Origin: Thereva unica
Taxonomy: Eukaryota > Arthropoda > Insecta > Diptera > Therevidae
Assembly: GCA_949987705.1 (NCBI GenBank)
Contig: OX465282.1
Span: 10,404,501 to 10,468,500 of the forward strand
Direction: 5' to 3'
Length of the DNA stretch: 64,000 bases
The notes below the pieces were generated by a model that was not told the DNA's origin, ran no database searches, and was given only the letters and a program-made list of their open reading frames with translations. Positions 1 through 64,000 of this stretch are shown in pieces. How positions within the stretch are numbered: the stretch's first letter is position 1; each line of letters begins with the position of its first letter. The translations under genes and the position numbers were made by a program.

Positions 1-2
1 TT

Positions 3-465
3 GTCTCATCCAGCGCTGAACTGGTTTTCGGTGCGACATTGCGGATACCTGGGGAGTTCTTCATGCAAGACAATTTCCAAGCGGACCAAACAATTTTCAA
101 AGAAGCGTTAAGAGAACGCATGAGGGAACTGCGTCCACGTGAAACGGCACACCACAACAAGCCAAGGATATTCATACACAAGAACCTCGCCACTTGCACA
201 CATGTGTTTATGAGAGTTAATGGTACAAAGAAGCCACTTGACCAGCCTTACACCGGACCTCATCAAGTGATCAAGCCAGACCAGATAGCGACGCTTACTA
301 TACAATAGACATGAATGGCAAACATACCAATGTTTCAATAGACCGACAGCAATATTACAAGATATAACAAATGAAGATAATACGACATCAACACCTAGGC
401 CAAGAACCTACGAAGGGCCAGCCGTTAGGAGAAAGAAAGTAAGTTTCGCAACACCCAACGATTAA
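3..465 (+). pseudogene. 3' end of a Gypsy (Ty3-type) pol gene, frameshifted
   Basis: This is the C-terminal tail of a Gypsy-type polyprotein, downstream of the integrase core. The frame is open from base 3 to 308 and reads a motif ending ELVFGATLRIPGEFF, typical of Gypsy pol tails in insects. A basic segment with FIHKNLATCTHVFMR and a PYTGPHQV motif follows. A frameshift near base 300 moves the conserved NGKHTNVSIDR motif into another frame. The last residues (KKVSFATPND, stop at 463-465) lie in a further frame. Protease, RT, RNase H and the integrase core would be upstream of the window. The LTR begins 26 bp after the stop, the expected arrangement. The copy cannot encode an intact polyprotein. 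Confidence 0.85.
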
Positions 466-491
466 TGACGATGTCGCAGGAAGGGGAATAG

Positions 492-866
492 TGTGGCGAC
501 TACGATGCGTTCACCGCGACATCCACATGTCAAACATAAAGACACAAACCGCTGTACACAAACCACGGCGAAAACACTTAACTTCTATACGGCGAATCCC
601 AAAGGTTTTAGTAAGTAGGCGTAGGTTAATTTATGATTTATTAAAATGTTCCTTATGTTTTAATTTGTAATTTTAGACTAAGTGTGCCTTGCTTGGCGAA
701 ATAAATAAATAAATAAATAAATTTAATTTTAAGGAATTGTCATAATTTTAAGTTAGTTATAAATCGATTATCTTACCGTTAACAACCATGTTGATTAACA
801 TACATTGTAAATAAAAATTGTTATAAAAGTATTCCGGAGTTATTCCTGTGAGTGACTAGCCCCACA
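492..866 (+). mobile_element. Gypsy 3' long terminal repeat
   Basis: A 375-bp segment begins TGTGGCGAC and ends GCCCCACA, giving the TG...CA ends of an LTR and a 5-bp inverted terminus TGTGG/CCACA. A purine-rich tract (AGGAAGGGGAATAG) lies immediately upstream, as expected for the polypurine tract that primes plus-strand synthesis. A run of overlapping AATAAA signals near 700-720 could serve polyadenylation. The upstream pol tail supports assignment as the 3' LTR. The boundaries are inferred, because the 5' LTR is outside the window. Confidence 0.72.
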
Positions 867-899
867 AAATATTATACAGTGCTGACATCTAGGCGTCAC

Positions 900-1105
900 C
901 ACGGTATACAGAAAACGAAGGTAGTGTAAAAGCGACGGCAGCTTCGAATACCGTAAAAAATGGGCGCCTGGTGACGTCAGCCGTAATGCTGAAACAACAA
1001 CAACAGCTTCGATTTTATATGGGAAGTGTCCCCCACGTGACATCAGCACTAAAATACCGTATACGGTATACAGTCTTTTACATTACCTTGTTTCTGAATA
1101 CCGTG
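900..1105. mobile_element. 206-bp MITE with 8-bp target duplication
   Basis: The ends are inverted repeats of about 30 bp starting CACGGTATACAG on the left and CACGGTATTCAG (reverse complement) on the right, both running on to a GTAAAAG motif. Identical 8-bp duplications GGCGTCAC lie at 892-899 and 1106-1113. An 8-bp duplication fits the P or hAT superfamilies; the GC-rich target favours P, but the termini do not decide it. The interior holds a palindrome ACCGTATACGGT and no transposase, so it is non-autonomous. Confidence 0.82.
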
Positions 1106-1113
1106 GGCGTCAC

Positions 1114-2744
1114 ATTTGAAAGAGCCTTTATATATATTGTCCAATGAGTGAAGTAATGGCATTTTCCTTCAAAAATGGACACTAGTACTTTTAAATTATA
1201 CTATAGGAAGACAAACTACGAAATTTACATGACATACTCCTACTAGAATCCAGTTCATGTTAAATTCAAACGCGCTCTTTTGAAATTGTTGAATTCATAG
1301 TACACGACTTTAATCGAGGTCGCTAAAAGTAGTTGACAATTTTCTTTTTATAATCATATTCTTATATTAAGGAAGCCTTTTGTGTCCTTCCGGTATTTCA
1401 CTTATACTCGTGCAGGACCCAACATAACTTCCAATTTGCCGGGACCTTCGGGGACCCAATAGATTGCGGAATGTATAGATTTGTCGTCCGATGAATTTTA
1501 TGACTTGAAAATTGAAATCGAAAACCAAATGTTTGGTGTGTGTTATACAGGTCGGATAAAGGGTTGGGTCATAAATCGGGTGAGTATGGGACTCATCCCT
1601 TCATTTCTTGGGGGCAGATCGGGACGCGTGTAGAGATGCCTTAATATTTCATAAATACATATATTCAAACTTCTTCTGGCAGTTGAAGGTTTTTTGTTGA
1701 ATTTTTATTTTAAAATAAAAAATACAATTTTATGGTTATTAAATTGCTAGAAGTAAATACGTAAAACCAACAAAATTTCTAGGTCATTTACATCGTACGC
1801 GAGCTGTTTTTCACCGTATTACACACGGCATTCAACAGGTACATATACATATATTGTATACACCAGAATAATCTAAAAGTTAAATTATTTTATCTGTGTT
1901 GTGTATAATGGAGCAGGCGGCAGATTTCACGGTGCATTATAACCAACCGTACAAAATATCTTTGCCTCAAAGTTAATTTCGTATTCTTTCTGCCACCTAC
2001 GTACCAGCCCCAACACCACACCGTCGCCATTCCGCCGCCCTTTCCGTCATTTTACCCTCATTCGGTATTTTGACACGTTTACATGGTTATCCACTCAGGT
2101 GGCGTGAGATATTTAGATGTGCGTGTATATCATAGAATATATGAGCTTTCTCAACTCTGAAGGTCGGAAATTGAAATGAAAAGGACGCGCGTAAGATGTT
2201 GCGAATAGGAGCCTGCTGCTCCTTTAAATTGAATTCTCGACAGACATGATGCTTCGGAACTTTCTGCTTTTCAACTTTTTAAATTAACTTTGACGCTGAC
2301 GTTTTTTTCCTTACCCTTGAACAAAACAGATCAGATTGGTATTTCATTCTTTACAAATTTGTTAAATTGTTTATTAAATCGAAAGATCATGTTTTTGAGG
2401 CGATCAAAGAAATCAGAATGCTGTTGTCTTGGCAAAATGAATTAATAATTTATAAGTTGAGGAAATGTCTTTTAAGGGTTGAACGATGATGGGGAAATAT
2501 GCAAATATAGCATAAATATGTTTGCCTATATGTACTGTGTAGAAGATCCTGATTTTTTAATATATGTGCATATATGATCTTTTCGTAATGGCGTTACTGA
2601 CTCTTGAGCTATTATATAGACTATAAGTACACCCCCTTGTACTCTCGACGGTTATATTGTAATACAGAGTGTAATTTAGGTAACAAGCTTTAATCGGAAA
2701 GACACGAGAGATTTTTATTCCGCCGGTTCTTATCCAATACTACG
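1114..2744. other. No gene recognised
   Basis: AT-rich sequence with stop codons in all frames. I saw no conserved protein motif, RNA gene or clear transposon end. Confidence 0.5.
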
Positions 2745-3290
2745 AGCTGAGGTGGCACACAGCTTTAGCTCCGATGACAATGTAATACGGTATACTCAAT
2801 ATACCGTTAGATTTACGGCGGCCATTTCAAGAATAACATGGAATAACGGCGAAATAACATTGACATGAGTATCAAATGCAAGCATATGATAAGTAGAATA
2901 CGATAAGCAATATAGCATACTCACTATATCGTTAGATCCATGGCGGCCATTTCAAGAGAGCGGATTACCATTTTCTTCACAAACCCCTGGCCATGGGTAT
3001 CAAATTAAAAGGTATCATAACTAGAATACAATAAGCAATATAGTATACTTAATATACCGTTAGATCCATGGCGGCTGTTTCGAGAGGACAGATTATTATT
3101 TTGTTCACAACACCCGCGACATGGGTACCAGAGGAGGGTGTGATAAGTAGAATACAATAAGCTATATGACATCATTGTAAATCCAACATGGCGGCTAACA
3201 CAAACTGGTCGATTACCTAATTCTTTTCAACAACCTCGACATTGGTATCAAATGAAAGTATATGCTATGTAGAATAAAAGAAGCTATGTC
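2745..3290. repeat. Minisatellite, about 4 units of 118-128 bp
   Basis: The motif GTTAGATCCATGGCGGCC or a close variant recurs at about 2806, 2931, 3059 and 3177. Within each unit it is followed by a TTTCAAGAGAG segment, a GACATGGGTATCAAATGAAA segment and a GATAAGTAGAATACAATAAG segment. Spacing is 125, 128 and 118 bp, and units are diverged by substitutions and small indels. Single diverged units occur at 25225-25500 and around 62030-62660, so this is a dispersed family that is locally tandem. Confidence 0.85.
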
Positions 3291-3311
3291 TCCTTTTTTG
3301 AAAATATGGTA

Positions 3312-3461
3312 TGAAGATATTTGTAAGATTTAAAACGAAAAAACGTGAGGTGCATACTATAGACAATATTAAGGAGTGTAGAGTAACTGGGTTGAGAAAT
3401 CATTCGCATCAATCATGTATGCGTCTCACGTTTTACGTTTTAAATCTTACAAATATTTTCA
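3312..3461. mobile_element. 150-bp hairpin MITE flanked by TA
   Basis: Two arms of about 38 bp are near-perfect inverted copies. The left begins TGAAGATATTTGTAAG; the reverse complement of the right begins TGAAAATATTTGTAAG. A loop of about 70 bp separates them. TA dinucleotides flank both ends (3310-3311 and 3462-3463), consistent with a Tc1/mariner-type target duplication, though TA alone is weak evidence. Non-coding. Confidence 0.65.
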
Positions 3462-3489
3462 TAGCTATTACAAATTCACAATCACAAAT

Positions 3490-3915
3490 TTACAGGACTA
3501 TCTGGATGGTGTTAGGAATAGATATGAGGTTCTAAATGTGTATGGTGCTAGGAGAAATTTTTTACAGTGTGAAACTAGATACAAAACCGTGAAGAGAAAA
3601 CAGAATGCGGTCACAGACAATTCAAAATCTAGAGCTTCGCGGGTTGAAGTTCCTTTAGGGGATGAGCTAAATAAGATTGCTACCATTAATGCCAGAGATG
3701 ATGAGAGGTGTTGGCGTTGCAAAAGAAAAAAGTCTGCGATGTTAAAAATTAAAAAGGTATCGCAAAAAGGAAAATGAACTACTAACTAAATTAACTGTAA
3801 TTTAACTGGTTGATGCATAAGGAAAAGGAGGAGGCAAAAGAGCACAGGCACAAGGAGAAGATGCAAATGATTGTACGAATTTTTCAAAATAATAACAATG
3901 TTGATAATAGTCAAA
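3490..3915 (+). pseudogene. Myb/SANT-like DNA-binding protein remnant
   Basis: The forward frame ending at 3777 encodes GARRNFLQCETRYKTVKRK, then a SRASRVEVPLGDELNKIA segment. This resembles the Myb/SANT-like (trihelix or MADF-like) domain of multicopy insect proteins, some of them derived from Harbinger accessory proteins. A Lys/Arg-rich tail follows. In a different frame at 3819-3890 is a charged helix with RHKEKMQM, the usual C-terminal helix of this family, so a frameshift separates the two parts. The conserved start is missing, and the 5' side runs into the hairpin MITE at 3312-3461. Family recognised by motif only. Confidence 0.45.
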
Positions 3916-5248
3916 CGAATTCCCATAGTTTTTAGAATTATATTTTTATAATATTGATTCAATAATACTGACTGAATTAACATAAGTATTGAAAATGAAC
4001 TAAGTTTTCTGGCATTGTAAATGGCAATTTTACAAAAATAACAAGAATATTAATTTTTAATTTCGTTTAAATTCGTACGCTTAAACACGGACTGAAAATA
4101 AACAAACAACCGTCGCTCACATAACCTCACTTGATAACTATACAGTCCTTTCTCCTTTAAATCTCCTCTCATTCTGCATCCTTATTCAATATTTTAATAT
4201 TATAGCTTAACACGTCAGAAATTATATAAAATATATAGATTGTATTTTTTTTTTTGGCACGAATACTGAAAAAGATTCGCCACCCCTGGCAATGAGTGCT
4301 GCAATTTTTTAAATCAAGATGGCGAAAAATGAAAATATATGTATACAAGAACTTTTTATATTTTGGGTTAAAGTAAATTTTATTACTAATTTAGTACTCA
4401 TTAACACAACAGCTGCGATCCATTTAGATTGGTAAAGTTAGACTACCCCTTGCTACATATACATTTTTTTCTTTATTAATGGTTTCAGGGGTATTTCTAG
4501 TTGGTAACCCTAGTTTTCGACCAAACGGTATCATGGTTGTCGCTTGAAAGTGTTTGGATATTATTCACAACCCAGCGGGAAAATATTGCAGCTATTCTTG
4601 ACAAGCAGTAAAGAATTGCTTCCACATCGTACCCTTTGGAAGGTATTACGAAGATTTTAGTTTTCTGTTCAACAGACAAATTTTTCAAGCATGCCCATAT
4701 GACGAAGTTTTTAGTCACACAGTCTTGCGTGAAATTTTGCTTAAGTTTTAAATTGATTAAAATTTTATAATTAGTAAGGGTAATAGTAAGTTTTCTCTGA
4801 GAAACAATTAAAAAGACTTTCCATGAGACGAATGAAGCGGTAGCCACAGTCAAGCGGACGGAACGACAAAGAAAGACAAAGAAAAAAAGGGGGGAGCGGA
4901 TTGGTTCTGTTTGGGCATTTATGCAGGAAACACATATTTTTGGCGTACAGTGTTCTCTTTAAATGCTTTCGAAAAAGACCCTAGAAAAAAGCTTCCATCG
5001 ACCTTCTCAAGAAGCTGCCGGGAAGAAAATGCAACGCTTCCTTCCAATGACATACAATTATAAAAAAGATATGACGTGGGATACGGACAGGAAGGGATCC
5101 TGAGCTTCAAAAGAGGGCTTCGTCATGCCTTAAAGTAGGCTTCCGTACTCCAGTACCAGAGCGAAAGACTAGTTTCCACGACTTCGCTGGTATGGATATT
5201 CGGAAAATGGAGGGACATTAAAAGCTTTACTGAAAGCACAATGAAAAA
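3916..5248. other. No gene recognised
   Basis: AT-rich, with a short relic of the minisatellite motif (AAGATGGCG) near 4315. A minus-strand reading frame of 118 codons (4497-4853) shows no family motif and is treated as chance. Confidence 0.4.
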
Positions 5249-6200
5249 ATGGACTGTAGGGAGGGTCCCTTTTCAACAATCTGGAAATTGTCTGCAATGT
5301 CTGCAGCGCATGTTCCTAGCATTGATATGAGACCAAGCAGGATTGTCCGTGACAACGAAGACGTCGAAAAAGTGTATAGTTGGTTTTCTACACATCATCC
5401 ATTCCCAGATGAAGGCAAATTGTACTGGATCGGCTCAGGTTTAGTCGTAGAAGACTACATAAACTGCCAGAATTCATTCGAGATTGGATCAAAACTCATA
5501 TTTGCCTAAATAGAATAACATTTGAATCGATAAGTTTCAAGAGAGAAAGCAAAGTACTGTCACTACCAGCTATTTCCAACACTGTTAAATCGTACTATAC
5601 CAAAGTTTCCATCAACTACTGTTTCAAAGACTGCTTGTTTCGAAAAAATCGAAAATAGATTTTCGTGACTTGACTTCGTACGAAATATCACCTCATCCGA
5701 TATCGCTTTTTTCGGAGTCAGGAATGAGAAAAGGTGAAAAATCAAGTCTCTACAAACTTTTTTCACCCGTGGAGAAAACGTTAAAATTACTCAAAACACA
5801 GTGGATGGAGGTTGGTTTTGCACAAAGTTGTGTGGGGGGACACTGTAAAACTATCAACATCATTTGCAAGGAATATGTTGACTTTATTTGGCAAAAACGT
5901 CGTCGTAATCTTTGATGGATACCCGACGGAAGTTGAGTACAGAGGAATGAAATCTTTTGAGCGATTAGGAAGAGCGACGAAACAGCAATCGATGGCTTAC
6001 GAATTCAATCAACACCTTTGCCTCAATTAATTCCAAAAAAAAGGAAAAAGTGTTGCAGAACTACAAAAACATTTTCGGCAGCAGAAACAAAATGAATTTT
6101 TGGCAAAGGAAAAAACATCAAAGAAATCGAAGAAAAAAGCAACATACAAGCAATCGACATTGTCAGCCTGTATGGAAAGGACGAAGGAAGGAATCTTTAA
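5249..6200 (+). pseudogene. Broken copy of an uncharacterised multicopy arthropod gene
   Basis: Three forward frames carry consecutive protein-like segments. The first (5249-5509) includes SWFSTHHPFPDEGKLYWIGS and INCQNSFEIG. The second (5670-5915) leads into CVGGHCKTINIICKEYVDFI. The third (5812-6030) has FGKNVVVIFDGYP and a later KSFERLGRATKQQ. The order and the VIFDGYP motif resemble a large uncharacterised family seen in many arthropod genomes, possibly with a PIN/FEN1-like nuclease fold; that fold assignment is inference. Stops and frameshifts show it is dead. Whether the source was a host gene or a transposon passenger cannot be told here. Confidence 0.35.
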
Positions 6201-8239
6201 AACCGAGATGGTTGAGTGCCCAATGGTCCTGCACGGTACCTATCCGCTGCTAAAAGCCCTAGGAGCCCTGCAAGAAGTAGACGTGACGGTATTGGCCGAC
6301 GCAGACCGCTACTTATGTCGGCGGAATCTCTTCGAGCGATCCACCGAGTGAGATTGACGGCAATGTGGGATGGCTGCAGATTCAAGCGGTGTGTCGTAAC
6401 GAGATGAGTTCTGAAGGGTGAAGTTGAGACTGCGGGGGACGCGGAAGGGGACAATATGGCATCGTCGTCAGCCCGTCCTGGAATTTCAACACTGCCCGCC
6501 GGTCCAACCACCGCTGAGGAACCGCTAAGGACTAGCTTAGTATTTCTTACGAGGTTAGTATACCTTCGACCGTCGGGGGTATCAACCGTATCTTTGGGAT
6601 TTACGACGTCCCTGGTATCTCGGAGAGGATGAAATGATTTTAAGAAGCCCGACTATCTCACAATTCAGAACCGAAGGCTTTTATTCTCAGGGTCATGGGT
6701 CGAGCCACACGTTTATGAAGACATTGGCAAGAAGGCCGTTGGGTTTTTTCGGCTCCGCAACCCTCGCAAGCCGGGTTTGTGGTGCCCAGGTATGTAACGG
6801 CGGGATACTACCTCCTTCTGCCATATTTTTTGTGGGAGATAGATGAAAAAAAAATCAAAAGGGAAAAATTTACGCAGCCCAAAAGTTTAGCTAATTTTAC
6901 AATAAAGTGTACAAGTGTCCTAGTGGTACAAAACCACCCATGCAAAATTGCAGCTTACTCGCTTTTAGTTCTCAGAAAACTTACAATTCACCTGTATTAT
7001 ACGTAAAATAGAGGTTCAGATTTTATCATTTGAACAGAATTTGGTAGAATTTTATAATTTAGAATCCCACTGGAGGAAGAAGCACTATCGCGCCTAATGT
7101 GCCCGCATTTCAACCGTAAGACATTAAATAATGTTTGTCACAACGTAAGAAGTAAAACGTGGGAAAAAGTATGCGTAATGTTTGTTCAGCATGTAAAGAA
7201 AATGTTCTTACGGGATCGGGGTGGAGTGGGTGCCGCGCAAGGAAAGGGTGATGGTAAATCAAGATTTCTTGTAGCTTTTGAAGTGGTGCTGTACTGCAGC
7301 CATTCGTAATCCCACAACGAGTTTTTCGCCCTGAAAGATTTCTTTCTGGGTTTTTTTTTCTGCTTTCTCAACCTTATCTTATTATGTGTTCTGAAAGAGG
7401 AAAATCTTTTTAGTCTGCTACTGTGCAAACAATTTTTTTACCCTCAAAGAAGTTCAAAGGTAGTTAAGCTATTTCTTTTCCCTGCACACAAGTGGGAAAT
7501 ATATCGGAAACATATTTCAATTTAAAAGTGCAAAAAGTAGACATCACGTAAATGGGTGAAACGGAAAGTTTGCCTTAAAGCTTATGCCTCATGCTGAGTT
7601 CAAGAAATAAATCAACAAAGTCGAAAGAAGTAAAAAAATCAACGAAATGGCGGCGGCAATGGAGGGGGTATCCTTACCGGGGGGTAGTAGAGCTAAGGAC
7701 CAAACATGAACGCGGCTGTGGTGGGGAGTAAACATTTCCTCTATATTAGAGTTGTCTGGCAATTGTCGGGTGTTTTAAACTTGAAATACAAGACCAAGTT
7801 GTAGAACAAGCGGTTAAATTTGTTATAGAAAACATTACGGTTTTTTTTCGCCATTGTTGTTGTTGTGGAGAGAGAAAAAGGAAGGAAGGTTTTTCCGATT
7901 TTTTTCTATTCTCTTTAAAAAGTGTAAGTGACGCCATCGGAGGATTTTTTTCTAATTAGTTTGATTAGAGAGCGTTCAATTAAAATTAAAAGGGACAGAT
8001 GGTAATAGTTACACTATGCTTGTGTGGCCTGAGCTTATTACGGCAAGTGCTCGGGCAAATTTACAAACATTTACGGTGATTAAAAAAGTTTCCTCTTTGT
8101 GCTGTTACACGATCCTGATTTGTCGATAGCAGTTGCGTTATCTGATTAATTTATTTAAGTTTCTATTGGCCCCGAGTTTCTACTGTAACTGAAGTTTGCC
8201 TGGATTGAGAGCTTAGATGATATGGAAATATTTTGAATA
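6201..8239. other. No gene recognised
   Basis: Moderately GC-rich to about 6840, then AT-rich. Short frames exist, but none has a recognisable motif. The 6540-6840 part resembles untranslated or ORF1 sequence of a non-LTR element in composition only. Confidence 0.35.
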
Positions 8240-8480
8240 CAGCGCCGGTCCTAGGGTAGAGCGAGTGTAGCGGTCCATCTAGGCGCCAGGTGGTAAGGGG
8301 CGCGAAATTGAAAGCGAAAAACAACTCCTAGTAAAAAATAAAATTTTGGTGGCACTTTTTGAGGGCTTTGTTTGTAGCTAGCCAAGTTTATGTACTCATC
8401 AATATGACTCGAACACGGCACGAGCAGGGAGCACTGACTCCAAATCCGATCGTACATAGCCTTAAGCCACATCCTGCTCC

Positions 8481-8941
8481 TTTTTTTTTATGTGACACAC
8501 TAGAGACTTAGGGAAGGCCCCTTTGTACTGTCGACCATGTATTTTTATTTTTGAAATGTCGAACAGCAGCTCTAGTCGGAAGATAGAGAGAGAAGTGAAG
8601 GAAAGAACTGTCACAACCTAGCTGCGGTAATTTATTTCACCTACTCCCAACCATTTTGCGACTCTGACATCGGGGCATCGAGAACAACTCGCTGGAGTGT
8701 TATGCCTCCTGAAACGAGTTGAATCTCATCAACCAACCGATGACATGCGCTTGGTGGAGCGGGGAAGAGAACTAGTGAAGGCTATGACAGGAGGAATCTA
8801 GAATGCAAAGTGGGAAGAAGAAAGAAGGAAAGTTATGTAGGCGGGAAATTGGGAAAGGCTAGGACCGTGGCACCGCCGGGAATCGAGCCCGGGACCTCTG
8901 GGGATAGTAGTCAGGTGCCTTACCCCTAGACTACCGAGGCC
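8481..8941 (-). mobile_element. tRNA-derived SINE, full length
   Basis: On the minus strand this starts GCCTCGGTAG with an A box (TAGTCTAGGGG, 8923-8933) and a B box (GGCTCGATTCC, 8879-8889), the two halves of a Pol III promoter. A purine-rich stretch follows, then a conserved core (GGCATAACACTCCAGCGAG) and a tail ending in poly-A, seen as T's at 8481-8489. Related copies lie at 34221-34407, 52459-52873, 39010-39340 and 50680-50790. The tRNA-like head cannot form a functional tRNA with this body attached. Confidence 0.85.
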
Positions 8942-9399
8942 TCTAGAACTATGGAGCAGACTGAATACGGTGGATCTAATATCGATAAAAACCGCAATCC
9001 TAATGTGTAAACAATTGTACTGAAGTTATGAATGGCACTGCGTGAATATACTACTAACGATGAACTTTGGATATCAGGCGAACTCCGGTTTGAAATAGCT
9101 TTCCAATGGTGATACGGAGCGCTGCCATGGGCGACCGTCTTTTCTCGCCGAGCTCGTGGTATCAATATAGAAATATCTTTAAAAAAACGTTTGAATATGG
9201 AGCACTTTTTAACGCTGCAAACATTTTTGTGGTTCCCACAGCTCCCAAAAGGACGACCTACAAGCCCAGTTAGATATTTTTGTATCCATGCATCAAGGTG
9301 TCAAATGTGATCCCAGTGAAGGAGAGTTTTCGGGATTATTCTTCAGGGATGGAGAACTTTGAGCTCACTCTTTCATAGGGAGATCTCCTTAGATCTCCT

Positions 9400-10020
9400 G
9401 CGGAAGTAAGAGCACCTAATCGCAGAGGCGACTCGAAAAAGCGACTGCTTTCAGAAGACGGGGTGGCGCAGCCCGAAAACGTTTTACGCGATATCTGGAA
9501 GCTGGCTACTCCCGTGTAGAGGCTGGTAGGGTCCGCGTGGCCCCCAAGGAAGAAAGGCATAATAGCCCGGCGAAAAGGGCGAAGGCTTTGGTCATATGGT
9601 TTGAAAAGCCTTCAGAAGAGTCGGACGCACCCACAATTAAGTCTAGAACGACTCCAAAGCCGACCTTCTGTCAAATAGCAGAAAGTGTCAGCCGTGATTG
9701 CGACAACAATCCGGTGACTCTTCTCACCACGAAACAACTAGTTACCGTGCAAAGAAGTCTGCTGGAGGCGATAGCCGAATTGGTTCAAGTCTTAAACAGC
9801 CCAGGTTCCTTATTGCTGTTGACGGGAACAAGCTGCCGGCAGCAACAGAAAACCCCACTATCATTATGTTGAAAAGGATAGGGGCGCAAAAGAAGATCCT
9901 AAAGGTGTAAGAGTGGAGAATATTCCACAAAGTGCACCGCATAAAATTCACAGAGATGACGTTGTCAAGATGATGAACACTGCAATTTTGGGCTGATGGT
10001 AGGACAAGCCTCTTCTAACG
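9400..10020 (+). pseudogene. ORF1 fragment of an RNase H-bearing (LOA/I-type) non-LTR element
   Basis: Arg-rich sequence with a KRFTRYLEAGYS-like stretch runs into VAPKEERHNSPAKRAKA. A proline-rich linker and a TFCQIAESVS...LVTVQRSLLEAIAEL segment follow. A further frame has GVRVENIPQSAPHKIHRDDV. This order resembles ORF1 proteins of LOA/I-group elements, which package RNA. The block is clearly homologous to the minus-strand segment at 20996-21275, where the same Arg-rich and VAPRKR motifs occur. Frames change near 9870, so it is non-functional. Sequence to about 10370 may be more of the same element. Confidence 0.55.
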
Positions 10021-10736
10021 AGAAGGTGACTCCGCCATCTCAACCTTACTGACTGGGGCAAGCCCTAATGCCCAGCCATGCAATACAAACATCCAAATAG
10101 CCTCCAAACAAGGTCGAAACGTCGAGGAAGCAAGTCTGAGAAGATATGCTTCCTCTATTGCCGCTACAGGCGGTGCTGTGACCCTAAACCACCATCGAAA
10201 TCCTTATGGGGCCCCCCAGCCCATAAAGGCTTTCAAAAGGGGAGATCTAATCCCGTAAGGAAATGGCAGGCGGGCAGTGCTCGAAAAAAGTTTTATATAG
10301 GACAACTGGAAATACAATTTACGTGAAGTGAAAGGGTCGACCAAAGGGCGCCAAAAGACAATCTCGCTCCACCCTCTACGAGTGCTAGGGCCGGCGCTGA
10401 GCGTATATAATATAATTAATTATATTTTGATGAAGGCAGCAGTGATGAAGATAGTAGGAGTCTAATTAAATGTAGGAGACTATTAAGAAATTCTTCGAAT
10501 CTAGAATCAGAAGAAATTATGTAAGTATTCACTAACGGAGTCACACTTGAAAACCTCATTTCGGACCTTAACGGCAAAAAATCCGCGGATTTTCATCATC
10601 AGAAAATCAGAAAAGACCGAGTATTCCATCAAAACGGAGAATTCAACATGTTCTTTAAAAATTCTATCAGTGCACCAGGCAAGACAACCAAAATATGGTA
10701 TAATGCAACAAATGGTACCATTTTAAATATGTAGAA

Positions 10737-12323
10737 ATGCCTGCTGACATTGAAGAGAAGGATTGGATGTGTAACCAATGTGAAAAGAAGAATCTGCAGG
10801 ATCAGATATTTAGGGCAATACGCTCAAACAAGCGAACAGCCACGTCAAGTAAAGCAGCTTCTCAAAAATCACCATTGAAAGAGATCTGCAGGAAGAAGAA
10901 AAGGCAATTCCTCAACAATTACATCCTGAGAGCAGAGGAAAACTTTGCCCAAAACAAAACACGGGAAGCATACATGGAAGTAAACTTCTTCAAGAAAGGC
11001 TTCAAATCCTCCTCCGGTACATGTAGAACAAAAGAAGGCACTATAGTCACAGGCAGCGAAGATGTAAAGAAAAGATGGAAGGAATTTTTTAGCGAGCTGC
11101 TGAACGCAAATGAGAGCATCAGACGTGTACCAGAAGTCCGTCTACAACATAACGATGACACCAGAGAAACAAATGTACCCACTCTGGAAGATGTACAAAG
11201 TGCCATACGATCATTAAGAAACAACAAATCTCCAGGAATTGATAACATCCCAGCAGAGTTGATCAAACAAGGAGGCGAATCGCTCTCAGCAGCTATACAC
11301 GAATTACTATGCTGCATATGGAGGAATGAAAAAACCCCCGAAAGATTGGGAGCAAAGCTTTATCTGCCCAATACACAAGAAAGGGGATAGATTCAACTCA
11401 ACTGTGGAAACTATAGAGGCATATCTCTTTTAAACACAGTATATAAAATAATGACCAATATAATTAAGGCCAGACTGGAACCTTATGCAGAAGCTGCAAT
11501 AAGTGAATACCAAGCTGGGTTCAGGAGAAATATATCAACAATGGATCAACTTTTTCAATAAGGCAAATACTCCGAAAATGATGGGAATATAACATCGACG
11601 TATATCAACTTTTCATCGACTTTAAACAAGCATACGACAGCATCGACAGGGAGCAAATGTATGCAACAATGCTGGACCTAAACTTTCCCCTAAAGATAAT
11701 AAAATTAACAAAAATGACAATGGAAAATACAAGGTGTGCTGTCAGAATACAAGGAGAATTGACGGAGTCCTTCCCAGTCAAGCAAGGCTTAAATCAGGGC
11801 GATGGGCTAGCAGCGATGCTATTTAACCTCTGCCTAGAAGGAGTAATTCACAAGGTTAACATTGATGCGAACGCAACCCTGCTTAACAAATCCAAACAGT
11901 TGGCAGGATATGCCGACGATATAAACTGCCTTGCAAGATCACTGTCATATCATAGAGAAACATTCACAGAATTAGAAGATGGAGCGAAACATATAGGGCT
12001 GCAAATAAATGCAGAAAAGAGCAAGATTCTAATTCAGTCAGGGGTGGAAAGAAGAAGAAGAAACCACAATACCACCAGGGGGAAATATAACTTTGAACGG
12101 GTTAACCAATTTAACTACCTGGGGTCCACAGTCAGCGAAGACAACGGTGAAACGATAGACGTACAAAGAAGAATAAACTCCGCGAACAGAACATACTTCT
12201 CACTACTTCCAGTAATGAAATGCACAGAGCCATCCACAGAAAAACCAAAATAAAAATCTACAAAACCATCATACGTACAGTAGCTACGTATGGATGTGAA
12301 GCATGGAGATCTCAAGAGTTAAC
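10737..12323 (+). pseudogene. RTE-clade non-LTR retrotransposon, 5' portion (RT)
   Basis: The frame 10737-11390 opens with a PHD-finger-like end (DWMCNQCEKK). It continues into the pre-RT region with KRWKEFFSELLN and the RT motif NNKSPGIDNIPAELIKQGG. After a frameshift, 11400-11650 holds the NYRGISLLN-type, QAGFRR-type and YDSIDR-type motifs. The frame 11657-12253 encodes FPVKQGLNQGDG and the catalytic GYADDINCL (YADD at 11909-11920), and ends with FNYLGSTVSEDN. A last frame reads KIYKTIIRTVATYGCEAW. The copy is 5' truncated, lacks the endonuclease and has several frameshifts. It stops at 12323, where the jockey/CR1-type element is inserted; its missing C-terminus resumes at 17402. Confidence 0.85.
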
Positions 12324-12471
12324 CCTTCTAGCACAGAAGGCGCACTTTTCAGTTAAGCATGAAAATCTATATATACATACACATACACACATGTATATAT
12401 AAATATATATATATGTATATATATACATATATAGAGTTTCTCTTCTAACGCAGAAGGCGCACTTCCCAGCA
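12324..12471 (-). repeat. Duplicated 3'-end hairpin flanking a TA/CA microsatellite
   Basis: Two copies of about 27 bp (AAGTGCGCCTTCTG followed by GTTAGAAG or GCTAGAAG on the minus strand) lie at about 12327-12355 and 12441-12471. Each can fold as CTTCT...AGAAG. Between them is a TATATA/CACATA tract (about 12365-12435). CR1- and RTE-like elements often end in a structured 3' motif plus short repeats, so this is probably the element's own terminus, duplicated. Confidence 0.6.
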
Positions 12472-12574
12472 GGGCTGGGAAATTTTACCACTGCCGTGGC
12501 TCAGCTGAGACATGCAAACATAAAATATTAAAAACATAAAAGTTCAAAAACATTAAACAGAGAAGCATGCAAAA

Positions 12575-15490
12575 CTAAAAAGGGAGTGAGGCACGCAGAG
12601 AGTCACGCCACTTGAGAAGTGTCCTTTTAAGGACAACTTCACTGGTTAGCAAGCTAAACACACTCCTATTGTTGTTAGTATTTATAAGCATGCGATTAAC
12701 GGGTTCGAACATGCCATAATTGGTGTTAGAGGAATTAATGTGCAAGAGAGGTTCACCTCTCAGGTTGTAGTTATTCACTCTAAATGACGCGCGGTTTCTT
12801 AAGAAACCAGAGTCCACCTTGTCATTCATCAGTCGATGAACGAATATAACGTCAGCGACCTCACGGCGCTTATGGAGGGAGCTTAAGTTGAGCAATTTAA
12901 GTCTGTTCTCATAAGGCGGAAGAGCGAGTGGGTCATCCCACGGGAGGTGGCTGAGTGCAAACCGGACGAACTTCCTTTGAACCGATTCGATTCTACTAAC
13001 ATGGGAGGAGTAGTAAGGAGACCATACCTGGGAAGCGTAGTCAAGCAAAGGCCTAACCAAAGATACGTACAGGTGTTTAGTGACGAGGGGGTTGTTGAAC
13101 TCTTTGGACCATCTTTTTATAAATCCCAGGACTGAATTGCCCTTGGAGGAGATATAATTGATGTGGGTGGAGAAATCCAACTTACTTTCTAACCTAACCC
13201 CAAGATCGATTACAGATTCAGTACGGGAGACCTTGTTGTCAAGGAAAGTATAGTCATAAGTTATAACACCACGTTTCCTACAAAAAGTCATGACCTCGCA
13301 TTTACTAATATTAAGCACAAGGTTGTTGTTGGAACACCAAGAATAGAAGGTGTTTAGATCTGCTTGCAGAAGTTTGCAATCCTCTATACTCCTTATGTGG
13401 CGATACAGTTTGATGTCATCAGCGTAAATAAGGATTTTACAGTGCCTTAGCAGTGTAACAATATCGTCAATTGATAAAATAAAAAGAAGAGGGCCAAGAT
13501 GACTGCCTTGCGGGACTCCAGAGGACGCTTCGATATTCTTCGATTTGACTCCGCGGAATAGAACCTGGTAGGTTCTATCGGCTAAGTACGACTGGAACCA
13601 ATCCACAAGGGCATGCGGAAAGCCTAATTTCTTTAGTTTAAGAACTATAATAGAGTGGGAGAGCTTGTCGAAAGCTTTACTAAAATCTGTATAGACACAG
13701 TCAGTTTGGCAGCCAGTGACAAAGCCTCTAATTGTGTGTGAAGAGAACTCCAGTAAATTAGTAGTAGTGGAACGGGCTGCAAGAAAACCATGTTGGTTTG
13801 TTGAGATAAGCCTCTTGCAGATAGGGGCGATAGCAGAATAAATAATAGATTCGAAGAGTTTTGGTATAGACGACAACTTCGCAATTGGCCTATAATTAGA
13901 TATTTCGTTTTTACAGCCTTTCTTATGGACAGGTATTATAAAAGAGTTCTTCCATAAGGTTGGGAAGCGCCCTTTATTGAGGGATTTTTGAAATAAACAA
14001 AGAAGAGGAGACAGTAGGGCCCCTGCACAGGATTTTAGAACAGCTGGAGGGACTCCATCAGGGCCGGACGAAAAATCTTGTGGAAGTTCATTTATATGTT
14101 TCGAGATATCATCCCTGGTTATAGACAGGGAAAAGTTTTGAGCCGTTTGGATTGCATTGATATGTCGAAAATTGTCTTCATCTGGTTGGAATACAGGGGA
14201 CGAGAAAGATTTGAGGAAGAACGATGCAAAATTGTCACAAATTTCTGCTGAATTAGAACTAAGGGAGTTCTCGTATTTCATGGTGTAAGGGTAATTATCA
14301 ACTTTTTTCTTTGTGTTGATAAATTGAAAGAATGCTCTGGGATCACCATACACTTTACCTTCCATGTTTCTGAGGTACTCTTTATAGAGGGTTTCGGAGA
14401 GAGCATGAAATTGGTCATAGCAATTGAGAAATGCATCGAAACTCGCAGTGTCTTTCTTCTTCAGGTAGGTTTTCCAGAGTTTATTCTTCAGGTTTTTGGT
14501 ACGTCTCAACTCGGAGTTGTACCACGGTGGGGATGATCTGGACGATTTTAACGGCTCGATAGGTACACAGGATGCGAAAGTTTCATACAGGACGGAGTAA
14601 AATCTGGCTACATCGACATCCAACTCATTAGGTGAGAGCAACCAATTGAAATCGACCGAAGTGAGCTTGGATGACAGTTCCTCAAGGTTGGCTTTTTTAA
14701 AGTTAAAGGTAAAGGTTGACTCCTCTGGGATTGGCTTATTGTTAAAGACAGAACAATAGCTCAGTAGAAGAGGAGGGTGATAATTATCGACAGGTGACAA
14801 GACAATTGAGCTAGGCTCAACATTCATGTTGTCTGAGTCGGAAAAGAATACAAGATCTAACCGCCTTCCTAAAATATTATTCACACCGCTCATTTGGCAC
14901 AAGCCGCAGGAAAATAAGGAATTCAGAAAGTTGGATTCCCTAGAGTTAAGGTTGTTTCCAGGAAGGTAGTTATCGTCATCATCGCAAGATACCCATTTAA
15001 CATTGGGTAAGTTAAAATCACCTACAAGTAGGAGTTCATCTTTGGAATCCATCATATCTTGGATATGATTTATGCAAGTGATTAGAATATCATAGAGATT
15101 TTGACCTCTATCGTCAAGAGTGCTGAACATATCTGGTGGGATGTAACAGCAGATTAAAAATAAGTTGTTATGAACAAGGGAGACTTTGAGAGCGAGGACC
15201 TCAATGTCTAAAGTGTTGGAAAAATCAGGAAGCGTTATTAAGCAACAGTTGAGAAGGTTACTACATGCAAGTAGTACACCACCTCCACGAGCCTCCGAGT
15301 CAATATATCTATCCCTCCGAAAAACTTGGAAGGAAGAGTCGAAAAGTTCGGCATTAAGAATCCCACTGTATAGCCATGTTTCTGTAAAAGCGATTATATC
15401 GAAATCACTGGCCGAAGTCGACAGAAACACATCTTGGGTTTTAGATCTGATTCCCCTCACGTTTTGGTAATAGAGGGAAAGCGTCTTAAG
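12575..15490 (-). CDS. ORF2: endonuclease and reverse transcriptase
   Basis: Encodes the enzyme that nicks target DNA and copies the element RNA by target-primed reverse transcription. Residue numbers count from the first codon after the predicted frameshift (CTT at 15488-15490). An APE-type endonuclease occupies about residues 5-250: YYQNVRGIRSKT, FTETWL with the catalytic Glu, VGDFNLPNVKW, RLDLVF, and DNYHPPL near the usual Asp-His site. RT lies at about 430-740: GPDGVPPAVLK, NYRPIAKLSSIPKLFE, VYTDFSKAFDKLSHS, GVPQGSHLGPLLF and YADDIKLY (13415-13426). A C-terminal zone with RSVFSLLTSEVVLKRTLL follows; there is no RNase H. The frame is intact, about 971 codons. No ATG occurs before codon 121 of this frame (111 codons after the GTG at 15458-15460), beyond the catalytic Glu, so ATG initiation would destroy the endonuclease. 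Confidence 0.93.
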   Translation of the reverse strand, partial: LKTLSLYYQNVRGIRSKTQDVFLSTSASDFDIIAFTETWLYSGILNAELFDSSFQVFRRDRYIDSEARGGGVLLACSNLLNCCLITLPDFSNTLDIEVLALKVSLVHNNLFLICCYIPPDMFSTLDDRGQNLYDILITCINHIQDMMDSKDELLLVGDFNLPNVKWVSCDDDDNYLPGNNLNSRESNFLNSLFSCGLCQMSGVNNILGRRLDLVFFSDSDNMNVEPSSIVLSPVDNYHPPLLLSYCSVFNNKPIPEESTFTFNFKKANLEELSSKLTSVDFNWLLSPNELDVDVARFYSVLYETFASCVPIEPLKSSRSSPPWYNSELRRTKNLKNKLWKTYLKKKDTASFDAFLNCYDQFHALSETLYKEYLRNMEGKVYGDPRAFFQFINTKKKVDNYPYTMKYENSLSSNSAEICDNFASFFLKSFSSPVFQPDEDNFRHINAIQTAQNFSLSITRDDISKHINELPQDFSSGPDGVPPAVLKSCAGALLSPLLCLFQKSLNKGRFPTLWKNSFIIPVHKKGCKNEISNYRPIAKLSSIPKLFESIIYSAIAPICKRLISTNQHGFLAARSTTTNLLEFSSHTIRGFVTGCQTDCVYTDFSKAFDKLSHSIIVLKLKKLGFPHALVDWFQSYLADRTYQVLFRGVKSKNIEASSGVPQGSHLGPLLFILSIDDIVTLLRHCKILIYADDIKLYRHIRSIEDCKLLQADLNTFYSWCSNNNLVLNISKCEVMTFCRKRGVITYDYTFLDNKVSRTESVIDLGVRLESKLDFSTHINYISSKGNSVLGFIKRWSKEFNNPLVTKHLYVSLVRPLLDYASQVWSPYYSSHVSRIESVQRKFVRFALSHLPWDDPLALPPYENRLKLLNLSSLHKRREVADVIFVHRLMNDKVDSGFLRNRASFRVNNYNLRGEPLLHINSSNTNYGMFEPVNRMLINTNNNRSVFSLLTSEVVLKRTLLKWRDSLRASLPF

Positions 15491-15496
15491 TTTTTT
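15451..15496 (-). promoter_or_regulatory. Candidate -1 ribosomal frameshift signal
   Basis: The minus strand reads A AAA AAC at 15496-15490, with AAA and AAC as zero-frame ORF1 codons. Slipping back one base makes the next codon CTT at 15490, exactly the ORF2 frame. A 9-nt spacer (15489-15481) is followed by an 8-bp stem, TTTCCCTC (15480-15473) with GAGGGGAA (15458-15451), one G-U pair and a 14-nt loop. The ORF1 stop lies at the base of the 3' arm. A AAA AAC is one of the most efficient known eukaryotic -1 heptamers. Confidence 0.65.
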
Positions 15497-16824
15497 GAAA
15501 CTTGTAGAGTATCAGGAGTGCGCTGCTCGCGCGTGCGGGGGACAAAACATTTTGAAAAGGCACCAGGAGGCCAGAACGTGGGGTCTAAAAGCTTTTCAGC
15601 GGTATTGGGCGGTGCAGTCAAGATGAAAGACGCAACCGGTTTGGAGACATTGCTGATCTTCCTGCAGGAGACTGTAGCAGGGTTAATAGTTTTCCCCATT
15701 AGGTATTCTTTAATTGCCTCGCACGTAGTTTCAGGGGAGAAACGCGAAATGAAAATAGTTCGCGGCTTGGGTACCGTTATCAGATTAGCGCAGGTTACCG
15801 GAGACTCAGTATCTCCAGTGCCCGACGGTCCAACGATACTAATAGAAGAGGTTGATGCCGCAACCGGTTCTGGGATATAGTTTGAGCCCACTGGAAGTGA
15901 GGGTGCGCGGATAGACGAGCTAGTATAGGGGTTTGCAGTGACAGCATCCGTAACGTTAACTTTACGACTGCGTTTGCGTTTTCCATTCTTTCTACGGGCT
16001 TTCTTGTGGTCATGAGCCGGACTGGGGGCAGTCTCCACCGAAGGGCCCTTTTCAAGTATTATGGCGGGGTCATTCAGGGCTGTGGTGTTAAGAGCAACTG
16101 CATCATCCGCCGTTAGAGAAACAGCTGTGGGACAGGGTGTAGAAAGAAGCTTCTCCCCTACCTGTGAGGCGTCCGGTGAGGGGGAGTTTATTCTATCACA
16201 AACATTTTCAAATTTTAGCGATAGAGAACTCAGGGCTTTGTGATTTTGCACCACTGCTGTTGACAGCGATTCAATATCAGCCCGAACACGCTTCGTACTC
16301 CTTTTAATGTCGTCTAATATTGGATGAAGAGGAGCTAAGGAGTTGACAGAGCAGGATGAAGTGGCGACAGGATTGAGAATTGCTGAATGTATATCGTCGA
16401 TCGAGTCAAAAACTGTTGCAACCCGGGAAGAAATTTCTTGGAATTTATTTATTAGGGAACCCGAGTTGGTCGCAACAGAATCAAGGGTGTCTGATAAACT
16501 ATCAAGGCGGACGTTGATCGACTGGACATCATCGGCTAGCATCTGAAAATGTGAGACATTTCCAGAGAAGGTGTTAAAACGACCCATGACTTTTTCATGT
16601 CCATCGAGAAAGACATCAGAGATGTCTTTCATTAGTCTTAGGACGTGGCAGGGCTGAATGTTGAAGCATTCATTGCAAGTTGACCCTCTAGGGGCCAAAG
16701 GTTTGCCACTTATTCGAGGATTGAGGCAGGTGAGGTGAAAAACGCCTCCACAAACACCATCACAGAAAATCCCATCTCGGGCAATTTCCGAAGAGCATAG
16801 CTTGCAGACCTGATGACTCGCCAT
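15457..16824 (-). CDS. ORF1: PHD-finger RNA-binding protein of the retrotransposon
   Basis: A 455-aa ORF1 protein, presumed to bind element RNA in the RNP. An N-terminal PHD finger has the full C4-H-C3 set (C7, C10, C21, C25, H30, C33, C50, C53). A long helical, probably coiled-coil region (about 60-230) follows with many Leu/Val/Ser, then a basic segment KKARRKNGKRKRSRK (about 280) that may act in nuclear localisation. A C-terminal fold (about 350-440; TIFISRFSPETTCEAIKEYL, LLDPTFWPPGAF) is RRM-like, as in other PHD-bearing ORF1 proteins. The ATG at 16824 is the first in a long AT-rich leader. The stop TGA (15457-15459) overlaps ORF2, which is in the -1 frame. Confidence 0.9.
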   Translation of the reverse strand: MASHQVCKLCSSEIARDGIFCDGVCGGVFHLTCLNPRISGKPLAPRGSTCNECFNIQPCHVLRLMKDISDVFLDGHEKVMGRFNTFSGNVSHFQMLADDVQSINVRLDSLSDTLDSVATNSGSLINKFQEISSRVATVFDSIDDIHSAILNPVATSSCSVNSLAPLHPILDDIKRSTKRVRADIESLSTAVVQNHKALSSLSLKFENVCDRINSPSPDASQVGEKLLSTPCPTAVSLTADDAVALNTTALNDPAIILEKGPSVETAPSPAHDHKKARRKNGKRKRSRKVNVTDAVTANPYTSSSIRAPSLPVGSNYIPEPVAASTSSISIVGPSGTGDTESPVTCANLITVPKPRTIFISRFSPETTCEAIKEYLMGKTINPATVSCRKISNVSKPVASFILTAPPNTAEKLLDPTFWPPGAFSKCFVPRTREQRTPDTLQVSKNLRRFPSITKT

Positions 16825-17401
16825 TAGAAAGAAAAAATAGTATAATTAAAATAAAACAAAAAAAAAATTAAAAAATTGAAAACGATAAAACCCCGATTTA
16901 ACTGCGAAAACAAAATAAGACAAAATTGTTTAAAACAATTTTATGCAGTTTGAGTGCAGATGGGTTTCGAAACGTTGCATAACCTCAGGTGAAAAAATAA
17001 GAAAAGGAAAAAAATATTAAAAAATGAGGTTATGGTAATTGAAAATAAAATTAACACCCAATTTTATTTTTTTTATTCTTTTATGCCCTCTGCACAAAAA
17101 AGAATCAGGACTAAATGAAAAATGTTTAAAAAAAAAGATTAAAAATTGCACTAAGGGTAAAGGTTACCAACCTCGAAACAGCTGGGGAAACCGTAGCACA
17201 ACAACACAAAAAACAAAAGAAAACACCGAACACAAAAACAAGAGAAAGAACACAAAAATAAAATGCTCGAGCGAATTGTCACTAGCACTGGAAATTAAAA
17301 GCCACTTAAAACACAAAATTAAGTATTTAGAAGTTGAAAAATGGCAATAAAAACATAAAAAAAAATTATTAAAACGCGGACGACCGGCACCAACGACACT
17401 G
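16825..17401 (-). promoter_or_regulatory. 5' leader and likely internal promoter of the retrotransposon
   Basis: About 577 bp of very AT-rich leader precede ORF1. At the extreme 5' end the minus strand reads CAGTGTCGTTGGTGCCGG, and the preceding base makes TCAGT, an arthropod initiator. Jockey-type elements carry TATA-less internal promoters starting at base 1, so transcription is expected here. Position inferred, not shown. Confidence 0.45.
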
Positions 17402-17790
17402 ACAGTTGACACCCAGACAAGATGGATATACGGCCCAATCAATGAAGGCAATGCATGGAGAATACGTTACAATCATGAATTGTACGATCTATACAAAGAG
17501 TGTAAACTCTCGACACCTGCTAAGCTACTGCGTTTACGTTGGGCCGGTCATGTCCAAAGAATGGATAACTCAAGGATACCAAAAAAGCCCTGTCTCTACT
17601 ACCAGATGGCAAAAGACCAGTTGGCAAACCACGGTTAAGGTGGGAAGACAATGTTAAGGCCGATGCAGCAAAACTGCTCAACACAAGAAACTGGAGACAA
17701 GCTGCGGAGCAGAGAGACGTCTGGAGGAAGAAGCTGATAGAGACCAAGGCTCGAATCGGGCTGTAGACTCATCGAAGAAGAAGAAGAAAC
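17402..17790 (+). pseudogene. RTE retrotransposon, 3' portion (continuation)
   Basis: The C-terminus of the RTE protein interrupted at 12323. The forward frame reads RWIYGPINEGNAWRIRYNHE, then LRLRWAGHVQRMDNSRIPKK, then in shifted frames VGKPRLRWEDN-like and NTRNWRQAAEQRDVW-like motifs, ending ARIGL and a stop at about 17765. A short GAA repeat (17773-17787) follows, the usual RTE 3' tail. Restoring the order 12323 to 17402 gives the normal domain order, so the two pieces were one element before the jockey/CR1-type insertion. Confidence 0.85.
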
Positions 17791-17884
17791 TTTTCGGCTT
17801 GCGCAAAGCTAAGCCGATGAATTCCCACACAACGATTTCATTAGTGCAAGGACAAGGAAAACCTTGCGTGTGAGCCTACTTTAA

Positions 17885-18038
17885 AGGTGGCTCTACACGA
17901 TGCTATAAATACTTCCCAAATTTGGACGCTTGAAGGTAGGAGGCATCGTGTTTGGACGTTCGAGCTGCTGTCGGTACTGATTCAATCGTTGGAAGCCAAC
18001 ACTCGAATGAAACGTTCACCGCATCGTGTAGAGCCCGC
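17885..18038. mobile_element. 154-bp MITE flanked by TTAA
   Basis: The perfect 15-bp inverted repeats GGCTCTACACGATGC and GCATCGTGTAGAGCC sit just inside TTAA tetranucleotides at 17881-17884 and 18039-18042. A TTAA duplication fits piggyBac or Kolobok. No coding capacity. Confidence 0.72.
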
Positions 18039-18119
18039 TTAAGTTCTCAACCTCGTCAAAGAAAAATAACTGCTAAACTTAGTCAAGTGGTCTGGCTTAC
18101 AACTATTAGTTAAGTATAG

Positions 18120-18360
18120 CGGTGTAGTACAATAGTCCATGAGAGTCGCCACAGTACACTACGGTCTAGAAGTTCGTTTCTAAATAGATCGATTCGACTG
18201 TGGAATAACATTCCGCAGTCTGTATTTCCGAAATTCTATAACCTCTAAATGGGTTCATGTTCATAGTCATCTTCTCAATGACCCCCAATGGTCTACCCTA
18301 TTCCCTTTTTTTATCCTTCAACCTAATGAACCCTAATGACATGAGGCACTGGCAATGAAT
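18120..18360 (+). pseudogene. C-terminal relic of a CR1/L2-type ORF2
   Basis: The forward frames read a segment with RSFLNRSIRLWNNIPQSVF in two pieces, resembling the R-x-x-R-L-W-N-x-L-P motif at the end of CR1/L2-type proteins. The piece at 41362-42240 ends similarly (LRNNLPQSILPNSY). Too short and shifted to encode anything. Confidence 0.5.
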
Positions 18361-19342
18361 ATAAAAGGGGATTGCTATGCTTGATTTTGTGTTCAGATAA
18401 AAATTTTACTTACGGTTTAATCAAAGTGTCTTGTATTTTACTTGAACTGCATAAAATAGTTGTGTAAAATCACTTTTATTTGTTAATAAACTTTAAGGAT
18501 AATGACTGTTAAAACAAAAAACAATTATTTTGAGGTTATATTTAACTTTTACTTAGTAAAAGCCACCCACAATAAATTAATATTCACCGAAATCACAATT
18601 CGATTATGTATTTTAGTAGCAATATTATTACTATATTATTACCATTTACCTTTATTTTAAAAAAAATATTTTGCTGTTTGTTGCTTAAAACATTTTTAGG
18701 TTATTAATTTTAAAACAACAGTAAAAATTAATTGAGAACAAGCGACATCTCTGGAAAATATCTCTAGTTAAGTAAATGAACATTTTTCCCCAATACCGGA
18801 ACTCTTGCTTTCAAAAAAAAATTATATATCCAAGACAGACTCCCATTTATTTAAAATGTAGCTTGGCTTTAATGTTTTTATGAGAATTAAATTAAATTAT
18901 TCATTTGTAAATATTCAATTAATTACAAAACAATATTTTAACATAATAATTAAAATATTTATCGAAAGCTTTTTTGTATAAACTGAAAAGTGAATACAGC
19001 CGCACTATTAGTTTGGACTCATACCATGCATAAACCACTGTAAATGAAATCCAAAGCTGATTGTCAAATTTCTACCAGCCAAAATTCTTTCAACACAAAT
19101 CTTGCCTGGCCCAAATGCATTTCACAAGTTGTAAAGGCTCTTTTCGCAGAAGGTATAATTAATACAATATCAATTCCTGTATTAATGACATCTTTCATTT
19201 CAGAATTTACGTATCATAACAATTCCACTGCCAAGAATATAGACTACAAAGGTAAAAACCCTCAAAATAATCCGCATATAAAACATTTTGCTTACAGTGT
19301 GTACATTGCCAAATCAGCACCGTGGCTTTCACTCATAACAAT
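18361..19342. other. AT-rich sequence upstream of the SNARE gene
   Basis: Long A/T runs without transposon ends. It should contain the promoter of the gene at 19343, but I cannot point to a convincing TATA box or initiator. A pyrimidine tract ending TTTCAG (about 19190-19201) could be a splice acceptor for a 5' UTR intron. Confidence 0.35.
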
Positions 19343-19684
19343 ATGCGAAGAACAAATTATAGCTATCAACCTCTTTCCCAAGATGTTCCAAGTACAAGTC
19401 ATGATGCCCTGGAAGAGGAAAACGAAAGAGTTGCCGAGGAGCTAAAGGAGAAGATAGGTGCACTAAAATCCCTTACAATTGACATAGGGAACGAAGTCCG
19501 ATATCAAGACAGGCTCGTTCGTGGCATTGATGATGATATGGACAGAACTGGGGGATTCCTGCAGACGACAATGTCCAGAGTCATACGGTTGGGGAAGAAC
19601 GGCGGCACCAAACATATGTGCTACATGTTTCTTTTTATTCTATTTGTATTTCTTGTTCTGTATTTGGTTATTAAGTTAAGGTAG
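19343..19684 (+). CDS. Bet1: BET1-like Golgi vesicle SNARE
   Basis: Encodes a 113-aa tail-anchored Qc-SNARE of the BET1 family, which acts with syntaxin-5-type, membrin/Bos1-type and Sec22-type partners in ER-to-Golgi vesicle fusion. It starts MRRTNYSYQPL, like known BET1 proteins. The SNARE helix runs from about 24 to 84 (EEENERVAEELKEKIGALKS, then LTIDIGNEV), with the zero-layer Gln likely Q55 in RYQDRL and the conserved DDDMDRTGGFL. A single C-terminal membrane segment (about 92-110) ends in IKLR. The ATG at 19343 has A at -3 and is the first in-frame ATG; the upstream in-frame GTG (19322) is not needed. No intron interrupts the frame and no internal stop is present. An intronless gene or an expressed retrocopy are both possible. 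No canonical AATAAA lies close downstream; AATAAG is near 19802. Confidence 0.93.
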   Translation: MRRTNYSYQPLSQDVPSTSHDALEEENERVAEELKEKIGALKSLTIDIGNEVRYQDRLVRGIDDDMDRTGGFLQTTMSRVIRLGKNGGTKHMCYMFLFILFVFLVLYLVIKLR

Positions 19685-20199
19685 GTAAATGCGAGATTTA
19701 TTATAATTTTATATGTTGTTATATTCATTATTTTCCTATGTAAATTTATTATATTAATTGGTATTGATTGCAAATGTGTTTTGTATAGAATTTTTTTTGG
19801 AGAATAAGACGTTAGATTCGTAAATCTAAAATGCTTATTCAAATTACATTCCTTTATTCCTTTGCGTCCTCGTTTCTATTAGATTTAAGATACTGTAATC
19901 AGCTGTATACGAAGGAGTCAATGTTTTTCTCCCAATGATTCGTTACACTGCATCCTCTTCCGAATAATTTTTGGAATGCAATAGAAATCAGCATAAACTT
20001 CTTCTTTAGAATTGTGTTACTCTAAAGGTTGGTAGTAGAGCGGTCTCCAGTGCGACAACAGGCCACAACCTCAACGTGTGTTGAGAAACTAGAATAAACT
20101 CGTAGCCTAGAGGAGCTAGAGGATTTATGTACAATCACTAACTTGAAGGGCTGCAAGCTCCTGATTTTGAAGCCGGGTCACAATGAGCAATCGTTTATG
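19685..20199. other. 3' flank of the SNARE gene
   Basis: AT-rich to about 20000, presumably including the 3' UTR. The rest is probably the 3' untranslated end of the minus-strand LOA/I element that begins at 20200. Confidence 0.4.
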
Positions 20200-20760
20200 T
20201 CAGACTTAGGGCTTCGCAGTTTCGGGAGCTGCCCCGCTGAACCGACAGCTACAATCAACTACCAGCCCTATTGTGCTTAGATTTAGCTCCCGCTTCCTGA
20301 AATTTAAAAGTTTGTCCGCTTTTGCTTTGTCGATTTGAATGATTCTTTTAGCTTGACGAGCACTCTGCGTACTTGTCCAGCTATGAAAAAACCGCTGCTC
20401 GACCCAATTTTTGATGGCCGTGGCGGCTGCTAAGCTACAAAAAGGCACCGGACCGAAAAGTGTGAGTTTGCCCCTACTCTAGCCAGGCCGTCGGCAACCT
20501 CATTACCAATGGGACCTTCGTGGCCCGGAATCCACATCAGCGTAACATTTTTGTTCCTGGTAAGAGATTTAAGAGATAGGGACCAATCCAGGACAGTCCT
20601 TAATGGCATGCCTGTCTGAAACCTTCTCCATTGTTTTCAGGAGAAAGGAGGAGAGGCTGATAAGTCGATAGGATTTTGCTTCCCTATACAATCTTCCCCG
20701 ATTTAGGGATAAAGACTACCCTGGCCTCTCTTCAACATCTTGGATTATGGGCCAGCAAAA
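20200..20760 (-). pseudogene. LOA/I-type retrotransposon: RT, RNase H and C-terminus, deleted
   Basis: On the minus strand, an RT block with SLSSFLLKTMEKVSDRHAIK lies upstream (about 20590-20690). It is joined by a large internal deletion to an RNase H block WIPGHEGPIGNEVADGLARV (about 20470-20530). The C-terminal region follows (KNWVEQRFFHSWTSTQSARQ, then LLNFRKRELNLSTIGLVVD, 20206-20448). RNase H identifies the LOA/I/R1 side of non-LTR elements. Frameshifts and the deletion make it inactive. The ORF1-like fragment at 20996-21275 on the same strand is probably its 5' part, separated by the TIR element at 20779-20995. Confidence 0.78.
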
Positions 20761-20778
20761 AGCTACCCCGAAATAATT

Positions 20779-20995
20779 ACCTCTAGTTTATAGCTACTCC
20801 AAAAATAATTCGAATTATGGATCATCCAAAAAATATTACCCTATAAACGGTGTAATTCGAATTATGGCTTAAACCGAAATGTTTCGGCTTAAGCCATAGT
20901 TATAAGAATGTATTTAATACCCGTTTATACGCTAATTCGAAATTTTGGCGTAACTTTGAGTTAAATCGATTTAATTTTTCCGCTATAAACTAGGT
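20779..20995. mobile_element. 217-bp TIR element inside the LOA/I copy
   Basis: Left end ACCTCTAGTTTATAGC; reverse complement of right end ACCTAGTTTATAGC. Internally CTTAAACCGAAA and TTTCGGCTTAAG form a long hairpin around 20848-20888, and GAATTATGG repeats several times. No clean target duplication was found. It lies between two parts of the same retrotransposon, which supports an insertion. Confidence 0.5.
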
Positions 20996-21275
20996 AAATG
21001 ACAGCAGGATTGGTAAGATATCTTCCAAGCCTCTCTGAAGGAGAGCCGGGAAGATGTGTACCTTTCCAGCAGAGAGGCTTGAAAGTGCCTCTTGTTATTA
21101 AGAAGAACGGTATCCCTCTCTTCCTTGGGGCAACGCAAAGCTTAGCAGCAGTTTCACAGAAGTAGCCAGCTTTCAGAAGTCGCCTAAAGCGTCTTTTGGT
21201 TGCGTCACCCCGTTTTCTTGAAGTAGCTGCTGTTTCGGGTCGCCTTTCCGATGGAGCGGAAGGTCCCCTTGCTTC
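20996..21275 (-). pseudogene. LOA/I-type ORF1 fragment
   Basis: The minus-strand frame (20961-21278) contains RRPETAATSRKRGDATKRRF and RRLLKAGYFCETAAKL, then VAPRKRGIP. It aligns with the plus-strand ORF1 fragment at about 9420-9560 in both DNA and protein, including the KAGY...VAP(R/K)K order. The remainder of the domain is missing. Confidence 0.6.
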
Positions 21276-21284
21276 CACAGGTGG

Positions 21285-21452
21285 GCCTCTTCTTCTTCTT
21301 ATTTGATCCGTTAGCTGGTGGTCCGAGCGGGACGTCCCCGCAACGGATACGCTGCTGTCGGTGCCGCTGGGTCTCGAACTCTATTCACGATTCGTTTCCA
21401 CTCTTGCTGGTTTTGGCGACGTCTCGAGCCGCGGTAACTGATAACCTCTAAG
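21285..21452 (-). pseudogene. 3' tail of an SR2-like RTE element
   Basis: A nearly identical sequence starts the copies at 43452 and 53838 (TTTGATCCGTTAGCTGG, then GTCGGTGCCGCTGGGTCTCG). On the minus strand it encodes the last residues of an RTE protein and ends in a GAA-rich tail. Only about 170 bp remain; homology stops at 21452. Confidence 0.75.
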
Positions 21453-22460
21453 GAGATCTTCCTCCATTGAAGGAGTGATCTCAGCGTGCTCCACGTCGGT
21501 GTGAAGGCTCAATCTGCCCTCATTGAAGAACATTCCCGAAATTTCCCTTTCCATAATCGGCACCCTGCTGCATGGGTTCGAAAATGTCCAACAGGCCTTG
21601 TAGGTCGACTATGTACTATGGAAGTCTCAGAAGTGATGGAGCCTTAAGAGGTGCTCATTAGTTTTTTTTAGAGTATCGATATTGATCACACGAGTTGCGC
21701 AAGAACGGACGGTCGCCCATTGAAGGGAAGGCGAAGGTCTCCCTGTGAAGCTTAAGAAATTTATCAGTGTTTTGACTCCATAGTCTGGAGATTTCTCTTA
21801 GGCCTCGCACAACGTAACAAATTGCTGCACTCTTTTCTTGAGGGTATTTCGACGGGAAAGTCTTTTCTAAAGGTTAATCTAAGGGAAACGTCAAGTCTTG
21901 TTGTAGCGACCATACCCTTGGATAGCAGGTTCAAGATGTCCGTAAAATTTCGAGGTCCTCTCAGCCCTAGGTCATTATGTGCTTTTCCTGCGCTTCTATA
22001 TAGCTTTTTATTGTTACTAACCACAAAAAACAGAGATCACGCTTCCTTATGGTGTATCTCTGTTGGCGTATTTGGTTACCGCCTTGGTTCCCAAATTTTA
22101 TAATCCTCGAGCTGGCATTGCCATTTGGGGGATGTTGGAGTGGATGATCCTTTCCAGTGTCTTGATCACGAAGGAAATTAAGCTAATCGGCCTTTACTCC
22201 CACGTGGATTCGTGTGTTCGTTCCTCTGTCTTTGGGATGGAAATGACTCTGTCTCGTCTCTAACTCATGGGAACAAATCCGAGCCACACGCACACTAACT
22301 CAAGTAATTTCTGCAGCGTGACTGGTAGTATGCTGACTGGTGCTTTAAAGGGGTAGAAGGCAAGAGTCCCCAAGGGAACCTTCTTCTTCTCTAACGCTTT
22401 TACAATCTTGATCCGGTTCTGGCCTCTCGCAAGTGTTCCCTCCACCGGTCCCAATTCTGA
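21453..22460 (-). pseudogene. LOA/I-type retrotransposon RT remnant
   Basis: Minus-strand frames at 22140-22460 read VSILPVTLQKLLELVCVWLG and, after a stop, an ISIPKTEER segment. RPISLISFVIKTLERIIHS follows, the RT fingers/palm entry of LOA/I/R1-type elements. Further downstream, 21764-22024 and 21381-21563 hold shorter conserved-looking frames that I could not place. Stops and shifts abound. Confidence 0.6.
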
Positions 22461-22489
22461 GCCGATATCATCCAGTTTGGCATACCTAA

Positions 22490-22740
22490 GCTCTAAGCGT
22501 ACTGGTCTATACCATCCTTCCAGTCGCGATTGGGTCTCCCTCGCTGTCGCACCCCATAGGTCTTACCGCAGACTACTTCCCAAGCAGGCTCACCTTCGCT
22601 CATACGAACTAGATTTTCTACCCACCGGAGACTACCGAGCTTTATTTTCTCAACAACGCCTATGCCGCGATAGCGATCGTAGATCTCATCATTGTAGAGC
22701 ATCGCTTGTTGTAGTGTAGGCCCTCCATATTTAACCAGAT
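22490..22740 (-). pseudogene. C-terminal fragment of an RTE-like protein
   Basis: The minus-strand frame has IKLGSLRWVENLVRMSEGEP and GRPNRDWKDGIDQ. This matches the LRW-x-GH-x-x-RM and GRP-x-x-RW-x-D pattern at the C-terminus of RTE-type ORF2 proteins, though the His is replaced. A distinct family from the other RTE copies here. Confidence 0.6.
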
Positions 22741-23281
22741 CCGCGCGACTGCCATCTGCATCCGAGGCCTTATTGTTTTTGACCTGGTTTATGGCTCTAT
22801 TAACTACTGTAACAGCATAATGGCGCGATATAAATAGTGGGCGCCACTTATGCGAGGTGTTACCCCCTTAGCCACAAGCCCGGAAGAGCATGGCCAAGGA
22901 GCCAACACCATACATAAGAAATAAAAAGAAAATCCGGAACTCCTACGCCGGCCACACGGAGTTGTCTAGCTCGCCGGAGGGGTCGTGGGGTGTGTGGCCG
23001 GGGCTTACCGCGGTTGGTTCACCACTTACCTGTGTCTGTGCAACTTTGACTTCCGTCCCTCATTCTCCGGTCATCGCCTGAGCCGCGTCAAACCCTGAAA
23101 AGAAATGATCCCCCCCTCAACCATTCCACCAAAAAAATATACCACAGGGACATTCTAATGTTTATAATCATTTATTATATCTGTAAACCTCACCACAAAC
23201 ATTACATTGGGACCTTAACAACCACGACACTGATTAGTTGCCCGTGTCAAATATTAACAAGTAACTGATTCAATACATAAG
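22741..23281. other. No gene recognised
   Basis: A GC-rich block (22760-23100) with short frames and no motif I recognise, then an AT-rich stretch. Confidence 0.4.
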
Positions 23282-24512
23282 TGTTACGTTATTTTTGGGA
23301 CATGTGCATGAAGGACAACAATAAAGCGCGCAGTACTGGCCAATACTCCTCGCTTTGTACAAACGAGATTACAATCAACAGAATCACTTAGAGAAAAAAA
23401 CACATTTCCCGGAACCAACAAAGAACCAAATATTTCTGACAAGGGGCAACACAAATTCACAAATAATTAAAAAGAATATTATAAAGTTAATACTAACTAC
23501 TATTAAAATTATTATTTTAGTAATAAATTTTTTTTTTTTTAAATTAAAGCAAAAAGAAAATTATTTTGTGTAATTTTTTTGTGTGGTTTTTTTTTCTGAT
23601 CCAGCTGGTGTGGATGCACTATAGGTATTGCTTAATTACCTGACTATCGAACGGTATATCAATTGGTAGTAATGAAATATACAGTTCCGCCTTTATACTA
23701 GTGTCTGCTGTTTGATAAACGTCATCTACTTTTCCGGCAACTTTTTTTCTATTTAAACCATATTCGCGTAATTTTGGATAATCTTCGGTCTGTTCTCCAT
23801 CCCCCCTCGGTCTTCTGATTTCATACCTGTTACTTAGTCCACCAACTCTCCATTGCCTTCAGCCATTTCTCTACACGTTTTTCTCGTTTTTTTCTGAAAT
23901 TTTGGTGACAGATAAACGAAGAGTATTATAAACACAGGGTCCTTCCCCTCAAATAAATAAAACAGTTTGTACAGACCAATACCAATCCGCAATTTTCTCA
24001 AAAAAAACTATAATCACGCAAAACACACTCCGAAATATGTATATCCGGAGCTATTAACTACAGGGCAAAACGCAATCCTTGTATCGCTGGTATCCCTTTC
24101 GGCACCTTCAAATTTCTCCAAATCCCTTTCTGACTTGTTAAATTCTTTCCCTTTTTCTTCTTATTTTTTTTTGTATTTTCGACTAGAATTCACCGCACCG
24201 AAATAGTCCTGTTTGTTGCTACTTCGGAACGAAATTGTTATTTTTTGGCAAATGAACTGAATAATGAAGGTTTTTGTCTTCCAGCCAGTCGTATGTGTTC
24301 AAAACTGATTTTTTCCTTTTTTATATAATCTTAAATTTTTCCGAACACAAACTTTTGCAGTATATTTCTGCATCCGTCAAAATTCGAACTCCTCTTTTCT
24401 GTTTTTTTTCATTTCTCCCCGCCTACCTTTTTGTTCCCAACCCACTACTCGATTTTCTTCCCCACAGTAATTTTTAGTCAAGTAGATATTTAGGCAAAAC
24501 TGACCGTTACAC
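23282..24512 (+). mobile_element. Candidate 5' long terminal repeat with primer-binding site
   Basis: Starts TGTTACG and ends CCGTTACA, giving TG...CA ends with a short inverted terminus. Ten bases downstream is TGGTGGCAGCAGTG (24523-24536), resembling tRNA primer-binding sites that follow LTRs of insect Gypsy-type elements. The interior is pyrimidine-rich. No gag or pol is recognisable downstream and no second LTR was seen, so this is a truncated element at best. Boundaries are uncertain. Confidence 0.4.
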
Positions 24513-25224
24513 TACTAAGCTTGGTGGCAGCAGTGTATGGTTATCATCAGTTATCGGTGGAGCCCCCAATTATTCAGTTAGGACCCTTCCTTTTCCGTTG
24601 GTGGCCTATTTTTTTCTTCTTTTCTGAGCTCTTTGTATTTCTTCAGTCACACACAAGTTTGCATTCATGATCGAACGTCGTTCCGATCTTTACGACTTCT
24701 GCCTAAAATGGAGTCAGCAGTACAAATGGCAGGCATCTCGTCTTCAGGACTTACTTTTCGCTCACTGAGCGCCAACAAGATAGTGATCCGAGTCGAAATT
24801 GGCACCTCGGTACGTTCGTACCGTTATCAAGCTCGAAAGGTATCTAGAGGTTTTTAAGTTAGCAAATAACGAATTTATGATCAAATCCTAAAACTTCTAA
24901 ATAACGGGGCCAATAAGGGGGACGAATTTTGTCGATTGTATTCAGTTTGTGGAGATTTTTAAGATCGGAAATAACGAACTTACGATCAAAACTTAAAAAT
25001 TAAAAATGAGGGGATAAAGATGCCGGACGAATTTTGCTATTTGCGCTCCGATTCCGATTAAATTCCCAAATTGCCTTATTTAGCCAAGAAAACTCGAATT
25101 TGTTGACATATGGCCAAGGGCAATTCGTTGGCGTCTATATTATTAAACCATATTTCTCCCATGGTCAGTAGAGTTGGAAAATTTGAAAGTAGAAAGTATA
25201 ACCGATCAACTTCAAATTGTGCAC
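24513..25224. other. No gene recognised
   Basis: Could be the leader of the LTR element for the first ~350 bp. Two diverged direct copies of a ~100-bp segment occur at about 24845-24930 and 24955-25045 (AAATAACGAA..TACGATCAAA..CTTAAAA). Confidence 0.4.
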
Positions 25225-25500
25225 ATATGCACCTTACAATGTAGTGCGACCGTAATAGAATCGAGATAGCGGTTCGAAATAGCGGCCGATTACCTTTTTA
25301 TTCACAACTGCCTCAGTATGCTTCCGTTCAATCAAATTTTGCACATATATGTAGTTTGCTTGACGGTGCAAACTGGCCGTTCTATAAAAAAAATCAAGAT
25401 GGCGGCATTTTTGCATTTGCGTTCAATGCATGATATCAAATAAAAGGGCATGACAAGAAGAATGCAATTAGTAGCGTGCCGTCAAAATGGCGGAAGACAT
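25225..25500. repeat. Dispersed units of the ATGGCGGC family
   Basis: Carries the same signature as the array at 2745-3290: AATAGCGGCCGATTACC, TTCACAACTGCC, AAGATGGCGGCA, GATATCAAATAAAAGG, CAAGAAGAATGCAATTAG and AAAATGGCGGAAGAC. Two to three diverged units of roughly 110-125 bp. Confidence 0.7.
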
Positions 25501-26315
25501 ATAATAGAGATAGTAGAAAATAAAATTTGTGTAATATATTTTTACAAATCAATATAAATAAATGTATGGGTTCATTTACTTCCTTTGCCTATTGTTATTT
25601 TAAGACAATGGTTTTTAGGAGTAAACTCCAGTCACGCTTCGAAGCTGACATGCACTTTTGTATTTTTTAAATACTCTTTCGCTAATATTTATTTTTGGTG
25701 AGGGATTTCCTTTTTAAGTCTATTTCATGCTGAACATTCCATCTGAATCGCTTGGGGCGTACGTGGATAGAATTTCTTCGTTGTCCGAACATTTTTACTA
25801 CTTCGTTTATTTCAATAGGTGCAACGAAGTGCAACGGGCTCCAGGCCTTAATTTGCAGCTAGTATTTTATAAATACACCGCACCGACGCAAAGGCAGCAT
25901 CTCAATTTGAATGAGCTCCGGCAGACTCCAAAGGCGGCATTGGTGGTGATATTTAGGTGAGCGAAAAAATTTGAAGCAATGGCGACAAAAGTAAGAAGTT
26001 TCAAGGAAATGACCATGGAGGCTATACAGTCTCCCTGGAAATGACAGTTAATGGCACAGCAAGAAGTCGAAGATAAGTTGTCATCCGTTTTGAGCTTATG
26101 ATCGCGGGTCTTATCATCGAAAACGAAGAAATAAAATTAAATAAATTAATAGAATGATGAATGAAATAAGACAATAATGAAATGAAATGAATAATTGTCG
26201 AATTGCGTCGTTTTTAAAATGAATAACTTATTTAGGCACGACTGCTACTTTTTGGTCTCAAACTCAAACTCGCGTCACGCGCACTTCCTTTGCACACCCG
26301 TTTTTGGGTATATGT
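25501..26315. other. No gene recognised
   Basis: No motif of a known gene. A GAAATGAATAA-type simple repeat lies near 26130-26190. Confidence 0.4.
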
Positions 26316-26473
26316 AGCCATGTAGCTAACTAGAGCATGGCAACTTTTGGTAGAGCTCCAGCAAAAGGCAGCAGCGTATAATTCGACAGTGTACGGAGCA
26401 AAATAGCTACGAGGAGTGTGAGGATTGCTGGAGCTCGACCAAAAATTGACATGCTCTCGCCAGCTACATGGCT
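26316..26473. mobile_element. 158-bp MITE with long inverted repeats
   Basis: Left end AGCCATGTAGCT; right end (reverse complement) identical for 12 bp. Similarity then continues through AGAGCATG and TTTTGGT to GAGCTCCAGCAA, about 50 bp in each arm. A loop of about 50 bp separates the arms. No unambiguous target duplication. Non-coding. Confidence 0.65.
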
Positions 26474-26639
26474 GCAACATTTAAATATTTTGCTTGGATT
26501 AATCGCTTTCGGCAACATGAAACGCGTTTCGCCTATTCGACTGTTCATCTGTATTTTACTTATCTTTGGTGGTATGTTATGCATTTTTTTATGCGCACTT
26601 TTGTGGGAGTTGCACTTTGGGAGTATTAATATGTACATA

Positions 26640-26945
26640 TTATGTAGTATTTTATAATAATATTATATTAATTATGTTATATTATATATTACGTATTATA
26701 TACTATGTACTTTGTACTATATAATATGTACTATGTATTGATTATTATGTACTATATATTATGCACTATGTCACATGTACTGTGTATTATGTACTAGGTA
26801 TTATGCATTATATACTAGGTATTGTGTATTATGTACTAGTAATATATACTATGTACTAAGTATCATGTACTTTGTACTATGTATTATGTAGTATGTACTA
26901 TTTACTATGCATTATATATTATGTACTATGCATTATGTAGGATGT
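26640..26945. repeat. Degenerate TATGTACTATGTATTA microsatellite
   Basis: About 300 bp of irregular 7- and 8-mers such as TATGTAC, TATGTATTA and TATATAC. The array resumes at 27213-27235 beyond an RTE insertion. Open frames here (26879-27067) are a by-product of the repeat. Confidence 0.85.
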
Positions 26946-26956
26946 ATGTTGTATTA

Positions 26957-27201
26957 TCCATCCATCCATCCAAAGGCGCTACAGCCCAAATCGAGCCTTG
27001 GCCTCCTCTAGGGCATTTCTCCAAGTTTGACCGTCCCTTGCAGCATGTCTCCAGTTCCGGATGTTGAGCATTGACTCTGCCTCAGCCGTCACAGAGTCTA
27101 TCCATCTTCTCTTGGGTCTACCTACTGGCCTACTTCCCGAAATTTCTGATGCCATAAGCCGTTTTGGGATACGATTGTCCGACATCCTGATTACGTGGCC
27201 G
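26957..27201 (-). pseudogene. 5'-truncated RTE insertion with 11-bp target duplication
   Basis: The minus-strand frame encodes MSDNRIPKRLMASEI, then GRPKRRWIDSVTAEAE and NIRNWRHAARDGQTWR, ending ARFGL: the C-terminus of an RTE ORF2. The tail is a GGAT repeat (TCCA on the plus strand, 26957-26971), the typical RTE 3' microsatellite. The 11-mer ATGTTGTATTA occurs at 26946-26956 and 27202-27212 as the target duplication. The frame is uninterrupted over 68 codons, so this insertion is relatively recent, but only 245 bp were copied. Confidence 0.88.
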
Positions 27202-27235
27202 ATGTTGTATTATGAATTATGTATATTATGTATAA

Positions 27236-28440
27236 TTACGTTGTCGTTTTTCTTAGTTTATTGCAACAGCAAGTAACAATAAAATAAACTTAAATGGAAT
27301 ATTCATAAACAAAACTTATTAATCCTTATTCTCCTGCAATATTAAGATTGATATGGAAATATAGACTGGCCATAAAAGTTTTCACTTCCAACGTGTGGTT
27401 CTAGGCACACTATTTTTTTTTTTTATTGTGAAATGTGCGGTATGTGTGTTTGTGCGGATTTTTTGATAATTGCGGAAGATGGGTAGCTTTAACCCGTGAG
27501 CGAAGCGGCCGAACAAAAATTTTGCCCTTAAAGGGCGGCATTGGTGGATGTGTACAGGACCGCAAATGGTCTAGGCTCGTTTCTGCTAATACGATAGCTA
27601 CCAGAGACCACCACTAGATGTTATGATCGCACTTCTATCGGTCTCTAATAGTGGCGCCTCGTGGTTGTGTAATATACTATAAGTTATTCCACCACCAAAC
27701 TAACATAAGCATATTTTTTCCATAATTACTACTTCATGGCATTTATTTTTTTTTTGCTTAACCAGTACTCCTTAAAATCTAAAATATAATAAAATCAAAT
27801 ACATGTATCCACAAACAATATTCTAAGAAGTAATTAATCAAAGTAACTTAACATGTAAATTTTCATTTGTCTACCGAAAAAATTAAAAAAATTGTTTTCT
27901 CTTTCCATTTTAATTTCGTAGTAAATTTTATTTTTAGGATTTTTTATTTAAACTTGCAACGTTTTCTCATATGCTTTGCTCGAGGTCATTCATGATTACA
28001 GCAGTTTGCAAAACAGCAGAATTAAAGAAGATTCACGAAAGAAAGAAAGATGCCTTGTAATCTATAATTTTTTTTTGTAGTAGCTTAAATATTTGTAAGT
28101 TAATTTAAAAAAACAAAAAAAATAATCTAGTATATTCCCTTTAATATAGGTTTGTAGGTTTTTTCTTTTGTTATTATTATAAAAACAAACAGCAATAATT
28201 CTAATTTTATCTGCATTCTATATATTAATAAAACAAATATGGTTGATCCAGTACAAAGTACATGAGCGAGAGAAAGAATAAATATAAATATTTGCTAACC
28301 TACGCAATGTTAGATGATCTCTGGTGCAGTATATCGGATTTATGTTTGGTAAATATTAGTAGAAAATAATTTTATTTGGAAATTATGGTTTTATATTTAA
28401 AAATTATATTTGAAATTTTGCGATTTTTAACGGGGATTTT
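27236..28440. other. AT-rich sequence, no gene recognised
   Basis: Includes a GC-richer stretch at 27430-27670 with no motif, then long A/T runs. Confidence 0.4.
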
Positions 28441-30734
28441 TTGAATTTTATTTACGTTCGATGAGAGCGTTTTATGAGAGGTAATGCCCAAGCCTGATTA
28501 GTTAGCTGCGAGATATTACTTGCAACTTTTGACCAGTACTGTAGTTCCAGCAAGCGATCAAACCTCTCTAGTCTATAGAGAAAATACGGTAGAAGACCGC
28601 GCGCATTATTATTACCATACCATACCATACACATGTTCACCGAAAAACTCTCATCGCGAATATATAAAAAAAAACTTACACATGACATCACAGACGAGCC
28701 CCTTTTTGTAACGTGAGAAAACTGGAATATATATAGAGCTTGGGTATGACGCTCTAGAGTAGTATCAGACAATTATATCAATGGCAGCAGCGCCCCCTTT
28801 CGCGCATCTGCGCTTTAAGTTATATGGCCCCACCTGCTTGCTCTTGTTTGTTTCTGCACAACTATGCAGGAAAATTCTATAAAGATATCCACATCTATCC
28901 ACCGGTCTTTTTGCCTTGATTTTATATTTAACCCCACGTGGTATAAAAATCGTCAGAGTCAAGAGTATATCAGCGCATCATCATCGTCTCTATGGTGTGT
29001 TGTTGTGTGTTATCTCTCTACTTTAGGATTAACACTTTTATATAATCTCCATAAAATATAACACTTTTATTCACCATGTTGGTTGGTGCTTCCATTATTC
29101 TGTGCTTTTATATATATTCCGTTAATGGGAACTGGGTCTGATACTCTATAGAGAATACTATTCTATAGTATCTATAGCACAGCTTGCATTTTGGGGGGAG
29201 ATTTTCTGATTCTGAAGAACACTGGCCGTGAAAAGTATATTATCGAGAGAAGCGGGAATAGTCAGTCGTTGTTTAACCGTCGTGTCGGTAAGTTCGATTT
29301 ATTTTATTTTTTTTCGAGGGGTCTATAGTAAAGATATGATATCCCAAGTGCGGCGAACTAAGTTTGATCTTAGCTAAAGACGTTTTTTTTTTCAAAATTC
29401 AAAAACCGTTTAATAATAATAATACCAAAAAGAAAGTTCAAATTGCAATCAAAATTCATATAACAGTGCACAATAAAAATATTATAAAGTGTCGAGTGCA
29501 TCTTTGTTGTGGGGTTTTTTTTATCATCATAACAGGTATGAGAAGGAACTGAATCATTCAATTCATAAATATGTTTTACTATAATATATTTTTATGCAGA
29601 AATATAGTTTTTAATAATATTCATCATATTTGTTAAATGTCGATATGCTAATTTAATGTGAGTCTAAAATACTATCGTCGTTGTTGCATAGTTTAAATAT
29701 ATTACTCGTAATAACTTAAGAATATTATTTTACTTCGGGGAAATCCGGTAAAATTTCTGTTTTTTAAAAAATTACTGGTGAACACATGGTTCTATAAAAT
29801 AAGTATGGCGTTATTTTTCTTTTTAAAATAAAACTCCATAACCTGTACTTCTTGTATGGATAATAATTTTTACCGTTTAGAGTATAAACAAAACATTTAA
29901 AAAATGCAATATGTAAATCCATACTCATCCGAATTTTGTATCTTTAATTTTAAATTAAAGCAACTCTTTAAAAAATTACGCACTTTTACCCAAACCTCTT
30001 TTATATAACAGTATTTGGCTATTTGGCACACCAAAATTTAACACATAGAAAGGAACAAGGAAGCGTGTAAAAGGTTCTCCATAGTTTCCTTTTAGCAGAG
30101 ATTGGGTTGGAGAAGAAGTGCGCGTGGTGTGGTGGTGATATAAAGTCTGGTGACAATCCAAATTTTGGGATAAGGTTACTGACTTCTACGACTTGGCAGC
30201 AGTGAAAGTTTTACATACTATATACATATACTATATAAGTTTTACAAGTACATACATATATGTAGAAATATGAAAATCATATTGCAATTCTTAAGGAAAT
30301 TTTTTTTTGAAAAATGTTAAGTACAAAAATTGTTTCGGTTCAAATAAATTCTTTAGGTTATCACTTAAAATTTTTTATTGAAAATATTGTGATATTGAAT
30401 TTAGTTACCAACGAGCTTGTTTTGTTTCCTTTTTTATTTTCGTTGATGCATTATTTTTTAATCTTTTATGTTGTTTAATAATGTGGGTACGGTGGGTAGC
30501 AGTACACACGAGGAAAATTCCAGATGTAACATGATTTTTTCATTTTTCAAATTGTACGATTATTGCCATGATTCTTAACCCTTTTTCTAAAATTGTGACC
30601 AGTCATAAGTCACAAGTTTTGTTGAATTACGCTTACTTCTTATGACCTTCTTGATTTCGTTTCTATGTCATTGTTGACAAAAGTTACGTCAACTTTTTTT
30701 TTCCTGTGTGAGGTATTAGGTCCAAAGGTACTGC
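28441..30734. other. No gene recognised; one possible 5' exon
   Basis: Mostly AT-rich. Around 29250-29290 there is an initiator-like AGTCAGTC, about 20 bp of GC-richer sequence and a strong splice-donor-like GGTAAGTTC, which could be a first non-coding exon on the plus strand. No downstream coding exon was found. A GACTTGGCAGCAGTG motif at 30180-30200 resembles the primer site of the LTR candidate. Confidence 0.25.
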
Positions 30735-30957
30735 GGCCATTAAGTAATTAATTACACCAGACAAGTGTAATTTGATTGAGGACGCCCAACTCATGAAGAG
30801 CACGTTGGCAGTCCCAAACTAATTTCGACTTGGTCCTACGGGACCTTATCGCTCTTATTGCCGCTTGGCTATCAGAGAAGATAAAAATCGTCAACTTTAC
30901 TTGAACGTTTCATTTAGCCGAAGCCTTCTTGACTTTCGAGGCCTTGAGACTCACCAC
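30735..30957 (-). pseudogene. LOA/I-type RNase H fragment
   Basis: The minus strand reads IFSDSQAAIRAIRS and an LHELGVLNQITLVW segment, matching the RNase H DSQAAIRAIRSR of the copy at 47630-47857 (the DNA TTATCGCTCTTATTGCCGCT is almost shared). It is cut at 30957 by the hAT element; upstream parts of the same copy may lie at 32285-33440. Confidence 0.72.
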
Positions 30958-31084
30958 TAGGGAATCCAGTGCGGGATCCCGCACAATTTTTGCGGGATTC
31001 GCGTGATTTGGGCAGTAGAATCACCTGTTATAAAAACCGAGGTTTAATAGAGAAATACTAACAATATTGCCAAGTATAAATAAA

Positions 31085-31490
31085 ATTAGATTTAGGCAAT
31101 CCGAACTCGAGTGTACAATCAGTCGCAATTCCAGTTGCACCCGCAACTGTTTCGCGATCTTCCCCGTTTACGGAAGTCGGAGTTCATACACGGGCCGACA
31201 GAAACGAAATCGATTTGAAACTAGTCTGAACGTACGACTGTTTTTGCCGGTCGGAAGCGAGTTCAATTGTGTGGTTGCACTTCATCTGAACTACTTGACA
31301 TTTTGCCACAACCTCGTGACTAAAAACTATGTGGGGTTCTGTGCCGATTGATCCAAAATCAGTTGTGCTCGTGTGTGGACAAAGGTTTCATTTTGATTGC
31401 AAACTGTTTCTTGTGAAACCAGTTTGAAATTGGGATTGCAAATCTGTCGACTTGTGTTCGGAGGGCCTTACGCTCCACAAACTATTTAAA
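31085..31490 (-). repeat. Repeat shared with 52985-53602
   Basis: The minus strand runs ACACAAGTCGACAGAT, then AAACTGGTTTCA, AGTTTGCAA, CAAAATGAAACCTTTGTC and CAACTGATTTT. The segment at 52985-53160 shows the same motifs in the same order on the plus strand. A non-coding element family with GTCGAC-containing ends. Confidence 0.65.
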
Positions 31491-31890
31491 TTCGTTGGTT
31501 GAAGATATCTGCCTACTAAGAAATACAGCAATAACACAAAATCGTGTAAGTATATTTATGTACGTGTATCCGATCGTGATCAATTACTGAGTTTCCATGC
31601 AGTATTTAACTCAGAGGAAGCACCCATGGAAACGCGGGTTGAGTATGGTTTCATTAAATCCAAGACAACTCCACTAAACACGCCGGATTAAGCTGGGTTT
31701 CGCAGAGGTGTTTGTTTAAATGTGTTTGCACATATAGAACTGTCATGGAAACAGTATCGGGTTAACTTGAGGGAAAAGCTTTCTGTAAACTCAACGAATA
31801 CTTTACCCCGGTTCATGGAAACAAAGTAAATGACGACAGGGGATTCCCCACGTGCATATGATGCATTTGTATTGTATATCAAACGAACTA

Positions 31891-32112
31891 CTGAGTCAGT
31901 CAAACAAAGTATTCATGCCAATTCTATACTACGCTAGAATTGATTGATTGCGCTGGAATTTCTTACATCGGTAGCATAAACTAGCATAAGCATAGCTGTA
32001 ACGGAAAGTAATTTCGAAATTAAAATTTATATTACTATGTAAGAAAATTTCAGCGGAATCGATTCTAGCGTAGTTCAGAAATGGCCTGAATACTTTGTTT
32101 GCACTGACTCTG
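31891..32112. mobile_element. 222-bp TA-flanked MITE
   Basis: Left end CTGAGTCAGTCAAACAAAG; reverse complement of right end CAGAGTCAGTGCAAACAAAG. The arms stay similar for about 80 bp, through GTATTCA and ACTACGCTAGAAT. TA flanks at 31889-31890 and 32113-32114. The GTCAGTGCAAA..GTATTC pattern resembles Tc1-type ends. Confidence 0.78.
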
Positions 32113-32284
32113 TAGTTTGTTACACTCTTATTTCATATAATACTTCATAAATTCATTAACATAACTATTTAGAACAAATTCTATGTTTTTTTTAGTCCCG
32201 CAAATCCCGCGGATCCGCGGGATTGTTTATCTCGATCCCGCAATCTTGCGGGAGTAAGATATCGATGCGGGATTGGATTCCCTA

Positions 32285-33440
32285 CGCACCACACATTGTG
32301 GCAGGGGTAACCCCGCCGAGTTAAGTTCGCACATTGCCTCTAGCTCCGGCCCATATTCCCCAGACTTTACAAAATCAAGGACAAGGACGTGCTCTATATT
32401 ATCCTGGACACCTGATAGTGATGAGAAAAATTGGTCTTTGGCAGTTTTGTCTTTTCTTGCACGTTTAGCAAGACCAAGACAAGAGAGGAAAAAACAGGAC
32501 TGCAAGATCAAGATAGCAAGACTAAGAGGCAAAAGTCTTGCAGTGACGATCAAAAAATCTTGCAGTCTTGTCTTTGTCTTGGTCCTGCTAAATGTGCAAG
32601 ACAAGACTTTTTGTTCTTTACTGCAAGACTGTTGCCACTTAGTCATGACCATAAAGCCTTGCTATCTTGATCTTGCAGTCTTGACTTGTCCTTGTTTTGT
32701 CTTGGTCTTGCTTTGGTTTTGCTAAATGTGCAAGACCAGTCTTGTTCATCACTACTATCTATTACCTGAGTATGCTTGCATAGCGGTGAGTAATCGTGCT
32801 CAAAAACGATGGAGATATTTGCTATACTCTTCCATGTCTCCACTCAGGAACTGCCTGAGGTCGTAGTTGTAACCAACCTCTCCACTTTTGGGATAAGTCT
32901 GTGGGTCCATCGACTCTTAACACTGCACTGCATTTGGCTTCGCTATATCAAAAGCTGGATCATAGATACGCATACCTTCTCTCGTCAGTGTTTCTTCGCT
33001 ACACACGTTACATGGTTGCACGTGGTCGGGTATGCCCAAAACGCACGAAGGGCGCATAGTCTTTATGAGGCGTTGCACTTTCTGCTGTTAGCCGTGCTGT
33101 AGAACGCTGTTGCTAGCATTGGCGCGCTTATAGCAAGACTGAGCAGACCCGTCAAGCCTTCCAAGTGTGCTTTAAAAATTAGCTTGCGATCGATCATTAC
33201 TCCAATGTACATTGGAGCGAGCTGTGACTAACTGATCTGCTCCGATATTAGTGTGGACAATAGTTTTCTTGGTTTTCACAGAGTCAGTTTTTTGCTCAGC
33301 AATGGTCGGATAGCCGCCTTCAGGCCAGCCTCTCATGGAGGCGTCGTGCTACGAGCTATCCCATGTCATCCGCGATCCCGATCGCCACCGCTCCTTTTGG
33401 GAGGCTTAGCCCCAATACATCGTTATACAATGTGATCACA
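32285..33440 (-). pseudogene. LOA/I-type ORF2 remnant, RT thumb region
   Basis: The minus strand at 33190-33330 carries IAEQKTDSVKTKK, resembling the A-x-EKTE-x-V-x-x-x-x-K motif after the LOA/I RT palm. Following frames (33000-33190) look like the HLEGL..AL and the SYRTVS region of this group. The 32293-32410 part is probably from the same element. Many frameshifts. The hAT-like foldback at 32416-32754 interrupts it, and the hAT at 30958-32284 separates it from the RNase H piece at 30735. Confidence 0.5.
32416..32754. mobile_element. Foldback element built from CTTGCA/CAAGAC repeats
   Basis: Left end TAGTGATGAG; reverse complement of right end TAGTGATGAAC. The arms of about 100 bp share CTTGCACGTTTAGCAAGACC, GACTGCAAGATCAAGATAGC and repeated AAGACCAAGACAAG. 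TAGTGATG-type ends suggest hAT; an 8-bp duplication was not found. The frames of 141-150 codons across it are products of the repetition. Confidence 0.68.
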
Positions 33441-34220
33441 TGTTGGGTTGTACACCGTTGGTCTATTTTCCGATTTACAATCAAGTGGCTTAGCAACTTT
33501 CCCTTTTAGGTAAAACACCAACTAACACTTTGGGGAGGGGCTGTGTTTGTCTAACTACCCACCCGGGCCCGACAGGATCCGCCGGCACTGTCGATTTCCA
33601 CAAGCCGAAGCAACAAAAATCGTTAATAAAGTTTAGCGCTTCCAGCGTGAATCCCGTAGTCCCCACTGCGCGTCTCTTTCTCTTTCAGTCTTTCTCTATC
33701 TCTCACTCTCTCGCACCGTCTCCACACTACTTTCCGTCAGCTATTGCGCCATCACTGTTAGCAAGTCCTAATCCCACCTCGACGCGGTGCCCGTGGGGTA
33801 GTTTTTCGGAAGGAGCTAACAGAAGACGGTCAAATGACTATTTCTGTGCGTCATAAACCAAAATTTTAAGCCGGTTGGGCTGGAGATTACAATACCATTG
33901 CTAAAAATCGCCAAACAATGCCTCGAAATCAGATGGCCAACACGACGACGACGTTTACATTTCCTGGAATGTAAGACCGTGATTCCGGATAGAGGTTTAT
34001 AATACCATCTGATGCAGATGGCATTATGGGTTTAAAAATATACATCAGTGTCATTTTTAGCACCTGCGTTTCCCTTTCTTTCGCTTTGAGGTTCTTTGGG
34101 GACTGATTTTCCACCATCAGATTAATATGGTATATTAACCTTCGTCATATACATAGGGCATATACACTATTAACATCTGATGCGCTCGAGTATTTCCATC
34201 CGACTATTTTTTTACATTTT
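33441..34220. other. No gene recognised
   Basis: Includes a CT-rich stretch (33670-33720) and a short palindrome CCATCTGATGCAGATGG near 34003-34019. No protein motif. Confidence 0.4.
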
Positions 34221-34407
34221 GGTGGAGCGGGGAAGGGCAAGGAACGCTATGACAGGAGGAATCAGGAATGTAAAGAGGGAAGAAGAAAGAAGGGAAGTTA
34301 TGAAGGTGGGAAAGTGGAAAAGGCGAAGGACCGTGGGGCTGGCCGGGATTCGAACCCGGGACCTCTGGGATAGTAGCCAGACGCCTTACTCCCTAATCTG
34401 CCGAGGC
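34221..34407 (-). mobile_element. tRNA-derived SINE, head only
   Basis: The minus strand starts GCCTCGGCAG with a perfect B box GGTTCGAATCC (34346-34356) and a variant A box. It then matches the 8481-8941 SINE as far as CCCCGCTCCACC and stops, lacking the core and poly-A part. Confidence 0.82.
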
Positions 34408-35040
34408 GAGCCTGTAAACGCTCCCCCACCGATGAAAATGTATACATCATATAAACTTTTTTCTTTCTACCATCTAATCTTCAAAATCCATTTAGCATCG
34501 TGGGCTCCCCCGTACTATAAGAATGGTTCAGAAAATATACCTAATGAGATATTTTCATTTAAAAAACCCAATTTTTAAATGATCTTTATTAATAAAATGG
34601 TCTACGATTGTAGACCACATGCCTAAACACGCTCCGCACCACTTGCCTAACACAGGGTTAACACATCATATTAGAATCAACCTCGTATTTTCCTTCTTTC
34701 TTTAATTTGCTTGTTTTTGTCATTTTAGCATAACAATGTTACCTCGCTTCATTTGAAGAATGACATTGTACTGGCTTAATAGAAAAAGGAAGCACCTCTT
34801 GCTAACTCATTTTATAATCGTGTCCTGCCCACCACTAAATTTTTAGTCTGCATTTGAAGTGAATCATTCTTTAATTGGTTAAATCATACAATCCATCACT
34901 CAGTCCTCAACTCAAACGGGTTTGTGAATGATTATGATTACACAAAATATTCATTTTTCTGTCTCTTTTATGTGTAACGATTGTGATGTCTATGTAGTTA
35001 TACGATAAACGTGAACGAAGTTATAATTTTGTTACTGTGA
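34408..35040. other. No gene recognised
   Basis: AT-rich, no motif. Confidence 0.4.
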
Positions 35041-35105
35041 TCAGCGAGCCGGATGGAGACTGTTCGCGGGCCGTAGGTGGTCCGCGGGCCGGAGGTTGCC
35101 CACTG
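35041..35105 (-). mobile_element. Single end of a hAT-like element
   Basis: On the minus strand the sequence begins CAGTGGGCAACCTCC, then GGCCCGCGGACC and GGCCCGCGAACAG. CAGTGG starts followed by GGCCCGCG repeats are typical of hAT ends. No matching left end was found nearby, so this is a relic or one end of a larger diverged copy. Confidence 0.5.
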
Positions 35106-35884
35106 TTAGTTTAGATTATTTAATATATGTTCGTTTTCATCTTCAATGGCTGTTTCAATTACAAACTACAACTCTCTTTTAGTTCATAGGAGCACAATTG
35201 TATATTAAACTTAGATCCATACTATTTATAGTCCAAACAAAAAAATGTATAAACAAACCCATTTATTTTTTTTATTTTATATAGTTTGTGCAAGCTTCAA
35301 ATCATGACCTCTACAAATTGAAATTTCTTTTATCTTATCAAATCAAAGAAAGTAGCCGAAAAAAAAAGTGAAAATTAAAACCGCATTGGCTTAAAATTTA
35401 CTGTATCTATTATATATGTATGTATTTATGAGTAATTATTATTTTTTATTATAGATTTATATTATTTTTAAAGAATTCGAGTTATTTGATCATGAAAAAA
35501 TGATTTATAGCCAACGCGTGTAAAGATAAGCGATATTGTTAATCAGATCATTTCTTCTTTAGTATTACTGTGTACAAGGTATCGCTTAAGTAAATGCTAA
35601 AGAGGCTATACCATTTTTTTTACAAGCATGCAATTAGCGGTAAAATACTCATGTCAATCACAGTTTAAAAACTGATAAAGTTTGATAAGACATTGTGTAA
35701 CTGTTCTAAATAAAAATTTTCCATTTTAAAGGTGATATTTAGGACATTCTAATTTTATTTATTTATTTAAAATCTGAATGATTCGATAGGTGTTTTGTTT
35801 TAGAATGCTTTACTATTGTATGTGCTACAATGGCGCCAATTGTAAGCCCATAAGCAAAGTTATGTAACAATAGGCTTATTTTAA
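35106..35884. other. AT-rich sequence, no gene recognised
   Basis: No motif or transposon end seen. Confidence 0.4.
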
Positions 35885-36760
35885 AATCATATATTCTGCA
35901 AGGCGTTGTTTAAGGGGTGTCGCTCGATCCACACAACATATACGTGTCGTGACGGCGACATCAGTGAAAAAAAAATCGGGGCATCACTGAAAAAAAAATG
36001 GGAAGGGCGCGGCATGCTCCCACACCTGCGACCCAGTAGCCCTAACTATAATGGTCTTAAGATACCTTAAGATTTTTTACGCTCCTATGAAATGTCATAA
36101 TACCAACTATAATGGCCTTAAGCAATCTTTCGTTAACTTTTCCAATCTTTCGTCAAGTCTTTAATGTACGGTAACGAGCGTACAAATCTTAAGCAATCAT
36201 AAGAAAAGGGTAATTTTCTTTAGTGTTTCTAGTGTCAGAAAACGTTTTTTTGCTAAATGGGTAATTAGGAGTTATTAAATAATTTGGCGTTATTAGTGAA
36301 ATTGGTAAAAGATGTGAAAAAAATAAAAAGAAAACCTGTTGTGTAAGAAAAATAAATAGATTCAATAAAAAAAACAGTTTTGAACTAATTCAATCAGTTC
36401 TTCATTAAAAGTATTGTTAATTTCCATTTTTTAATTTATTGGACGCTTTCCCAGACTCGATTTGTTTACCTTTTACAAATGTCAAAACGTCTTAAGGCTA
36501 TTATAGCTGAGCTTACGATTTGACAGATAATTAATCAGTCTTAAGAGAATTTGACGAAGAATCTTATGACGTCTTAAGATCATTATAGTTAGGGCTAATG
36601 GGACAATGACGTTCTCAGTACCCTTCAGGCATCCGTAAAAACCGTAAAAGAAATACGTTGCCACCGATATATTTTTTTAATTTATCCTGGAGGTTAAGCA
36701 TATATTTTCTAAATTAAACGGAAAATTTTATAAGAATTCAGACAAGCTAAGAAGGTAAGA
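35885..36760. repeat. Repeat shared with 58320-58610, split by a MITE
   Basis: Left part (to 36038): ATATACGTGTCGTGACG... CACACCTGCGACCCAGTA. Right part (from 36596): GACAATGACGTTCTCA, AATACGTTGCCACCG, AAATTAAACGGAAAATTTT. The segment at 58320-58610 carries the same motifs continuously (CATATCCGTGACGTGAC, GATGCAGTAGGGCACC, AATACGTTACCACCGG, AAATTAAACGGAAAATTT). It therefore represents the unoccupied state of a related copy. Confidence 0.75.
36039..36595. mobile_element. 557-bp TA-flanked MITE
   Basis: Left end GCCCTAACTATAATGGTCTT; reverse complement of right end GCCCTAACTATAATGATCTT. TA flanks at 36037-36038 and 36596-36597. Subterminal copies of ACTATAATGGCCTTAAG and its inverse occur inside. 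The related sequence at 58446-58449 has a single TA at the insertion point, which supports TA duplication. No transposase. Confidence 0.85.
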
Positions 36761-36807
36761 CGTTCACCTCGTCATATAGATTAGTGAAAACCAGGTCTAA
36801 CCAATTT

Positions 36808-36925
36808 GGGGTCGTCCATTAATTACGTGAGGCGTTTAGGGGGGAGGGAGTCGAGCAGAATCTCACCAAATCTCACCTGGGGGAGAGGGGGGGTCACGGC
36901 AAATATACGTAATTATTTTTTTAGA
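36808..36925. repeat. Short repeat with TAATTACGT ends
   Basis: Begins GGGGTCGTCCATTAATTACG and ends TACGTAATTATT, with G-rich interior tracts. The GTCGTCCATTAATTACGT start recurs, from general knowledge, in MITE-like repeats of many invertebrates. The right end is degraded here. Confidence 0.5.
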
Positions 36926-39009
36926 AAACAAACAATGTAAAATTGCAAGAAAATTGGGTTAAATTAAGTAAAACATGTTTCTCCACTAAAGACCCTCATT
37001 CACTTACAGGCCGGCCGGCACGACTAAGCTTGACTCAGTCTAACTGAGGGATGATACTTCAAGTATCCGCCTGACAGGCCGTGGCATGCAGGTGGTCATG
37101 ATTCCCTACAGACACACAGGCGAAAACGACTGCGTAGCTTAGCAGGTTACGAATTCAAGTACAAAAATGTTCATGACCTCAACGAAAGCTTCAAAGCGGC
37201 TCCAGCCTCACGCCGTGAGCACCCGCAAACAAGCGCAAATGCGAGTGTGGATGGTTTTCACGACTAGCTCGCGCCTCCTTGCTTTCCTTCCGAATTCTTG
37301 CCGTCAATTCACGGCTTGTCAGTGAATTCAAGTTCAGATCTTCAGGCCCGAACTGACGATAAATGCTAGTTTTGTCAGCTTTCTTGAACAGCAGGCCCCA
37401 TACAGTTGGCGGCCAGTGGGTGTATAGTGATACTTGGCCTCAAGGCGAAAATTTTCAGCCCACGACCTGCTGGCGACCTGTGTGTAAATTGGGGCCTTAA
37501 GATATGGGTAAATCCTACACAAAAATTTGCTGTCGATTGTTTAGCCTCCACCGGCTAGAACATAGAGTCTAGCTTCTCCATCGAACTTTGCTTTGAGCTA
37601 TTCTCAATACAGTCGTTGCAATCCAGGTTTTATCACAATTTTTAATTTCTTTCATAACTGTATGGTCTACAAACTCCTCCTCTACAAACTCCACCTCTAC
37701 TTCCTTGCAGATTCTATTCAAGCGCTCTTTTTGTTAATGTGTTATTTTCCTAGGGTGTGCCCTATCCACGTTCTCAATCGCACCTCGCCTCATATTCAGT
37801 TAAAAATCGAAAATTAGGAATGAATTTATCTCGATAACCCGGTAGTTTGTCAAGGATATAAAAAAAACTGTGTACACACACACAATGCACGAATTTTTTA
37901 CGATTTTGCTTTAGGCCTGACTGTGACTGATGTGATCTATTTAAACCTACCAATTTTTACGAATATTGTTGCATGGCCTGAAAAGAATTGAAAAATGAAT
38001 ATGTTTCTGTGTCTTTTGAGATTCGTTGGTTAGGTTTGGCTGGGTGATGGTGCAGCTTTTCACGCTCACACCAAGAGTAATAAAGCATTATTTTTGAAGT
38101 GAGACATTTAAAAAAATTGAGGCCTCAGTACAATTTACCTTCGTGTAAGGGATAAACGTACTGTTTCGTGTAAGTCCTACTCAACACTACTCACAAGCCA
38201 AGAACTTTACTTAACCAAAATTTACGTAAAGCCGATAATTTACGAGATATTTGCGAAAAACTGATTTTTATGACCTTTGTGACCTTTAATATTTTAAGAC
38301 GCGGACACGATATTATATGAGACTATTGAAACCTCATTTAGAATGCCAAAACAAAGGTTCCTACAAATTTTCAGCTTATTACTTCTCGTTCCGAGATGAA
38401 ACCCTAATTTGACTGGACTATTTGGTCGTGATAGGTCTCGATCCCCAATGTGTGCATGTTGAATTGAAAACGCTACATATGATGAAACGAGTTCCCAAGA
38501 CCTTAAAGAATTCAATGTGTCTGTCAGCTTTGATCCTGAGCTTCGGAGGGTTATACAGATGGATGGTAAACAAACAAAACAAATGTCACTTCAACCCAAT
38601 TTCAACTGAACCCGCGTATATGAGGCGAAATATGAACTTTATCCTGGTAGGAGAGCTGAATTGGGCTGAGTGGATCCAGTTTCAACTCGACATCCGTTTA
38701 TGACTGGGTTGAACCTGGGTTGAACGTTGAACGGGGTAATTTTGATAAATATTGTCTTTGACTATTACCGCACTTCCATTTGCAGCTGCATTTTCAGGGT
38801 GTATCGTGTACGAACTTTATAGCTTATAAATTTAATAAAAATTGTTTGGCAACGTGTCTTTCCAAAATCAAACACACATCAATTTTGTTTAGGTCTAGGA
38901 TTGCTTTTTGCTTGATGATTGAGTAATCCGTTCTATGACATGATTTTTATAGGGAAACAATATTCTACCAATAATCAAGTTGTTCGAACAGTTGTATCAG
39001 TATCTCTAT
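36926..39009. other. No gene recognised
   Basis: A GC-richer block (37010-37510) contains a possible small inverted repeat (GGCCCCATACAG near 37392 with TTTGGGGCC-like sequence near 37490) and GTTGAACC/GGTTGAAC-type words around 38580-38730. No protein motif. Confidence 0.35.
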
Positions 39010-39340
39010 TTTTTTTTTATGTGGCATGGTCAAGCTCAGGAATCACCCTTTGTACCACTAGACCGTCATGTCGTTCAACTCATGGTGCAATGTCTAGCAG
39101 TAAGCTTGACCTGAAAATAGAAAAAGACTAGGAAAGGTTAAGGGTAGTCTTGTGAATGCATAAGGAGACGGCAGTGAGCCTCGCGTTTGCACTACTGGGT
39201 GTTATATGAGTGCATCCATTTTTTAACAGCCGCATGAGTCACAACCGTCATGGCTAGCAAGAGACAGTCTTGTTGGAGTGTTATGACTCCTGAAACAAGT
39301 GAATCCCACTAACCAGCCGACAAAAGCTGTGACGCCAACA
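39010..39340 (-). mobile_element. Diverged SINE body
   Basis: Starts with a T run (39010-39018) and TATGTGGCATGGTC. It contains CTTTGTACCACTAGACC and ends with the core TTGGAGTGTTATGACTCCTG followed by AACCAGCCGAC, matching the core of the tRNA-derived SINEs at 8481 and 52459. A tRNA-like head is not recognisable. The tail also matches 50680-50790 (CATGGTGCAATGTC). Confidence 0.65.
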
Positions 39341-41361
39341 ATACCAGACTACCAGGAGAACAAGGAGGTGCACCGACCGCTAGATAAAGACCCCACCTAA
39401 GCGGTACCCGCCTAATTTGGTACCCTATTATTAACCGGTTAAGTCGGCAGGATGCCTTATTAAGGCTACCTATATCTATTATTATATGTTAATGTGTTCA
39501 AGTCATGAACACCAGTTGTTGTACTTCCCCTATCAAATGTGCTTAGCTATGTTAGTTTTTTCATAACACTATGATTCCTAAGATGATTATATAGGATATT
39601 AATTAAAATAATATTGAAATTGTCTTTCTTTCATTGAAAATTTATTTGGAACACAAAAATCAACCGCATATAGGTACATTTATTGACTTTTGATTTTATT
39701 CTATAAATTTTAAAACCAGTTTGTGTTAATTTCACACACTGCTTAATCCGATGTGTCTGTCCATGCGAGTAAAAATTGCATAAAACTTAAAACTCGGGTG
39801 TATTCAAGCGTTGAGAAGTAAAAGTTTAATGTCTGTTCATGAATCTTATTTCACTTTTAAAAAAACTCAACTAATTATTGATCTGCCTTATCATTGAAAT
39901 ATAACAATGAAGTCTTCTTTAATATATAACCAAGCTTTTGGACGACGCCAGCTACATATGAACGTGTAATGATCATTGTTTTGGTTTAGTTTAAAGTTGT
40001 TACATGAAGAAACGCGTGTTTTCCGTGGGATTTCTAGATTACTATCTGCTTGGCTGAGCATCCGTGCGGATTTCCCCTAATTTACACAGGGCAACAGCTC
40101 TTAATATAAATGCTTAGTCTAACGTTAATATGTAACTTTCAATAATTTTTTACCGGCTAGAAACGTGCCATTGCCGAGCTTATGAGATAAAGATTAACAA
40201 ATTAAGGTCAAATACTGATAACTGCAACGCGAACTTTAAAACACATGTTAAAATGCGGTCATATAATGCATCGTTATTATTATATTCATATTTCTAACTA
40301 GTTAGCTAAACTAACTTAAGGTGTTTCTAAAGTATGAACAATTTAATTTTACAATAACGGAATTTTACGATCGTGAAAAATGAAAATAGAGAGTTTTTAA
40401 TGGGGTAGCTAACAGGTGATCGTATATTTTCAATTCCATATTTTCTTGAAACTTGTATTATGAACAAAAATGGACAAATCCACTTATTAATCTGGCGCCT
40501 ACGATTGTTTAAGCAGATTAAAATAGAGTTTTATAATCTAGAAAATATTTCCTTTTCTGCATTTTAAAGATCACTGTCCAATAACGTGACAAGATAGCAT
40601 TGATTTGTTATCAAATTAGATTGTTTACAATATCTTTTAAAGTATTTCAATGATTTTCTTGTTTTTTATCTGATTTTTTAAGAAAGTGATATAATTTTTA
40701 TATAATTTTGGAATTTACTGAAAAAAATTGAAAGTTTTTAATTTTTTTTGTAGGTAATGAATCATCTAGAAAATTGTACGAACGATTACATAAGTATTCT
40801 CACAACTGACATTGAGATATTTTTGTTTAACTGTGTCGCTCATTCTCAAAAAACGGTTTTATTGCATTATAATTCCATAAAAAGGTAATCGATTTTTTTT
40901 AATATATTGATTAAATGGGTTTTTTGGGGTTGATACACCCCAAAAAAAGTAATAGTTATTGATTGTACAAAAAAATACCAATTTAAATATGGTAAAAATT
41001 GATTAATGTTTTTGAAAGCATCATAAATAAAATTTTACGACAGTTTTTCTACCCATAAATTGATAATTTAATGCATATGAAAGGCAAATTTTCGATAATT
41101 TTCAGAGTTTGCTAAATTTGTTATTACGACTCGATAGTTACAACAGCTATACATAGTATAACTACTAGACTTTCAGGGTTTCAAGTCATTGATGAGTTGG
41201 TAGTTACATAATCTCACGCCTGTAGTCCCTTATGGGATAGGTAGAGCCTCGTGAACAAGGAAGAAATGAGTTAGTAAAGCTATTTGTTCAACACACTGCT
41301 ATTTTTTCAATACGTTCAATTTTTCAAGACATCGTTCACTCCTCAGATGGACGACAGCCAC
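39341..41361. other. AT-rich sequence, no gene; one perfect hairpin
   Basis: At 40920-40947 a perfect 11-bp stem TTTTTTGGGGT / ACCCCAAAAAA closes on the loop TGATAC. Near 41215-41250 a CGCCTGTAGTCCCTTATGGG segment looks SINE-like but is too short to assign. Confidence 0.4.
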
Positions 41362-42240
41362 TTTGAAACTGTTTACCTGTGCCTTAAGAAAGCTATAGCA
41401 GAAAGTTGTTGATGCTGTTGGGTGAGCCGTGTTTGAGTGGGAATAGCTATATTGGTATATTGAACGGCGTCGAATCTAATTCCCACCCTATCTCGGCCGG
41501 AGTTCCTTAAGGGTCAATTCTTTCACCTCTCTTTTCCTAATATTCATAACTGATCTGCTCTTAATCCCTTCCAACCCACTTCTCAGCTTCGCTGATGACA
41601 GTACTCTGCGTTATTCTTACGCTTTCGACTAAATAAGACAAGCGTCACCATCGCCAATTCATGATCAACTCTATCAACAGGGGCATCCAACACATTGTGG
41701 CCGCAAGAATCGCGTTGAGTTCAACGCCTCCAAAACGAGCTAGACAAGGTGCAAATCCGCGATGACAGCCCTTGCATCTCCATTGACTCTCTGAGCCATC
41801 GTAGGTAGGAATGTAGCAGCCTTGTCAAAGTTGTATCGCTATTACCTTAGCGACTACCCCACTGAAATATACGCCCTCCTGCCGCCATGGCAATATTTCA
41901 CCCGCAAAACAAGACTAGCCCAATTGGCTCATTCTCATATCCTACAATCTCCTTTTTCGCGCACACAAACGTTTAAAAGAAATTTTAAAACAATTGGACT
42001 GAGGAATAATCTCCCACAATCAATTTTGCCGAACTCGTACAAAAACCCAAGAGTTCAAACTTAATTTTCATCGCCACCTGCTCCAACAGCCCCAGACCCC
42101 CTGATCTATCATATTCTCTCCCGCATTTCAAACCAAGCTTGCTACTAGACATTGCACTTTGACCTGAACGACTTGACAGACTGGTCGCACATAATTCCTA
42201 TGCTTCGTTTTCCAACATAAAAAAAAGTTGGATGCATATT
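41362..42240 (+). pseudogene. CR1/L2-type ORF2 remnant
   Basis: Forward frames carry NGVESNSHPISAGVP, then an ILSPLFFLIFITDLL segment and LLSFADDSTLRYS, the RT B and C motifs with an FADD catalytic box. They continue into RLAQLAHSHILQSPF and LRNNLPQSILPNSY, the C-terminal end. The 3' untranslated part (AAGCTTGCTACTAGACATTG, TTGACAGACTGG, then AACATAAAAAAAA) matches the end of the small copy at 63363-63650. Frameshifts and internal deletions. Confidence 0.72.
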
Positions 42241-43117
42241 GTTTGCTATGGTCAGGCCGTCTTAGCTTATAGCGGCCGGCCGTCTTAGCCTATAGAGACA
42301 ATCGTTAAATGAAATTTTCATCTTTCTCATACACATCGAGTCAAGTTTAGGGAAAGTTATACTATCATGCTTGAAGTGGGTCATGGGAGCGCGTGGGAAT
42401 AAGGAAAAAAGTTAACAGGCACTTTCACTTTTGGGTGGGGAATCCATCATGTACACCTAATAACGCAGAACGTTGGACGGCCGTCTCGATCGCTGGCGAT
42501 GAAGGAACGTGGACGAAGCAAGGCTTTTCATACGAAAACTAAATATATTATATTAGAGCTAATAGGGGCACATACACTACAATGTTTTATGCCTTCAAAC
42601 ATGTCCCACAGTCTTTGTGACAAACCTTTTTGAACGCTAAGGTTACCCATAATCTACATGATTTTCATTTTGCTTTAAGATTTCATATCGAAATGAGTTC
42701 TTTAGTTAGAAATAAATTTTTATTCATATTGAAAAAATGTAAATGTGCAACCAAAACCAACAGAAATACACCCAAAAATACGACAGGGGAAATTTTTTAG
42801 TTTATCCATAGATCTTTCAGATGAAACCACGAAAAAATCAGACCACTTTGATATTTAGGACAAACTTTGGCAATCGTAAAACCAAAAACCAGATTCACCA
42901 CACAATGTCGATCTTTGTTTGAACGCAATGAAAACGTTGTGTTGTTTGGACCCTATAAAGGCCTTATAATTGTATAGCTAAACTTTTCTAAACCTACCTG
43001 ACTAGCATTTAAAAAGGGGATTGGCTCGAGCATGTCGAACTAGGGTGTTCCCCTTAGTTTCCTCATGAGCACCACACTTAAATTTGTTGTTGTTGTATTG
43101 CTTCATATTTCGTGAAG
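42241..43117. other. No gene recognised
   Basis: Contains a 19-20-bp tandem duplication GGCCGTCTTAGC(T/C)TATAG at 42257-42297. The rest is AT-rich. Confidence 0.4.
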
Positions 43118-43300
43118 GGTGTAATTTACCATATTCAATGGACCAGTTCTGGTCCGATTACAGAGGTCAAGCAGCATTGGATGTGATGAGTACTCAGTTG
43201 GGGGCCGGTTGTCGCACAAAACAGAGTCCGCTGGAGGGCAACTGATTCTGCCCCCCATGAGGTATTAAAGGGGAATAAAGTAAAGTAAGTAAAAATTGGT
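43118..43300 (+). mobile_element. 5S rRNA-derived SINE
   Basis: The head aligns with 5S rRNA: TTACCATATTCAATGGACC, TCTGGTCCGATTACAGAGG, TCAAGCAGCATTGGATG and CAGTTGGGGGCCGG correspond to its 5' half, box A region and box C region (TTGGATGGGTGACCG in 5S). A unique body follows, ending TATTAAAGGGGAATAAAG and a GTAA-rich tail. The same tail occurs inverted at about 46672-46700. Substitutions exclude a functional 5S gene. Confidence 0.75.
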
Positions 43301-43451
43301 AAAAGATATTTCCGTTTAAAAATATAAAACTTTTAACACCGCCGCAAATATGTATTATCCACATTAAGTTTATAAGTATAAACTCGTTTTACACTTCCAT
43401 TCGGCTCCATTCGCCAATGTATACACTTAAGGGTATAAGTGGAAACGTACC

Positions 43452-43881
43452 TTTCTTCTCTTTTCTTTGATCCGTTAGCTGGCGGTCCGAGCGGGACGTC
43501 TCCGCAACGGATACGCTGCTGTCGGTGCCGCTGGGTCTCGAACTCTATTCACGATTTGTTTCCATTCTTGCCGGTTTTTGGCGACGTCTCGAGCCTCGGT
43601 AACTGATAACCGTTGATTCCTTAGATCACCCTCGATATTCTTTAGCCAGGTTTTCTTCGGTGCCGATCGCTGGATTCTCCAGCCTGCGGGACGGTCTCGC
43701 CAGAGAAGTTTACGTGGCAAGCGGTCATCATCCATTCGGCAAACATGTCCAAACCAGCGTAGTCGACGTTTTTGCATTTCTTCTTCGATCAGTGTCTGTT
43801 AATCGCATCTTTGTCTAACTGTCTCGTTTCAAAGGCGATTGCGTAGTGAGACACCGAGGATCTGCCTCAAGCATCGCATTT
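43452..43881 (-). pseudogene. SR2-like RTE element, C-terminal fragment
   Basis: The minus-strand frame (43475-43777) has KRRLRWFGHVCRMDDDRLPR, then PAGWRIQRSAPKKTWLKN and DVAKNRQEWKQIVNRVRDP. It is nearly identical to 53858-54160. The LRWFGHV-x-RM motif is the C-terminal signature of RTE-type proteins. The copy is 5' truncated at 43881, where homology to the 53838-55080 copy stops abruptly. Confidence 0.85.
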
Positions 43882-44057
43882 ATCCTGGAACAAGCACGGA
43901 CAGCATCGAAACGGCGGCACCTGCAACAAGCATTGCACGCCTAAGTAAAAATTCTGTTTTTGTAAATGCAGCCCCCTATAGGCATATCCCAATGAAACAC
44001 GGTGTGCTCATTTTTTTTATACAGAAGGGAGCAAAATTGGGACTTTAAAAAATAAAG

Positions 44058-44160
44058 GGTGCCATTAAGCATACTCAGTAGACCGGTTCTCGTTCAATTG
44101 CACAGTTCAAGCATCATTGGGCTTGGTTAATACCTCATTGGGGGACCGCTTGGTGGTCGA
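44058..44160 (+). mobile_element. Second 5S rRNA-derived sequence
   Basis: GCCATTAAGCATACTCAG, GACCGGTTCTCGTTCAATTG, AGTTCAAGCATCATTGGGC, TTGGTTAATACCTCATTGG and GGGACCGCTTGG follow 5S rRNA closely from its 5' end through the internal promoter to box C. The terminal stem is degraded, so it is a pseudogene or SINE head. The downstream body differs from the 43118 copy. Confidence 0.78.
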
Positions 44161-44164
44161 TTCA

Positions 44165-46339
44165 TTCATATCTATAACAGAGGTAAGTATAGTTCTGGCT
44201 GGTGCATTTTTAGATTTTCATACCTATAGCGGAAGCGTCGAAATCGAAAATCGAGTACTGCATACGCTATGGCAGTTCGCAGAAATATCAAAAAAGTACT
44301 CATCGATTCTCAAGGAATCTAGTATTTTTGAACGAGTAAAAAGCACTTATTGAGTAATTTACTTTCGATTCCAATCGTGACTATTTAATCGAGTACTCTC
44401 CACCGATTCCGTATCCCTACCCTGGCCCAACACGATTCGCCGGCACTGCTCTGAGGTATTCATTGCCCACCAATAGACTACAATTTGTTTTGATCTATGC
44501 ATAACACCTTTTTTAAAGGTGAACAAACAACAGTGACACGAACACGTAAAATTTAACTAAAGAATTAAAACAGCTTTCTTAAACTATAAAGAAATTTTTT
44601 CTACATATCACGCTTGCGCTGAACTGAAATAGGTTCAATGAAATAAATTTCAGTTATTAATTTGTCGTGAGTTATTCATGTTAGATTCTTTATTCTACCA
44701 TTTCAGATCGGCTGAAAAAGTAAGAATGATAGCTCCTATCATGACTTTTTATTTATATATTTTCAGATAAAAGAACTTTTTTCCAAGCTTTTTAGCCAAT
44801 CATCCAAGTATAACGTCGTCTTAGTTCATTTAATTTCGGCAAAACGAAATTCCTAAAATAAAACATATTGACTTTGACCTTACTTATAATACTTTCAGCT
44901 TTTATTTTTAATTATTTAAATTAATCGTTTTTAAAATATTCCGAATAAAAAACAACAAATTTCTAAGAATTGTTTTGAACGTGCTCAAATTTGTGCGAAC
45001 TTGAACTTGATATCACAATGTTTAAAATGACGTTGTGCAATAAACAGAAGTAGTATTACTAAAAATCGTTAAGCTACCAAGTAGAGTAAAGTAGAATTAA
45101 TTTAATTAAAAAAATTTACTCTTAGAAACAATATTTTATAGATGAACGAATATATAGCAGTAAACTGAAGAGGTTTTATCGCAGCTTATTGTTAATTGTT
45201 AGCTTTATTTATTCGGATTAATTTATTTTTTATTTATTATGGATTAATAAAAGCGAAACTCTCTAATTTCATTTAATAAACATTAAAACTGAATGACAAA
45301 TTAAATATTGTCACATAATATTCCTATTATAAATAATTAACCGATTAACTGATAAAACAACACTCAAAAAGATAATTGCTTGTCTGGCATTGGCGGAGTG
45401 CGTTTGGTATTGAACTCTCCCAAATAAAATTTATTAATTCAATGCTTGTTCTGAATACAATTATTTTGAAAAAGGCCGCCGATAGTATTATTGTTTTAAT
45501 TTATGTTTTACCTGTTTCTTTCATCAACAACTCACCTCATTGCAATTCTGTACGATTTTTTATATCATGAATGAAATGTGTTTTATTCTTCCGACTTATT
45601 TTTTAGAGGTTGAATTGAGCAAAATGCAACTTAATGTAAATACAACAAAAATAAAAAACACGATGTGCCAAGTGGACAGTTTTACATGTTTTCAAAATAT
45701 TTTGTTGATTACTTTTGCAAATCGGTAGCAAAAATATTATGGTTTAAAAATAAAAAAAAAACACACATGGTTATTGTGTCAACTGATAAGCAGCAGCTGT
45801 TAAATAACTTGTTGGTGGAAGAAAGGTGTATTCCTACGTGATTTCTCCGACATTAGCGCTTTCTAAGAGGTAGAAATGAATTTTATTTACAGAATAATTA
45901 AGCTGTAATATCTTTTATTGCAGGTTTTTGTACCGATAAAAGTATAGCAATAAATTACTAAACCTTCAAAATTATGAACACTAATCAGGAAAACTGAATA
46001 ACAGACTAATTTTTCTAACTAACAATGCATAACGATTTTTAGGACTAATTATTGCCGCCATTCATGTCATTTAACTTTAATGAAAAAAAAGAACAAATGA
46101 TGAGATCAGGAAGTATTGACAAAGCCAAATGGTTTTTGTTGTCTTAAAAATTAGCTTAAACTCGATTTTTAATATAGTGTAAATTCCAAAACAAAAATTA
46201 ACTATAAAAACTTTTTAAATGTTATCAAAACATCGTAATTTAGATTTATGGTTGGTTGATTGGTTGAAATGGCGACGCCTACATACTCTGCTTGACCTTC
46301 AATTAGCACTTTTTTGACACCACTGATTCTCGTGACCAC
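44165..46339. other. AT-rich sequence, no gene recognised
   Basis: Short frames at 45376-45728 have low-complexity composition and no motif. No transposon end was seen. Confidence 0.4.
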
Positions 46340-47012
46340 TAGGTTTGAAATGTGGATTTAGATCAATTTTGTAGCATTGAAAGACTTTGTCAAGATCGTT
46401 GAATGTTCTGTTGCTAGATCCTCAAGCACGTTCAGTATATGCCTGGCAAATGAACTGTGCCTACCCCTGGCTAGTGCCGGGCATTTGATAACGATATGCA
46501 CAATATGTACTTTCTTTGGAACTTTGTTCTCCAATCCAGCTACGGAGTTTAAAAAAAACTCTATATGTATATTAAACTGGATGAAGTCATTTGGAAAATC
46601 TCTCAATCTCGTACAAACAAGTTCTTCATCGAAATATGGTTTGTTCTGCAATGAAATTCTGGTTTGCGAGTCTTACTTACTTATTCCCCTTTAATAACTT
46701 ATGGGACATAGATCGGAAACAGTAAAAGCGAAAGTAGACATCCTTGTCGTACTCTTGAGCTCACTTCAAAGCTGTCGGATAATTTTCCATTGTGAAGAAC
46801 TCTGCATTTGGAATTATTGTATAGAGCTTTTATTAACTCTATAATTTTGCTAGGCAATCACTGTTGCAGTAGTGCCTGCCATATAAAGCTCCTATTACCC
46901 GAGTCGAACGCTTTCTCATAGTCTAAGTGGTAATTTAGGGCGCAGTGTCCGGTAGCCAACAAGTGTCCTGACATCATTTCTACTGCGCCCTAACAATTCC
47001 TTGGCTGTCTTA
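46340..47012 (-). pseudogene. Mosaic of LOA/I-type C-terminus and an RTE-like RT fragment
   Basis: The minus-strand order is: a LOA/I piece with GHCALNYHL near 46940-46960, joined directly to an RTE-like RT piece. The RTE piece includes an EKAFDS core, LIKALYNNSKCRVLHNGKLS and a RVRQGC motif (46715-46945). Then comes the inverted 5S-SINE tail (46672-46700), and then a C-terminal zinc-knuckle-like end with HIVIKCPALARGRHSS (46358-46651). Nested or recombined fragments, all disabled. Confidence 0.6.
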
Positions 47013-47403
47013 AGCCCGGTACCCACTTGTTGCAAACCGGCGTTTCGTATCCCTGTATCGTTTCAATTGTTGATTGATACGAACAAAACAGGAACCCAAA
47101 TTTTTCGTGTATCATCACTGCGTTTCGAATCATCCAGCCTGTATCATGTTTGATGCGGGAGCGCGATACGGTTATCTGGTCAATGGCAATAAAGCAACAG
47201 GATACGCGCATGCCCGTCCACACTTCCTCCTAAAGCGTATCGTATCATTCCTTTGATGTGACGGAGAAAAACCGCTAAATGAGAGATCGGGTTTGGATTG
47301 TATCATTTCGCACATTTTGAAACGAAGCGTTGCAATTTTTTTAGAAAAAAATTTAAAGAACGGTGATACGAAACGCCGGTTTGCAACAAGTGGGTACCGG
47401 GCT
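47013..47403. mobile_element. 391-bp element with perfect 39-bp terminal inverted repeats
   Basis: Left arm 47013-47051 and right arm 47365-47403 are exact reverse complements over 39 bp, beginning AGCCCGGTACCCACTTGTTG. The interior has no coding capacity. Flanks are TTA on the left and AGG on the right; with the ends trimmed by one base they become TAA and TAG, which hints at a 3-bp PIF/Harbinger-type target but does not prove it. It lies within a LOA/I copy whose halves (46950-47010 and 47404 onward) continue each other. Identity of the arms indicates recent origin. Confidence 0.87.
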
Positions 47404-48369
47404 AGGGAACTGCACTTGGCCAGTCCAAGCCCGGACCTCCAGTGTTCAGAATGTTTCATTAAAATCCGATCGGCCAGGGCCCTTTGCAGCAAGCTGGTGG
47501 GTGCCACAATAGGTGGTTCTGGACCGATGAATGCAGTATCAGAGCCCTGTTTAGCCAGGGCATCCGCACTTTCGCTGCCTTCGAAGACCCGAGACCCAGA
47601 CAGGGGTTACTTGGTTGAGAACGCCTAGCTCACCAAGACCACGTTAATTTCGACTTGGTAATACGTGATCTTATCGCTCTAATTGCCGCTTGGCTATCAG
47701 AGAAGATACAAATTCGTTTGTTATAGTAGGCCCTTCTTAGATTCTCCTGAGTGCATGCCAGAATAGCGTACACCTCTGCTTGAAAGACAGTTGCTAGGGC
47801 ACCTAGGCTTATCGCACTGCTGAATCTGGGGCTTTCACTCCAGACTCCGGCGCCCACACCTGTCTCCGTTTTAGAGCCATCGGTGTACCACTAGTCCGTC
47901 TGGCAATACTTTAGAAAAATTCCAGGTTAGCCAGATTGTGCAGTGCTGTCTCAGTGGACTTTCCCGCCTAGTACGCATGCTGATAGGAGCTTAGTGGTTG
48001 GCGTTGAAGATAAGTTTCCCACCGCTCTGTGGAGAATTATCTCCATTATCTCCAAGGCAAAAGACGAGAGACTTATCGGCCTGAAAGATTTAGCCGAGGT
48101 TTAATCCGAACGCGCTGGCTTGGGTATAAATGTTATGCTGAGGTTCCTCCAGACACGCTTTTACACAGACACGGACAAATTCGGAATCGTCAAGTGACGT
48201 AACCATGTAGACATCCTTTTATATTGCTTGTCGAGATTGTTGTGGCATATGGTTTTTCGTGTGTGAAAGGAGTCGATTGTGGAATTCTTTGCATTTTCAA
48301 TAGACGCAATGGAAATGGAATTGTGGGCAATCTCAGATACTGGCCATAGACGAGCTGTGTTCGGTAGGT
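47404..48369 (-). pseudogene. LOA/I-type RNase H domain and RT remnant
   Basis: The minus-strand frame 47630-47857 encodes an RNase H start (GAGVWSESPRF, ALATVFQAEVYAILACTQEN, IFSDSQAAIRAIRSR). After a shift come the last RNase H segment, RALADRILMKHSEHWRSGLG and GLAKCS (to 47404). Upstream (48000-48110) an RT motif resembling FRPISLSSF is readable in pieces, and 48161-48376 gives a further frame. The RT active site is deleted between them. Interrupted by the TIR element at 47013 and the hAT at 48378. Confidence 0.75.
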
Positions 48370-48377
48370 ATTTCAAG

Positions 48378-50304
48378 CAGTGGCGGCTCGTCCTTAGGGG
48401 CTAGTGGGGCTTAGCCCCACCAGAAATTATCGAATAAATAATAATCTTCCATTTTTAATTATTTTCATTTTTGCAAAGAAGCAACGCAATTTTTTTTGTA
48501 AGTTATTACAATTTCTAAAAAAAATCTCAAAATAATAACCCACAAAAAAATTCGAAGTAGAACTTCATAAAAAAAAGTATCAAAAACAAACCAAATAAAA
48601 AAACAAAGAAAAACTCTGAGCTCTCTTCTCTCTATCAAAATAATCTTGCCGAATCATAATGCCATCCATTCCTATAGGAAAAATATATTTGCATGCAATT
48701 CTCTACCCTCAGGGGCTATCGTTGAGTCAGCCCCGGAGATGAACCATTTTGTATGCAAAATTTTTTGACGCAAGCGATTGATTCATGCACTTTTGTTCTA
48801 CCAAGCGGGGCTAAAATTTGTTAGCCCCGAGCGATTCATTGGGATTCTCTCACTGGCATGTATGGATTCTCTCGCTCTGCTGGGTTTACTCACGCACATA
48901 GAGTGCCAGTGTTGTCGATTCATTCGTTTAGTTCTCTTTATTATATTTCTAAAGGAATTTTGCCTGCATTTGAGACTAATTGGCCGAACATTGAGAATTT
49001 TTTTTAACACATGGGTTAAATACGTGAAGGGCTGATTTTATTTAGCCCGTAGGATATAAATTTAGTAATAAGTAGTAAAAAGAGAAATTCTTATTGGAAA
49101 AATTGCTAATTGGAGATTGAATTTTAACTGAAAGTTTCAAGTTTATTTAAGTGAAAAATGTGTGATTGCAAAATTACGGTAGATTATGTATGTATATTGA
49201 ATTATTCGCCAATAATTAGTACCTATGTATTAAATTATTAATTATTTAACTATTTGTTAAATATTAATATATTATTTTTTAATATATACCTGTACATATA
49301 TTTTTCTTAGATTAGATTTATATTGATTCAATTTTTGGTTTTGCTTCAAATGAATCACGTAGATAATTTATTGAAGAAAAAATGTCTCTTTTGTTATTAG
49401 AAGAAAAATTAGAAATTAAATGTTTAGGGCCGCATCAACCATTTGATTTTAAATAAATTTGCATTGCAAAATACTAAAGTAGAAAATTTTGGTCGGATTG
49501 GTGTTCCAAAAAAGAAATGGTTTACGATTAGAATAGAAAAAAATTCATTGTCTTGTTTTTATTGCGGTTTGTTTAGAAGAGAATCGGCTTGGACAGAAAG
49601 TGGTATCCGGGATTTAAAGGGACGTCCCAGTGAAAAGGCTAAATTTAACAATAATAGGCCGATTTAAAAAAAATTCTTTTAATGAATTCCTCTTTGTTTA
49701 AATAGTTAATATTGCATGAAACATAAGAAAATAATATTAACTAGTTCTTGTTTTTTGCTATTAAAAATCCAAAATACGGGTACTTTCAAAGTTAGTTATC
49801 TCATTGAGTTTTTAACCGATTGTAACTTTCCTAAGATCAAAATGTTCGGAAGAAAAACGTGAAAAAAATCATCAGACGGAATTTTGATATCTGTTAAATT
49901 CAAAAAGTTATCAACATTTTTCTGAATAAAAACTTGAAAAACGTGAAAAACGCGTGAAAAATGGGACATTTTTAGACTAATTGTTTTCAAAAAAGATATC
50001 AAAAATCCGTCTGATGAAATTGTTCGTTACTTTTTTCTGAACATTTTAAGCTTTATAGGAAGCAAATCTGTTAAAAAATGTAGCAGAACATTACCGTCAA
50101 AGTTGAAAAAGGTGAATATAAATGAAATGGTCAGCTCCGGTTGAAAGGCGCCGAAGCTCTTTAGCGTTCCGACACTGCGCCAAAGAAGTTGAGCTTATAT
50201 TCTTAAAATATGCCTAAATTTGATAGCAACGAATAGAGTTAAATTCCTTTTTGTAAAATCATTTCTCAAGCCCCACCAACTTTTAGAGGCAGGAGCCGCC
50301 ACTG
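48378..50304. mobile_element. 1.93-kb hAT element with intact target duplication
   Basis: Both ends start CAGTGGCGGCTC, and both have GTGGGGCTT in the subterminal zone. Perfect 8-bp target duplications ATTTCAAG lie at 48370-48377 and 50305-50312. It contains a piece of a hAT transposase gene (49390-49667), so it is a deletion derivative. It is inserted in a minus-strand LOA/I copy. Confidence 0.93.
49390..49667 (+). pseudogene. hAT transposase N-terminal fragment
   Basis: The forward frames read LGPHQPFDF and then (49443-49667) VENFGRIGVPKKKWFTIRIE, KNSLSCFYCGLFR and a WTESGIRDLKG-like end. The pattern GPHQPFDF...W(F/L)...CFYC-x-LF is the N-terminal region of TTF-type/ZMYM-type hAT transposases, with Cys residues of a zinc-binding fold. 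A frameshift separates the first motif from the rest; the catalytic DDE and dimerisation parts are absent. It lies inside the hAT ends at 48378 and 50304 in the sense orientation. Confidence 0.75.
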
Positions 50305-50312
50305 ATTTCAAG

Positions 50313-50560
50313 ACCCTTTTGATTGTGTCGCGCATAGGACGAAAAAGTCAAGGCGATTTTTCTCAAATTGCTCTTAAACTTGTGCCTACCAGGATTTATA
50401 TGCACATTGATTATGTGGTCTTGGAAGTGTTCTGAACATATCACTGTCGTTATTAGCCAAACATATGGGCTTCTGTCCAAACTTAGGTTCCATTGTGGCT
50501 TGCATAAAAAGGATGCCCTTATCAATTTAGTGACGCATGACGGCATTTCCATTTTTTAAG
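50313..50560 (-). pseudogene. LOA/I-type remnant upstream of the hAT insertion
   Basis: The minus-strand frame 50283-50552 runs up to the hAT insertion and would join the 48161-48376 frame once the hAT and one target copy are ignored. No strong motif, so assignment rests on continuity. A short direct repeat GCTAGAAGTAATAATTA lies just beyond at 50577-50617. Confidence 0.4.
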
Positions 50561-50679
50561 CTGGTCTGGCGCCTGCAAGCTAGAAGTAATAATTACGTTA
50601 GCTAGAAGTAATAATTAATGTTTTGTCTATGAGTTATGGCGTTTTCATTATGTTTCGCCCTATCTGAATTGGCTTGTTT

Positions 50680-50790
50680 CCTTTTTTATATCTCATCGAT
50701 CTAAGCTTAGAAGTAGCTCTTTGTACTAACAGTCCGCAATCTTATTGGTCATATCATGGTGCAATGTCCAGTACTAAGCGTCTTCTTCCT
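50680..50790 (-). mobile_element. SINE tail fragment
   Basis: TTTTTTATATCTCATCGATC, CTTTGTACTAACAG and ATCATGGTGCAATGTCCAG match the 5'-most plus-strand part of the 39010-39340 SINE. The rest is missing. Confidence 0.55.
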
Positions 50791-52382
50791 CTTCTTCTTA
50801 TGGTATTGATTCCAGAAGTACCGCGGCCACTCGCTTGGCCTATGGTACTACATCCCTATACTACATCCTAGTTGTAGGACAAAAGCTGAAGCTGTTAAAG
50901 TCTGTTCGAGCATGGTCTCGTTGAACAACGTATCTTTGCCATGATGATCTCAGCCAATAGAGTCTCGGCACGGTACGTCTTATGCGTTCAAGCTCGGATA
51001 CCTGTTGGAATGCGATAACGCTGCTGGCAGCCCGTCGATCGACCATAATTTCGACGCCACCGGAATAGTAAAGAGTCATCGTTTCATAGATTATTGGCGG
51101 GACGATCGTCAATGTCCCGGTACCGGTTAATCGTAGTTCGATAGTGCAGCAACTGATAATTGCATTTCAATAATCTCATTGCTATTATTTCCTTTTGACC
51201 GACGTGATTTCCTGTTCGTACAGGAAGCGATTTGAGTTTCCATTTTCGGTGTGACTAATTTGGGACTTCGGCCAGTAACCCACTTCACACCAGCATCCTT
51301 GGTCCCCAGCGCTGCTGCATCGGCTGCCCCAGATGCAGTAGCATTATTTCATAAATAGTTAGCTCGTATATCCATGCGATTTCTTGTCTAGTTTCTTCGG
51401 TTTCCCGATTCTGGTCAATTCGGCAGGTCGACGATCCTCCTCCTTTCACACCTTGGGCTTTGGACCAGACGGACGGCGACTCATTATTTAATAGACTCTA
51501 TCTAGATATTAATCATCAATCATCAACTTAATATTCATAAAATAAAAATCCCTGTTAACCTGTATAAACCTGTATAAAGCATTTCGTGCGGTTGGTGCGT
51601 CATTATTGTTATTTTACCACATGTTCATAAACAATAGACTGCGACCTGCAGCTACTACTATGCCCGACCATGACTTTGTGACAATTACAATTTTATACTC
51701 TAAGCCGCACGAGACGTTGAGTAATTGTGTAACTAATGATTGGATATGCTAGTACAAAAAAAATATAATATTATATTTCATGTATAATTTAATCCTTTGG
51801 CTAATTTATGTCGTTTAAGTTGTAATAGTACAAAATTAATATTTAATAAAGAATTTATGCTATAAAGAAATTTTAACCGCAACTGAAATTCTGTTACGTA
51901 TATAATCAGCGTCGTAAAAAGATAGTCATCTACTTTTACATTAATTACTACAAATGATTTACGTGATTGCGATTGGATTGTTGTTGTATGGCTTTTTAAA
52001 TTTAAATGGGAATTTTAGATGTTTTGGTGTGTAATGGGTAAAGATGAGTAATCGGTTTACACCTTGCGATTACGTGTCAGCATTTTTTTAGAAGAAATTT
52101 TTAGGGGTATTGTGAGAAATAAACTAATGTAATCTGATTATCAATATTGCTAGGATTAATAATAAACTAGTGGGATGTTGTGGCTAGAGACTAATTACAC
52201 TTTTTCATGGTATTCTTTCTGTTGAATAACACTTCAGACTGGATGACCATAAAAAAATCAAGAAAATGATATTTTTTCACTTTTGATTAAGTAAATGTTT
52301 ATGTTCTCCTGAATATCATTATTAAATAATATAATTTAGTGATAGATTCAAAACATGTTTCACCGAAGTAAAAAAAAAATAT
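50791..52382. other. No gene recognised
   Basis: A GC-richer block (50800-51480) has a minus-strand frame with SVIAFQQVSELERIRRTVPR that looks protein-like but matches nothing I know. The rest is AT-rich. Confidence 0.35.
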
Positions 52383-52458
52383 TAGAGATGCGCCGAATAT
52401 GGGTTCGACCGAATACGAACATTCGGCCGAATTATTCGGTTCAATAAGCAAGTTCAAA

Positions 52459-52873
52459 TTTTTTTTTATGTGATAGACTAGAGGCTTAGGGAAATCCCCT
52501 TTGTACTGTTCGACAATCTATTTTTTTCGTATTGATTATCAAACAGCAGCTCTAGCCGGAAGATAGAGAGTAGAAAGAGAGAGAGAAGTAGGAAGGAGCT
52601 GCCACAGCCTAGCCGCGATATTTTTATTCCACCTCCTTCCAACCATTTCGCGACTCTGGCATCGGGGCATTTGAGAAACAACTCGATGGAGTGTTATGCC
52701 TCCTGAAACGAGTTGAGTCTCATCAGCCAACCGATGACATGCACTATGACAGGAGGAATCAGGAATGTAAAGAGGGGAGAAGAAAGAAGGAAAGTTATGT
52801 GGGTGTTAAAGTGTAAAAGGCGAAGGACCGTGGGGCTGGCCGGGATTCGAACCCGGGACCTCTGGGACAGTAG
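52459..52873 (-). mobile_element. tRNA-derived SINE, 5' truncated
   Basis: Minus strand with a perfect B box GGTTCGAATCC (52843-52853), the core GGCATAACACTCCATCGAG and a poly-A tail (T's at 52459-52467). It matches the 8481-8941 SINE throughout. It lacks the A box and first part of the head, and has a roughly 30-bp internal deletion near 52745. Confidence 0.85.
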
Positions 52874-52984
52874 AAATCCGTAGAAGAACGACCGATCGAC
52901 CCAATGAAATTTATTTCTATGATAAAAAATATGCCAACAAATGTGGGTTGCCTAACGAATATATATTTTTTCGTCAATGAAATT

Positions 52985-53602
52985 AGGGCCTCACCCTACG
53001 CACATAAGTCGACTGATTCGCAACACCAGTTTTAAACTGGTTTCAGCATTATCAAGCTCACAACCAGTTTGCAACCAAAATGAAACCTTTGTCTACACAC
53101 AAGCGCAACTGATTTTTGACCAATCGGTATTCTGTGCTCACGAAGATTTTGTTGAATAAACTTTGACTCGTCCAAAATGCAACCACGCAACTGAAACTGG
53201 TGACATTTCTAAGCGTGCATGCGTTGCATTCGGTGACAGATAATATAGAAGTCTGTGTATTCAAATCCGACTTGACGGAGTATTCCGTGAATGGAATGCA
53301 TCCAACGCAAATGTCGGTCTACTTTCAACTTTTTCTATATCTATAGCCGCATGCGTCATAGCATACACAATCATACGCTCCTTACTTAGATTTTTGGGTT
53401 ATGTTTAAAAGCCGGGACGGAATGCAACTAAGCATGTTAGTGGGAAATCGCTGCATATCATGGAACCGCTGAATGCAACGCAGGTACGCTTGTCTGTCAC
53501 CAGCTTGATATTGCTTCCGACCGGCATGAATAGTCGTACACAAGCAGTTGCAAACTAGATTCAAATCGGTCTCGTATCTGTCGACTCGTGTGTGGATTCT
53601 CT
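52985..53602 (+). mobile_element. Non-coding element with GTCGAC ends
   Basis: Left end AGGGCCTCACCCTACGCACA then AAGTCGACTGAT; reverse complement of right end AATCCACACACGAGTCGACA then GATACGAGAC. A second copy is at 31085-31490 in the opposite orientation. No coding potential. Confidence 0.6.
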
Positions 53603-53837
53603 ATTTTTTTTTTAATTTTTGATTTTGTGAATAAATATGGTTACACAAAGAAGTGTGTTTCAATTACAAATACTACCTATGTACGGTTCCAGCATAAAGC
53701 CTCTTTAACATAATGTAACTCTTAAAATATTACCATTTATATATTCGGTAATTATTCGGCAAACTAACCAAATATTCGGCCGAATACGAACATTAAAAAA
53801 TACGCCGAATATAACTTTTTGTATTTGTTGCGTAAAG

Positions 53838-55080
53838 GCTTCTTCTACTTTGATCCGTTATCTGGTGGTCCGATCGGGACGTCCCCGCAACGGATACGCT
53901 GTCGGTGCCGCTGGGTCTCGAACTCTATTCACGATTCGTTTCCACTCTTGCCGGTTTTTGGCGACGTCTGGAGCCTCGATAACTGATAACCGTTGATTCT
54001 TTAGGTCACCCTCGACATTCTTTAGCCAGGTTTTCTTCGGTGCCGATCGCTGGATTCTCCAGCCTGCGGGACGGTCTCGCCAGAGAAGTTTACGTGGCAA
54101 GCGGTCATCATCCATGCGGCAAACATGTCCAAACCACCGTAGTCGACGCTTTTGCATTTCTTCTTCGATCAGTGTCTGCTGATCACATCTTTGTCTGACT
54201 GTCTCGTTTCGAAGGTGATCGCGTAGTGAGACACCGAGGATCGGTCTCAAGCATCGCATTTTTAAGACCTCGAGCTTCTTAACGTCCAGTTTGAGCAGTG
54301 TCCACGTTTCAGATCCATAAAGTAGAATTGGAAGGATCAACGTTCGGTAAATGCGTACTTTTGTTTTGATGGAAATATTTGTTCGTTTCCATATGCACCG
54401 CTTGAGCGAGGCGAATGTTACTGTTGCCTGGCCTTGTTGCACTTTGGTCTTCTCTACATTGATTTTTAACCCGTATGACTGGGCGATGCGGGAAATGTCG
54501 TATAAGATGTCCGCTGCTTCGACATCCATGTCGGCGAAGACAGCGCTATCGTCGGCGAACATTAAGTCGGTTACGAAGTTGTTGTCGTCGTATCGAACTC
54601 CGAGTCGTCCATCGAATGCTTCACGCGCATAATCGCGTCGATCATAACATTGAAGACAAGTGGCGAAGCGACGACGGCTCCCTGTCGAACACCCGTTTGA
54701 ATCGAGATCTCCTCGGATAAGTCTCTTCGAATACGAACGCTGCTGGTTGAGCCATCGTACGACGCTTGGAGAAGTTTGATGATTCTCAATGGCACGTGTT
54801 CAGTTTCCAAGGCTCCACAAGCTGTTCCAATAGACGCAATCGAAAGCGGATTTGAAATCGATGAAAACGACGACAGTTCGTTTGCCACAACGAATTCTTT
54901 CTTCCATTAGCTGACGGAGTGCGAATATTTGATCAATGCATCCTCGATGTGGTCTAAATCCCACTTGTTTTTTCCGGCTCGTTTGCTCATGGGTAAAGGC
55001 GAGTATTTCTTCATCGAGCCGATCTTTGCTTAGCAGCTGTTGATGAGGATTCAATTCTTGATCAAGCAATTCTCTAAAAT
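53838..55080 (-). pseudogene. SR2-like RTE retrotransposon, 3' 1.2 kb
   Basis: Minus-strand frames, in order. At 54800-55069: ERIRCGKRTVVVFIDFKSAF then DCVYWNSLWS. At 54571-54888: an RT segment with SEEISIQTGVRQGAVVASPL and VFNVMIDAIM. At 53858-54562: MFADDSAVFADM with the catalytic FADD, SYGLKINVEKTKV, LILPILLYGSETWTLLK, then LRWFGHVCRMDDDRLPR. These are the RT fingers, palm and C-terminus of an RTE-clade element of the SR2-like kind. Two frameshifts break it and the endonuclease is missing. The 3' end at 53838 is CTT-rich. Confidence 0.88.
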
Positions 55081-56479
55081 TATCTCAATCTGTGTTTTTG
55101 TGAGTGAAATAGATGTTCTGTTTTTTTTTTAAATTTGCGTTTTTATTAATGATTGGAGAATGTTCAACAACATCATGATTGGATTTTTCTTAATTAAAAC
55201 AGACAAACATTGGCGCCGCAATCTATGATAAAAGTTCTGATTGCAATTAATAAAGAAATCTTCTAATTTAAATGAAACCTTGACTAGATATAAAAGTTCT
55301 ATTGAAATTTCATTGTCAAGTTCATGACATCACATAGATGACTGTTTTACGCTTAAGAATTTCTATGCTTTTTTTAATTACATTATTGTACTCCATAGAA
55401 TATTTCCGATAGTATTGAGCTTTTATAAACTCACCAGAACATTTCAAGTATTATTAAACTCACAGATGAAATTTATAGATTGAGCGTGGGGAAAATACAA
55501 ATGGAAAATTAAATTATTTAATTTCCGGAATTCTTTTTTTTTGTTAAGTTATCTATTTTTCTATTCTATCTATTGCAAAAATCATTACGAAATATTCGGA
55601 ATAGAATAATACAGACAGAACAATACAAAAATTTCACACGCTTGAAGTGGCTTTGATTTGATATTAAGTTTTGTTGTTTAAATTGCGCAAAAGAAAATTA
55701 ATCAAGCAGAAAAATAATTGCTCACAAAAAACACCTGATGTTTATTTTTTTTTATCTTTTCCAATACAAGAATATCTACTAAAAAAATGGTATTAATATT
55801 TTTACTTTATTTATATGATAAAACATAATCAAGGCTTTTACAGCCAAAACAAACAAAAAAATTAAAAGGAAAAATATAGAACTTTACCACTTAATAATTA
55901 TAAACGAGGTGGCGTAGGAAAAAATAACCTTTTAGTAATACATAAATACCTACAATAAATACCATATCTAGATATAGAATGAGGAAAGAACTAAAAGGTC
56001 AATATAGTTAGCTATTACTATGTGAAAGTTAAGTCCACAATCGATCGATTTATACATATAAATATTTTTGTGTTTATTATTTTGCCTTTTGTTGTTATTA
56101 TCTAAAAAATATGATGTGAAAAATTTGAATTTTCGTTATCTAGCTCTATTTGAACAAGTTTATTAGCAGATAAAATTTCATTTATAAGCCATGTCCATAA
56201 TGTTATGTTACTTGAAAAAGATAAATACTTTAAAAAAATGTGAAAAAAAACATAGATAACTAACTATGAGCTCGTGCTTATTCAGAAATGTGTTACTTGT
56301 GCTTTTGTTTGATTTAATACGCATCAATACGTTTCAGAAATTCCTAATTGATAATTAACTAATTTATTTAAATTACAAATAAAAAAAATCGTAATTAAAA
56401 TGCATTTCTACGAAATTAATTAATAAAAAAAATAATCAATTGAGATACCCATAGTCAATTATAAGCAATACCGATGATT
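55081..56479. other. AT-rich sequence, no gene recognised
   Basis: No motif or transposon end seen. Confidence 0.4.
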
Positions 56480-57060
56480 GAACAAAGAAGTTCGACAGAA
56501 AACAGAAATCGAAACGAGAAGCGTACTGGAAAAAAGTTGTAGCCAACATGGAGTAAGTGGCTTTGAGGCACGAGCACCGTACGTTGTACCAGACAATCCG
56601 GCGGTTAGGCGACAAAACAACATTAAAAAATCGGATGGAACTGTCGTGACCCTCCTCCTCTTGGGCGCCTGCAGCGGTGGGTGAAGAGAATTCTTCTACC
56701 AGCTGTACAACCACGATAAGCCACAAGGTCCAGTACCTGATTCGTTGATTTTCGAACAGCCATCGATCAGTTTCTCGATACCAAAGCGTCAATTATCGAG
56801 GTGAAGACGGCAGTAAAATCGTTGAAAAATAGAAAACCCCGGGAATAAATCAAGTAAGCACTGAAATGATCAAAGCATTAGGTGATGTCTTATCACAAAT
56901 CCACGTCCTCATAACACACATATGGCATGGGTCCCGTGGGCCTGGAAAAAAGCGATCGTTGTGCCAATTGAAAGGCGACAGTCGGGAATGCAAGAATCAT
57001 CGCGGTTTAGCCTACCGTCCGTCTCTGTCAATAAAATATTGTTTGACGAGTTAAAAAGAA
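56480..57060 (+). pseudogene. RTE-type RT fingers fragment
   Basis: Forward frames contain a REFFYQLYNHDKPQG-like segment, KTAVKSLKN-type sequence before PG-x-N/D-Q-V, TEMIKALGDVLSQIHVLITH and GDSRECKNHRG with LSVSV. The set corresponds to the region before and within the RT fingers of RTE elements. Shifts occur at about 56680, 56840 and 56990. Unlike the other RTE copies in detail, so another family. Confidence 0.65.
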
Positions 57061-58319
57061 GTTTAAAATATGTCCAAGAAACTAGAAATCCATTATAGCC
57101 ATAGATCGTCAAGAAATGAAGGTTATTACTGAAAAAATTAAATTTTCAGGAAAGATAGTATTTGCAAAAATATCCCTGTACTGAAAGTCGTGTCGTGTGC
57201 GATAAACTCAGCTTAGTCTTGCTGAAAGTCGTAATTCGACCGAAACGTCACTTTCTTTAACTCAAACGGCTTGTCACGAAAAGACTAGACTTTTAGCGCA
57301 GAGACCAATCCACCAGGATTCAAACTCTTGCGCTCTGTTTTGAGAATAAATTGAATTGAAAATGTGATTAAGAGGTTAAGCCATTTAGCGCTAGAAATTT
57401 CACGGGCTAGTTGTTAAAGTTATAATTTTTTTAAAAATCAGCAGAAATATAGAGCTTACTTATTACGCCTCAAACGCTGTTCGCAAGTGGCTCATGATTG
57501 ATTGGTAAAAGTCAGTAGGGATACGGACAATACAGATCTTTCATTTCACGATAACGTTCCCGACCGTAGGATTGAAAAGTACATACACTGTCTGATCCGC
57601 TCAAAACTTTTTTTGATCCTTTAATTTGTCTTTTCTGAATTTCATTTCAAAACTCACAAATTATCTTTTGAACATTCAAAATCGACGTAACGACTAAGGA
57701 AGTAATCAACAAATTTGCTGCAAAGCATAGACAAATAGAACTTTGATTTTTCCACAAACATTGCTCTGGAACCATTGATCATGCATGTCAATAGTTAATA
57801 AACTGAATTCCTTTAATACCCCGGCTTCAGCGGTCAAACTGCGCAAGTTCGAGCAAATTAGTGAATTGAACTTTAAAATGACCTCAGTTCGCATACAATT
57901 TTCACATATTCACTGAGAACAAAACAGATCTCAGTTCGCCAGACTGGATTCGAACTGACGGAAAACTTAAAAGCTCGCTCCAAAGCGAGTAATCAACTGG
58001 AATAATGGAATGCCATTCCAGTGGGTTTTTGCATTTCAAACTTCTGCCGAAAAAGCTACAACTATTTCAAGCATGAACTGAACATGAACTGGACTTTAGC
58101 CTGTGAAGCAACTTTTGTGGATATAATTGCACTCAGGCTGGGGAGCCGGGGCATTAAACACTTCTTCTGGTCTTGTTTGTATTAAAAAATAACAAAAACT
58201 TATATCAATTTTGAAAGATAATGTCTAAATTTCAGGACTCGACTTATAACTATGCGCAAGAACAAGGCCTAGAATACAACAGCAAAATTGTTTTTGACCA
58301 TCTCTAAATAAAACTTAAC
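57061..58319. other. No gene recognised
   Basis: No motif. A GATTCGAACTG word near 57950 resembles a B box, but no tRNA or SINE could be built around it. Confidence 0.4.
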
Positions 58320-58610
58320 TTTAGGTCGTTCAACACATATCCGTGACGTGACAGGGACTTTAGTGCAGTACCGGGAACTTAGTGTAAGGAAATTATCGAT
58401 ACAATATAATCCCATGCAAACAATGTTCCCAGACACCCGATGCAGTAGGGCACCGACAATCTCATCACCTTTAGGCGTCCATGCTAAACACAAAAAATAC
58501 GTTACCACCGGAATTTTTTTAACTTATCCCAGATGTGAAAGAAATATTTTTTAAATTAAACGGAAAATTTATAAGATTTCAACAGAAATTTATGTAAAGT
58601 TTATTTGAAA
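58320..58610. repeat. Unoccupied copy of the 35885-36760 repeat
   Basis: Shares CGTGACGTGACAGGGAC-, CAGTAGGGCACC-, TACGTTACCACCGG- and TTAAACGGAAAATTT-type words with the interrupted repeat at 35885-36760. It has a single TA at the point where that copy holds the 557-bp MITE. Confidence 0.72.
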
Positions 58611-58906
58611 TATATATACTCAAACCTTTTTCTGTGCGACCATTTTCCGAAGAGTCCACCTGGCACGAACCCACTTCCATGATGCATTTAATATCACTGT
58701 CCAAATTTCGAAAATAAAATGTCCGATGCCATTCATCACCGATACGGAAAAACGCAGTGCTGTTTGAATGTCAGTGAAAAATTCATCACGGAAACCACTG
58801 ACACGAAAAGCATCGGCGCCGTGCCGTTACATATATGTGTGGATCTTAGCCTCCTTTTATTTTCGCCCCTTTTATGAACGCTGGCCAGTCACGGCCCTGG
58901 TGATTG

Positions 58907-59043
58907 TAAATATGATCTTGAGAGACATGTCTTACTTCTTTTGCGGGAGTAAAATATCAAATATGAACTGGGCTTGTAAATACGAACTGAAGAGACATTT
59001 CTTACATTTTTTGATGGAGTGACCTGTAACATAGAACTAGGCA
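58907..59043. repeat. Two-unit tandem repeat of about 69 bp
   Basis: Unit 1 (58907-58975) and unit 2 (58976-59043) share TGTAAATA, GAGACAT(G/T)TCTTAC, TTTTG(C/A)(G/T)G(G)GAGT and the end TGAACTGGGC / AGAACTAGGC. The copies have diverged appreciably. Confidence 0.65.
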
Positions 59044-59780
59044 GATTAATGTGTTATATATTCTCACTTTGCATCGTCTCTTGAGTTTTTTTGTGTTTTT
59101 AGGATCGGGAGTAGTGCGAAATAGATTTTATTTGCGGCTACAATGAGTATATGGATGTCGTCCTTTATCATATTTTCTGTAGTAAGCATTGTTCCTAAAT
59201 AGATAAAATTATATACAATTGCCATTCCATGATCGTCAAGGCTGATATTTAGCCCTAATCGTTGTCCTCTTTTTGATACAATCATATTCTTTGTTTTCTT
59301 GTCATTTACTGTTAGATTGAACTTTGCGGAGCTTTTTACAATTCTTGAGAAAGTTTTCTTTATGCCTTGCGCTTTGCGTCCAAATATCGTTATATCATCT
59401 ACGAAAACTAGTATCTGAACGTTTCTTGTGAACAGCCATTAAATTCTGCTTCTCGCATTATTGTTCCCGAGCATTGTTAAAAAAAACATTGGTGAGGTAT
59501 TTCCTGGTCGCTGACCTGATTCTTAAGGGAAGTTGATTGAATTGATGATTGAACCTCGTCATTTTGGACAGTCCGTTTAACTTTTTCGGAAAACCCACTT
59601 CACTCATGTTGTTTCACACTGTAGTCTGTAGGATTTCTATAAGTCTACAAAAAGAAGATCTATTTATATCAATGCTTTCTTCCCATCATTTTTCAAGTAT
59701 TTGTCTCATTATGAAAACCTGGTCTATTGTCTATCTGTTTGTCTTAAATCCTCCTTGGTAGTCTCCTATTTTATGGTAAT
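59044..59780 (-). pseudogene. RTE-type RT fragment
   Basis: Minus-strand frames, in order: KIGDYQGGFKTNR and TIDQVFIMRQILEKWW-like sequence (59640-59770), a QGDKLSPM-like segment, VFVDDITIFGRKAQGIKKTF with FVDD in place of YADD (about 59370-59420), and the KTKNMIVSKRGQRLGL block. NFIYLGTMLTTENMIKDDIH (59064-59285) follows. Similar in order to the 10737 RTE copy but a distinct family. Frameshifted; C-terminus missing at 59044. Confidence 0.78.
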
Positions 59781-61723
59781 TTCAATTACTTACGGCCCCA
59801 TAAGTTGTTAATCCGGCCCTAAACTCCCCAACATAATTCTTACTACACCATTTTAAAAGGACAATCATTTTGAAATCAAAGACAAACACTCCAAATATAT
59901 TAATATAGATTAATTTCAAATCTAACTAAATCGACAAATCAAAAAAAAATCCCCGAAATGATACCAAAATAAACAATCCGCCTCACTTATCGCTAACTAG
60001 TTAATTTATCTAAAAAATCGTTTGTATCTTTCTAGATACATAAATATAGGACTAAGCAAACCTAGAGGAGTGAGCTAACAAGCTTTTTATCTGAAAATAT
60101 GCATTTTGATTCATACAATCCTAATATTATGATGTATCATCAAACTACTAATTATTTCCAGTTCTTGAAAGCTGATGTTACAACCTACAAGACATACAAG
60201 ATTCGATGATATTCATTTTTCAGTTAAAACCCCCGATATTCATTCATGTAAACATATTTGCTGATATTTTTGTTCTAACACATTTTCTTTTCTTTTTTGA
60301 TGACATTGGGAATTATCTTACAGCTGGATGACACATTTCAAGATATGTCTTGACCTTAAAAATAATATTAAAAACCCCAAAAAGAGAATAAAAGGAACTC
60401 CAAAATCACAGTCTGATGGTTGAATGACTCATGGTATGTTTATGAACTCCTTCAAGAGTTTATCGGTTTTAACATAGACCATTTGCGTAAATTCAATGAT
60501 CTAAAAGCTCTAAGACGAACTGCTAATTATCTCTCTGCCATTTGTCTTATACTACACTTTAGCTCATTTTTTAAAATCAGAAAATAAACTAAAGATTCCC
60601 AATTTTATTTTTAAATCAGTGGGCGAACGATGCTTGTGCACGCTTGCTTCATCAAAAGTTATATATGGGGAATTGCTAACGACGTAGTTAGTCAGGTATT
60701 CATATTTCCAGATTATCTGTATCAGATGCAAAAAACAACTGGGCAGAAAGTTGATTTTTAAATAAAAGAGTAAAATGAATATCTGGAATGGAAATTGAAA
60801 CTCTCGAACTCTTGAAAGTTTCCTCTTTTAAAAGTCCTGTAATACGTATGTACGTCATCGGAATAACCTAGACTCTCGAGACCGAGAAAAATCAATTTTC
60901 ACCAGCATCTCGTTCAGATTGTGTTATAGCACACGCACACAAACAATAGAGAAAATATTTTTTATTGTCGATCTAAATTGGAGGAAACTATGTATATTCT
61001 AGTATCTCAAAACACAGCACAAAAAGTCCTTTTATAAGGAAAACCCATATTTGTAGATCATATAACAACATTTGACCTTTTCGATTAGAATTTAGATGAT
61101 AGCGCTAATCTGTCTAAAAGCAAAATCAAAAACGTAATTCGATGTGTTTTATGTTATATTACTCGAAAAAATAGCTTTTACGATTAGTCCAACACGTACT
61201 AAGAATATAACCCAGTCAAGATGAGCCACAAGCCACCAAGTGATAAAAAATTTAAGCTTTACAATAATAAATATAAATTTTAGCTCGAATGAAAAAAAAA
61301 ACACCAAGAAGAAAGTTGAAATGAGCACGTCACATCTGCTACGGTGTATCATATAGCTGCTCCTGACTTTGTCAGTACTTTTACTTCCACCATGGATCCA
61401 TTTCTTTTTACCGAACAGAAAGTTCTGAGTGCTAGAATCGATATTGTAGAGATTTAAAATATTGTGTGATTTAAGCAATATACTTTCTCGCAGTTTTTTT
61501 TGTTAAGAACTAGTAGTGACCATGAACTTTGTATTGAACTTATATATTGCGAAGATGCAGAAGAATTATTTATATTTAACTACGATATTTTTAATTTTAT
61601 TCACGACGACTAATTTTTTTTAACCATATCGATGGAAATTTCCCAACAGTTATTTTATTTATTTTCTAAAAATATATCAAATGTATTTTTATTTGATTTA
61701 TTTGTTTATATCTATTATATTTG
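59781..61723. other. AT-rich sequence, no gene recognised
   Basis: No motif or transposon end seen. Confidence 0.4.
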
Positions 61724-62024
61724 AAAAAATAAATATGTAGTTTAAGAAAAACTAAAAAATACGATTTTTTTATTCAAAACCAAAAAGTAAATAATAATTT
61801 TGAATGTAAAGTTTTTATTTTACGCTTACTTAAATATAAAAAAAGCGTGGGGCTCTATATTCCTATTTTATTAATACTGGAACTTTTCGTTAGCGCCACA
61901 CGCTTTTTTACATTTAATTAAGCGGCTGCAGCAATGAAAACTTTACATTCAAAATTATTTTTTACTTTTTGGTTCATTTAAAAAAAATATATTTTTTAGT
62001 TTTTTTAAACTATTTATTTTTAGT
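61724..62024. mobile_element. Foldback element with ~130-bp arms
   Basis: Left arm 61724-61854 and right arm 61893-62024 are diverged inverted copies. Shared words are AGTTTAAGAAAAACTAAAAA, CAAAAAGTAA, TAATTTTGAATGTAAAG and AAAAAAGCGTG. A 38-bp spacer separates them. No coding capacity and no clear target duplication. Confidence 0.75.
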
Positions 62025-62029
62025 CTACT

Positions 62030-62660
62030 ATTTGTCTTCCGCCATTTTGCCGTGGCGGCCATATTAGATTTAAAATTACGTCACACATTTTACTGTATTC
62101 TACCTGTCGTACTATTTCATTTTATATCCATGTCGTGGACTCGGTGTAACACAATATGAGTGTTCGGTTACTCCAAATTAGATGCCGCGGGATCCCAAGA
62201 TTTTTGATAGTAAAATTGACTAGTGGGGATATGAAAGTAAGCAAACACTTTCTGTGATGTTTTTTTCAAATCAAGAAGACTATAACCTAGAAATCGCTTG
62301 GGCCTTCAAATTAATGACACAAAGCTATTGAAACTAACAATTTATTTAAGAAATTATTCAAAATCACCAAATAAAGAACTTATTTTCATCACACTTCTTC
62401 ATTTTTGGTTTAACATGATAAGTGACAGTCCCTTTTGACAATTCAAATGCACTACAGAATTGCTTTGACAGCCAGCCACAGTCGCCGGAACTCAAAACTT
62501 CGGGCACTAATTTGCAAGAGGGGAAGCGAAAATTTCCCCTCTTTTTCGATGCCAAGAAAGTAAGAAAACACGAAATTTTCGCAAATGGGATCCCGAGGGA
62601 TCTAATTTGGAGTAGCGGAACACTCTTAATTGCAAAAATCTGCCGCCATCTTGGAACTGC
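62030..62660. repeat. Single unit of the ATGGCGGC family, split by a TIR element
   Basis: On the minus strand the flanks read AAGATGGCGGCAGATTTTTG (62629-62660) and then, beyond the insertion, CACGACATGGATATAAAATG, GACAGGTAGAATACAG, TAAATCTAATATGGCCGCC and AAAATGGCGGAAGAC (62030-62155). This is the order of one unit in the 2745-3290 array. Confidence 0.7.
62157..62626. mobile_element. 470-bp TA-flanked TIR element
   Basis: Left end TGAGTGTTCGGTTACTCC then AAATTAGATGCCGCGGGATC; reverse complement of right end AGAGTGTTCCGCTACTCC then AAATTAGATCCCTCGGGATC. Arms of about 45 bp. TA flanks at 62155-62156 and 62627-62628. The short minus-strand frame inside (62364-62555) has no clear transposase motif. 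Confidence 0.78.
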
Positions 62661-62667
62661 CTTCTAG

Positions 62668-62843
62668 ATTTTTTGACGTGACAACGTCTTATAAATCGAT
62701 GAGTATAGGAAGTCATTAGCGCAAAATGTCCCGTCCCGTTCCCGTCGCTAAGTAGTGGTGGGGATAGTCGCGCGTGGCGCGACTATTTGCGCTAATGACT
62801 TCCTATACTCATCGATTTATAAGACGTTGTCACGTCAAAAAAT
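62668..62843. mobile_element. Foldback with perfect 58-bp arms
   Basis: Left arm 62668-62725 and right arm 62786-62843 are exact reverse complements, beginning ATTTTTTGACGTGACAACG. The 60-bp centre contains a second perfect hairpin, ATAGTCGCGC-GTG-GCGCGACTAT (62764-62786), and a GTCCCGTCCCGTTCCCGTCG tract. No target duplication is evident. Perfect arms point to recent origin or gene conversion. Confidence 0.85.
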
Positions 62844-62910
62844 TAATATTGTAGTAATAGTAACAGCGTTTTTTTTTTACAAAATCGTCAGATTGCACTT
62901 AATACTTATA

Positions 62911-63146
62911 CATGATGAGTTGAACTCAGGTTGGACCGAAGTCCAACTTCATGGAGACAAGAGTCGAGTTGAGTTAGGGTCGACTAAGCTCGACTCAGCT
63001 CTGCTAAATGGGTTGAGTTGGAATTATGCGTATAGACATGAGTTTAGTGGCTGAATTTAGTTGACAGCAACCTCTCAGCGTTTTGTTTGTGATTCCTTGT
63101 AACGTGTAGCGTTTTTTTATTTTCAACTCAACCTCAACTCCTCATG
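62911..63146. mobile_element. 236-bp TA-flanked MITE
   Basis: Left end CATGATGAGTTGAACTCAGG; reverse complement of right end CATGAGGAGTTGAGGTTGAG. TA flanks at 62909-62910 and 63147-63148. The interior is rich in GAGTTGAG/CTCAACTC words. Similarity of the ends is moderate. Confidence 0.55.
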
Positions 63147-63154
63147 TATGCATA

Positions 63155-63360
63155 CTAATTATGCCAAGTTAGGCCTATTGTGTACGTACCAAGAAGGTCT
63201 TTAATTGACGAAGACCAGACTTGAACAGGGCTCAAAAACTCTTTGATAAACGTTCTTCTTCTAAGCCAGATCAGAGCAGCAGGACAATCACATAGAATAT
63301 ATGTAGAAGTCTCGTCGCCTTCCCGCTGGTTTCGACTAAGCACTGCAACATCGCGCATGC
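63155..63360 (-). pseudogene. LOA/I-type C-terminal zinc-knuckle region
   Basis: The minus-strand frame reads EGDETSTYILCDCPAALIWL and RRRTFIKEFLSPVQV. This is the E-T-x-x-x-(H/Y)-x-L-C-x-C-P-A-L end typical of RNase H-bearing non-LTR proteins. The stop near 63180 ends the protein. Its upstream half is at 63651-64000, displaced by the plus-strand insertion at 63363-63650. Confidence 0.72.
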
Positions 63361-63362
63361 GA

Positions 63363-63650
63363 AGCTACGATATAAAAACTTTTGTATCGCCTTTGCCAAC
63401 ATCCGAGGACTTCAAACAAATTTCCACTCTGTCTTGTGCCAATTATCAACTTATTCTAAGTGAAACCCAAATTGTACCTAATGACGTCTTGGATCATTAC
63501 AAGTTTTCGGGAACTCTATTCTATCCTATCTATTCTATCCTTTCTCTATCCTACGAGCTAAGATTGCTACCAGACATCTGATCTTGATGTGTACGACATG
63601 ACGGACTGGTAATACAAAGTGTGGCACCTAAGCTTAGACTTACACATAAT
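63363..63650 (+). mobile_element. Internally deleted CR1/L2-type element
   Basis: The forward frame begins NFCIAFANIRGLQTNFHSV then LSETQI, the start of an endonuclease domain, and runs directly into a 3' end. That end (AAGATTGCTACCAGACATCT, ACATGACGGACTGG, then ACATAATAAAAAA) matches the 3' end of the 41362-42240 copy. About 290 bp remain of a multi-kilobase element. It sits in a minus-strand LOA/I copy. Confidence 0.65.
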
Positions 63651-64000
63651 AAAAAAGTGCAGAGTCGGCATTCTGTCTCTTGAGACAGTCCTAGGTTGTG
63701 GAGGCGATACCGCAGTCCTACATGCCCGCACCAGCAGCCTTAGGTCCGCTCTGTTTCAGGTCTAGTGCCCTTAAGGCAAAGAATCTTAAAAGATCTTGAG
63801 CCTGTCGAAGACCTGGGACCGACTCCCAATAGGCTAGATTAAGGGACTAAATCAACTCTGTCAGGGCCTTACAGGTGGACCAAAAGATGCCACAGAAGGG
63901 TTCTGGGCCACAGATCCCTCTCTCGCGAGGCTGTTTGCAGCCTCATTCCCCTCGATACCCCAGTGTCCGGGGACACCATTTGCGTGAATGATAGCATAAT
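63651..64000 (-). pseudogene. LOA/I-type RNase H domain, continuing past the window
   Basis: Minus-strand frames read PGHWGIEGNEAANSLARE (about 63915-63970), GSVAQNPSVASFGPP, and later LRYRLHNLGLSQETECRLC (about 63655-63710). These are the end of RNase H and the motif before the C-terminal Cys-rich region, which itself lies at 63155-63360. Stops near 63830 break it. The rest of ORF2 would lie beyond base 64000. Confidence 0.75.

Follow-up and report, generated by a model that had tools for sequence, protein, structure and literature searches.

A conserved A AAA AAC heptamer at the ORF1/ORF2 junction of a CR1-like LINE points to expression of ORF2 by -1 ribosomal frameshifting

How the second protein of two-ORF LINEs is expressed is an old question, to which the usual answer is reinitiation. 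Retroviruses obtain the products of gag-pro and gag-pol by -1 frameshifting, the gag-pro site of MMTV using the heptamer A AAA AAC. Among LINEs, coupled translation, in which ORF2 depends on the translation of ORF1, has been described for SART1 and L1 (passages of PMC2881922 and PMC1965478). For the non-LTR elements of Paramecium, recoding between ORF1 and ORF2 was suggested by the authors from consensus sequences, as +1 frameshifting or re-initiation in Groups 1 and 2 and as stop read-through in Group 3; these LINEs belong to a ciliate clade, and the passages at hand describe no -1 heptamer (PMC5405496). HeT-A and TART are non-LTR elements like the one described here; frameshifting is reported within the gag of HeT-A, a Drosophila telomeric element which differs in having no reverse transcriptase, while the route of TART to its reverse transcriptase and that of L1 to ORF2 are described as unknown in the part of this source consulted (PMC5009743). 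The closest architecture is that of CR1 subgroup 4 with a type IIIB ORF1, i.e. a PHD finger and a single RRM, then an APE endonuclease and a reverse transcriptase (Metcalfe and Casane 2014, PMC4120745, in the sections consulted); the word "frameshift" is absent from the main text of that paper. In open-access full texts, most subscription papers being outside this scope, we found none describing -1 frameshifting from ORF1 into ORF2 in a LINE with two ORFs.

The element studied here lies on the minus strand of the window, a stretch of 64,000 nucleotides of the Thereva unica genome, in which no second copy of it was found. ORF1 (16824-15457, 455 aa) begins with a PHD finger (16666..16806), confirmed by Pfam (PF00628, E 1e-5, bit score 25.9, cut-off 24), and continues through a middle part to a C-terminal RRM-like domain (15535..15768) that ends with its strand 4 and FVPR and is followed by a low-confidence tail of about 25 aa. 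The RRM-like domain announced in an earlier note on this DNA is borne out as a predicted fold. In the AlphaFold2 model the region adopts a b-a-b-b-a-b order, with pLDDT values of 91-95 for the block of residues 21-90 of the 122 modelled and 75.8 overall. The weak fold matches of this model in the PDB include RRMs, such as Musashi-2 RRM1 (E 0.026, TM 0.70 on target length), and because the sole match with E < 0.001 is a SecDF domain, "RRM-like" is a statement at the level of the fold.

ORF2 is open over 978 codons (15511 to 12575, 978 aa). It carries an endonuclease domain (Exo_endo_phos, 14837..15463, bit score 24.8, cut-off 24.5), with Exo_endo_phos_2 as second Pfam match on this region, and a reverse transcriptase domain (RVT_1, 13253..13927, E 5.8e-30). 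As the earlier note had stated, it has no ATG until after the catalytic Glu: the first one is codon 128 (15130), and the Glu of the FTETW motif is codon 44, well ahead of it. The PHD finger and one RRM (RRM-like by fold) in ORF1, and the APE endonuclease and reverse transcriptase in ORF2, are those of CR1 elements of type IIIB. Judged by its domains and reading frames, the element belongs with the CR1-like non-LTR retrotransposons, and its two ORFs are intact.

The two ORFs overlap by 55 nt (15457..15511), corresponding to 17 sense codons of ORF1, and the ORF2 frame is one base back of the ORF1 frame. Within the overlap, the heptamer A AAA AAC (15496-15490) stands in the ORF1 phase (TCA AAA AAC), so placed that a -1 slip on it enters the ORF2 frame. 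It is followed by a 9-nt spacer (15481..15489), which contains an ACG codon (15484-15482), and by a predicted hairpin (15451..15480) of 8 bp, one of them G-U, with a 14-nt loop. The ORF1 stop TGA (15459-15457), 30 nt past the heptamer, is made by the ORF2 Val-Arg codons GTG AGG, within the codons for YYQNVRG. All these elements of the earlier description, from the phase of the heptamer to the position of the stop, were found again in the sequence. The heptamer is the single in-phase instance in ORF1 of the pattern X XXY YYZ (Y = A or T, Z not G). Codon shuffling placed any such heptamer in the overlap with a frequency of 3.7%, or 0.36% for AAAAAAC, and the run of six A in the heptamer is one of three in the 4250-nt coding stretch. 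One copy alone could not settle the question.

The junction resembles those of retroviral gag-pro and gag-pol in its heptamer, the phase of this heptamer, the short spacer, the hairpin potential, the nearby stop of the upstream ORF and the enzyme predicted to be made as a fusion. It differs from them in that the element is non-LTR, that Pfam found no protease domain in it, that the hairpin has no covariation support and that no pseudoknot was shown. A dependence of ORF2 on ORF1 translation would be shared with SART1 and L1 as described in the passages cited above; unlike these, the present element has a 55-nt overlap, no ORF2 AUG before codon 128 and a fixed slippery heptamer.

The note had proposed other copies of the element as a check, and we searched the 910-Mb host assembly (930 contigs, including the window). 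A 401-nt junction query gave 1368 candidate places, the best 40 of which were scored, each matching the whole length of the query at 99-100%. A junction pattern with free letters at the heptamer, which required the ACG, found 131 junctions against none for the reversed control. Among the 100 of these 131 that were listed, AAAAAAC was present in 97 and substituted in three, and none showed a change in length; the three altered copies have early stops in both frames. Similarity to the window junction or its flanks yielded loci L001-L061, comprising 49 distinct junction sequences when identical ones are counted once, three of them picked because the heptamer differs. They represent several subfamilies, L001-L028 being 97.4-100% identical to the window except L021, at 96.4%. 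Both ORFs are open over the stretch covered in 13 sequences, and all 13 carry AAAAAAC; the first Met is at codon 128 in 12 of them, L053 having an ATG further upstream in the ORF2 frame because a stop there was lost. From the 97 conserved heptamers, the constant length and the 13 open copies together, the frame break is fixed in an element that has been amplified.

Other families of the same genome were reached through two protein relatives. The only ORF1 relative found by sequence, P0121, located 122 scored places (1886 candidates), from which 40 junctions were chosen. The choice favoured long open frames and a spread over families, and it was made before any junction was seen. A AAA AAC was found in the ORF1 phase in 37 of the 40, the exceptions being L069 (A AAA AAG), L079 (G AAA AAC) and L097 (T AAA AAC). 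Both motifs were seen by the script in 31 of the 40 loci. The frame difference was -1 in all 31, the ORF1 stop occupied the same position in 30, and in none did the open ORF2 frame contain an ATG ahead of YYQN over the stretch covered. An AUG at or near the ORF1 stop, the mark of reinitiation-type LINEs, was thus found in 0/31 loci, and the first ATG of the window is codon 128. The other nine loci, which escaped placement by the script, were inspected individually: eight have the heptamer and the -1 overlap, and the ninth, L095, keeps the heptamer in a broken linker frame and is cut off after YYQ. A relative of ORF2, P0009, gave 47 scored places from 64353 candidates, and 16 junctions chosen from them in the same manner showed the heptamer and the -1 frame in 15, L107 being without a junction. 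These counts are not independent, because the families share descent and all the DNA comes from one genome. Within that scope, the heptamer, its phase, the -1 ORF2 frame and the position of the ORF1 stop are conserved across the host-genome families, as the proposed check had anticipated.

According to the note, intact copies which keep the overlap and lack the heptamer would speak against frameshifting. In the window family the three copies with an altered heptamer are broken. Of the exceptions elsewhere, L097 carries stops at its junction, a TAG directly following T AAA AAC, and L079, in which FAETRL replaces the FTETWL of the window, has an endonuclease that looks decayed. L069 shows no sign of decay in the stretch seen and, like L079, retains the overlap in the absence of AAAAAAC.

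We then considered selection. Among nine representatives (including the near pairs L065/L068 and L071/L072, and leaving out L069 and L097), the heptamer codons AAA and AAC are invariant and follow a Ser or Pro codon; the three third positions are A in 8/9, A in 9/9 and C in 9/9. Of the 13 codons in the RRM end whose residue is conserved, 11 show synonymous variation. Neither frameshifting nor entry at the ACG requires translation of the ORF2-frame codons up to and including the heptamer, so that two-frame coding does not readily explain the heptamer. The codons AGA, CCC and TCT which follow it, in a stretch where the two frames overlap, are fixed in 9/9 representatives too; the constancy of the third positions is therefore support, not proof, for a heptamer conserved beyond coding needs, as the sequences suggest. 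In a comparison of six families, the 100% identity of the heptamer is by construction, since the representatives were selected by a pattern demanding it, and the information lies in the flanks alone: the linker that separates FVPR and heptamer measures 36 to 60 nt, and nucleotide identity in the early endonuclease is 70 to 88%. For 75 endonuclease codons that precede the first ORF2 ATG of the window, dN/dS is 0.07-0.24 in the 15 family pairs, with synonymous differences of up to 0.73 in some pairs; within families, changes ahead of the first ATG were too few for use. Such purifying selection suggests that this part of ORF2 is made.

Three other explanations of the junction were weighed against these data. 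The frame break could have arisen in a homopolymer, by mutation or by an error of sequencing, in a fused gene that once had a single frame, the heptamer being a run of A and seven relatives carrying an RRM end in their ORF2 frame. This we consider extremely improbable, since none of the 100 listed window-family junctions changes length, the same -1 break recurs elsewhere in 31/31 and 15/15 junctions, and the ORFs are open on both sides of it in 13 copies; as an event specific to one copy, decay or sequencing error is refuted by the junctions of the window family, of the open copies and of the other families. It is also quite unlikely that ORF2 is made only from its first ATG, as an enzyme lacking the front of the endonuclease or one helped in trans by other elements. 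Codon 128 is where the predicted start of P0001, the closest protein relative, lies as well, but the endonuclease codons upstream of it are under purifying selection between families (the dN/dS of 0.07-0.24 given above).

The main rival to frameshifting is an independent start of ORF2 at a codon other than AUG. The likeliest candidate is the ACG at 15484-15482, which would be used in reinitiation coupled to ORF1 termination 22 nt on. This codon is in the ORF2 frame, near the predicted starts of many relatives, has a purine at -3 and is as conserved as the heptamer, being present in 39 of the 40 junctions found by ORF1 homology (not in L079) and in 15 of the 16 found by ORF2 homology (not in L107); the 131 window-family junctions are uninformative here because their search pattern required the ACG. 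Precedents exist: in SART1 and L1, ORF2 is translated only in dependence on ORF1 (passages of PMC2881922), and the ORF2 start of human L1 can be replaced by other sense codons (passages of PMC1965478). Against it, changing ATG to ACG in Zorro3, a yeast LINE, reduced retrotransposition to 4.5% of wild type, or 18% in a subset (passages of PMC1965478). Moreover, the ACG overlaps conserved Arg-Arg codons of ORF1, which may be what preserves it, and initiation there leaves the free third positions of the heptamer unexplained, while the five-base gap that separates heptamer and ACG is variable (mean identity of 76% across six families). We regard this rival as unlikely, though it is the most serious of the three.

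The frameshift-fusion interpretation of the earlier note is thus supported by a heptamer, phase, -1 frame and stop position that are conserved across families, and ORF2 of this CR1-kind LINE is probably expressed by -1 ribosomal frameshifting, as an ORF1-ORF2 fusion. Most ribosomes would read ORF1 through to its stop and release the PHD-RRM protein. A minority would slip by -1 on A AAA AAC, pair again with A AAA AAA and go on into ORF2, giving a PHD-RRM-endonuclease-reverse transcriptase fusion that would be the working enzyme. The RNA fold downstream may raise the frequency of slippage. We lean slightly towards a broader reading, in which a whole LINE lineage would use retrovirus-style expression, with a fixed -1 frameshift as the only route to its reverse transcriptase and every enzyme molecule fronted by PHD finger and RRM. 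In that case the frameshift would set the ratio of ORF1 protein to enzyme, and the endonuclease would be linked both to a domain that reads chromatin and to the RNA of the element itself. A textbook slippery site fixed across families makes the question of LINE ORF2 expression testable with reporters, and a LINE enzyme fused to a PHD finger and an RRM, if made, would be useful for the study of cis-preference and chromatin targeting.

A downstream structure stimulating the slip is plausible from the sequences, the coding of YYQNVRG being a confounding factor. The window hairpin by itself is unremarkable and constitutes weak evidence: compared with shuffled sequences its z-score is -1.07, 31 of 200 folding as well, and among 2000 synonymous draws its energy is matched by 115 over 60 nt and by 81 over 45 nt, and its stem length by 170. 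Equally good folding is seen in 71 of 288 ORF2 windows, and the 57 AAAAAAC sites of the window (the junction included) comprise 10 with an equal or better fold downstream and 6 with an equal or longer stem. The conservation of the stem with compensatory changes, which the note had put forward as a check, does not hold in the exact register. In an alignment of 12 types drawn from 21 unique segments (L076, L077, L083, L090, L093, L094, L095, L097 and L098 being left out, and L069 giving no segment), the 8-bp stem is paired in 80.2% of cells, its closing C-G occurs in 3/12 and a two-sided change is found in one cell, no more than in shuffles; as a conserved element in this register the stem was rejected. 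RNAalifold instead gives a shifted core stem, CCUCU/AGRGG plus UAC/GUA, with 99% of cells paired; this core showed no compensatory change over the 12 types and no gain over shuffles. The number of synonymous draws folding as well as the downstream 60 nt ranges across families from 2 to 362 per 1000 (L074 2, L072 9, window 74, L062 362).

Protein relatives from elsewhere were compared by their predicted starts. In 58 of the 120 relatives listed, the start of ORF2, as placed by gene callers, lies at most 14 residues from the Q of YYQN, so an ORF2 start codon of its own looks common in the wider group. Searches for relatives in viral contigs and in other genome contigs, for phage relatives by tblastn and for relatives of the RRM each found none. 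P0121, considered as support for an overlapping ORF2, was rejected in this role, hand back-translation giving no YYQN in the -1 frame; it is a relative of ORF1 only. Seven distant relatives carry the RRM-end motif FVP in the ORF2 frame. We count this in favour of the frameshift reading but discarded it as proof of frameshifting elsewhere, as it comes from proteins alone and shows only that the junction is likely translated through. A tree of 61 rows joins the window and P0001 as a pair (72% identity, support 100), and both sit within a 14-row clade that contains six of the seven FVP relatives, P0064 having been left out of the tree.

The junctions L074, L075, L076, L084, L085 and L100, found elsewhere in the same Thereva unica genome, belong to one family and present a stronger predicted downstream hairpin, with folding energies of −17.3 to −19.1 kcal/mol. 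The arms of this hairpin, CUCAC and GUGAG, are present in this family and absent from the other types of downstream segment. At another place in the host genome assembly (G000:C2:7890909-7893752), the ORF2 frame is open over 1393 aa. Despite this long ORF2 frame, the corresponding junction, L102, keeps both the A AAA AAC heptamer and the −1 frame, and the length of the 1393-aa frame therefore originates further upstream.

The junction copy L069 (G000:C1:88379597-88380047) carries A AAA AAG instead of A AAA AAC, a natural variant of the slippery site. This junction is 3 nt shorter and, in the stretch seen, both frames are open from the end of the RRM to the ORF1 stop and into ORF2.

Directly beyond the ORF2 end of the window element, an AT-rich microsatellite is surrounded by two occurrences of a 28-nt motif (12325-12352 and 12442-12469), which are 86% alike. 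This motif may be part of the 3' end recognised by the reverse transcriptase (RT) of the element.

The window element is flanked on both sides by pieces of another LINE on the opposite (+) strand. The piece located before it (10704-12300, +) encodes an RT followed by TYGCEAW, while the piece located after it (about 17400-17762, +), as read by eye, presents RWIYGPINEGNAWRIRYNHELY and WAGHVQRMD, then ARIGL in a different frame. That other, opposite-strand LINE was apparently the insertion target of the window element.

Elsewhere in the window, a short ORF (19343-19681, +) presumably resembles the SNARE protein Bet1, and a 427-nt repeat is present in two copies, at 43455-43881 and 53839-54261, with 93% identity.
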